The notes under the pieces were generated by a model. The model was not told the origin of the DNA, ran no database searches, and saw nothing but the letters and a program-made list of their open reading frames with translations. A DNA stretch of 43,032 nt from Candidatus Jorgensenbacteria bacterium (GTDB taxonomy: Bacteria; Patescibacteriota; Minisyncoccia; UBA6257; GWB1-50-10). Both the position numbers and the translations under genes were made by a program. The stretch covers positions 108,710 through 151,741 of the forward strand of contig JAUSHK010000003.1 of the NCBI GenBank assembly GCA_030648515.1, written 5' to 3'. This document shows, piece after piece, positions 1 to 43,032 of this stretch; the stretch's first letter is position 1; every line of letters starts with the position of its first letter.

Positions 1-2
1 CG

Positions 3-845
3 GAATGGCTCGCAACTCATGAGACGGAATCAATTGATGATAAGGCAATTGTTAAAGAAAAACTCTTGTCGCTTTCGTTTCCCGCGCCGCTCGGCAAATC
101 TTTTTGGTTTTGGCAAAAGAAAAGCGCGCTTCGCTATGGCTTTGGTTTGGGGTTTCCGCTCGTAGTAAAGCCGCGGAGCGGCTCAATGAGCCACCACGTG
201 ACGGTAAGCATAAGAGATGATGTTTCTCTAGCTCGCGCAATTGATTGTGCCCGCCGGTACTCCCCCGCGTTTATAGTTGAGAAATTCTTACCAAACACGC
301 GCATGTTTCGGGCAACTGTGATTGACGGAGAAAATATCGCGTGTGTTGAGCGCGTTCCGGCGCACGTGATGGGCGACGGGAAACACTCAGTAAAAGAACT
401 TTTAGAAATAAAAAATGGCGATCCGCGAAGAGGTCAGCCAAGGCAGAAAGACACAACGCTTTTTAAGATTGTCGTGAATGACACAACAAGCAAAATCTTG
501 GCGCGGCAGAACTGTGAATGGGACTCAGTGCCACAAAAAGACAAGCGGGTATATCTTCAGGAAAAAGTCATACTTGACCTAGGCGCGGATCTTTTCGAAA
601 AGACGAAAGACGTCCACGAAGAAAACATGAAGCTCTTTCGCGCGGTCGCACAGGCGTTTCATACAAAGTTGGTCGGTATAGATTTTTTAGCGGAGGATGT
701 TGCTAAGCCATGGCAAAATCAGACTGCCGCAATCATAGAATTAAACAGCTTGCCGTACATTGATATGCACCACTTCCCGACGGAGGGCGAGCCGGTTAAC
801 GTTGCGGGATTCATCTGTGATATGGTAGAAAAGTACTATAAGTAG
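3..845 (+). CDS. ATP-grasp family protein (cyanophycin synthetase/D-Ala-D-Ala ligase-like), 5' end outside window
   Basis: Frame is open from base 3 (EWLATHETESIDDKAIVKEKLLSLSFPAPLGKSFWFWQ...), so the 66 start is not the true start. ATP-grasp-like segments: GFPLVVKPRSGSMSHHV, FIVEKFLPNTRMFRATVIDG, LVGIDFLAED...IIELNSLPYIDMHHFP. Confidence 0.8.
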   Translation, partial: EWLATHETESIDDKAIVKEKLLSLSFPAPLGKSFWFWQKKSALRYGFGLGFPLVVKPRSGSMSHHVTVSIRDDVSLARAIDCARRYSPAFIVEKFLPNTRMFRATVIDGENIACVERVPAHVMGDGKHSVKELLEIKNGDPRRGQPRQKDTTLFKIVVNDTTSKILARQNCEWDSVPQKDKRVYLQEKVILDLGADLFEKTKDVHEENMKLFRAVAQAFHTKLVGIDFLAEDVAKPWQNQTAAIIELNSLPYIDMHHFPTEGEPVNVAGFICDMVEKYYK

Positions 846-898
846 AGGGGCGGGGCGACTGTTTATTCACCCCGTTAGATGCAGTAAAATATATAAAT

Positions 899-970
899 GC
901 GCGCTTAGCTCAGTGGTAGAGCGACTGTTTTACACACAGTAGGTCGGGGGTTCAATCCCCTCAGCGCGCA
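899..970 (+). tRNA. tRNA-Val (anticodon UAC)
   Basis: Cloverleaf: acceptor GCGCGCT/AGCGCGC, D-stem GCTC/GAGC, anticodon arm ACTGT-TTTACAC-ACAGT, T-arm GGGGG-TTCAATC-CCCTC. CCA not encoded. Confidence 0.95.
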
Positions 971-973
971 CAC

Positions 974-1008
974 GAATTTCGTTTGAACGTAGTGAAACTA
1001 CGAAATTC
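974..1008 (+). other. Inverted repeat/hairpin just after tRNA-Val
   Basis: GAATTTCGT ... ACGAAATTC with nested GTAGT-GAA-ACTAC. Confidence 0.6.
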
Positions 1009-1038
1009 AGTGCCCCGCAGAAAGCGTGGGCAAATTCT

Positions 1039-1326
1039 ATGACTAAAACCTTCAAGCGCAATAAAGAAAATTTCACCTGCGAGCACTGCGGAAATGCCGT
1101 GACAGGAAACGGCTATACAAACCATTGCCCAAAGTGCCTATGGAGTAAGCACGTTGATGAAAACCCTGGGGATAGGAATGAAACATGCGGAGGAATGATG
1201 CGGCCCAAAAGCGTAGTAATAGAAAAACGCGAATTCATCATCTCGCACGAATGTGAAAAATGCGGCGTGAAAAAACGCAATAAAGCCGCGGAGAACGACG
1301 ACTTATCCACGCTTCTCTCGAAATAA
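1039..1326 (+). CDS. RNHCP domain protein (small zinc-binding)
   Basis: FKRNKENFTCEHCG...NHCPKCLWSKHVDENPGDR matches the RNHCP family pattern; multiple CxxC. Confidence 0.85.
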   Translation: MTKTFKRNKENFTCEHCGNAVTGNGYTNHCPKCLWSKHVDENPGDRNETCGGMMRPKSVVIEKREFIISHECEKCGVKKRNKAAENDDLSTLLSK

Positions 1327-1368
1327 CGCGCTTGTTTTTAGCGCTTGAAGAATGTATTGTTTCTAATT

Positions 1369-1938
1369 ATGCGCGATAAAATTGTCTTTGATATTGAAAC
1401 GAAAAATACATTCGCTGATGTCGGCGGATATGATAACGTCGGCAATTTAGACGTGTCAGTCGTCTGTCTTTACTCGTACAACGACGGCAAATACCAATGC
1501 TTTACGGAACACGAGATGGGTAAGCTTGAGGAAGTAATGAAATACGCCTATCTCATCATCGGATTTGCGAGTAAGCGCTTTGACGTGCCGGTGCTCGCCA
1601 AGTATTTTAAATTCAACCTTGCATCAATCCCCCATTTTGATATTCTTGAAGAGGTAGAGAAAAATCTGAAACGGCGCATCGGTTTAAATATTCTCGCGGA
1701 AGCGAATCTCGGAGTCGGCAAAACCGCGAAAGGTTTGGAGGCGACCGATTTCTACAGGAACGGGGAAATGGAAAAGCTGAAGGACTATTGTACGAACGAC
1801 GTAAAGATTACGAAAGATATTTACGAGCTAATAAAAAATCAGGGATACCTTTGGATTCCCGAGCGTGGCATCCCGCAAATGAAAAAACTGGAAATGAACT
1901 ATAAAGAACTTGAAATGCCGCCGGCAGGTCTGCTCTAA
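1369..1938 (+). CDS. Ribonuclease H-like / DEDD-type 3'-5' exonuclease domain protein (ORF opens at 1345)
   Basis: KIVFDIETKN, IIGFASKRFDVPVL, LKDYCTNDVKITKDIYEL: exonuclease-like acidic motifs. Confidence 0.7.
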   Translation: MRDKIVFDIETKNTFADVGGYDNVGNLDVSVVCLYSYNDGKYQCFTEHEMGKLEEVMKYAYLIIGFASKRFDVPVLAKYFKFNLASIPHFDILEEVEKNLKRRIGLNILAEANLGVGKTAKGLEATDFYRNGEMEKLKDYCTNDVKITKDIYELIKNQGYLWIPERGIPQMKKLEMNYKELEMPPAGLL

Positions 1939-1956
1939 TTACCAATTTCTATTCTT

Positions 1957-2178
1957 ATGGACTGGAAAAAGAAAACAATAACGGTTTTGATAGTCGCATT
2001 CCTTATTTTGTCGTTTGTGATGGCGTACGTGCCCTTGCTTTTCCCAAGCGCGCCAGCGGCTCCGAATGGCAATAGCCCTGCCGTAGATGAAAGCGCAAGC
2101 TCATCTTCCCCTCTCTCGGCCATTGGCACGCAAGCGACCTCAACCACAACAAGTTCTACAACAACCTCGACTCAATAG
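1957..2178 (+). CDS. Small single-pass membrane protein with S/T-rich tail
   Basis: N-terminal hydrophobic stretch ITVLIVAFLILSFVMAYVPLLF then low-complexity S/T tail. Confidence 0.45.
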   Translation: MDWKKKTITVLIVAFLILSFVMAYVPLLFPSAPAAPNGNSPAVDESASSSSPLSAIGTQATSTTTSSTTTSTQ

Positions 2179-2180
2179 TG

Positions 2181-2261
2181 GCTTGCCCCGTTAGAAATCT
2201 GTCCTGCCGCAGGCACGGCGATAGCCGCCACGGGACAGTAATTTCTAACGGGGGGACAAGC
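2181..2261. repeat. Inverted repeat element, CCCCGTTAGAAAT...ATTTCTAACGGGG family, copy A
   Basis: Arms GCTTGCCCCGTTAGAAAT (2181-2198) and ATTTCTAACGGGG...ACAAGC (2241-2261). Same arms recur at 28861-28928. Confidence 0.85.
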
Positions 2262-2334
2262 TGGGGATATTCCATTTTCGCCTTTAAAACTGGCATTTTT
2301 TTGGGTTTTGCCATACACTAGGAAACATAAATAA

Positions 2335-3567
2335 ATGAAAGACAAGGCCATCCAAAACCTCGTAACAAAAGAGGAAAAACGTCAAAAAGAGACGATAAAC
2401 CTAATCGCGTCTGAAAACGTGGTTTCGCGGGACGTGCGCGAAGCGCTTGGTTCCGTTCTTACCAATAAATATGCCGAAGGGTATTCTAAACTGCGTTACT
2501 ACGGAGGAAATTCCATTGTTGATGAGTTAGAAGATCTCACAAAAGAACGCGCGCTGAAACTTTTTGTCCGCCAGCCGGCGGATCTCCGCGAATGGAGTGT
2601 AAACATCCAGCCGTACTCCGGCTCTCCGGCAAATTTGGCGGTATATCACGCGCTTGTCCCCATTAGCGGAAAGATCATGGGAATGGAGCTTTCAATGGGC
2701 GGGCACTTAACGCACGGGCACAGGGTGAGCGTGACGGGAAAATTGTGGAAGCAAGTTCCATACGGCGTTGATAAGAAAACAGAGAAAATTGATTATGAAT
2801 CGCTCCTCAAGCTGGCGAAACAGGAAAAGCCGAACATTATCGTTGCCGGCGCGACTGCATACTCAAGAATTATTGATTTTAAAAAGTTCAGAGAGGTTGC
2901 CGATGCCTCAAGCGCAATTCTTATGGTTGATATGTCGCATTTCGCGGGGCTCGTTGCGGGCGGAGCGTATCCGTCGCCGTTTCCGTACGCTGATATCATC
3001 ACAACAACAACGCATAAAACGCTCCGTGGTCCGCGCGCGGCAATGATTTTTTCAAAACAGAAATATGCGAAAGCGATTGATAAGGCGGTATTCCCCGGGC
3101 TCCAGGGCGGTCCGCACATGAATGCTATCGCGGCCGTTGCTGTCGCACTCGACGAAGCAAGTAAGCCGGAATTTAAAAAATACGCGAAGCAAATAGTTAA
3201 AAATGCGCAGGCGCTTGCGGCTGAGCTTAAGAAACTTGGTTGGAGAATTGTCTCAGGCGGCACCGATTCGCATTTATTTCTCGTAGATACAATGGCGCAG
3301 GATATAAGCGGGAAAACAGCAGGAGACGCGCTTGAGCGAGTCGGGATTATCGTAAACAAAAACACGATTCCGTATGATGCCCGCTCACCCGTTGACCCGT
3401 CAGGCATTCGCATCGGAACTCCGGCGATGACAACGCGCGGGATGAAAGAGAAAGAGATGAAACAAATTGCAATATTAATAAACGCGACGCTTCGCGGGAC
3501 TAAGCCGGAAACTACACTAGTGAAAGAAACGAAAACTCTTGCTAAAAAATTTACACATGGTTATTAA
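2335..3567 (+). CDS. glyA: Serine hydroxymethyltransferase
   Basis: INLIASENVVS, NKYAEGY..RYYGG, THGH, TTTTHKTLRGPR, GLQGGPH. Confidence 0.95.
   Translation: MKDKAIQNLVTKEEKRQKETINLIASENVVSRDVREALGSVLTNKYAEGYSKLRYYGGNSIVDELEDLTKERALKLFVRQPADLREWSVNIQPYSGSPANLAVYHALVPISGKIMGMELSMGGHLTHGHRVSVTGKLWKQVPYGVDKKTEKIDYESLLKLAKQEKPNIIVAGATAYSRIIDFKKFREVADASSAILMVDMSHFAGLVAGGAYPSPFPYADIITTTTHKTLRGPRAAMIFSKQKYAKAIDKAVFPGLQGGPHMNAIAAVAVALDEASKPEFKKYAKQIVKNAQALAAELKKLGWRIVSGGTDSHLFLVDTMAQDISGKTAGDALERVGIIVNKNTIPYDARSPVDPSGIRIGTPAMTTRGMKEKEMKQIAILINATLRGTKPETTLVKETKTLAKKFTHGY
2566..2583 (+). repeat. Palindromic repeat GTCCGCCAGCCGGCGGAT inside glyA
   Basis: Identical 18-mer at 34862-34879; encodes VRQPAD in frame. 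Confidence 0.8.
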
Positions 3568-4372
3568 CGGCAAAGAAATCGCGGCGAACATTATCTCGTC
3601 GCTCAAAGAACAAAAGAAGACGAAGAAATATCTCGCGGCGATTTTAATTGGGGAAAATTCTGCATCAATCAGTTTTCTAAAACAAAAGGAAAAGGTTGCC
3701 GACGAACTCGGAGTAAAGTTTAAGCTTACTGATTTACCCGAAGGCGCGGCGGAAAACACTATTATCAAAACAATTTCAAATTTGGAGCACGATAACGAGT
3801 GCGGAGGAATAATCATTCAGCTCCCGCTCCCCTCTCATCTAGACCGCGAAAAAATTATTAGCGCGATTCCGAAAGGAAAAGACATTGATGCTTTAAACGG
3901 CGGTGATGTTCTTCCCCCAGCAGTCGGCGTCGTTGAAAAGATCCTACTCACCCTGCCTGCGCAGGCGGGTACTCACTACTCACTACAAACTTCCGCAGTT
4001 GCAGTTGTTGGTCTGGGAACACTTGTCGGCAAGCCGATTTCCAAATGGTTAAGCGACAAAGCAAAAGAACTTATTTTAGTTGATGAAAAAGATGATATAA
4101 ACGTTATTAAAAACGCTGATATTGTAATCGTGGGCGTCGGCAAGCCCGGTCTCATAACGCCAGAGATGCTCAAAGAAAACGCGCTCGTAATTGATTTTGG
4201 TTACAGTATGAAAGACGAGAAACTCTCCGGCGATTTCGACTCTACCAACCCTGCCTGCGCAGGCAGGTACTCACTACCAACTACTAACTATTCTTATACC
4301 CCCACGCCTGGCGGCACCGGCCCAATTCTCGTTGCTAAATTATTTGAAAATTTCTATAAATTAAACAAATAA
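3557..4372 (+). CDS. folD: Bifunctional methylenetetrahydrofolate dehydrogenase/cyclohydrolase
   Basis: GGIIIQLPLPSHLD, PKGKDIDALNG, VVGLGTLVGKPI, TPTPGGTGP. Likely start ATG at 3557, overlapping glyA end. Confidence 0.93.
   Translation: MVINGKEIAANIISSLKEQKKTKKYLAAILIGENSASISFLKQKEKVADELGVKFKLTDLPEGAAENTIIKTISNLEHDNECGGIIIQLPLPSHLDREKIISAIPKGKDIDALNGGDVLPPAVGVVEKILLTLPAQAGTHYSLQTSAVAVVGLGTLVGKPISKWLSDKAKELILVDEKDDINVIKNADIVIVGVGKPGLITPEMLKENALVIDFGYSMKDEKLSGDFDSTNPACAGRYSLPTTNYSYTPTPGGTGPILVAKLFENFYKLNK
3952..3991 (+). repeat. Composite repeat inside folD: CCTGCCTGCGCAGGCGGG + TACTCACTACTCACTACAAACT
   Basis: Palindrome and ACTACTCACTAC motif recur at 4250-4290 and elsewhere. Confidence 0.85.
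4250..4290 (+). repeat. Second composite repeat inside folD: CCTGCCTGCGCAGGCAGG + TACTCACTACCAACTACTAACTA
   Basis: Same composite structure as 3952-3991; in frame (NPACAGRYSLPTTNYSYTP). Confidence 0.85.
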
Positions 4373-4399
4373 AAATCCCCTAGTTGGGGATTTTTTTTA
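4371..4399. terminator. Rho-independent terminator between convergent folD and recA
   Basis: AATCCCC-TAGTT-GGGGATT followed by T-run. Confidence 0.85.
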
Positions 4400-5461
4400 T
4401 TACTCTTCACTCACTTCTCCCACGCCGCCTGCCTGCGCAGGCAGGCCAGTGGTAACCTGATTCTCCGCCGCTTCGGCGGTTTTCTTTTTTATCGCTTCAA
4501 GTGTTTTTTGGTCATCCTTGAGTTTTTCTTTTATGTTATCAATTCCTACGCCAAGTTTTTCATCACCAAATGAATAGCTTGCGCCAGCTTTCTTCACGAC
4601 GCCATATTTTACCGCGGTATTTATCACGTCGCTCTCATACGAAATTCCCTCCCCGTACATAATATCAAACTCCGCAATTTTAAACGGCGGTGCAACTTTG
4701 TTTTTTACGACTTTCGCTTTAATGCGATTGCCGATAATCGCATCACCTTTCTTAATTTGCGCTGACCGCCTGATATCAATACGAACTGATGCGTAAAATT
4801 TCAAAGCGAGTCCGCCAGGCGTTGTTTCGGGATTCCCGTACACGATGCCGATTTTTGAACGAATTTGGTTTATGAAAATAATAATCGTATTTGATTTTGC
4901 CGCGATTGCCGTGAGCTTGCGGAGCGCCTGTGACATCAATCGCGCCTGAAGCCCCATGTGCGACGCGCCCATCTCTCCCTCAATCTCCGCCTTCGGCGTG
5001 AGTGCCGCGACGGAATCAATGACGACGATGTCAATAATATTTGAACGCACTAAACTCTCTAAAATGTTGAGCGCCTCCTCGCCGTTGTCGGGCTGGGAAA
5101 TAATAAGGTCCTTGGTCTTTACGCCGATGCGCGCGGCATACTCCGGATCAAGCGCGTGCTCCGCGTCAATAAATGCCGCCCTCCCCCTTCGTTTCTGGAC
5201 CTCGGCGACTGCGTGAAGTGCGAGTGTTGTTTTTCCTGAGCTCTCTGGTCCATATATTTCAATGACGCGTCCTTTTGGTAATCCTCCACCCAAGGCGCAA
5301 TCTAGCGAGAATGAGCCCGATGACACCATCTCAACATTTATTTTCTGCGCTTCGCCGAGCTTCATAATCGATCCCTCGCCGAACCGCGACTGGAGCGACT
5401 CCATCAATGCATCCAATTCTTTTGCCGGCGATTCTTCTTTTTCTTTTTTGGGATTTGGCAT
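4400..5461 (-). CDS. recA: Recombinase RecA
   Basis: [52 protein letters not shown]-like segment. Confidence 0.97.
4428..4445. repeat. CCTGCCTGCGCAGGCAGG palindrome inside recA 3' end
   Basis: Identical to 4250-4267 and 10677-10694. Confidence 0.85.
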
Positions 5462-5487
5462 AAAAGATAGTAATTGGTAAATGGTGA

Positions 5488-6183
5488 TTAGTAATTGGAA
5501 GGAATTGCTGATGGAGTTTCTGGCGTGCTTGTTGTGGACTTGTAATAAATCTGCCGCACGACCGTCTCCTCTTTTCCTAATAATTTTTTGACTTTAAATA
5601 CAAATGTATTGAATCCAGGAGAAAGTTCCACAACTTTTCTGAATGCGCCGTTAGTATCAGGATAAAGAATTTCATTATTAATTGTCAATTCATTCTTAGG
5701 GTCTGCGGTGCCGGCAAGTACGAACGTTGGCTCAGCCACAACCATATTGTTTTCAAAAGAAACCGCAAGGCTCGGCTGGCTGAGGAGCGACGGGATGCGG
5801 AACGCGATATAGAGAACAACGATAAGAATCAGTACTCCGGCGATTACAAGTTTCTTGTTCACGCGGAGACTTATGAAGCGATTTTCCGGAAGTTTGTCTT
5901 TTTCGCCCGACCGCCGCAGCGCGTCGCTGTATTTCAAATATCCCTGCCACAATTCCTCGCCATCAATATTCAAAGCGTGCGCAATTTTTACGAGATAGCC
6001 GTGCACATAAGGCGCCGCCGGAAGCTTATCAAATTTTTCTTCAAGAATGAGCCGGATGTACCGCTCGGAAATGCCGGTTGCCTGCGTGAGTTTTTCAAGC
6101 GTCATGCTCCGCACCCGCATCATGTCGGCGAGAAACACCGAAAGGCTTTTTGTTTCTCCTGTTGGCTGTGGTTGCGGGGTCAT
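5488..6183 (-). CDS. RodZ-like protein: N-terminal HTH, TM segment, periplasmic domain
   Basis: [39 protein letters not shown] (HTH), [19 protein letters not shown]. Confidence 0.75.
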
Positions 6184-8306
6184 GATTCGTTTGTATGGTT
6201 ATCCATAAACACCTCACGTGCTTTTGCACCGTCCCCAGGCCCTATAACGCCGCGCTCCTCCATCATATCAAGCAGGCGCGCGGCCCGCGCATAACCGACC
6301 TTAAGCCGGCGCTGTAAGAGCGATGCTGACGCCTTTTGTGCCTGCTGGACAACCTGCATTGCTTGTTCGTACATTTCGTCATCATCCCCCGAATCCACTA
6401 TTTCATCAAATAGGGGTAGTGGTCCCGGCGCGTCTTCTCCATTAGTCGGGATTGCAACAATATCCGCCGCCGGTTCGTTGTTTTTTACGATAAAGTGCAC
6501 CACCCTTTTTATTTCTTCTTCTGTGACGTAACAACCCTGTATGCGCCGTGGTTTTGAGAAATCAGCGGTTTGAAGCAAAAGGTCGCCGCTTCCTAAAAGT
6601 TTTTCCGCACCGGCGGAATCAAGAATTGTTCGCGAATCAACCTGGCTCGCGACCTGAAGCGCGATGCGTCCGGTGATGTTCGCCTTGATAAGCCCCGTGA
6701 TGACTTCAACCGATGGCCGTTGTGTTGAAACTATCAAATGAATTCCAGTCGCGCGCGCCATTTGCGCAAGGCGGACGATTGAGCCCTCAACTTCCCTGCC
6801 GTAGGTTGACATCAAATCGGCAAGCTCATCAATGACAACAATAATATAAGGAAGTTTTTCTGTGGCGCTCTTGTTGTAGCTTGTAATGTCGCGCGAGCCG
6901 GCCTCCTGCAAAAGCGGATACCGCCTATCCATTTCCTGAATAACCCACCGGAGCGCGCCAATCGCTTTTTTGTTTTCCGTAACAACCGGCGCAATCAAAT
7001 GAGGCACTCCATTATATACGGAAAGTTCCACGCGTTTCGGGTCCACGAGAATAAGTTTCAACATGTCCGGCGAATTTTTATACAAAAGCGAAAGAATGAG
7101 CGAGTGGACGGCGATAGATTTTCCGGAGCCGGTTGCGCCGGCGATGAGCGCGTGCGGAAGCTTTTCAATATTCACAAATACCGGATCGCCGCTCACGTTC
7201 CTGCCGAGTGCAAAAGTAAGCGGACCGGATTTTTGGAAATCATCATAGAGAATAAGATTGCCGAGCCGTACTATTGCCGCGGATTTGTTCGGCACCTCAA
7301 TACCAACGAGCGATTTCCCTGGGATTGGCGCCTCAATGCGGATTGGGTGCGCGGCGAGCGCGAGCGCGAGGTCCTGGCCAAGTGCCGTGATGCGGGACAA
7401 TTTCATGCCTTCGGCGGGCTTCAAGGTGTAGCGCGTTACCGTCGGGCCGACATTTACCTCGCCCATTTCAACCGAAATTCCAAAGCTTTCAAGCGTCCGC
7501 TTAATGATGTTCGCGTTGCCGCGCAGGTCGCCGATGGTCGGCTTATCAACGCTTGACACAAGGAGCGACGCCGGCGGCGCGATGTAATTTTTTATCTGCT
7601 TCGTAGTAAGCGCGCCTTTCGGAACTTCAAGGTTAACGTGTTTTATTTCAATCTCTTCCTCTTTCTGCTTTTTTAGTTTTTCATTTTCTTCTATTTCTTC
7701 CTCCTCATTTTCTTCAACGTCGGGTTCATCCGGCAAGCTGACGGTTATTTCTTCATCGTCATCCGCGTCGCGGCGAAGATTACTGAACGAAAGTTTAAGC
7801 GGCTTATTAAGCACCACAATCAGCGATATCAAAAGCAACACCGCCATAATGACAACTGCCGCAACAGTGCCGAACGGAGTTTCAAGCGCGCCGACGCCTT
7901 CGCCGATTACTCCCCCGCTCATTGGCCGCGCAATATCAATAAGTCCGAGTCCCGTGAGCACAAAAAGAACGCTTCCAAAAAGAGGAGTGCCGAAAAGTTT
8001 TCTCTGATTCGGCGAGAGAAAAGAAAGTCCGAGAAGCGTTGAAGCGATAGGCAAAAGATAATATCCCCATCCGAAAAGTTTTTCCATGAGAGAAAAAAAC
8101 TTTTCTCCGGCGGGCCCGGCTTGATGGAGTCCCGCAAGAAGCAAAATTACCGCGAGTCCGATAAACGTGACAACCCACAAACTTTTTCTCGTTTCGGGAT
8201 GCAGGTTGAGATACTCTTCCCGCTCGCGTTCTTTTTTACTTTTCCGTCCTCTCGTCCCCTCTTCCTGTTCCTCTTCTTGATGCTTTCGTTTTGCCATATG
8301 ACCCAT
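6180..8306 (-). CDS. ftsK: DNA translocase FtsK/SpoIIIE
   Basis: N-terminal TMs; ALIAGATGSGKSIAVHSLILSLLY, LILVDPKRVELSVYNGVPHLIAPVVT, C-terminal gamma-like domain. Confidence 0.95.
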   Translation of the reverse strand: MGHMAKRKHQEEEQEEGTRGRKSKKEREREEYLNLHPETRKSLWVVTFIGLAVILLLAGLHQAGPAGEKFFSLMEKLFGWGYYLLPIASTLLGLSFLSPNQRKLFGTPLFGSVLFVLTGLGLIDIARPMSGGVIGEGVGALETPFGTVAAVVIMAVLLLISLIVVLNKPLKLSFSNLRRDADDDEEITVSLPDEPDVEENEEEEIEENEKLKKQKEEEIEIKHVNLEVPKGALTTKQIKNYIAPPASLLVSSVDKPTIGDLRGNANIIKRTLESFGISVEMGEVNVGPTVTRYTLKPAEGMKLSRITALGQDLALALAAHPIRIEAPIPGKSLVGIEVPNKSAAIVRLGNLILYDDFQKSGPLTFALGRNVSGDPVFVNIEKLPHALIAGATGSGKSIAVHSLILSLLYKNSPDMLKLILVDPKRVELSVYNGVPHLIAPVVTENKKAIGALRWVIQEMDRRYPLLQEAGSRDITSYNKSATEKLPYIIVVIDELADLMSTYGREVEGSIVRLAQMARATGIHLIVSTQRPSVEVITGLIKANITGRIALQVASQVDSRTILDSAGAEKLLGSGDLLLQTADFSKPRRIQGCYVTEEEIKRVVHFIVKNNEPAADIVAIPTNGEDAPGPLPLFDEIVDSGDDDEMYEQAMQVVQQAQKASASLLQRRLKVGYARAARLLDMMEERGVIGPGDGAKAREVFMDNHTNES

Positions 8307-8429
8307 TCATTAAAGTGCAGAAAAAGGGAAACCGCAAGTGAACGGAAATTCAAAAGTACGCGTTGACAGAAAGGCACGTATCAGCTACAACAAAGATAGA
8401 AAATTTAATATATTTTAAGGAGGAAAATA

Positions 8430-8702
8430 ATGAATCTTATTGTGTTATCAATTAATGCTGTTTATTCAAAACGGGAGATTTTCTTAGTGTTCTGTATTTC
8501 TTTCATGCTATGCACCCTATTCCTTGCTATATTTCCATGGAACGTTATCTATGTTGGCGCACCAATTCACTGGGTACTCAGTATGTTTTTTACCGATTCA
8601 CTCGGAATCATCAGAGTCACTCTCATTTTGACATGGCTTGTGTGGACAGGTATTTTTACAGCCCTTCATTTTATTGCCAAAAGACTGGTTGGCTGGATTT
8701 AA
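8430..8702 (+). CDS. Small membrane protein, unknown
   Basis: Strong RBS AAGGAGG upstream; three hydrophobic stretches; followed by terminator. Confidence 0.6.
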   Translation: MNLIVLSINAVYSKREIFLVFCISFMLCTLFLAIFPWNVIYVGAPIHWVLSMFFTDSLGIIRVTLILTWLVWTGIFTALHFIAKRLVGWI

Positions 8703-8733
8703 CCAGCCCCGACCTCCCCCAAATCTTATAAGC

Positions 8734-8758
8734 AAAGCCCCGAAATCTCGGGGCTTTT
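8734..8758 (+). terminator. Rho-independent terminator
   Basis: GCCCCGA-AATC-TCGGGGC-TTTT. Confidence 0.85.
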
Positions 8759-8811
8759 AATATTGAGCACAAAGCCAATATGCCTAAAAGTAATTTTACG
8801 GAGTCAAAATC

Positions 8812-9387
8812 TTAAGCCAGTTCCTTTAAAGCTTCTTGAACCAAGTTGTAAGTTTCATTATCCCCTGCTTCGAGTGCGGTTTTCCCAAATTCCTCAAGAG
8901 TTGTATAAGCTTCTCCTATCATAACTTCATAGTTTTCTTTTTTACCAGCGAAGATGTTGTACTTCCAATTTTCGGAAGTAATGTTGTAATATTTGCCATC
9001 AACACTCGAACGGTAACTAGACTTTTTCATTTTCTCGATTTCTTCCGGTGTTATCCTATCAACTCTCTCAGCTTCCAGTTTTGTTTCCTCTATAAAGTTC
9101 TTAAGTTTTTTAATATAGTCTAGGATGCTTTGCACGGGATTTCCTGTTCGTATGTCCCAGTTGCCAAACCATACAGCGCCTCTTCTTACTGAATTTTCAA
9201 GATAGCGACCCAGTTTTTCATAAATTTTCTCAATCCTTTCCTTGGGAACATTTCCAGTAAGTTCGCTATAGGCAACAACGGCACAATTTTCTGACAATAG
9301 ATAATGTTCCTTCGCCTCAAGCTCCAGGCGCTCTTTTTCAGATAGTTCTACCTCATGTGTTCCGTTAGGTATTTCTGGTGATGTCAT
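8812..9387 (-). CDS. Hypothetical protein (191 aa, charged, mostly helical)
   Basis: Long ORF in intergenic context, no recognised domain. Confidence 0.6.
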   Translation of the reverse strand: MTSPEIPNGTHEVELSEKERLELEAKEHYLLSENCAVVAYSELTGNVPKERIEKIYEKLGRYLENSVRRGAVWFGNWDIRTGNPVQSILDYIKKLKNFIEETKLEAERVDRITPEEIEKMKKSSYRSSVDGKYYNITSENWKYNIFAGKKENYEVMIGEAYTTLEEFGKTALEAGDNETYNLVQEALKELA

Positions 9388-9633
9388 AATAATTTTCCTT
9401 AAAGTTGGTTTGTTTTTCGACCTTGTTTACAGCTTACCATTAATCAATACTTTAGCAACATTATTTTATCTCGCAGATCCTACAAATAGTAAACTGAGTT
9501 AGCTAATAGTCAGTTATACTAGAATTGACTCTGGTGACAGGAAAGTAACCCCCCGTCATCACATGGTGATGTTATGAGGTGGTAGAACTAGGAAAAATGG
9601 AAAAACTCGAAAAACCCGATAAACCCAATAAAT

Positions 9634-9855
9634 GGAAAAACCCGATAATGCGATGAAACCTACATTTCCGCATAAATGCTACATTTTTTGACTGACAAGT
9701 CAGTAGAGCGATGAAACCTACACTTTTTGGACATGTGTCGCACAATATTGTTTGTCGCTAAACATTTTGCATGAAACCGGAAAACCCGATAATGCGATGA
9801 AACCTACACTTTTCATTTTTGCACGGAAAAAATGTTTGTTGCTAAACATTTTGCA
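9634..9855. repeat. Non-coding direct-repeat cluster
   Basis: GCGATGAAACCTACA at 9650, 9708 and 9794; GGAAAA(A)CCCGATAATGCGATGAAACCTACA at 9634 and 9779; TGTTTGTYGCTAAACATTTTGCA at 9749 and 9833. Confidence 0.8.
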
Positions 9856-9912
9856 CGGAACTAAAAAGTCGGGGAAAGGTGACTTATGGATATAAAATTA
9901 GCCATGAAATAG

Positions 9913-9945
9913 AAAAATCCCCAAACAAGCTAAGTTTGGGGATTT
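9913..9945. terminator. Terminator-like hairpin
   Basis: AATCCCCAAAC-AAGCTAA-GTTTGGGGATT. Confidence 0.75.
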
Positions 9946-9967
9946 AGAGGATTGATTAATCACGGCG

Positions 9968-10210
9968 CTACTCAGTCAGAAATTTTCTGGCCAGAGCAGC
10001 CCATGATGGATCAGTCGACCGAATAATTCGGGTGACCCTTTCAGAAAGCCAATCAATTGGGCAGAGTTCTCTTTGCATCTCTCCGGAAAATGATTGTAGG
10101 TAGACAATTTGAACATTTTTTCTGACGTAGATAACAAGTTTAAGTTCTTGTTCGTTGTCAGCAGTTTCTACGAAATCTCCTTTTTTAAGGTCGAGTAGTT
10201 TGTTTTTCAT
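9968..10210 (-). CDS. Hypothetical small protein (80 aa)
   Basis: ORF with purine-rich RBS-like sequence; LKKGDFVETADNEQELKLVIYV. No assignment. Confidence 0.5.
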   Translation of the reverse strand: MKNKLLDLKKGDFVETADNEQELKLVIYVRKNVQIVYLQSFSGEMQRELCPIDWLSERVTRIIRSTDPSWAALARKFLTE

Positions 10211-10337
10211 TTCTTCTCCTAGTCATTTTTATTAGTACTATCGTCATTGAAAAAAATTATTTTTAACCCAAATTTTACTAGATACATTATACACAACATT
10301 ATATGTTTTTGTCAAATGTTGTGATACTATAAACCCA

Positions 10338-10724
10338 ATGACCCAAAAATCGGAGCTTGGAAGAATAGGGGAGGATACTGCGGTAGAATTCCTGAAAAAT
10401 AAAAAATATAAAATCATTGAACGGAACGCGCGGGAATCGTGGGGAGAATTGGATATTATCGCGCTCGCACCAGATAAGACGCTTGTATTTGTGGAAGTAA
10501 AAACAATGAGCGATGGGGGAATGAATGGTTTGAAACCCGAGGACCAAATGAGTTTCGCAAAAATAGAAAAATTCAAAAAAGCGGCGATGCTCTACGCCGG
10601 CTACAATCAAAAATTAATCAATGATAAAAGAGGTTGGCGGCTTGATGTTGTGACGCTCGTGAAAAAAGGGGAGGGACCTGCCTGCGCAGGCAGGTTTGAA
10701 GTGAGGCATTATGAGAATATATGA
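10338..10724 (+). CDS. YraN/UPF0102 family endonuclease-like protein
   Basis: GRIGEDTAVEFLKNKKYKIIERNARESWGELDIIALAPDKTLVFVEVKT. Confidence 0.9.
   Translation: MTQKSELGRIGEDTAVEFLKNKKYKIIERNARESWGELDIIALAPDKTLVFVEVKTMSDGGMNGLKPEDQMSFAKIEKFKKAAMLYAGYNQKLINDKRGWRLDVVTLVKKGEGPACAGRFEVRHYENI
10677..10694. repeat. CCTGCCTGCGCAGGCAGG palindrome inside yraN-like gene
   Basis: Identical to copies in folD and recA; in frame (EGPACAGRFEV). Confidence 0.85.
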
Positions 10725-10732
10725 AAAACAGA

Positions 10733-10835
10733 AATTTCTAATTCCTAATATCTAATTTCTAATACCCCTTCGGGTTTTTAGACATTGGACATTTGGATTT
10801 TTATTAGAAATTAGTAATTAGACATTAGTAATTTT
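10733..10835. repeat. A/T-rich intergenic repeat (TTTCTAATTCCTAATATCTAATTTCTAAT...ATTAGAAATTAGTAATTAGACATTAGTAA), copy 1
   Basis: Near copy at 34822-34935. Confidence 0.85.
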
Positions 10836-10865
10836 TCAACACCTCGCCTATAATTCTAAAAACAT

Positions 10866-12995
10866 ATGAAACAGGAAAAGAACGAATCATCCGCCTACGA
10901 CCCGAAGCTGGTAGAGGACTCTATATATAAGGAGTGGGAGAAATCGGGATATTTTAATCCTGATAATCTGCCGGTAAAAAAATCAGCGAAGCCATACGTT
11001 GTTTATATGCCGCTTCCGAATGTGACGGGAACACTGCACATGGGGCATCTCCTAAACAACGCGATTCAGGACGTTGTGATTCGCTATCGGCGCATGCGCG
11101 GATACAAAGCGCTGTACTTGCCAGGCACGGACCATGCCGGCATCGCGACGCAATTCGTCGTTGAGAAAGAATTACGGAAACAGGGGATTAACAGGTTTGA
11201 GCTCGGGCGCGAAGCGTTTATAAAAAAAGTGTGGGAATGGAAAGAAAAATACGGCGGCCTTATTTTGGAACAGCTTCGGAAAATCGGGGTTTCCGCTGAT
11301 TGGTCGCGCATTCGTTTCACGATGGATGAAGAATATACAAAAGATGTTTTAGACGCATTCATTCATTACCACAAAAGGGGACTAATCTATCGCGGGGTGC
11401 GCGTCGTAAACTGGTGTCCGCGGTGTGGAACGAGCTTATCGGAACTGGAACTTGAACATAAGGAAGAAGAAACAAAACTGTGGCACATCCGTTATCCTGG
11501 CGCAGGTGGAGGTGAGGGAATTATTGTCGCGACAACACGGCCGGAAACAATGTTGGGTGATACGGCGGTCGCGGTGAATCCGAAAGATGCGAGATATAAA
11601 ACATTGGTCGGGAAAATGGTAATGCTCCCGATTCAAAACAGAAAAATTCCCGTCGTTGCTGATAATGCAATTGACTCGTCGTTTGGAACGGGCGCATTAA
11701 AAGTAACTCCCGCCCACGACATCGTTGATTTTGAAATAGGGGAACGGCACAAGCTTCCGATGATTCAAGTAATCGATGAGCGCGGCAAGATGATGGAAGT
11801 GGCCGGCAAGTTTGCCGGAATGAAAGCCGATGAGGCGCGAGCGGCGGTACTCGATGAACTTAAAAAGCTTGGCCTTTTAATGAAAGAAGAACCGTACGCG
11901 CATAATCTTGCGGTGTGTTACCGTTGCGGCCATACGATTGAGCCGATTCCGTCCGAACAATGGTTTTTGAAAATGAAGGAACTCGCGAAAAACGCGATTG
12001 ATGCCGTAAAGAATGAAAAAGTAAAAATCGGGCCGGAGAATTTTGAAAAGACGTATCTCAACTGGCTTTCAAATATCCGCGATTGGACAATTTCAAGACA
12101 GATTTGGTGGGGGCACCAGCTACCAGTTTGGTTTTGTAAAAACGACAAAGAAAAATTTACGGTTTCAATTGAAAAGCCAAAAGCATGCCCATTTTGCAAA
12201 ACGTGCGAAATGGAACAGGTTCCTGATGTGCTTGATACCTGGTTCTCGTCAGCACTATGGCCGTTCGCGGGATTAAGCAAAGAAGATGTTAAAAAATATT
12301 ATCCCGGCAATGCGCTTATCACCGCCCGCGATATTTTAAACCTTTGGGTCGCGCGGATGATTTATTCCGGAATTGAGTTTCAGAAAAAAGTTCCGTTTAA
12401 AGATGTGTACATCCATGGCACGGTGCTCACGAAGGAAGGGAAGCGGATGTCAAAGAGCTTAGGAACAGGCATTGACCCTTTGAAATACATTAATGAATTT
12501 GGCGCGGACGCCGCGCGATTTGCCGTAATCTGGCAGGCGACAGGCCAGGATATTCATTGGGACGAGGCGGCGGTTATGGCCGGAAGAAAATTCGCGAATA
12601 AAATTTGGAACGCGGCAAAGTTTGTGATGAGTAACCATGAAGGCGCAGAGACCGTAAAAAAGCCAGTTGGAAAAACCGTGGCGGACAAGAAAATTCTCGC
12701 GAAACTCGCTGCTACAAAAAAGCGCGCGGAGAAAAACATTGAATCATTCGAACTGAGCGCCACCCTAAAAGAGTTATACGATTTCTTTTGGCATGATTTA
12801 TGCGATACTTATATTGAGGAATCCAAAAAACAGCTTGCGGACGCGGAAACAGCAGAGTCGACAAAAATTGTGCTTTCTCACGTATTAGTTGAATCAATAA
12901 AAATGCTACATCCTTTTATGCCGTTTGTGACAGAAGCGATTTACCAAAAACTTCCAGTCCGCGGCAAGAAATTTTTAATGATTGAAACATGGTAG
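10866..12995 (+). CDS. valS: Valyl-tRNA synthetase, C-terminally short (709 aa)
   Basis: PLPNVTGTLHMGHLLNNAIQD, NWCPRCGTSLSELELEH, ATTRPETMLGDTAVAV, GKRMSKSLGTGIDPL. Confidence 0.95.
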   Translation: MKQEKNESSAYDPKLVEDSIYKEWEKSGYFNPDNLPVKKSAKPYVVYMPLPNVTGTLHMGHLLNNAIQDVVIRYRRMRGYKALYLPGTDHAGIATQFVVEKELRKQGINRFELGREAFIKKVWEWKEKYGGLILEQLRKIGVSADWSRIRFTMDEEYTKDVLDAFIHYHKRGLIYRGVRVVNWCPRCGTSLSELELEHKEEETKLWHIRYPGAGGGEGIIVATTRPETMLGDTAVAVNPKDARYKTLVGKMVMLPIQNRKIPVVADNAIDSSFGTGALKVTPAHDIVDFEIGERHKLPMIQVIDERGKMMEVAGKFAGMKADEARAAVLDELKKLGLLMKEEPYAHNLAVCYRCGHTIEPIPSEQWFLKMKELAKNAIDAVKNEKVKIGPENFEKTYLNWLSNIRDWTISRQIWWGHQLPVWFCKNDKEKFTVSIEKPKACPFCKTCEMEQVPDVLDTWFSSALWPFAGLSKEDVKKYYPGNALITARDILNLWVARMIYSGIEFQKKVPFKDVYIHGTVLTKEGKRMSKSLGTGIDPLKYINEFGADAARFAVIWQATGQDIHWDEAAVMAGRKFANKIWNAAKFVMSNHEGAETVKKPVGKTVADKKILAKLAATKKRAEKNIESFELSATLKELYDFFWHDLCDTYIEESKKQLADAETAESTKIVLSHVLVESIKMLHPFMPFVTEAIYQKLPVRGKKFLMIETW

Positions 12996-13723
12996 CGATA
13001 CTTCCGTTTATAATACTACTCGCGGCATTTTTGCCCGCGGCAATATGGCTTGTGATTTTTCTACACGAGGACCTGCACCCAGAGCCACGGCATCTCATAC
13101 TCTACGTCTTTAGCATTGGTATTTTGATTACTATTCCGGTTTTAGGAAGTCAGATAGCATTCCAGAAAATCAGTAACCTCTCGCCTGACGGGAGCCTATT
13201 CTTCATTATCGGCATTGTGGTCATTGAGGAAATCTTCAAATTTTGCGCCGGCTATTTTGCGGTATGGAAAAATACGGACTTCGACGAACCGATGGACGCG
13301 ATGATCTACCTTATTGTCGCGGCGCTCGGTTTCGCAACTGTTGAAAATCTGTTCACTGTCGTAACACAGATGTTTGGAAATTATGTAGCACCAACATCAA
13401 TCGTTGTTGAGACGCTAGCCCTCCGATTTATTGGCGCGACGCTTTTGCACACGCTTACAGCCGGCATTGTTGGCTACTATTGGGCGGTCGGCATTATGAA
13501 AAAAGAAGTAGTCCGATATGTCGCAATGGGTTTAGTGCTCGCCATCCTTGTTCACACAGTATTCAACTACTTGATGTATTTGTATCAGGACATCAATGTG
13601 CTCTATCCGACCATTTTTCTTGTCGGCGTCGCGTTTTTTGTGATTGAGGATTTTCAAAAAATAAAAGAGGATGAACGCGAGGGCAAGGGTTTTGATATAA
13701 TAAAGAGGTATGGAAGAAAATAA
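12989..13723 (+). CDS. PrsW-family intramembrane metalloprotease
   Basis: Polytopic; FLHEDLHPEPRHLILYVF, VVIEEIFKFCAGYF (EExxK-like), ATVENLF, LLHTLTAGIVGYYW. Confidence 0.8.
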   Translation: MVAILPFIILLAAFLPAAIWLVIFLHEDLHPEPRHLILYVFSIGILITIPVLGSQIAFQKISNLSPDGSLFFIIGIVVIEEIFKFCAGYFAVWKNTDFDEPMDAMIYLIVAALGFATVENLFTVVTQMFGNYVAPTSIVVETLALRFIGATLLHTLTAGIVGYYWAVGIMKKEVVRYVAMGLVLAILVHTVFNYLMYLYQDINVLYPTIFLVGVAFFVIEDFQKIKEDEREGKGFDIIKRYGRK

Positions 13724-14153
13724 TGAAAAAGGAATGGAAGGAGATAATGTTTTTGTGGAACTTGCGAAAGTAAGATCGGCCGAAGCGGCGCTTCAGGAAG
13801 AGATCGCTACGCCGGGAAATGAAAGCGAGGGACAGCTCACCGTTGATGTGTACCAGGACGGCGATGATATTGTTGTGGAATCGGCAATCGCGGGCGTTCG
13901 CGAAAACGATATTGATGTTCACATCGCAAACGACGCGGTTACTATTCGCGGAAAGCGGGAAAAGAAGCACGAAGTAAAAACGAAAGATTATTTTTACCAG
14001 GAATGTTTTTGGGGGCAGTTCTCGCGGACGGTAATTTTGCCAGCGGAAGTTGATCCCGAAAAATCAACCGCAACGCTCAAAAACGGCATTCTTGTGGTTC
14101 GCATGCCATGCTTCGCGAAAGCAAAATCAAAAAAGCTGAAAGTAAAAGAGTAG
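13710..14153 (+). CDS. Hsp20/alpha-crystallin family small heat-shock protein
   Basis: LTVDVYQDGDDIVVESAIAGVRENDIDVHIANDAVTIRGKRE...FWGQFSRTVILPAEVDPEKSTATLKNGILVVRMP. Confidence 0.92.
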   Translation: MEENNEKGMEGDNVFVELAKVRSAEAALQEEIATPGNESEGQLTVDVYQDGDDIVVESAIAGVRENDIDVHIANDAVTIRGKREKKHEVKTKDYFYQECFWGQFSRTVILPAEVDPEKSTATLKNGILVVRMPCFAKAKSKKLKVKE

Positions 14154-14167
14154 AAACTAAACAAAAC

Positions 14168-14195
14168 AATCCCCGCGCAGGCGGGGATTTTATTT
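14168..14195. terminator. Terminator between convergent hsp20 and alr
   Basis: AATCCCCGC-GCA-GGCGGGGATT then T-rich. Confidence 0.8.
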
Positions 14196-15336
14196 ATACG
14201 ACCACTCTCTCAATAAGCGGGTTGATACAGGTGAGCGCTTCGTAATTGATTGAATCGCATTTTTCTGCAAACTCTTCCGCGCTTATAAACTCTTTTTCAT
14301 CTTTTCCGATAATCGTCGCGGTGTCGCCGACGCGCGCGGTGGAATTTGGCGGAAGCGCGACAGTAATCAAGTCCATTGAAACGCGGCCTAAGATTTTTGC
14401 GCGCACTCCGCGTATTAAAACTTCGCCGCGTCCTGATGCAACGCGCGGAATTCCGTGCCAATAACCAATAGGAATAATCGCCGCCAGCGTCGGCTTTGTA
14501 ATGCGCTCGGTGAGATCATAGCCGATAAAATCGCCGGGCGCGAAATGCTTTACCTCGCTCACGGTCGCCCTCCAACTCAAAACGGGCTCAAGCGCGAGTG
14601 TTTTCCTAAGTGTAATTGGGTGCTGGGCGGCGGATTCTTTTGTGGGCCAGTGGCCGTAGAGCCCGATGCCGACGCGCACAATATCATAATGCGATTGCGG
14701 AAAGAGAAGCGCCCCGCCGGTTGCCGAAGCGTGAAACTGCATATCGCGCAGGCCGGATTCTTTGCACAACATCTTCGCTTTTTCAAATTCTTCAATTTGT
14801 TTAAGCGTGTAGTCGGGATACGTGAGATTTTTTGCGCTCGCAAAATGCGTGCATGCGCCGATGCAATGTTTTTGCAAAAGCTTAGAGGCATTCACAATAG
14901 AAAGCGCTTTCGGCAAATCGCTTACATAAAATCCCTGCCGATGCATGCCGGTATCAATTTTGAGGTGAAAGTCTACTGGAGTTTTGTCTTTTTGAATCGC
15001 ATTAAGCGCGTCAAAATTTGAAACAGTAATCGTAATGCCGTCGCGCGCCGCTTCCTGCGCAAAGTGATTGAGCGACGGCCCGAGCACGATAATCGGTTTT
15101 GTAATTCCTCCTTTTCGCAATTTCTTTCCCTCAATAACACTATCAACGCAAAAGCCGTCGGCACCAAGCTCATCCGCGAGTTTTGGAAAAACCGTAAGCC
15201 CGTGTCCGTACGCGTTTGATTTCACGACGGCGAAAAGTTTTGTTGGTTTTTTAAGAATAGAGCGAAACGCCTGAATATTACGCGCGAGCGCGCTCCGTTT
15301 AATTTCAATCCAGGTTTTGTATTGCGTCCGGCCCAT
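14194..15336 (-). CDS. alr: Alanine racemase
   Basis: AVVKSNAYGHG, KIDTGMHRQGF, VRVGIGLYG, GRVSMDLITV. Confidence 0.95.
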   Translation of the reverse strand: MGRTQYKTWIEIKRSALARNIQAFRSILKKPTKLFAVVKSNAYGHGLTVFPKLADELGADGFCVDSVIEGKKLRKGGITKPIIVLGPSLNHFAQEAARDGITITVSNFDALNAIQKDKTPVDFHLKIDTGMHRQGFYVSDLPKALSIVNASKLLQKHCIGACTHFASAKNLTYPDYTLKQIEEFEKAKMLCKESGLRDMQFHASATGGALLFPQSHYDIVRVGIGLYGHWPTKESAAQHPITLRKTLALEPVLSWRATVSEVKHFAPGDFIGYDLTERITKPTLAAIIPIGYWHGIPRVASGRGEVLIRGVRAKILGRVSMDLITVALPPNSTARVGDTATIIGKDEKEFISAEEFAEKCDSINYEALTCINPLIERVVV

Positions 15337-15377
15337 AAAGTAAGTACTTATTATCCTACCGGAAGCGAGGCGGGCTG

Positions 15378-15926
15378 TTAAGAGTGTTTTTCGTTGTACG
15401 CGCGGACGGCTTTTTTGATGCCGCTAAGCGCCGCAATCCGCGAGACGAATCCATTGATAACCACCTTGTCGTATTTTTCCTTCTCAAGCTTTTTGATTTC
15501 CTTGAAGTGAATTAAAAGTTCCTGCTGTTGGTGTTCGTTTAAATCCTTGTATGATTCAATATGCGAAAAGCGCGGGTCAATTTTTGTAATCGGAACCGCA
15601 ATCACCTTGAGGTCGCTGCCTTTTTCGTCTCGCGTGTCAATTCCGCCGATGACGCGCGCTTTAATGACACAGCCTGGGAATGTCGGGTACGTTGTTAAAA
15701 GCACCACGTCCACCGCATCGCTGTCGTCATAGTGCGTCTGCGGTATGAAGCCGTAGTCAAATGGGTAAAACATGTGGTGGTACAGCACGCGGTCAAGTTT
15801 AAAATATCCACGCTCTTCGTCGTACTCATACTTGTTGCTTGAGCCCTTTGGTATGTCTATAACCACGTTTATTGTCTCGTTTTTTTTGTCCGTGAACGCG
15901 GATAATGTCCTATACAAATTATGCAT
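15378..15926 (-). CDS. ppa: Inorganic pyrophosphatase
   Basis: VVIDIPKGSSNKYEYDEERGYFKLDRVLYHHMFYPFDYGFIPQT...DSDAVDVVLL. Confidence 0.95.
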   Translation of the reverse strand: MHNLYRTLSAFTDKKNETINVVIDIPKGSSNKYEYDEERGYFKLDRVLYHHMFYPFDYGFIPQTHYDDSDAVDVVLLTTYPTFPGCVIKARVIGGIDTRDEKGSDLKVIAVPITKIDPRFSHIESYKDLNEHQQQELLIHFKEIKKLEKEKYDKVVINGFVSRIAALSGIKKAVRAYNEKHS

Positions 15927-15953
15927 AAGTTATAAAATATGATTTATTTTTTG

Positions 15954-17204
15954 TTATTCGTCCTCTCCCTTGATTGGTTCAGCTTTGTCCGGCGTATATT
16001 GCGCCGGGTCGAGTTCGTCGTCAATGGCGACCGAGACACCGCCTTCCTGAACCTCTTCGGGGCGCGCCTCTGACCGCACGTCTATTTTCCATCCGGTAAG
16101 TTTTGCCGCCAGTCGGACATTTTGCCCGCCTTTGCCGATTGCGAGTGAAAGTTGGTCGTCTGAAACAAACACCTTCGCCTCGCGGCGGGGAAGAACCTCA
16201 ACGCGCTGAACTTTCGCAGGTGAGAGTGCGTTCGCAATAAACTTCTCGGGATCGTCGGACCATTCTGTAACGTCAATTTTTTCATTGCCGAGCTCGTTTG
16301 TAATCGCAATCACGCGCGTGCCGCGCTGGCCGACCGCGGAACCAATTGGGTCAACGCGGTCTTCCTTGGACGCAACGGCGATTTTTGTTCGGCTGCCGGC
16401 TTCGCGGGCGATGCTTTTAATTTCAACGATGCCATCAGCAATTTCCGGAACCTCAAGCTCAAAAAGTTTTGCAATAAATTTCGGATGCGAGCGTGAAAGC
16501 ACGATGCCGGGGCGGTGCGGATCATCTTGCACTGCCAAAATATAAAAACGAAGCCGCTCGCCTGGGCGATAATGCTCGCCAGGAATGCTTTCGTTTCGGA
16601 ACATGATGCCGATTGCGCGGCCGAGGTCAACATAAACATTCCCGCGCTCAAATCGCTGGACGATGCCGCTCACGATTTGCCCTTCTTTGCCGGCAAATTC
16701 CTCGCGCACCGATGAGCGCTCTGCTTCGCGAAGGCCCTGAAGAATAACCTGCTTTGCGGTTTGCGCCGCGATGCGGCCGAAATCGGCGTGGGTTTCAAGG
16801 GGAAATTCCAAGGCGTCGCCTGATTTCGCGTCTTTCTTTATCTTTTTTGCCTCATCCGTGAAAATATGGCGGTCAGGATTATAGCGGGGGAGAAGATCTT
16901 CCTCACCCTCAATCGGAGCGGCAACATATTCTCTTTCTCTGTTCTTTGGTTCTTTTTCCTCTGGTTCATCTTCCTCGGCAACAATGCGCACCTCAGACGG
17001 ATCAACGACGGTTTTTTCCTGCCAAAACTTAAGTCGGCCCGTTTTGAGGTCAAATTTTGTCTTGATTATTTCGGAACGCTTCCGATATTCTTTTTTATAC
17101 GCCGCCGCGAGCGCCGCCTCAATCGCGCCCAAAACCTTATCGGCCTGGATGCCTTTTTCTGCGGCGACCTGCTGGACTGCTGAACCTAATTCTTTTAAAT
17201 CCAT
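15954..17204 (-). CDS. nusA: Transcription termination/antitermination factor NusA
   Basis: S1/KH arrangement; DPIGSAVGQRGTRVIAITNELGNEKIDVTEW, DDQLSLAIGKGGQNVRLAAKLTGWKIDV. Confidence 0.95.
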   Translation of the reverse strand: MDLKELGSAVQQVAAEKGIQADKVLGAIEAALAAAYKKEYRKRSEIIKTKFDLKTGRLKFWQEKTVVDPSEVRIVAEEDEPEEKEPKNREREYVAAPIEGEEDLLPRYNPDRHIFTDEAKKIKKDAKSGDALEFPLETHADFGRIAAQTAKQVILQGLREAERSSVREEFAGKEGQIVSGIVQRFERGNVYVDLGRAIGIMFRNESIPGEHYRPGERLRFYILAVQDDPHRPGIVLSRSHPKFIAKLFELEVPEIADGIVEIKSIAREAGSRTKIAVASKEDRVDPIGSAVGQRGTRVIAITNELGNEKIDVTEWSDDPEKFIANALSPAKVQRVEVLPRREAKVFVSDDQLSLAIGKGGQNVRLAAKLTGWKIDVRSEARPEEVQEGGVSVAIDDELDPAQYTPDKAEPIKGEDE

Positions 17205-17209
17205 AATAT

Positions 17210-17238
17210 TAGTTTGTAGTTGGTAGTGAGTAGTTTGT
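17210..17238 (-). repeat. ACTACTCACTACCAACTACAAAC-type repeat in the nusA leader
   Basis: + strand TTAGTTTGTAGTTGGTAGTGAGTAGTTTGTC, reverse complement of the folD/tatD motif. Confidence 0.8.
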
Positions 17239-17339
17239 CTCCCTACGGGAGATGTCCCGAAGGGACATAGTTGATAAAATTATCAAGATTTTGAACAAAG
17301 AACCGCTCTGGAAAGAGCGGCTGTCACCAAACAATAGTA

Positions 17340-17367
17340 AGTATACTCTTCTGTTTTAAAATGTCAA
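17340..17367 (-). promoter_or_regulatory. Candidate sigma70-type promoter for nusA
   Basis: On minus strand: TTGACA (17362-17367), 16-nt spacer, TATACT (17340-17345). Confidence 0.6.
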
Positions 17368-17379
17368 ATATCAGAACTT

Positions 17380-18426
17380 CTATAGGCTCAAATTCGCCTG
17401 CGCGGTAATCCGTTTGTTCTTTTTTCTGAGATAGCTCATATATCCGGCGACGGCAATCATGACAGCGTTATCGGTATTGAATGTTATAGGTGGTACGAAG
17501 AAATTCGTTTTTAACTTACTACTCAGGGTTTTGAGCGATTCGCGCAAAGCAGAATTTGCCGCTACGCCGCCCGAGAGAAAAATTGATTTCGCTCTGTATT
17601 CCTGAGCGGCTCGAGAAGTTTTATGAGTCAATACGTCAATCGCTGCTTTTTGGAACGATGCGGCAACATCAGCCTTAGTTTGTAGTGAGTAGTGAGTAGT
17701 TTGTAGATCGCGGAGATAATATAAGACAGAAGTTTTGAGTCCCGAGAAGCTGAAGTTATAGTCTTTTGTGTGCATCATCGGACGCGGAAATGGAATGGCA
17801 TTTGGGTTTCCGTCTTCCGCGAGCTTCTGAATTTCCGGCCCGCCCGGATAGGGAAGCTCGAGCATCTTCGCCGCCTTGTCAAATGCTTCGCCGACAGCGT
17901 CATCGCGCGTCTCGCCGAGCTTTTTCCATTTTGTAAGTGAGTCCATCCTGAGTAGTATTGTGTGTCCGCCGCTCACGACAAGAGCGATGGCGGGGAACAA
18001 GTTTGTAGTTGGTAGTGAGTAGTGAGTAGTTTTGGATTGCGAAAGGAGAAAACTATACAAATGACCCTCGAGATGATTTGCGCCGATAAGCTTTGCTTTT
18101 GGAAAATATTTTTTGTGGATTTCTTTCGCAAACTCCACTCCTGTCCAAAGTGCCGGCTCAAGCCCGGGGCCGACGGTGACGGCAAGAATGCCTATGGAAG
18201 ACGGCTCAATTTTGTCGAGCAGTTTTTTAAAAATTATCGGCAAATTTTTCTGGTGTTCGCGCTTTGCTAAATTCGGCACGACTCCGCCCCAGGGCCTGTG
18301 AATGGAAATTTGCGACGAAACAACGTTTTCAATAATTTTAAATTTTGGAGATATTAATCCGCCGCCCGCCTCAACAAGCGCAAACGCGGTCTCATCGCAC
18401 GAAGTTTCTATAGCAAGGATTTTCAT
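17380..18426 (-). CDS. tsaD: tRNA N6-adenosine threonylcarbamoyltransferase (ORF opens at 18435)
   Basis: KILAIETSCDETAFALVE, ISIHRPWGGVVPNLAKREHQKNL, TVGPGLEPALWTGVEFAK, ANHLEGHLYS, LVVSGGHTILL. Confidence 0.95.
   Translation of the reverse strand: MKILAIETSCDETAFALVEAGGGLISPKFKIIENVVSSQISIHRPWGGVVPNLAKREHQKNLPIIFKKLLDKIEPSSIGILAVTVGPGLEPALWTGVEFAKEIHKKYFPKAKLIGANHLEGHLYSFLLSQSKTTHYSLPTTNLFPAIALVVSGGHTILLRMDSLTKWKKLGETRDDAVGEAFDKAAKMLELPYPGGPEIQKLAEDGNPNAIPFPRPMMHTKDYNFSFSGLKTSVLYYLRDLQTTHYSLQTKADVAASFQKAAIDVLTHKTSRAAQEYRAKSIFLSGGVAANSALRESLKTLSSKLKTNFFVPPITFNTDNAVMIAVAGYMSYLRKKNKRITAQANLSL
17677..17706 (-). repeat. ACTACTCACTACAAACTA-type repeat inside tsaD
   Basis: Encodes QTTHYSLQTK in frame. 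Confidence 0.85.
18002..18030 (-). repeat. ACTACTCACTACCAACTAC-type repeat inside tsaD (second copy)
   Basis: Encodes KTTHYSLPTTN in frame. Confidence 0.85.
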
Positions 18427-18438
18427 GGTACGCATTAT

Positions 18439-19308
18439 TTACTTAACCTCATAAACCACTTCGCACGATTTTAATTCTGGAAAATTTACTAAGCATCTCG
18501 TTGAATTAAATGAAAGAATAACTTCCGGTATTTTTTCTCCGAGCAATTTAAAGGCTAACACCTGAGACGGATATGCTGAGATTCCCTTCTTCTTCTTTGC
18601 AAGGTCAATATCGCTAAGCTTTATAGGAATTTCAGTTATTGTAAGAGCAGGATATTTACTTTTAAGGAAACTAAGAGGAGTTTTTCCGCCGTCTTTTATA
18701 AATTTTTCAATGTACGGATAATCTTCGTAGAGGAAAAAATGAAAATTTCCGCGATTTATTAATGGAGCGGCTTTCATGGTAGCCTCATTTAATAAAATAT
18801 GGTCCGGATGTGCTTCACTTGTTCCAAACGCAGCCGGGCCGTACACAAATACGTTTTTCCCATTGTATTTAGACAACAAACTAAGAATGTCATTAGTTAT
18901 TTTAATTTTAAGCAGTTCGTCGTTGTTTGTTTTTCTATACTGTAAATCCTCATACATATAGCTTGTGCCGCTAACGTCGAAAATTTTCAGCGCTCGGCTA
19001 TTTTCTGCCGTGCGTGAGAAAGCGGCCTCGTGGCTATCCGAGAATCCGGATAATTTGTCCCAGTCGGTACGTACTGCGTTTACCGATTCGCCTCCGAAAA
19101 AAGTTGCCACAATAACACTGCCGGGTTCTTTCTGTGAAATAAAACCCCCAAGCGAAAAAACAGCATCATCGTAATGCGGGGAAAGTATGATATAAATCTC
19201 ACCATCCGGGATTTTACCAGGCAAAACAAAGAAACCGACAAAAACTACAAAAGCAATTGATGCAAATGTGACTATTTGTTTCACGGAAAACACGTCCCTA
19301 TTATTCAT
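18439..19308 (-). CDS. Membrane-anchored PIG-L/LmbE-family deacetylase
   Basis: N-terminal TM; IILSPHYDDAVFSLGG and SEAHPDHILLNEA metal-binding motifs. Confidence 0.8.
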   Translation of the reverse strand: MNNRDVFSVKQIVTFASIAFVVFVGFFVLPGKIPDGEIYIILSPHYDDAVFSLGGFISQKEPGSVIVATFFGGESVNAVRTDWDKLSGFSDSHEAAFSRTAENSRALKIFDVSGTSYMYEDLQYRKTNNDELLKIKITNDILSLLSKYNGKNVFVYGPAAFGTSEAHPDHILLNEATMKAAPLINRGNFHFFLYEDYPYIEKFIKDGGKTPLSFLKSKYPALTITEIPIKLSDIDLAKKKKGISAYPSQVLAFKLLGEKIPEVILSFNSTRCLVNFPELKSCEVVYEVK

Positions 19309-19984
19309 TCACCTGCGTTGTAGTCGCGGTTGTCTTATCGAACCCTTTAATTTTAAGCAGTTCTTTTTCTATAGTTTCCTTGTCCTGAAATCCGTAAAAC
19401 ACTTTTTGATCGATTGTTATAACCGGAAGGACATCTTTTACGCTATATAGCGCGCGCAATGTTTTTATAGCGGAGAGATCGAGATTGGCGTCAAAAGCAT
19501 ATACGCGGAGTTTTGGATATTTCTCACGAAGATACGTCAGAATATATCCTATTTTAGTACAATCCTCACAATCACCGCGGTTTGAATAGAAATAGAGCAT
19601 TGTAACCGATTTTATACCGCACTGAGAATTAACCTTTTTCATAAGAAGATAGTCCTTGATTTGCAGAAGCGAATAATAGCGCTTGAGGCGCACCACTTCA
19701 GGATTATCAACGCCAAGGCTGTTTTCCATATAGGAGAGCCGCTCGGCGAGAGAGTTTATTTCTTGTGAAAGGACTGACCCGGCTAAATTTACACACGATG
19801 ACTCGGAAAGAAGCGCGTACTGCGTTTCAGATGAAAGAATATCAATGGAAATCTTGTCTTCAATGGCTTGTATTTCCGCAATACGTCGGTTACTTAGAAG
19901 GTTGCTGATGTAGAGCGCGGTGCCGAAAATCGCGGCCGTTATAACAAAAACAAGTGCGTATTTTTTAAAATCTAATGCGCGCAT
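19301..19984 (-). CDS. Membrane-anchored thioredoxin-fold-like protein
   Basis: N-terminal TM; MLYFYSNRGDCEDCTKIGYILTYLREKYPKLRVYAFDANLD...VLPVITIDQKVFYGF: CxxC with a later cis-Pro-like LPV. Confidence 0.6.
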   Translation of the reverse strand: MRALDFKKYALVFVITAAIFGTALYISNLLSNRRIAEIQAIEDKISIDILSSETQYALLSESSCVNLAGSVLSQEINSLAERLSYMENSLGVDNPEVVRLKRYYSLLQIKDYLLMKKVNSQCGIKSVTMLYFYSNRGDCEDCTKIGYILTYLREKYPKLRVYAFDANLDLSAIKTLRALYSVKDVLPVITIDQKVFYGFQDKETIEKELLKIKGFDKTTATTTQVNE

Positions 19985-19995
19985 ACTATTTTAAT

Positions 19996-21225
19996 TTATC
20001 TCCACGGCGTTTCATGGGAGAGAACGGCGTCGTACGCTGCCTTCGTAATCCATAGCGGAGCAAGAATGGCGTAGAGCGCTACAAAATAAAACATATCGCG
20101 GGAAATTCGCGGCCCGCCCTCTGAAGAAAGCCACTTTCCCAAAAGGATGAGCGCGAACACAAACATAACGGACGTAATTCCTAAAATTGTCGCGAAGCCC
20201 GTGTTTAAGAAAAACCAATCAGGGAAGCCCGGCGCGCCGAAGTGAATGCCAACTGTTAAAATTTTTACGATGGCATTATAGGAAGCGGAAAAAGTCTGGA
20301 GTAAAAATCGGATTACGAAATAAACGACGGAGGTAAGGGAAAGAATTGCGATGGGAAGCACGAACGAGCTCAAGTTCCCGTACTTCCGGTTGAAGAAAAG
20401 TGCGCGATGGTCAAACGCGTTTTTAAAAAACCCATAACTCCACCGGATGCGTTGCTTAAGAAGCGCGCGAACAGTCCGGGGCGTGGCGGTGTAAACGTAC
20501 GCGTCATGGGCGTTCTCAATTATGAGCCCGTGCGTCTGCATGCGGAGCCCAAACTCGAGGTCTTCGGTGTTATACGCCTTGCGGTACAATCCTAATTTAT
20601 CAAAAACGCTTTTGCGGAATATGGAAAACGGTCCAGGGGTAATGTAGAGGCTTCCCAAGAAAGACAGAACTTTTCGGTTGAAGATTGCCATGGTGTACTC
20701 GGCTTTTTGCATGAGCTGAATGATAGTTTTCGGCTCGTGAACTTTCATCGCGGGAGTTACCGCCATAACCTCGGCATTTTCAAAACGCAGCACGATTCTG
20801 CGGAGCGCGTTCGGGTCCACAAACGAGTCTGCGTCAAGACAACCTACAAGATCCGATGTTGTGTTCATAAGCCCTAAATTAAACGCGGTGTGTTTCCCGC
20901 CATTTTCCTTTCTGAAAATTTTTACGTTTTGATTGTTTTGAAACTTCTGCGCGACAGCGACCGTTGCGTCAGTGCTTCCGTCGTCAACGATAAAAATAGA
21001 GAGCTTGTCTTTGGGATAGTTGAGTTCTAGCAGAGACATAATCGTACCGCCGATGGTTTTCTCTTCATTGAAACAAGGGACAATAATAGTGACAGACGGA
21101 TACTCGCGCGGGTCCTGATTATCAACCAGCGTAATCGACGAGCGCAGTTCAAAAAAAGTAACAAGAAGAAAAACCTCCGTGTAGAGAGAGGTAAAGAGTA
21201 AAAAGTACGTGATAATGGAGTCCAT
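19996..21225 (-). CDS. Glycosyltransferase family 2, processive type, membrane-embedded
   Basis: SVTIIVPCFNEEKTIGGTIMSLLELNYP, IFIVDDGSTDAT, GCLDADSFVDP, EDLEFGLRMQ, LLKQRIRWSYGFF (QxxRW). Confidence 0.9.
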   Translation of the reverse strand: MDSIITYFLLFTSLYTEVFLLVTFFELRSSITLVDNQDPREYPSVTIIVPCFNEEKTIGGTIMSLLELNYPKDKLSIFIVDDGSTDATVAVAQKFQNNQNVKIFRKENGGKHTAFNLGLMNTTSDLVGCLDADSFVDPNALRRIVLRFENAEVMAVTPAMKVHEPKTIIQLMQKAEYTMAIFNRKVLSFLGSLYITPGPFSIFRKSVFDKLGLYRKAYNTEDLEFGLRMQTHGLIIENAHDAYVYTATPRTVRALLKQRIRWSYGFFKNAFDHRALFFNRKYGNLSSFVLPIAILSLTSVVYFVIRFLLQTFSASYNAIVKILTVGIHFGAPGFPDWFFLNTGFATILGITSVMFVFALILLGKWLSSEGGPRISRDMFYFVALYAILAPLWITKAAYDAVLSHETPWR

Positions 21226-21300
21226 ATATATAATAGGAGCGAATTATGCTGTAGCTGTGCAGCCCGATGGGGATTATACTGTAAGATATAACGATTTTCA

Positions 21301-21828
21301 ATGAGAGAATACGCGACAGAAGCAATAGTTCTTCGTACCGCGCCAATGGGAGAGTGGGACATAACTGCATCGCTTTTTACGGAACAGCTTGGGCGCATTG
21401 ACGCTCGGGCAATCGGCGGCAAAAGAATTCATTCTAAATTCGCCCAGCATTTAAATCCGCTGAACCGCGTGCTTGTGCGCCTCGTCCAAAAAAACGCGAC
21501 GACGCTCGCTGACGTTGTAACGGAGGCCCGTTTCAATGGAACGGCACGAGCAACGCAAAAAGCGCTCATGGCGCTTGCGCTTATCAACGCAATTATCTTG
21601 CCCGGGAACTCTGATACGCGCCTCTGGCGCTATGTAAAGGATGCGCTTAGTAGCGCCACGCTCGCGCCGCAGGAAATCCTAAAACTTTTGGGCCACGACC
21701 CGTCGCGTGCCAGCTGTGTGAGATGCCGCGGCCGTGATGTGAGGTCGTTTTTACCTGAAGACCAAGTATTTTTGTGCAACTCGTGCAATCTAAAATTTCC
21801 CGACAAGGGCATTCTCCTGATACAATAG
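21301..21828 (+). CDS. recO: DNA repair protein RecO (short form)
   Basis: TEAIVLRTAPMGEWDITASLFTEQLGRIDARAIGGKRIHSKF; C-terminal CVRC...CNSC zinc motif. Confidence 0.8.
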   Translation: MREYATEAIVLRTAPMGEWDITASLFTEQLGRIDARAIGGKRIHSKFAQHLNPLNRVLVRLVQKNATTLADVVTEARFNGTARATQKALMALALINAIILPGNSDTRLWRYVKDALSSATLAPQEILKLLGHDPSRASCVRCRGRDVRSFLPEDQVFLCNSCNLKFPDKGILLIQ

Positions 21829-21835
21829 AGAAGAC

Positions 21836-23761
21836 ATGGCACTTGAAGATCTTGAGCGAAAACTATACGGTCCGCAAACGGGAAAAGAAGACTTGCCTGT
21901 CCGCAGCCGCGCGGAAGAAAATGTAGTTTCTGAAACTGACGCCGAAGCTGAGACGTCGGAAGATATTGAGCCGCCGCGCAACTGGAACGCGACTGAAGAG
22001 GTTGAAGACGCTGATGAACGCGCTAAAAAACATTCGCACGCGATGCGGAATATTTTTATTGTCGGAGTCGCAGTTCTAGGAATCGCGGCGTTCGTGGGCG
22101 GCGTGCTGTTTCTCTCGCGCCTCTCAGTGAATAAAGATGTCGCGATTGAAATTTACGCGCCGGCGGATGTAAGCCGCGGCGTGCCGTTTGAAATTTCCAT
22201 AAGTGTTGTGAACCAGCTTGATTCCTCGCTCATGAACGCTGTTCTTGAGTTGCGCCTTCCGCAGGGGCTTCTCCTGCTTACCGATAGTGGTAGCGCGAAA
22301 CGGGTAATCACAAGTGAGGACGTCGGGATAGTGAAGGGCGGGGACTTAGTGAAGCGTACGTATAAGCTTGTCCCGATTGCCTCAGAAAATACAATTCAGA
22401 AAATTACTGTTGCGCTAATCTACACGGGAAACGGAAAGGGAAGGTTTGAATCGGACGGAGTAAAAGAAGTGAACATTACAAAATCCGCGCTCACGCTTGA
22501 TATAAAAAAGCCGGACTACGTGTTTCAGAATTCTGCAGCGGAGTTCACTATTATTTATAAAAATACCTCGGAAGCCGATTTGCCGGATTTGGCGCTTACG
22601 GTCCAATACCCGCCGTCGTTTAAATTCATTTCAGCGAGCACAAATCCGGATTCGTTTAATAATCACTGGATACTCGGAACACTCAAGGCGGGGAAAGACG
22701 GAAAGCTCGTCATACGCGGCACGTTTGGCGGCACGCAAAACTCCCAACTTATATTTCCAGTCGTGGTTTCAGGCGTGTTTTCTGGAAACGAATATAAATT
22801 AGTGGAGCAAAGCGTCAGCATCGCGCCGGCGCCCGCGCCGGTTGCGCTGAATATTTTTGCAAACGGAAACACCAATTATGTCGCGAAGCTCGGCGACTTT
22901 ATTCAGTACTCAATCCATTATGAAAATCTGAGCGGTGTCGCTTTGGCGGATGCGGTTATTAAGGCAACCATTGCCGGAAATTTGGCCGATATGGCGACAA
23001 TCAATACGAGTGGAAATGTAAACACGTCCGCCGGCACGGTATTATGGAACGCTTCAAACATGCCAGGGCTAAAACTTATTGACCCCGGCGCATCGGGGGA
23101 TGTAACGTTTAGTGTTCGTCTCAAGTCCAATTTCCCAAGTGGCAGTATGGCAGGCAAAAACTACGCGGTCCGTATTGACTCTCTGTTTGACTCTCCGTCG
23201 GTTCCGTATTATCTCCAAACATCAAGAACAACGGCGGCGGCGAGCCTTGAAACGCGCGTCGGCGGCGGCATCCTAATAGACGCGCAAGTGCTTCATTATG
23301 ACGTTCTCTCCGGCATTCCGAATAACGGAGCATTTCCGCCAAAAGTTGGAATGCCGACGCAATACACGGCGCATTGGATTTTGCGAAATTTCTCAACTGA
23401 TATTAAAAACGTTAACGTTACAGCGACGCTCGCGTCTGGTGTGACGTGGACAGGCGTGACGAAAAGCGAGCCGGGCTCGTCGATCTCGTATAATGAGCGG
23501 ACGCAGGAAGTGACGTGGACGCTTGCGCGGATACCGGCAATGCGCGGCGTAACAAGCGAGCCGGTTGAAGCGATTTTCCAAATTGAAGCTACACCGGACG
23601 CGACAAATGTCGGGCGATTTGAGACGCTCGTGAATCGGACGGCCGTGGCGGCGACCGATGAATTTACCGGTGCCGCCATCACGGCGTCAGATGTGTCGCT
23701 CACGACGGAGCTTATTGATGACAAAACAGTTGGCAGAAACGCCGGAATCGTGATACCGTAG
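21836..23761 (+). CDS. Single-pass membrane protein with repeated Ig/DUF11-like extracellular domains
   Basis: TM at IFIVGVAVLGIAAFVGGVLFL; repeated FIQYSIHYENLSGVALADAVIKATI / EFTIIYKNTSEADLPDLALTVQYP patterns. Confidence 0.65.
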   Translation: MALEDLERKLYGPQTGKEDLPVRSRAEENVVSETDAEAETSEDIEPPRNWNATEEVEDADERAKKHSHAMRNIFIVGVAVLGIAAFVGGVLFLSRLSVNKDVAIEIYAPADVSRGVPFEISISVVNQLDSSLMNAVLELRLPQGLLLLTDSGSAKRVITSEDVGIVKGGDLVKRTYKLVPIASENTIQKITVALIYTGNGKGRFESDGVKEVNITKSALTLDIKKPDYVFQNSAAEFTIIYKNTSEADLPDLALTVQYPPSFKFISASTNPDSFNNHWILGTLKAGKDGKLVIRGTFGGTQNSQLIFPVVVSGVFSGNEYKLVEQSVSIAPAPAPVALNIFANGNTNYVAKLGDFIQYSIHYENLSGVALADAVIKATIAGNLADMATINTSGNVNTSAGTVLWNASNMPGLKLIDPGASGDVTFSVRLKSNFPSGSMAGKNYAVRIDSLFDSPSVPYYLQTSRTTAAASLETRVGGGILIDAQVLHYDVLSGIPNNGAFPPKVGMPTQYTAHWILRNFSTDIKNVNVTATLASGVTWTGVTKSEPGSSISYNERTQEVTWTLARIPAMRGVTSEPVEAIFQIEATPDATNVGRFETLVNRTAVAATDEFTGAAITASDVSLTTELIDDKTVGRNAGIVIP

Positions 23762-23769
23762 AAAAATCA

Positions 23770-25101
23770 ATGGATACATTTGAAAAAATCGGCAGCTTGG
23801 CAAAACGGCGGGGATTTATTTATCCCGGTTCTGAAATTTATGGCGGGCTCTCCGGCACGTGGGATTACGGGCCGCTCGGCGTTGAACTGAAGCGCAACAT
23901 CAAAGAAGAATTCTGGAAAACGATGGTGCGGAATCGCGATGACGTGGTGGGGCTCGATGCAGCGATTTTTATGAACCCGAAAGTATGGGAGGCGTCCGGA
24001 CACTTGGAGGCGTTTTCAGATCCGCTCGTTGAATGCAAAAAATGCCACCACAGGTTTCGTGAAGATAATCTTGGAGAGAAAAAAGAATGCCCCGATTGCG
24101 GAGGAAAAGAATTTACAGAACCGAAGCAGTTTAACCTGATGGTTGAGGCGTCGCTCGGTGTTATTGAAGGCGAGAAGCAGAAAGTATATCTCCGCGGAGA
24201 AATCACGCAGGGCGTACACGTAAACTTTAAACAGGTGTTGGATTCAACGCGCATTAAAATTCCGTTCGGCATAGCGCAAATCGGAAAAGCATTTCGAAAT
24301 GAAATCACGCCGGGCGATTTAACATTCCGCTCGCGCGAGTTTGAGCAGATGGAATTGCAGTTCTATGTAAAGCCCGAAGAAAAAGAAGGAAAAAAATGGT
24401 TTGAATACTGGAAAAATGAAAGGATGGAGTGGTACTTAGGCCTCGGAATGAAAAAGAGCAATCTCAAGTTTCGCGAGCACGAGCCCGAGAAGCGCGCGCA
24501 CTATGCGAAAGCGGCGTTTGATATTGAATATAAGGTGAGTGATGGTTCGGCGGGGCTCACCCCAAGTTCTTGGAAAGAGATGGAAGGAATCCATCACCGC
24601 GGGGATTGGGATGTCGGAAGGCATTCAAAGTTTTCAGGGAAAGACCTGAGCTATTTTGACGAAGAATCAAAGGAGCGGTTTATCCCGTGGGTTATTGAAA
24701 CCTCGGGCGGAGTTGACCGCGCGGCGCTCTTCTTCCTTATGGATGCCTATCATGAGGAGAAGTTGGAAAAAGAAACGCGGATAGTTTTGAAACTGCATCC
24801 GAAACTTGCGCCGTACAAAGTTGCGGTGTTTCCGCTCCTCGCGAATAAAGAGAACTTAGTCAAGAAAGCAAAAGAAATTCATGGCGAACTTAAAAAGAAA
24901 TGGATGGTTGCGTGGGACGAGCGGGGGAATATCGGCAAGCGCTACCGCGCGCAGGACGAAGCCGGAACTCCATATTGCATCACAGTTGATTTTGATACAC
25001 TCGATAATAATTCTGTTACTGTCCGCGATAGGGACTCAATGAAACAGGAACGCGTTGCAGTAAAAGAACTCTCGGTGTACTTGGAAAAGAAACTGGCATA
25101 G
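23770..25101 (+). CDS. glyS: Glycyl-tRNA synthetase (alpha2 type)
   Basis: KRRGFIYPGSEIYGGLSGTWDYGPLGVELKRNIKEEFW, GKAFRNEITPGDLTFRSREFEQMELQFY. Confidence 0.95.
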   Translation: MDTFEKIGSLAKRRGFIYPGSEIYGGLSGTWDYGPLGVELKRNIKEEFWKTMVRNRDDVVGLDAAIFMNPKVWEASGHLEAFSDPLVECKKCHHRFREDNLGEKKECPDCGGKEFTEPKQFNLMVEASLGVIEGEKQKVYLRGEITQGVHVNFKQVLDSTRIKIPFGIAQIGKAFRNEITPGDLTFRSREFEQMELQFYVKPEEKEGKKWFEYWKNERMEWYLGLGMKKSNLKFREHEPEKRAHYAKAAFDIEYKVSDGSAGLTPSSWKEMEGIHHRGDWDVGRHSKFSGKDLSYFDEESKERFIPWVIETSGGVDRAALFFLMDAYHEEKLEKETRIVLKLHPKLAPYKVAVFPLLANKENLVKKAKEIHGELKKKWMVAWDERGNIGKRYRAQDEAGTPYCITVDFDTLDNNSVTVRDRDSMKQERVAVKELSVYLEKKLA

Positions 25102-25119
25102 TAGGCGACAAAATTAAGG

Positions 25120-25150
25120 CTCAAAACCCGCGTATAATGCGGGTTTTGAG
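25120..25150. terminator. Terminator downstream of glyS
   Basis: CTCAAAACCCGC-GTATAAT-GCGGGTTTTGAG. Confidence 0.75.
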
Positions 25151-25154
25151 TATA

Positions 25155-25184
25155 TTGACAAATATTACGATATAGTGCTATAAT
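25155..25184 (+). promoter_or_regulatory. Consensus sigma70-type promoter
   Basis: TTGACA (25155-25160), 18-nt spacer, TATAAT (25179-25184). Confidence 0.8.
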
Positions 25185-25210
25185 CACCCGTAGAAACTTA
25201 CAAATGTTAA

Positions 25211-25319
25211 GTGGTCATAGCCAAAAGTTCCTGGCCTAGCCCGAGATTTTTGGCTGTGACCATAATGGCCACAAGTTCCGCCTCGGATGAGAGGAAAATA
25301 AAAGTGCGCAATTGAGCGC
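25211..25319 (+). promoter_or_regulatory. Structured 5' leader with competing stems
   Basis: TGGTCATAGCCAAAA (25212-25226)/TTTTGGCTGTGACCA (25248-25262); alternative GTGGTCAT/ATGGCCAC; TGCGC-AATTGA-GCGCA just before AAGGAG. Confidence 0.55.
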
Positions 25320-25331
25320 AAGGAGACAATC

Positions 25332-25970
25332 ATGAGTAACGAATTTGCAATCGCTGAAGTCGAGACGGGCAAACTTAATGCCTTAGTTAAAAACGCTATG
25401 CGCCAAACGGGGGTAAATGATCCTAACGAAGCAGTTAGACTCATCAACTCCGGAGAGCGGATAATCACCCGTAGGTGGTGTGAATATGGCGGCATTATCT
25501 ATTTCAGAGTCGCCTCTAATGGCATGTCAGGCCCTCAATGGATCAAATATTTTTCGGAAAAGGGTTTCCGTTTCGGAAATTATACCGAAAGCGTGCTAAA
25601 TTCGGATGATTTCAAGTTAACAAATGGCGTAGTATATGAGATTGCTATCTTAAAAGGCGGGCTCTTCAAGAATAGGGACCGCACTACTTGGAATATCTAT
25701 GCTAAAGCCGATGGATACGGATATAGTAAGCCAAAAGCAGAAGTAGCTTGCCTCATCCGTAAGGAGTTCACAGACAAAGAGATAAGAGAAATGGGTTTAA
25801 CATGGATTTTGACCATGCATGAACCTATCGGGGACTCAAGCGGCGATCAAGGATTTCTGAATGTCGACAGCGGAGATGATGGCAATAAATTGAGTATGTG
25901 CTACGGCACTGAGAAATCCCGTTGGTGGGATCAGGGCTTTGGTTTTGCAGTCGTGGTTTCATCGAAATAA
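25332..25970 (+). CDS. Hypothetical protein (212 aa)
   Basis: Good RBS, upstream promoter and downstream terminator; no recognised named domain. Resembles a hypothetical family I recall from CPR genomes (unverified). Confidence 0.75.
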   Translation: MSNEFAIAEVETGKLNALVKNAMRQTGVNDPNEAVRLINSGERIITRRWCEYGGIIYFRVASNGMSGPQWIKYFSEKGFRFGNYTESVLNSDDFKLTNGVVYEIAILKGGLFKNRDRTTWNIYAKADGYGYSKPKAEVACLIRKEFTDKEIREMGLTWILTMHEPIGDSSGDQGFLNVDSGDDGNKLSMCYGTEKSRWWDQGFGFAVVVSSK

Positions 25971-25986
25971 ATATTATCATTTACCC

Positions 25987-26022
25987 CCCTCTTTCTCTTC
26001 GGAGAAAGAGGGATTTTTATTT
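25987..26022 (+). terminator. Rho-independent terminator
   Basis: CCCTCTTTCTC-TTCG-GAGAAAGAGGG-ATTTTTATTTT. Confidence 0.9.
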
Positions 26023-26067
26023 TCCAGTATTGCGGTTTGCCATTTTCTCGCCTATTATAATTTCAAT

Positions 26068-27345
26068 ATGGAGAAAAAAGAATTTGACCGGATAGTTTTG
26101 AAAAATGGCCTGCGGATACTGCTTGTTCCGCAAAAGTCAAGCTTAGCGACAACGGTCGCAGTTATTGTCGCCGCGGGGTCGGAGTATGAGACGAAAGAAC
26201 TGAATGGCGTCTCGCACTTTTTAGAGCACATGTGCTTCAAGGGCACAAAGAACCGTCCGCGCCCGATTAATATCGCGGGCGAGCTTGACGGGCTCGGTGC
26301 GGAATACAACGCGTTTACCGGCGAGGAGTACACAAGCTATTTTGCGAAAGCAGAGAATGAAAAAACGAGCAAAATTTTAGAAATTGTCTCTGACCTATAC
26401 CTCAATCCAGTATTTAATCACGAAGACATTGAAAAAGAGCGCGGCGTTATTATTGAGGAAATTAATATGTATGAGGACCTGCCGATGCGGAGAGTGCAGG
26501 AATTATTTGCAGAATTAGTATATGGCGACCAGCCGGCGGGGTGGGGCATTGCGGGGAAGAAAGAAGTAATCAGAAAAATTAATCAGGACGACTTTATTAA
26601 TTACCGCAAAAAGCATTATCTCCCGCAGTCAACGGTTGTGTTTGTTTCGGGCGGTTTCAAAAAACAGACCATTGTAAAAGAGATTGAAAAGCATTTTGCG
26701 GGAATTCACGTTGGGCTGAAAGATAAAAAACCGAAGACGGTTGAATCGCAGAAAGGGCCGCAGGAGAAAGTTTTTCACAAAGCATCCGACCAGACGCACA
26801 TGGTTATGGGATTTCGCGCGTTTGATATGCGTGATGAGCGGCGATTCGCGCTTCAAGTGCTCGCTGACATTTTGGGAGGCGGGATGAGCTCGCGCCTATT
26901 CCGCGCGGTACGCGAGGAACTTGGCGCCGCGTACTATGTCCGCGCATCGGCGGACTTGGCAGCCGACCACGGGTTAATCACCATGGCCGCCGGCGTTGAC
27001 CATACAAAGCTTGAGAAAGTCATTGGGGTCTCGCTCGCGGAATTCAAAAAGTTTAAGACCGAATTAGTTCCCGAAAAAGAGCTTGAGCGCGCGAAAGAGC
27101 ATATGCTTGGCGGTCTTTTCCTCTCGCTTGAAACATCAGACGAGCTCGGGTATTACTATGGCATGCAGGAAATCATGGAGCGGAAGCTAGTAACGCCCAA
27201 GGAGCTTGTGAAAAAAGTCCGCGCGGTTACAACAAAAGATATCCGCGATGTGGCCCGCGACCTTTTTAAAGATAACCGGCTCAATCTCGCGCTCATCGGC
27301 CCGTTCAAAGAAAAATCGTTTAAGAAACTGCTGTCCGTGGACTAG
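26068..27345 (+). CDS. M16 family zinc metallopeptidase (ORF opens at 25939)
   Basis: NGLRILLVPQKSSLATTVAVIVAAGSEYETKELNGVSHFLEHMCFKGT (HxxEH). Confidence 0.93.
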   Translation: MEKKEFDRIVLKNGLRILLVPQKSSLATTVAVIVAAGSEYETKELNGVSHFLEHMCFKGTKNRPRPINIAGELDGLGAEYNAFTGEEYTSYFAKAENEKTSKILEIVSDLYLNPVFNHEDIEKERGVIIEEINMYEDLPMRRVQELFAELVYGDQPAGWGIAGKKEVIRKINQDDFINYRKKHYLPQSTVVFVSGGFKKQTIVKEIEKHFAGIHVGLKDKKPKTVESQKGPQEKVFHKASDQTHMVMGFRAFDMRDERRFALQVLADILGGGMSSRLFRAVREELGAAYYVRASADLAADHGLITMAAGVDHTKLEKVIGVSLAEFKKFKTELVPEKELERAKEHMLGGLFLSLETSDELGYYYGMQEIMERKLVTPKELVKKVRAVTTKDIRDVARDLFKDNRLNLALIGPFKEKSFKKLLSVD

Positions 27346-27352
27346 AATTTTT

Positions 27353-27384
27353 TCTACTCACTACTCACTACAAACTACTCACTC
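27353..27384 (+). repeat. ACTACTCACTACAAACTACTCAC repeat upstream of metG
   Basis: TTCTACTCACTACTCACTACAAACTACTCACTC. Confidence 0.8.
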
Positions 27385-28827
27385 ATGCAGAAGTTCTACA
27401 TCACAACTTCAATCGCGTACGTAAATGCGCCGCCGCATATCGGTTTCGCACTTGAGTCAATCCAGGCGGATGTTGCCGCACGGTATCATCGCGCAAAAGG
27501 GGAGAAAGTTTTTTTCTTGACCGGCACTGACGAGCATGGCTCCAAAGTGGCGCGAAGCGCCGAAAAGGCAGGACTCACGCCGCGGGAATTTACTGATAAG
27601 ATTTCAGAAAAATTCGAAGCTTTAAAAGAAGCGCTGAATCTGTCATGGGATGACTTTATCCGCACGACTGATAAGGAGCGCCACTGGCCGAACGTGGAGA
27701 TGATTTGGAAAAAATTTATTGACGCGGGCGATATTTATAAAAAAACGTACGAAGGATTATATTGCGTTGGGCACGAAGCGTTTGTAACAGAAAAAGATTT
27801 AGTGGACGGAAAATGCGCTGACCATCAGACGAAGCCGGAGGTGATTAAAGAAGAGAATTATTTTTTCAAACTTTCTAAATATGCGGATGTCGTCGCGAAA
27901 AAAATTGAAAGCGGAGAAATTGAGGTAATTCCGGAAACTCGCAAAAATGAAATCCTCTCATTCATCAAGCAGGGAGTCACGGATATAAGTTTTTCACGCC
28001 CCAGTAAGACGCTCTCATGGGGGATTCCGGTCCCCGGCGACGATAGCCAGACGATTTATGTATGGGCAGACGCGCTTACAAACTACCTTTCCCCCAAGGA
28101 ATTTTGGCCTGCTGATGTACATATGATTGGAAAAGACATTCTACGCTTCCACGCGCTCTACTGGCCGGCGATGCTGATTTCCGCGGGCATCGAGCTTCCA
28201 AAAAAGATTTTTGTTCATGGATTTATAACATCCAACGGGCAGAAAATGTCTAAAACAATCGGAAATGTCGTTGACCCATTCGCGCTTGTTGAAAAATATG
28301 GAACTGACGCGGTTAGATATTTTTTGCTCCGCGAAATTCCAGCGTACGGCGACGGCGATTTTACGGTTCAAAAATTTGAAGAACGATATAACGGCGATCT
28401 TGCAAACGGCTTAGGGAACTTTACTGCGCGCGTCTTAACGCTAGGCAGCCAGCTCGGGGAAATAGAAGCTGACGGAAATATACGCGAGTGGCTGCGAAAA
28501 GAAGTTTCGGAAGAAATTGAAAAAACCCGCGGATTGGTCGCGAAAAAAATTGAAGAATTTAAATTTCACGAAGCGCTCGCCGATATCTGGGCGCTCATCG
28601 GGTTCGGTGACAGATTAGTGAACGAAGAAAAGCCGTGGGCGATAAAAGACGAAAAGGAAAAGAAAAAAATCCTCGTGAATTTAATCGTCTTACTCGATAA
28701 CATCTCGGCAATGATAGCGCCGTTTCTGCCGGAAGCGTCGGAAAAAATCACAAAAAGCATTGTCTGGAAAAACGAAAAAACGCTCGCAATAAAAAAAGGC
28801 GAGGTTTTATTCCCTCGCCTGCAATAG
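27385..28827 (+). CDS. metG: Methionyl-tRNA synthetase
   Basis: FYITTSIAYVNAPPHIGFALESIQAD, FLTGTDEHGSK, NGQKMSKTIGNVVDP. Confidence 0.96.
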   Translation: MQKFYITTSIAYVNAPPHIGFALESIQADVAARYHRAKGEKVFFLTGTDEHGSKVARSAEKAGLTPREFTDKISEKFEALKEALNLSWDDFIRTTDKERHWPNVEMIWKKFIDAGDIYKKTYEGLYCVGHEAFVTEKDLVDGKCADHQTKPEVIKEENYFFKLSKYADVVAKKIESGEIEVIPETRKNEILSFIKQGVTDISFSRPSKTLSWGIPVPGDDSQTIYVWADALTNYLSPKEFWPADVHMIGKDILRFHALYWPAMLISAGIELPKKIFVHGFITSNGQKMSKTIGNVVDPFALVEKYGTDAVRYFLLREIPAYGDGDFTVQKFEERYNGDLANGLGNFTARVLTLGSQLGEIEADGNIREWLRKEVSEEIEKTRGLVAKKIEEFKFHEALADIWALIGFGDRLVNEEKPWAIKDEKEKKKILVNLIVLLDNISAMIAPFLPEASEKITKSIVWKNEKTLAIKKGEVLFPRLQ

Positions 28828-28828
28828 A

Positions 28829-28942
28829 ATGGAAATAAAGTTCATAGATACCCACATTCACCCCGTTAGAAATCGCGCCCGCGCGCAGCGCGCCCAAAGG
28901 GCCTATGGGCGGGCGATTTCTAACGGGGCAAGCGCGACATGA
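28829..28942 (+). pseudogene. Short ORF with TatD-like N-terminus interrupted by the CCCCGTTAGAAAT repeat
   Basis: Translates MEIKFIDTHIH then the repeat (PVRNRARAQRAQRAYGRAISNGASAT*), ending in ATGA overlap with the next start. Confidence 0.5.
28861..28928. repeat. Inverted repeat element, CCCCGTTAGAAAT...ATTTCTAACGGGG family, copy B
   Basis: CCCCGTTAGAAATCGC (28861-28876) / GCGATTTCTAACGGGG (28913-28928), perfect 16-bp arms. Confidence 0.9.
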
Positions 28943-29778
28943 GAACACTAATGTTTATTGATTGTCATACTCATACCCAGTTCTCGGCGTTTGACAGCGA
29001 CCGCGCCGCGGTAGTACGCCGGGCGCTTGATGCCGGAGTTGCGATGGTAAATGTCGGAACAAAAAAAGAAACATCGCAATCAGCGATTCTACTCGCGCAC
29101 TCGTATGAAAATGTATATGCGGCAATCGGCTTGCACCCGATTCACGCGAGCCATTCGGAAAGCGACCCGGAAGAGCTAAAGCGCGGAGAAGCGAATCCGG
29201 AAGAAGGATTTGACTATGAATTTTATAAAAAACTAGCAGGCGACGATAAGGTTGTCGCGATAGGCGAGTGCGGGCTGGATTACTATAGAATTCAAGAAGA
29301 CATTGAAGAAGTCAAGAAAAAACAAAAAGACATTTTCATTCAACAGATTCAGCTCGCGTATGAAGTCAAAAAACCGCTCATGATTCATTGTCGCTCGGCT
29401 CTACAGGACCTTATAGAACTACTCACTACCAACTACTCACTACTCACTTCTCCTCCAGGCATCATGCATTTTTTCTCCGGGACAACAGACGAGGCAAAAA
29501 AACTGCTTGATATGGGATTCTACTTCACATTCGGCGGTGTTGTTACATTTACCAGCGATTATGATGAGGTTGTGAAAATAGTCCCGATGGATAGGATTCT
29601 TTCCGAAACCGACGCGCCATATGTTGCGCCGATTCCATACAGAGGTAAGCGCAACGAGCCGGCGTACGTTCTAGAAGTCGTCAAAAAACTTGCCGAACTC
29701 AAAAAAGTTTCCGTTGAAACAATAGCAGAGAGAATTTTAGAGAACGCGGAGTCTGTTTTTTGCGTTGAATCGCAATAA
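28939..29778 (+). CDS. TatD family metal-dependent hydrolase
   Basis: MFIDCHTHTQFSAFDSDRAAVVRRALDAGV, AIGLHPIHA, VAIGECGLDYYR, MIHCRSA, LSETDAPYVAP. Confidence 0.93.
   Translation: MRTLMFIDCHTHTQFSAFDSDRAAVVRRALDAGVAMVNVGTKKETSQSAILLAHSYENVYAAIGLHPIHASHSESDPEELKRGEANPEEGFDYEFYKKLAGDDKVVAIGECGLDYYRIQEDIEEVKKKQKDIFIQQIQLAYEVKKPLMIHCRSALQDLIELLTTNYSLLTSPPGIMHFFSGTTDEAKKLLDMGFYFTFGGVVTFTSDYDEVVKIVPMDRILSETDAPYVAPIPYRGKRNEPAYVLEVVKKLAELKKVSVETIAERILENAESVFCVESQ
29418..29449 (+). repeat. ACTACTCACTACCAACTACTCACTACTCACTT inside tatD
   Basis: Encodes LLTTNYSLLTS in frame. Confidence 0.85.
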
Positions 29779-29833
29779 ATTTGTAGTTTTCTTTTTTCTG
29801 AAAATGGGAATATAATCTTTTTTACCGACTTCA

Positions 29834-30502
29834 ATGCAAGCTGTTATATTAGCCGCCGGATTAGGAACCAGGATGAAAGGGCTTACATCAGACACGCCAA
29901 AGCCTCTTCTTAAAGTTGGCGGAAAAACCTTACTAGAGCACAAATTAGATCGCTTGCCCAATGAAGTAAACGAGATAATTATCGTGGTTGGATACCTGGG
30001 AGATAGAATAAAAGAGCTTTTAGGGAGCGAATATGCAGGCAGAAAAATCTCTTATGTGGAGCAAAAAGAACTTTTAGGCACCGGACACGCGTTAAGTTTA
30101 TGCAAAAAAAAATTATCCGGTAAATTTTTGGTTTTAAACGGCGACGATTTATATGCTAAAGAAGATTTGACGGAACTCATTAAACACGATTTAGCACTCT
30201 TGACTTGGGAAGTGCCTCAAGACGAGCGGGGAAGGAAAGTCGCGGAAGTTAGGATGGATAGTTCAGGCGCACTATCCGATATTGTGGAGGGCCAGCCCGC
30301 CAAAAAGGGCACACTTTTTAACGCGGGCGCGTATGTTTTGGACGAAAGATACTTTAATTATTCTCTTCAATTAGCCACGCCAGGCAAAAAAGAGCTTGGG
30401 CTGCCTCAAACCATGCTCCAAATGCTAAAAGACGGGTGCAAAATAAAAATCGTACGCGCCACTTGGTGGAAGCCAATCACCAGCCCGGAGGATTTGGCGT
30501 AA
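29834..30502 (+). CDS. Nucleotidyltransferase (sugar-1-phosphate type)
   Basis: MQAVILAAGLGTRMKGLTSDTPKPLLKVGGKTLLEHKLD, VLNGDDLY. Confidence 0.88.
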   Translation: MQAVILAAGLGTRMKGLTSDTPKPLLKVGGKTLLEHKLDRLPNEVNEIIIVVGYLGDRIKELLGSEYAGRKISYVEQKELLGTGHALSLCKKKLSGKFLVLNGDDLYAKEDLTELIKHDLALLTWEVPQDERGRKVAEVRMDSSGALSDIVEGQPAKKGTLFNAGAYVLDERYFNYSLQLATPGKKELGLPQTMLQMLKDGCKIKIVRATWWKPITSPEDLA

Positions 30503-30505
30503 TAT

Positions 30506-30534
30506 TTGACACGTACGCTCATTGGTGCTATACT
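30506..30534 (+). promoter_or_regulatory. Sigma70-type promoter
   Basis: TTGACA (30506-30511), 17-nt spacer, TATACT (30529-30534). Confidence 0.7.
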
Positions 30535-30589
30535 AAAAAACAGTAGATAATAAAAATTACACAAGTACCTAGATAGTGGAGGGGCGGAA

Positions 30590-30853
30590 ATGAATCTAGG
30601 AGAATCGTTGTTGGGAATGGTAGTCATCCTGACCGTTATGGTCTATGGTTTCGCACTAATATTAAAAGGGCCGGAACCAGCAGCCAAAATGCTCAGGTGG
30701 GTGTTTAAAAAAGCATGGAAACTGTTTTTGAATTTTGTAGGGGGAATATTAAAGTGGGTCGGGAAAGCATTCACTGACCTTTTGGCGGCGCATCCCTACA
30801 TAACAGGCGTTGCTGTCTTAGGAGTGATTCTTTATTTTCTCTACGGGCGTTGA
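30590..30853 (+). CDS. Small membrane protein (87 aa)
   Basis: RBS-like GGAGGGGCGG; two hydrophobic segments. Confidence 0.55.
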   Translation: MNLGESLLGMVVILTVMVYGFALILKGPEPAAKMLRWVFKKAWKLFLNFVGGILKWVGKAFTDLLAAHPYITGVAVLGVILYFLYGR

Positions 30854-30917
30854 AATTTAAGCGCCCGTTTTTTATTTGAAGAAAATCTGTGTTTTAGCTA
30901 CAATTGGGCTAATTAGT

Positions 30918-33875
30918 ATGAAAAAATACGACCATAAAAAAATAGAAGCTAGATGGCAAAAGGCGTGGCAAGATGAAAAAATCTACGAGCCAGATTTAAA
31001 AAAGGCAGAAAAGCCCTTCGGCACTACTCAGGGTAAACCGTTTTATAACCTAATGATGTTCCCGTACCCGTCAGGGGAGGGATTGCACGTGGGCCACGCG
31101 TTTGCGTTTACAGGAGCGGATGTCTACGGTCGCAAAAAACGCATGGAGGGGCGCGATGTATTTGAGCCTATGGGATATGACTCGTTCGGAATTCACGCGG
31201 AAAACTACGCGATAAAAATAAACGAGCACCCGAAAGAACTGACGAGAAAAACAACGGAACGTTATGAAGCACAGCTCAAAAGCATGGGTATTGGATACGC
31301 GTGGGACGAGCGCCTATTAACATCCGATGCTGAGTATTACAAATGGACGCAGTGGATTTTTATGCAGATGTGGAAACACGGGCTCGCGTACCGAAAAAAA
31401 CAGGCGGTGAATTGGTGTCCATCCTGCAAAACAGTCCTCGCGGACGAACAGGTCATTCTTCGCGGAGTGAAGAATGATCCCGAGCAAATGCGAGGGATAG
31501 GTGTTTGCGAACGCTGTAGTTCCGTGGTGAAGAAAAAGAATCTTGAGCAGTGGTTTTTCAGAATCACGAAGTACGCGGAAAAACTGCTTCAAAATCTTGA
31601 GAAAATCGACTGGTCGGAAAAAATAAAAATCGCCCAACGAAATTGGATTGGGCGTTCCGAGGGGGCATCAATAAGATTTCGTATCAAGTATAAAGTATCA
31701 AGTATCAAGAGTTCCGATGAATATATTGAGGTGTTCACAACGCGGCCCGATACATTATTCGGCGCGACGTATATGGTGCTTGCGCCAGAGCATGAACTAA
31801 TCTCAAATCTCAAATCTAAAATCTCAAATTTTAAAGAGGTAGAGAATTATGTCAAAAAAGCACGTTCAAAAACGGAGGAGGAACGGACTGTAGAAACAAA
31901 GGATAAAACAGGCGTTGAACTGAAGGGAATAAAAGCGATTAATCCGACGAATAACGAGGAAATTCCCATTTTTGCCGCGGACTACGTTTTATCCGGCTAT
32001 GGCACGGGCGCGATTATGGCGGTGCCAGCGCATGATGAGCGCGACTGGGAATTCGCAAAGAAGTTCGATATAGAAATCCGCAATGTCATTGACCCAGTTT
32101 TTAGCACATTTGAAGGAAAGACTGAAGAAAGAGAAAGAGTAGTTGCGCTCGTTGAGGATGGCGACAAAGTACTGACGATTAACTGGGGGCCGGGAAAAGG
32201 TGGTCGCTTGCTCGTCGGGGGAGGTATACAAAGTAGCGAGGGTCCAGTTGAAACGGCGCAGCGGGAAATAGCCGAAGAAGCCGGGTACACGCACGTGAAG
32301 TTGGCGGAAATCGGGCAGGAAACTGTTCACTATAAATATTTTTCCCACAACAAAAAAGCCGGATTTCATGCGCATGTAAAAATTCTGCATTTCAAGCTTG
32401 AAAAAAAAGAACGCGTTGCGCAAAAACTCGAAGATAATGAAAAGGGCTGGTTTGTTGTAGAGTGGATTTCAAAAGAACAGGCCGGCAGGGAAATTATTGA
32501 CCCGCTTCATAATTACGTGTTTCAGAAATTTATTGCGGGAAAGTGCTATGCCGGCACGGGCATAATGGCTAATTCTGGAAAATTTTCAGGGATGGATTCA
32601 GAAGAAGCGAAATGGGCAATTACAAAACTTGTCGGAGGCGAACGGAAAATCCAGTATCGGCTTCGTGACTGGCTTATCTCGCGCCAACGGTACTGGGGCG
32701 CGCCGATTCCGATGATTTTCTGCGACACGTGCGCCGCGGCCGGAAAAGGAGAATATCCGTCAGCTAGCGGAGAAATGCATGGTTGGTACGCGGTGCCTGA
32801 AAAAGATTTGCCGGTTGAGCTTCCATTTATAAAAGAATTCCGCCCGCAGGGGAAGAATGAATCTCCGCTCGCGTCGGTAAAAGAATTTTATGAAACAAAA
32901 TGCCCAGCGTGCGGAGCGAAAGCGCGACGTGAAACGGATGTCTCGGATACGTTCTTAGATTCCGCGTGGTATTTCTTAAGATATCCAAGCGTCCACAATG
33001 AAAAAGAAGCATGGGATAAGGCGCTCACGAAAAAATGGCTGCCGGTCAATATGTATATCGGCGGAGCGGAACACGCGGTGCTTCACCTGCTCTACTCGCG
33101 GTTTGTCACGATGGCATTTCACGACTTCGGGATACTTGATTTTGAAGAGCCGTTTTCGGTATTCCGCGCGCACGGGCTTCTTATCAAAGACGGCGCGAAA
33201 ATGTCCAAATCAAAGGGAAACGTTGTAAATCCTGATGAATATGTCAAAAATTTCGGCGCGGATGCATTTCGTATGTACTTAATGTTTCTCGCGCCGTTCG
33301 AACAGGGCGGTGATTTCCGCGACCAGGGCATTTTAGGAATCACTCGCTTTTTGGATCGCGTATGGAAGATGGGAATGGAGGTTTCCGAAGGCAAGGAAAT
33401 AGAAAAAACAAACAGCGAAACCGAAACACTCATTCATCAAACTATAAAAAAAGTTACGGGGGACATTGATGGATTGCAATACAACACAGCAATCTCCGCG
33501 CTTATGGTTTTTTTGAGCGGACTTGAAAAAGACGGAGCAAATCGCGAAAACTTTGAAATTCTCTTAAAACTTCTCGCGTCGTTCGCCCCGCACATCACAG
33601 AAGAATTATGGTACGAACTTGGTAATAAAACTTCAATTCATACGTCAGCATGGCCGAAATTTGATGCAGCGCTTGCGCTCGGCGACACCATTGATTTTGT
33701 GATTCAGGTAAACGGAAAACATCGCGGAACGATAAACATCCGCCGCGGCATCGGGCAGGACGAAGCGGAAAAGCTTGCGCGGGAAACAGAGAAAGTAAAA
33801 ACGGCGCTTGCTGGCAAAAATGTGCATAAGGTTGTCTTTGTTCCGGATCGCCTAATTAATTTTGTAGTCCAATAG
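30918..33875 (+). CDS. leuS: Leucyl-tRNA synthetase with inserted Nudix domain
   Basis: MMFPYPSGEGLHVGHAFAFTGADVYGRKKRMEGRDVFEPMGYDSFGIHAENYA; QRNWIGRSEGA; GAKMSKSKGNVVNPDEYV. Likely ATG start at 30918. Confidence 0.96.
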   Translation: MKKYDHKKIEARWQKAWQDEKIYEPDLKKAEKPFGTTQGKPFYNLMMFPYPSGEGLHVGHAFAFTGADVYGRKKRMEGRDVFEPMGYDSFGIHAENYAIKINEHPKELTRKTTERYEAQLKSMGIGYAWDERLLTSDAEYYKWTQWIFMQMWKHGLAYRKKQAVNWCPSCKTVLADEQVILRGVKNDPEQMRGIGVCERCSSVVKKKNLEQWFFRITKYAEKLLQNLEKIDWSEKIKIAQRNWIGRSEGASIRFRIKYKVSSIKSSDEYIEVFTTRPDTLFGATYMVLAPEHELISNLKSKISNFKEVENYVKKARSKTEEERTVETKDKTGVELKGIKAINPTNNEEIPIFAADYVLSGYGTGAIMAVPAHDERDWEFAKKFDIEIRNVIDPVFSTFEGKTEERERVVALVEDGDKVLTINWGPGKGGRLLVGGGIQSSEGPVETAQREIAEEAGYTHVKLAEIGQETVHYKYFSHNKKAGFHAHVKILHFKLEKKERVAQKLEDNEKGWFVVEWISKEQAGREIIDPLHNYVFQKFIAGKCYAGTGIMANSGKFSGMDSEEAKWAITKLVGGERKIQYRLRDWLISRQRYWGAPIPMIFCDTCAAAGKGEYPSASGEMHGWYAVPEKDLPVELPFIKEFRPQGKNESPLASVKEFYETKCPACGAKARRETDVSDTFLDSAWYFLRYPSVHNEKEAWDKALTKKWLPVNMYIGGAEHAVLHLLYSRFVTMAFHDFGILDFEEPFSVFRAHGLLIKDGAKMSKSKGNVVNPDEYVKNFGADAFRMYLMFLAPFEQGGDFRDQGILGITRFLDRVWKMGMEVSEGKEIEKTNSETETLIHQTIKKVTGDIDGLQYNTAISALMVFLSGLEKDGANRENFEILLKLLASFAPHITEELWYELGNKTSIHTSAWPKFDAALALGDTIDFVIQVNGKHRGTINIRRGIGQDEAEKLARETEKVKTALAGKNVHKVVFVPDRLINFVVQ
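31681..31709 (+). repeat. GTATCAAGTATAAAGTATCAAGTATCAAG tract inside leuS
   Basis: Simple tandem pattern, in frame (YKVSSIKSS). Confidence 0.7.
31801..31832 (+). repeat. TCTCAAATCTCAAATCTAAAATCTCAAATTTT tract inside leuS
   Basis: Simple tandem pattern, in frame (ISNLKSKISNFK). Confidence 0.7.
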
Positions 33876-33890
33876 GTTACAATAAAGATA

Positions 33891-34817
33891 ATGGAGAAAG
33901 GAATCGGTTTTCTGATAGTTGTTTTTATCGCGGGATTTATTATTTACCTTCTCGCTCAGATAGGTACGGGTAAGATAAGTTTCGGCGAAAAATTTTCGTT
34001 TCTAACGCTTACCCCGCCTGGGGGAATGCGTCTATCTGTTCCCGCCTCGGCCCCAAGCCCGTCAGTTCAAGTGCAATTCCAGCAACCCGCTTCACAAGTT
34101 GGGGCACAGCAACCAACACCGCCAACTGGATTTTCCGCGTCACAGCTCTCGCCGTTCTACGGCATGGTGAAAATAAATCAGGTGCGCCCTTCATATGGAT
34201 ACGCTGACCCAAGCGAATTTACGCTTTCCTCCAATTACCAAAATCCGGAAACCATTGATATTACCGGTTGGCGGCTCGCGTCAAATAAAAGTATGTACGC
34301 GGCAATAATTCCACAGGGAGTCGCCAACTATAGTCCGACCGGCCCGCTCTACGATGGAGATATTATTATTGATTCCGGAACGACAGTGAATGTCTCAAGC
34401 GGCATAAGCCCCATAGGAAAAAGTTTTCGGCTTAACGGATGTACTGGTTATCTGAACGAGATGTATAAGTTCAGTTCGTCGCTTCCGTCAAATTGTCCGA
34501 CGTCTTATGACCGCAGTGAGATTACGACTTTTAACGGCAATTGCCAGTCGTTTATTCTCTCCCAGTACGGCTGTCATACGCCGACTCCGGATGAAATAAA
34601 TCGCGCGGCAGGATATCAAGACACTGCGTGTCGCGCATATTTAGACCGCTTTAGTTTTAACTCCTGCTATCGCACGCATTCAACTGAAAGCAACTTTTTT
34701 TCGCATGAATGGCGCGTGTGGCTTAACCTGCAGACACCACTGCAATTTGATTCTCAACATGACCGGATTCTCCTTCTTGATATAAAAGGGCTTTTGGTGG
34801 ATCAGTACGTCTACTAA
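33891..34817 (+). CDS. Membrane-anchored protein with lamin-tail-like domain
   Basis: N-terminal TM; MVKINQVRPSYGYADPSEFTLSSNYQNPETIDITGWRLASN...; paired cysteines. Confidence 0.55.
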   Translation: MEKGIGFLIVVFIAGFIIYLLAQIGTGKISFGEKFSFLTLTPPGGMRLSVPASAPSPSVQVQFQQPASQVGAQQPTPPTGFSASQLSPFYGMVKINQVRPSYGYADPSEFTLSSNYQNPETIDITGWRLASNKSMYAAIIPQGVANYSPTGPLYDGDIIIDSGTTVNVSSGISPIGKSFRLNGCTGYLNEMYKFSSSLPSNCPTSYDRSEITTFNGNCQSFILSQYGCHTPTPDEINRAAGYQDTACRAYLDRFSFNSCYRTHSTESNFFSHEWRVWLNLQTPLQFDSQHDRILLLDIKGLLVDQYVY

Positions 34818-34821
34818 AATA

Positions 34822-34935
34822 ATTTCTAATTCCTAATATCTAATTTCTAATAATCCCTTCGGTCCGCCAGCCGGCGGATTTAGACATTAGACATTTAGAT
34901 TTTCATTAGAAATTAGTAATTAATAATTAGATATT
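34822..34935. repeat. A/T-rich intergenic repeat copy 2, with nested TCCGCCAGCCGGCGGA palindrome
   Basis: Near-identical flanks to 10733-10835; nested palindrome 34862-34879. Confidence 0.85.
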
Positions 34936-34942
34936 TTGCAAC

Positions 34943-36001
34943 CTATTTCCGTTCCGCGAGTGAAATTTTAACGCTCAATTCTTTCTTTCCGCGCAAAACA
35001 GTGAGGGCAATGACATCGCCGACGCTGCAGTTTTCAAGGCAGTCCTGAATGTTTTTCTCCCTGGTAATTTTCTCCGCGTTCCATGTGAGAATGATGTCGC
35101 GTTCTTTAATGCCGGCGCGTGCGGCCGGGCTCTGCGGAACTACCGCCGTATCAAACGGATGCTCGTGAGTAACAAGCGCGCCGTAGCCGATAGGAAGCCC
35201 GAGTTTTTCTTTCATATCTTCGTCAAGCGTAATGTATCGTAAGCCGAGAAGGGGCCGGCGTATGCGGCCATACTGCTTGATGTCTTCTAGGTCGCGCCAT
35301 GCGGCATGAATAGGAATCGCGAAGCTGATATTTTCCGCAGCCGCAACGACTGCGGCATTAATGCCGATTGCGCGCCCGAAAATATCAACGAGCGGTCCGC
35401 CGGAATTTCCTGGGTTAATTGCCGCATCTGTTTGAATAAGCCCGCGCATCTCCTGGATAGGGGACGCGATATCTGCTTGCGCGGAAACGGAGCGTGAAAG
35501 CCCGGAAATAATTCCGCGAGAAACAGTGTTTCTAAAAATACCCAAAGCGTTTCCGAACGCCAATACCGTTTGCCCAAGCGCAAGTTCATGCGAATTGCAC
35601 AACTCAACAACCGGCAGTTTTTTGCTGGATTTTATTTTGAGAATTGCGACGTCGTCTATCGGATCGCGCGCGAGAACCTCCGCAGGATATGTTTCGTTAT
35701 CACTTGCAATAACAGAGTATTCCACATTTGGTTCGCTTACGACGTGCTTATTAGTGAGCACAATGCCGGACGCGTCAACAATAAATCCCGATCCGCCGCC
35801 AACCTGCACCATCCCGTGCGCGTTGATTTTATCCGGCGGAATCCGGAACGGCAGTTTGCCAGCGCGTCCGTGGCTGCTTCTGCGCAGAATAGAAATCTCC
35901 TTTTCAAGTTCCGAGATGTGTTTTGAAAGCATCACTGACACAACGGCTGGCAATACCTTTTTTACTGTCGAGATAATCTCCGATTTTTCTTTTTTAATCA
36001 T
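34943..36001 (-). CDS. HtrA/DegP-like serine protease with PDZ domain
   Basis: GSGFIVDASGIVLTNKHVV, VAILKIKSSKKLPVVELCNSHELALGQTVLAFGNALG, QTDAAINPGNSGGPLVDIFGRAIGINAA. Confidence 0.93.
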   Translation of the reverse strand: MIKKEKSEIISTVKKVLPAVVSVMLSKHISELEKEISILRRSSHGRAGKLPFRIPPDKINAHGMVQVGGGSGFIVDASGIVLTNKHVVSEPNVEYSVIASDNETYPAEVLARDPIDDVAILKIKSSKKLPVVELCNSHELALGQTVLAFGNALGIFRNTVSRGIISGLSRSVSAQADIASPIQEMRGLIQTDAAINPGNSGGPLVDIFGRAIGINAAVVAAAENISFAIPIHAAWRDLEDIKQYGRIRRPLLGLRYITLDEDMKEKLGLPIGYGALVTHEHPFDTAVVPQSPAARAGIKERDIILTWNAEKITREKNIQDCLENCSVGDVIALTVLRGKKELSVKISLAERK

Positions 36002-36042
36002 AATGAGCTTATTGTACCTTATTCACATAATTCTCCACAACG

Positions 36043-37560
36043 CTACATTCCACGTATCACATCAATCCTCGCGCCTATGGCATTCAGGCGTTCGGCGACT
36101 TCTTCATAGCCGCGGTTGATGGAATAGACGTTGCGTAAAACAGAAACTCCTTTTGCCGCAAGCATTCCAATAAGCACAATCATCGCGGGGCGGAGTGCTG
36201 GAGGACATACAACCTGCGCGCCTTTGAGCGGGCGCGGGCCCTGGATGAAAACGCGGTGCGGGTCGGCAAGCGTTACTGACGCGCCAAGCCGGTTAAGCTC
36301 GGTAAAATAAATTGCGCGGTTTTCCCACATCCAGTCGTGGATAAGCGTTGTTCCTGTCGCCTGTGTGGCGATGGGGACGAAGAACGGCAAATTATCGACG
36401 TTGATGCCCGGGTATGGCTGGGCGTGGATTTTATCAGACGGCGCGCGGAGTTTTGAAGGAAAAACGGTTATATCAACAAGTTTTGTTTTCCCGTTGTACG
36501 AATAGTAGGAAAGTCCCTTTGTGTAGCGCAATCCCATCTTTTCAAGTTTTAAAAGTTCCAGCGCCAAAAAATCAATCGGGCACCGCGTGATAGTGAGACG
36601 CGAGCCAGTAGTAATAGCCGCGCTCAAAAACATCATTGATTCAATCGGGTCCTCGCTATTATGGTATTCAACTGGCATATCGATTTTCGGCACGCCGTGG
36701 ACAATGAGCGTTGATGTGCCGACTCCTTCAATAGTCACGCCGAGCATTTCCAAAAAGAAACACAGCTCTTGCACCTGGTAGTTTGATGTTGCAAATGAAA
36801 TGCGGGTAATGCCGGGAATTTTTGCCGCGGCAATGAGGAGGTTTTCCGTCGCAGTGTCGCTCGCTTCATAAAGAACAATATCGGCCGGCTTTAATTTCTT
36901 TGCCGTGATGCGGTATGAATTTTCAGTTGTTGTAATGCGCACGCCGAACTCTTCAAGCCCGAATCTGTGCGCGGCGATAGTGCGCTCTCCCATCTTGCAT
37001 CCGCCGGCGTGCGGAATAGAAAAAGCTTTCTCGCGGTGGATGAGTCCGCCGATAAGCATAAGCGAAGAGCGCATTTTACTCGCGGAGTCCTGATTACACG
37101 CCGCAATATGCACCCGTTTCGGGGGAGTTATTACCACGCTGTTTTTCCCGGTCCACTCAACGGAAAAGCCGATGCTTAAAAGCACCTCAATGAAGCGGTT
37201 CACTTCTTCTATCCGCGGAATTCCGTGAAGCGTGGTTTTTGCGTCGTTTAGTACCGACGCGGCAAGCAATCCGAGCGCGCCGTTTTTTGACGAGTTTGTC
37301 GCGACCGTGCCGTGAAGCTTGCGCCCGCCGTCAACGCGGAAATCAATTGAGTCCGTGATTGAAATAATTTTTCTTCCGAACACTTCCCCGATGCTCGCGA
37401 GCGCCTGCATTGATAAATTTTGCCGGCCGGTTTCCATGCGGGCGACCGCGCTCTGGGAAGTATTCAAGGCGCGGGCGAGTTCGTGTTGCGTCATGCCTCG
37501 CTGGTCGCGCAGGAAGCGTATAAATGCCCCGATTTTTTTCTGCTCGTCTATTTGTGTCAT
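36043..37560 (-). CDS. murA: UDP-N-acetylglucosamine 1-carboxyvinyltransferase with N-terminal XRE-type HTH
   Basis: N-term IGAFIRFLRDQRGMTQHELARALNTSQSAVARMETGRQNLSMQALASIGEVFG (HTH); then SSKNGALGLLAASVL, GGCKMGER, INVDNLPFFVPIATQATG, ENRAIYFTELNRLGA (MurA). Confidence 0.92.
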   Translation of the reverse strand: MTQIDEQKKIGAFIRFLRDQRGMTQHELARALNTSQSAVARMETGRQNLSMQALASIGEVFGRKIISITDSIDFRVDGGRKLHGTVATNSSKNGALGLLAASVLNDAKTTLHGIPRIEEVNRFIEVLLSIGFSVEWTGKNSVVITPPKRVHIAACNQDSASKMRSSLMLIGGLIHREKAFSIPHAGGCKMGERTIAAHRFGLEEFGVRITTTENSYRITAKKLKPADIVLYEASDTATENLLIAAAKIPGITRISFATSNYQVQELCFFLEMLGVTIEGVGTSTLIVHGVPKIDMPVEYHNSEDPIESMMFLSAAITTGSRLTITRCPIDFLALELLKLEKMGLRYTKGLSYYSYNGKTKLVDITVFPSKLRAPSDKIHAQPYPGINVDNLPFFVPIATQATGTTLIHDWMWENRAIYFTELNRLGASVTLADPHRVFIQGPRPLKGAQVVCPPALRPAMIVLIGMLAAKGVSVLRNVYSINRGYEEVAERLNAIGARIDVIRGM

Positions 37561-37570
37561 ATCGCAAAAA

Positions 37571-37600
37571 GTATATCATATATGGTATACAATTTGTATA
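37571..37600. promoter_or_regulatory. Overlapping inverted repeats in the murA/murB divergent intergenic region
   Basis: GTATATCATATATGGTATAC (37571-37590, 18/20 symmetric) and TATACAA-T-TTGTATA (37586-37600). Confidence 0.55.
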
Positions 37601-38634
37601 TGGAGAAACCACCTAGAATTGAAGAGCATATTCCTATCGGTAAATTCTGCACATTCCGGCTCGGCGGCCCCGCGCGGTATTTCTCGCGCGCCTCAAGCGC
37701 CTCTCACATTCCTTTTCTTGTTGAGCGGGCACGCTCTCTCCGCGTGCCGCTGCATATATTAGGCGGAGGGTCAAACACCATTTGCGCGGATGGGGTAATT
37801 GAGCGATTTGTCATCAAAATGGAGGAAAACAATATCAGTCCGGTTGATGAAACTAAAACCAATTTTTTTATTGAGGCCGCGGCGGGAACCCCGTGGGACG
37901 CATTCGTAGAATATGCGGTGCGACACAACACATCGGGCGTTGAGGCGCTCTCGGCTATCCCGGGAACGGTAGGCGCGACGCCGATTCAAAACGTTGGCGC
38001 ATACGGGCAAGAGGTCGGTGGGACCATCGTTCATGCGCGCGCCTACGATACAAAAACTGATTCGTTCGTGACTATTCCCGCAAAGCAATGCCGATTTGAG
38101 TACCGCGGGAGTATTTTTAAATGGCGCGCGCGCGGACGATTTATCATAACCTCGGTTTTATTCAGGCTTTCAAAACGCGCGCCAAAAATCCCGAATTATC
38201 CAAGCGTTCGAAAATACTTCGTGGAATCAAAAACGCGCCATCCGTCGCCCGTGGACATAAGAAACGCTGTTATTACAATCCGCGCGAGCAAGCTTCCTGA
38301 TCCCGCGCGCATTCCGAACGCCGGATCGTTTTTTGAAAATCCGGTTGTGCCGCGCGGCGTATGTAAAAAGCTCTCGCGTAAATTTCCGGAAATTCCGTTG
38401 TTTGCTTTTTCAGATACAAAATTAGAAATACCCGCGGGCTGGCTCATTGACCAGTGCGGCTTCAAAGGAATATGGAAGGGGAACGCTGGCGTGTATAAAA
38501 AAAATGCGCTTGTTCTAATCGGAAACAGAAAAACAACCTATCAGGACCTAATGAACCTCAAAGACGATATCATCTCCGCGGTGCGCAAAAAATTTGGTAT
38601 CTCCCTAGAAATGGAGCCGGATATTGTTATCTAA
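37600..38634 (+). CDS. murB: UDP-N-acetylmuramate dehydrogenase (ORF opens at 37420)
   Basis: GKFCTFRLGGPARYF, LGGGSNTI, EALSAIPGTVGATPIQNVGAYGQEV, IPAGWLIDQCGFKG. Confidence 0.95.
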   Translation: MEKPPRIEEHIPIGKFCTFRLGGPARYFSRASSASHIPFLVERARSLRVPLHILGGGSNTICADGVIERFVIKMEENNISPVDETKTNFFIEAAAGTPWDAFVEYAVRHNTSGVEALSAIPGTVGATPIQNVGAYGQEVGGTIVHARAYDTKTDSFVTIPAKQCRFEYRGSIFKWRARGRFIITSVLFRLSKRAPKIPNYPSVRKYFVESKTRHPSPVDIRNAVITIRASKLPDPARIPNAGSFFENPVVPRGVCKKLSRKFPEIPLFAFSDTKLEIPAGWLIDQCGFKGIWKGNAGVYKKNALVLIGNRKTTYQDLMNLKDDIISAVRKKFGISLEMEPDIVI

Positions 38635-38695
38635 CAACGCGCCTGTTTAAAAATCCGCCAGCTGACGGAGCAGGCGGGCGCATTTCTTCACAAGG

Positions 38696-38782
38696 CGGAG
38701 GAGGTGAGATTCGAACTCACGATACGGTTTCCCGTATACCGTTTTTCGAGAACGGCCCCTTCAACCACTCAGGCACTCCTCC
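38696..38782 (-). tRNA. tRNA-Ser (anticodon CGA)
   Basis: GGAGGAGTGCCTGAGTGGTTGAAGGGGCCGTTCTCGAAAAACGGTATACGGGAAACCGTATCGTGAGTTCGAATCTCACCTCCTCCG; long variable arm; CCA not encoded. Confidence 0.95.
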
Positions 38783-38899
38783 GCCTTGTGAAGAACTTTT
38801 TCGGCGACCATCCCGCCTTCATTAAAATTATGGCGGATAAATATGCGAACTCCCTATGTTTTGCCTGTAGAACTACGACTCTACGTTTTTCACTGCCAG

Positions 38900-39532
38900 C
38901 TACTTTAATACATTAAAATAATCTGCAACAGCAGTCAAAAGGTTGTTTGGTTTTTCAACAAGACAAAAAGGTTTTCCACGGAGTAAGGTTTCCGGCGTGT
39001 GGAATCCCCACGTGATTCCAATTACCCCAACTTTCATTTTTTCTGCTTCGTGCATGTCGCCGAGCGTATCAGTAATAAAGACGCAATTTTTTGCTTCTAC
39101 GCCGTACTTCTCGAAAACCATTTTCATTTTTTCAACTTTGCTCTTATGAACGTCATTTCCCATAATTTGGGCAAAATGATTAGCTAAATCGTGTCCTTCC
39201 AAAAATTCCTGAATCGGGCTTGTAATCGTGGAAGAAATAACGATAAGCGTATAATTCTTCTCGAATTCAGTAATAACTTCTTTCATTCCAGGAACGATTT
39301 GGACTTCGTTTTTCATTCTCGGGATGTATTCAGTAAAAAAATCAATGTCATGCCGACATTCTTCCGTGTGAATGTTTATCGGTTCTTCCCAATCGTTGAT
39401 ATTGCCTTCAAATCGTTTCCGATAGATATCCTCGGTCAGATGGGGGCAAATTATTTTTTGAGTTTCAAAAGCTGGCTGAAACGAATCAGCTATAACGCCA
39501 TCAAAATCGAAAAGGATAAATTTCTTTTCCAT
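38900..39532 (-). CDS. HAD-family hydrolase
   Basis: FILFDFDGVIADSFQPAFE, LIVISSTITSP, NCVFITDTLGDMHEAEKMKVGVIGITWGFH. Confidence 0.9.
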   Translation of the reverse strand: MEKKFILFDFDGVIADSFQPAFETQKIICPHLTEDIYRKRFEGNINDWEEPINIHTEECRHDIDFFTEYIPRMKNEVQIVPGMKEVITEFEKNYTLIVISSTITSPIQEFLEGHDLANHFAQIMGNDVHKSKVEKMKMVFEKYGVEAKNCVFITDTLGDMHEAEKMKVGVIGITWGFHTPETLLRGKPFCLVEKPNNLLTAVADYFNVLK

Positions 39533-39614
39533 AAATTACGGGGTGCCCTCGCGAGCTGCATCTACTTCACCTCTCGTCGCGCCGTCGCACTCCTCGGGCT
39601 AGCCACCACCTCGC

Positions 39615-40123
39615 GTGCAAGTCCGCTGACTTGCACAAGCTCCGGCGTTCGATTCCTCGCGTAAGCAAATAAATTTGCTTACTTCTCGGTCGCTGCGCTT
39701 CGCTTGTGCGTCTTTACAGTTTGGCTCGAACCTATTTTATCAAAAACTGCTGAACGAAACCAGACTAAGGAAGCCAGCCTCGCCACCGCTCGCTCCGCTC
39801 GCCACACCACAGAAAAATACTCTTTGCTCTTTTCATTTTGCGCGCGCCGGATTTCTTTTTCTCTTAATGAAAAGAGTATTTTTCTGTGGTGTCCTGCCTT
39901 CCAAGTATTCAGGCAGGTGGCGGGACTGGCCTCATTTTGTTTGAGCAAGAGAAAGGCGGAATTCCCCCCAAACCCCCCTTCCGCTTTTCTCTTGCTCAAA
40001 CGGGACGGGAACGGAAGCAGGCGGGCAAAAATTCCTTCCCCCCAACCCCCTCCCTTTTTGCCCGCCTGCTTGGGCTTCGCCCCCAAAACTTTTCGGCGGA
40101 CGGATTTTGTGGTGAACAAAATC
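39615..40123. repeat. Chain of strong hairpins, apparently non-coding
   Basis: Stems at 39615-39636, 39661-39682, 39805-39891, 39940-40000, 40015-40071, 40072-40082 and 40103-40123; arms of about 4-22 bp, mostly perfect. Confidence 0.85.
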
Positions 40124-40816
40124 CTAAACAAATATATCCTTGATCAAAACTCTAAATGGGACAATGGCAATTGTAATATCGCCTTCTTCCAGAAGCAGAT
40201 TGGAATCGTGAGCAACAATATCACCAGTTATTTTAGTACTATGATTAAGTTTTTGCAAAGCCTCAGCCACACTTTTCCCAAAAACATTATTGCTAAGACA
40301 AAAATTGATTTTGTCCTTCAGGCCATTCTTTCTTTTAGCATCAGCACTTTTTCGATCAAGCGCTCTCTCCAGAATAATCCTCATCAAAATTCCGCAAGAG
40401 TTCCAACAGTTTTTGAAATCAAAATTATAGTTTAACTCTGATCCGAGTTGATAAATCTTTTTATCAGTTTTTTTAATTTGGGACAAAATTGAATTTCCCA
40501 AAACAAAGTTTTGCGTATTTGGTGATATGACAAAACTGTTCGTAGCTTCTATCTTGTAGCTCTTAATACCTTTTAATATTGTCCGCAGATTTTTTGTCCA
40601 TTGTTTTTTCTGCAATCTATTGTTAGACCATGTTTTCTGTAAATACTTCAATGCACCGGTTTGTTTTGGTTGATCTTGAAAGATAGCCGAAAGAGTTTTT
40701 AAATGATTAGCTACCCAATTTTCGGCTTCCTCCTTAACCTTTTGATCAGAAATTGTCGCCGAACATTTAAGTATCTTATTTAACAATGATTCAGTTGAAG
40801 TAATAACCCTGTTCAT
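40124..40816 (-). CDS. Hypothetical protein with DUF4145/HEPN-like C-terminus
   Basis: CGILMRIILERALDRKSA...LKDKINFCLSN...LNHSTKITGDIVAHDSNLLLEEGDITIAIVPFRVLIKDIF resembles the DUF4145 pattern. Confidence 0.55.
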   Translation of the reverse strand: MNRVITSTESLLNKILKCSATISDQKVKEEAENWVANHLKTLSAIFQDQPKQTGALKYLQKTWSNNRLQKKQWTKNLRTILKGIKSYKIEATNSFVISPNTQNFVLGNSILSQIKKTDKKIYQLGSELNYNFDFKNCWNSCGILMRIILERALDRKSADAKRKNGLKDKINFCLSNNVFGKSVAEALQKLNHSTKITGDIVAHDSNLLLEEGDITIAIVPFRVLIKDIFV

Positions 40817-41382
40817 ACAGCAAGTTCTTTAAGGTAGTTTTTAATCTCGGAAATACCAGTAGAGGACAGTTTATACTTTACGCCTTTCTTTTTTCCAATA
40901 GTTCTAAACCATTCCGATCCACCGACATTTTTGGCAAACTTAGTTGTATCATAAAGACCAGAATGTTTTGCCGCCTCTGCTAAGAGACTCGCTGACACCC
41001 ATTCGCATTTAATCCCCTCGTGATAGGCGAACGATACAAGCGCAGATAAAAATCTCTGTTGATCTGCTTTTGTATCGCCTTTTATACTAGTTTTCGGGAG
41101 AACTACTAAAACTTGTTCCGCCTTGATAGAATAAACATCTTTAAGTTTTTCAACGCTAATATCACTAGCCCCACTTAGATTGTCCCAAAAACCGCTAGGA
41201 TAGTCGCCCTCAATTTTAGTAGCTCCGAAATTTGGTTGGAGAGAATCTCCCAATTTTTTATCAGCCAAAAAATAATCAATGGCCTTTGAAAAGGCTATTT
41301 TTCGCAACTCGATATCTTCAATCTTAGATTGCTCAATAAGTTTCTTTGCCGCTTCTATTGCTTTTGAAATTTTATCTTCCAT
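40813..41382 (-). CDS. Hypothetical protein (189 aa), wHTH-like C-terminus
   Basis: 4-nt overlap with the following gene; SEWFRTIGKKKGVKYKLSSTGISEIKNYLKEL reads like a winged-helix tail. Confidence 0.6.
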   Translation of the reverse strand: MEDKISKAIEAAKKLIEQSKIEDIELRKIAFSKAIDYFLADKKLGDSLQPNFGATKIEGDYPSGFWDNLSGASDISVEKLKDVYSIKAEQVLVVLPKTSIKGDTKADQQRFLSALVSFAYHEGIKCEWVSASLLAEAAKHSGLYDTTKFAKNVGGSEWFRTIGKKKGVKYKLSSTGISEIKNYLKELAV

Positions 41383-41388
41383 AGTGTT

Positions 41389-41802
41389 TTATTCTTCGGA
41401 CTTACTAGTAAACATTTCTTTGATTTTGGGGAAATTAAAGTCTGGTATGTAGTATTTAGCTTGCTCGCCCTTAATAAGCCCTGTATCACTTAAGCGTTTA
41501 ATTGTTACATCTACAGTGCCCGCCGGAATGTTTTTAGAAAACTCATTTTTGATATCACGCGGAGCAACTGACTCAGAGGGCACTGTTCCCAGTAGGCATA
41601 GAACCTTCTTAGATAATAAGAAAAGAATTATCTTTTTATTCGGTTTTAGAAGTAGTCCTTCCGGAGTGAAAATAACCTTATTATTTTGCCTATTTATACC
41701 AATAAATGGCTTTAATATGGCCAATAATTCACTTGGATTTATATGATTTGAAGAGTCTGTAAAAAGCTCTTCAAGGGGATTTTTGTTTGATTTATCTGCC
41801 AT
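41389..41802 (-). CDS. Winged-helix-like protein (137 aa)
   Basis: APRDIKNEFSKNIPAGTVDVTIKRLSDTGLIKGEQAKYYIP is wHTH-like; 6-bp gap to the next gene. Confidence 0.6.
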   Translation of the reverse strand: MADKSNKNPLEELFTDSSNHINPSELLAILKPFIGINRQNNKVIFTPEGLLLKPNKKIILFLLSKKVLCLLGTVPSESVAPRDIKNEFSKNIPAGTVDVTIKRLSDTGLIKGEQAKYYIPDFNFPKIKEMFTSKSEE

Positions 41803-41930
41803 ATTTAATACTTTAGTTACACTCTATCATAAGCACTTTCATAAAGCAAGGCATATAAGAGATACCTTACATATACCATTCTACCCCCACGCAAAATATG
41901 TGTCAAGGACTCCTCTAAATAATCCCAAGC

Positions 41931-41956
41931 GAAAAGGCGGCTTACGCCGCCTTTTC
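41931..41956. terminator. Terminator-like hairpin between methyltransferase and three-gene cassette
   Basis: GAAAAGGCGGC-TTAC-GCCGCCTTTTC. Confidence 0.8.
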
Positions 41957-41994
41957 TACAATGTAATCATTTACGATCTCCAAATTATTTTCTT

Positions 41995-43032
41995 TCAGTT
42001 ACATACAACATAGTGCAAATATTCAAGTGTCTTATCTGTTTTATAGTCTCGGTTTTCATCTCTGTCGGCTTTGAACCTATTATATTCTTTTGTGAAATAT
42101 CCATATTTACCCCGCAAACTCATTATCTCTTTAATATCATCAAGTGTCATAAGCCCCTCGTTGTTATAACTCAAGAAAATATATTTTGTCCTCGCGCTTA
42201 AAATCAAATCCTCAAATGCTTTTTTTGCTTTTGTCCTTGAGCAATAAAGAGATTTTTGATTTTCATACTCTCGTAATCCTGTTTTGCCGTGAATTTTTGG
42301 ATTGTCATATTTAGCCACTGTTTCTAGTAAATGATAATTCGTTGCGTATTGTCGGTGATTATATGGTGGATCAAGATACAAAATATCGCCTTCAACCTTG
42401 CTCGCAAGTTCGTTGATGTCCTCGTTGAAAACTTGGTGCTTTTGGTCATTGATTATCAACTCTGCCGGTTTTAACACAAAGGGCGTTTGCGCTGTCTTTT
42501 TTAATTGTTTCAAAAATGCGCCATAAACCGAGGCGGTGTTCGCTCGCTTATCAATCGTTTCAATAAGTGTAGCTAAGAGAAAATAATACTCATTGTCAAT
42601 AATCAACTTTTCTTTTTTCCACTTTTCAATTTCCGTTCTAATCGCATCGCATCTCTCCCCGTTTTCATCTGAAAAATATTGTCGTTGAAATTCCTGATTT
42701 TGTGTTCCACCCAAACAATAATTTTTGAATATAAAACCCTTTATTCCTTTAAGATTTGAAAGATAATCGCAAACAAAGTTTTTCCTCTCGCCAATTTCAA
42801 TATTTTTCAGTTTTGGCAAAATCTTTGTCAATTTCTGAAACTTTAAATGCTCGTGATTTTCAATGTACTGCTTATTGAGGACAAAACTATAATACTGAAT
42901 ATCATTGGCAATAACCGTATATCCTTTCTTTTTGAAATAAGATCCAACAATACCAGTTCCCGCAAATAAATCACAAAAGACATGGCAGTTTTTATCAACC
43001 ACTTTATTTATGGATTCTTCCAAAAATTCTAA
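41995..43032 (-). CDS. D12-class N6-adenine DNA methyltransferase, 5' end outside window
   Basis: CDLFAGTGIVGSYFKKKGYTVIANDIQYYSFVLNKQYI (SAM-binding) and DILYLDPPYNHRQYATNYHLLE (DPPY). Frame stays open to the window end, so the TTG start is not necessarily real. Confidence 0.88.
   Translation of the reverse strand, partial: LEFLEESINKVVDKNCHVFCDLFAGTGIVGSYFKKKGYTVIANDIQYYSFVLNKQYIENHEHLKFQKLTKILPKLKNIEIGERKNFVCDYLSNLKGIKGFIFKNYCLGGTQNQEFQRQYFSDENGERCDAIRTEIEKWKKEKLIIDNEYYFLLATLIETIDKRANTASVYGAFLKQLKKTAQTPFVLKPAELIINDQKHQVFNEDINELASKVEGDILYLDPPYNHRQYATNYHLLETVAKYDNPKIHGKTGLREYENQKSLYCSRTKAKKAFEDLILSARTKYIFLSYNNEGLMTLDDIKEIMSLRGKYGYFTKEYNRFKADRDENRDYKTDKTLEYLHYVVCN

Follow-up and report, generated by a model that had tools for sequence, protein, structure and literature searches.

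A mobile Nudix hydrolase domain lodged in the editing domain of leucyl-tRNA synthetase recurs in Patescibacteria and Bacillota

The leuS gene of a Candidatus Jorgensenbacteria bacterium encodes a leucyl-tRNA synthetase (LeuRS) whose CP1 editing domain is interrupted by a stretch of residues carrying a Nudix box. Is this stretch a genuine enzyme domain, how did it come to lie within a synthetase, and on what would it act there? The window analysed here, a stretch of 43,032 nucleotides, is part of a 690.8-kb genome. Within it, leuS (30918..33875, on the + strand, as are all of its parts described below; 985 aa) was delimited from the ORF list, TIGR00396 and an alignment with LeuRS structures in the PDB. 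Its reading frame is intact and scores 886 bits against the NCBIfam model leuS_bact TIGR00396 (cutoff 548). The translation contains HIGH-type and KMSKS motifs, the latter (33198..33212) being invariant or near invariant in the LeuRS alignment. The gene belongs to a run with MetRS-like (27385-28827), TatD-like (28939-29778) and nucleotidyltransferase-like (29834-30502) genes, named here from their sequences.

The match to the editing-domain family PF13603 covers the first part of CP1 (aa 241-397, 31638..32108; Pfam E=9e-61) and ends at position 146 of the 185 profile positions, which indicates that the Nudix domain breaks the editing domain near its end. In the PDB alignment, residues 1-363 of Thermus thermophilus LeuRS correspond to residues 1-392 of the window protein and residues 375-876 to residue 542 onward. 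An insert of about 150 aa (aa 393-541 approximately, 32094..32540) thus takes the place of about 11 T. thermophilus residues (364-374) in a loop that we call site B, in agreement with the PF00293 match and the AlphaFold model; the editing domain then continues with CYAGTGIMANSGKFSG (32541..32620). The earlier note had located the insert at about 32092-32550; the location held, and the extent is refined to the limits given here. In the AlphaFold model of the full LeuRS (mean pLDDT 88.7), both the synthetase and the Nudix part are confident. NUDIX is the sole Pfam match in the insert, with no HINT splicing block or homing endonuclease there, which does not fit an intein or other self-splicing element. 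Furthermore, homologous inserts occur at the same site in dozens of genomes, excluding chance and an assembly artefact. The interrupted PF13603 match, the PF00293 match and these homologues together bear out the proposal that a Nudix domain lies within the LeuRS editing domain.

Searched alone, the insert (32088-32543) matches the Pfam family NUDIX PF00293 with E=3.1e-12 and 47.1 bits (gathering cutoff 21.1), so that the profile search suggested earlier does assign it to Nudix; in the full-length protein the match spans aa 406-532. The box GGIQSSEGPVETAQREIAEEAGY (aa 435-457, 32220..32288) fits the consensus GX5EX7REUXEEXGU exactly, as had been claimed. AlphaFold predicts a confident Nudix fold for the isolated domain (mean pLDDT 90.7), and the nearest folds in the PDB are Nudix structures, with E-values down to 2e-10. 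These nearest structures are functionally mixed and include 2azw (activity unknown), ADP-ribose pyrophosphatase, RppH, NudB and the effector AvrM14. The X-loop, which sets specificity in Nudix domains (PMC5389931), was placed by motif counts at aa 474-483 (32337..32366), where an aromatic pair is followed by Lys479. The X-loop motif was found in 81 of 90 located inserts and in all eight LeuRS-type free copies, as against 2 of 26 generic Nudix proteins of the same phylum; the collection was scanned with alignment A3, A1 being too diverse for this, and A3 picks sequences with F[FY]AAHK or LxWKx[HQ]PW, so that motif counts among its matches are biased while residue conservation over 65 inserts is unaffected.

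Those 65 inserts (64 from LeuRS and one from IleRS; mean column identity 35-43%) retain the residues of the box. The first Gly is present in 65/65, the first Glu in 56/65 and the Arg in 58/65, followed by the later Glu residues in 65/65, 63/65 and 64/65 (100, 97 and 98%) and the final Gly in 65/65. The catalytic Glu residues, whose loss from homologous inserts would have spoken against the assignment, are therefore conserved. The insert is under purifying selection, with an omega of 0.04-0.21 in pairwise codon comparisons that is comparable to that of the LeuRS core. Such a pattern is what would be expected for selection on catalysis, and the insert is most likely a catalytically competent Nudix pyrophosphohydrolase, judging by its residues.

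How widespread the fusion is across Patescibacteria, a count that the earlier note had called for, was addressed in several searches, and the retrieved carrier ORFs were examined for the presence and position of the Nudix domain. With the insert itself as the query, 10 of 149 relatives proved to have a fused LeuRS ORF, and a profile of inserts recovered the fusion from at least 50 genomes of the 380 sampled (about 14%), scattered over the phylum. Carrier ORFs measure about 650-1800 aa, whereas an ordinary LeuRS of the phylum has 790-880 aa. Among GTDB representatives, 80 loci were found, about 72 of which are LeuRS fusions. Their patescibacterial carriers are Parcubacteria, Kaiser-, Taylor-, Zambryski-, Nomura-, Moranii- and Saccharibacteria, and Bacillota also carry the fusion (Clostridia, Ruminococcus sp., several Bacilli and Erysipelotrichaceae, i.e. 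gut Firmicutes, with Clostridia and Bacilli present as MAGs). In all but a few carriers the insert occupies the site B loop. Five loci (L086, L092, L121, L205 and L227) have a Nudix domain in a different loop, termed site A, which separates the zinc region from the TTRPDT strand; two LeuRS (L086 and G526) have two Nudix copies. We found no published account of Nudix with LeuRS, or of histidine phosphatase with IleRS, in the open-licence literature. As a whole, this recurrent enzyme-in-enzyme architecture is real and apparently not previously described.

In a LeuRS phylogeny from which the insert had been left out (FastTree, local support only), the Nudix state switches no fewer than 28 times, and the Bacillota carriers fall among the LeuRS of Bacillota, on two distinct backbones. 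The tree of Nudix domains has one large group, 99 rows out of 129, that is set off from generic Nudix (support 84, not starred, from a short search). This main group comprises 71 of 80 patescibacterial inserts, 20 of 20 Bacillota inserts and the LeuRS-type free copies. The many state changes, combined with the membership of most inserts in one Nudix subfamily, indicate that the module moves between LeuRS genes. A recent transfer is indicated for one pair of LeuRS (L012 and L122), whose Nudix domains are 88% identical and the remainder of the proteins 63%, with most of the high identity falling at about aa 385-570 and with fewer synonymous differences in Nudix (0.52) than in the backbone (0.76). 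It is thus well supported that the LeuRS-linked Nudix is a distinct subfamily with its own X-loop signature and a mobile module between leuS genes. Inserts outside the main group (L017/L103/L105, L113/L120, L020, L114, L119 and L121) may represent separate captures, given their place on the tree.

Free-standing copies of the module were also found, and they tie it to LeuRS beyond the fusion. In one genome (G425) the LeuRS is uninterrupted, and a separate Nudix gene belonging to the LeuRS subfamily lies near leuS, about 2.4 kb upstream, following MetRS-like and TatD-like genes in the same arrangement as in the window. The TTRPDT motif of this LeuRS (L282) is degenerate (SYDSVPQT), and its AHDERD motif is kept. 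Five other genomes (G472, G242, G179, G283 and G224) have a free Nudix gene 1-4 kb downstream of a leuS without insert; these genes were considered as fusion precursors and discounted, because they sit in a nusB-Nudix-rnc cluster and because four of the five, together with that of G390, form one starred clade without the LeuRS Nudix signature. The cluster nusB-Nudix-rnc(-rpsP) near leuS is conserved in several Patescibacteria (L128-L132).

Furthermore, a stand-alone protein of some 310 aa, composed of a LeuRS CP1 editing domain and Nudix, is encoded in Ruminococcus sp. NALB_7961_7 (L231), in another Firmicutes MAG (L245) and in a patescibacterial genome (G115, read from its sequence). Its TTRPDT motif is altered to LNRPDL, LDRPDL or TDRPEV, making a deacylase function doubtful, although AHDERD retains its last Asp; the Nudix box is retained too. 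Both Firmicutes genomes also have a full LeuRS-Nudix, and the LeuRS of G115 is without Nudix. In G115 (L305, L124), a genome assigned to the same order as the window, seven in-frame TGA codons of LeuRS all fall where Trp is conserved, and the free CP1+Nudix gene likewise has TGA at two Trp positions. Judging by these codons, TGA appears to be read as Trp in this genome, with contamination possible. The phages and viral contigs searched gave no relative of the free CP1+Nudix protein, and the 10 plasmid LeuRS among the matches listed (out of 261 records) align in two segments, giving no sign of an insert. On these two results a phage or plasmid origin of the module was rejected. One plasmid of Aulosira laxa NIES-50 (AP018309.1, L281) carries a LeuRS of about 590 aa without the whole CP1 editing domain, adjoining a transposase gene.

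The classical editing site persists in the carriers. In an alignment of LeuRS with and without Nudix, the threonine-rich motif TTRPDT (aa 274-279, 31737..31754) and AHDERD (aa 371-376, 32028..32045) of the window protein are intact. The final Thr of TTRPDT (Thr252 in E. coli numbering) is kept in 98 of 99 LeuRS with Nudix and 43 of 44 without, and both Asp residues of AHDERD in 99/99 and 44/44, respectively. The Nudix domain is thus an addition to the editing site, and a replacement of that site is ruled out.

Nudix is not the only hydrolase found in these synthetases. The IleRS of the same genome (1192 aa; L172, G000:C1:32200-36300, outside the window) contains a histidine phosphatase domain (PF00300, E=1e-34) after the RERYWGTPLPIWEC region. 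Such domains occur in ORFs of 1100-1530 aa in at least 27 of 192 sampled genomes, and all 18 retrieved histidine-phosphatase ORFs above 1100 aa are IleRS. The domain is shared by many IleRS of the phylum, with two copies in some large ORFs (G240, G253, G312 and G333), and a ValRS-like ORF of 912 aa carries it as well (L302, G336:C5). Besides Nudix, other LeuRS carry Ham1, Ser_hydrolase, HAD or ASCH domains. Across LeuRS and IleRS, further inserted enzymes include Ham1/ITPase, Ser_hydrolase (alpha/beta), HAD, nucleotidyltransferase-like and ASCH domains (L201, L216, L121, L117, L122, L078, L105, L190, L200, L214 and L114), the last of these loci (G151) encoding a LeuRS of 1795 aa with several inserted enzymes. 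Nudix pairs with LeuRS in more than 100 loci, with one IleRS case. Hydrolases in the loops of both LeuRS and IleRS indicate that synthetases of the phylum commonly take up enzymes there, with a clear pairing between enzyme and synthetase.

What, then, would the Nudix domain do? The explanation that we consider best, at a probability of about 0.5, is that an active, LeuRS-linked Nudix enzyme in a CP1 surface loop carries out on-site cleaning beside the editing site, with a substrate of the ApnN type. More specifically, a competent pyrophosphohydrolase lodged in this loop would work alongside the canonical editing site and hydrolyse, on the spot, a small adenylylated or dinucleoside-polyphosphate compound that is either a by-product or an inhibitor of LeuRS. 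Since aminoacyl-tRNA synthetases make ApnA, local removal of ApnN-type compounds or related adenylates would be the first choice and the best single guess at the substrate. Among the dinucleotides, aminoacyl-AMP and oxidised nucleotides named in the earlier note, dinucleoside polyphosphates are weakly favoured. A Tyr at the X-loop position about 17 aa past the Nudix box marks ApnA hydrolases (PMC5389931). The window insert has Tyr at this position, and Phe or Tyr is found in 52 of 65 inserts (Tyr alone in 19 of 65), Phe being the commoner. For two free members of the subfamily the nearest curated Nudix family is RppH, at E-values of 6e-12 and 4e-9 that lie below the cutoff, and the window insert reaches 19.7 bits against the RppH models (cutoff 116); no curated substrate family reached its cutoff for the window protein or the tested free Nudix members. 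Ap4A hydrolases occur among the structural neighbours without standing out.

The domain might instead be non-catalytic, for example an added tRNA contact or a stabilising element, as had also been considered earlier. Some large inserts in aminoacyl-tRNA synthetases are structural, and the AlphaFold model of the domain is well folded, but metal-binding Glu residues that are nearly invariant at about 30% overall identity, along with the low omega, make this option very improbable. The position within the editing domain and the conserved catalytic residues would also suit an extra proofreading step, in which Nudix hydrolyses non-cognate aminoacyl-AMP (norvaline, isoleucine) ahead of transfer to tRNA. 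However, with the classical editing site fully conserved in carriers there is no visible need for such a step, and Nudix enzymes typically split pyrophosphate links rather than carboxyl-phosphate anhydrides, so that we give it little credence.

Two broader alternatives concern the loop and its occupants. CP1 loops may simply tolerate autonomous enzymes, with Nudix a generic house-cleaning activity uncoupled from leucylation that benefits solely from co-expression with, and protection from deletion in, an essential gene. The small genomes and the unrelated hydrolases in the same or sister synthetases (Ham1, Ser_hydrolase, HAD and ASCH in LeuRS; histidine phosphatase in IleRS) suit this explanation, but the non-random pairing described above, the use of a single dedicated Nudix subfamily instead of varied ones and the retention of a CP1 part in the free CP1+Nudix protein argue against it, and we regard it as rather unlikely. 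The module could also confer resistance by cleaving inhibitors that mimic leucyl-adenylate (agrocin-84-like Trojan horses), each synthetase being guarded by its own enzyme. Its patchy, mobile and sometimes double occurrence, the free Nudix and CP1+Nudix copies, the different hydrolase of IleRS and the listing by NCBIfam of an "exception" IleRS with a GNAT domain are consistent with such a role; yet many carrier lineages are without known exposure to inhibitors and the free CP1+Nudix protein is without phage or viral relatives, which leaves resistance an unlikely account. Beyond the on-site cleaning that we prefer for Nudix, a more speculative and tentative generalisation is that the class Ia synthetases of bacteria with small genomes are fitted with horizontally mobile hydrolases, each specific to its synthetase and acting on that synthetase's own compounds, as a new layer of quality control or immunity. 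It would include Nudix-LeuRS and histidine phosphatase-IleRS, the targets being by-products such as adenylates, inhibitors that mimic the adenylate or the acceptor end of the tRNA, and the free CP1+Nudix protein would be a trans-acting form.

These findings underscore that, in two bacterial groups far removed from each other, an essential and deeply conserved translation enzyme has repeatedly acquired at one loop a hydrolase that looks active. LeuRS-Nudix would tie aminoacylation to dinucleotide or adenylate metabolism, a natural link that is directly testable, and the insert sites offer a natural map of LeuRS loops that accept whole enzymes. A substrate specific to LeuRS chemistry would imply a hidden layer of quality control or resistance in Patescibacteria, which account for a very large and for the most part uncultured share of bacterial diversity.

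Compared with known systems, the window LeuRS shares all catalytic and editing motifs with bacterial LeuRS (TIGR00396; T. thermophilus 1h3n, E. coli 4aq7), at 37% identity to the T. thermophilus enzyme in the fold comparison, and differs in the Nudix domain that stands for those few residues near the end of CP1. With RppH and dinucleoside polyphosphate Nudix enzymes (PRK00714 models; Aq_158 Ap4A hydrolase 3i7u) the insert shares the fold, the box and the aromatic X-loop residue at about +17, whereas it lies far below the family cutoffs, has its own K..NR X-loop signature and is embedded in a synthetase. NCBIfam NF040702, an IleRS with an N-acetyltransferase (GNAT) domain treated as an exception by NCBI, likewise joins a class Ia synthetase to an added enzyme, but both partners differ, and the window protein scores 55 bits against its cutoff of 1999. 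Finally, AlaX and YbaK/ProXp are free-standing trans-editing domains, and a free editing domain exists here too; unlike them, it is a LeuRS CP1 domain with an altered TTRPDT motif, joined to Nudix.
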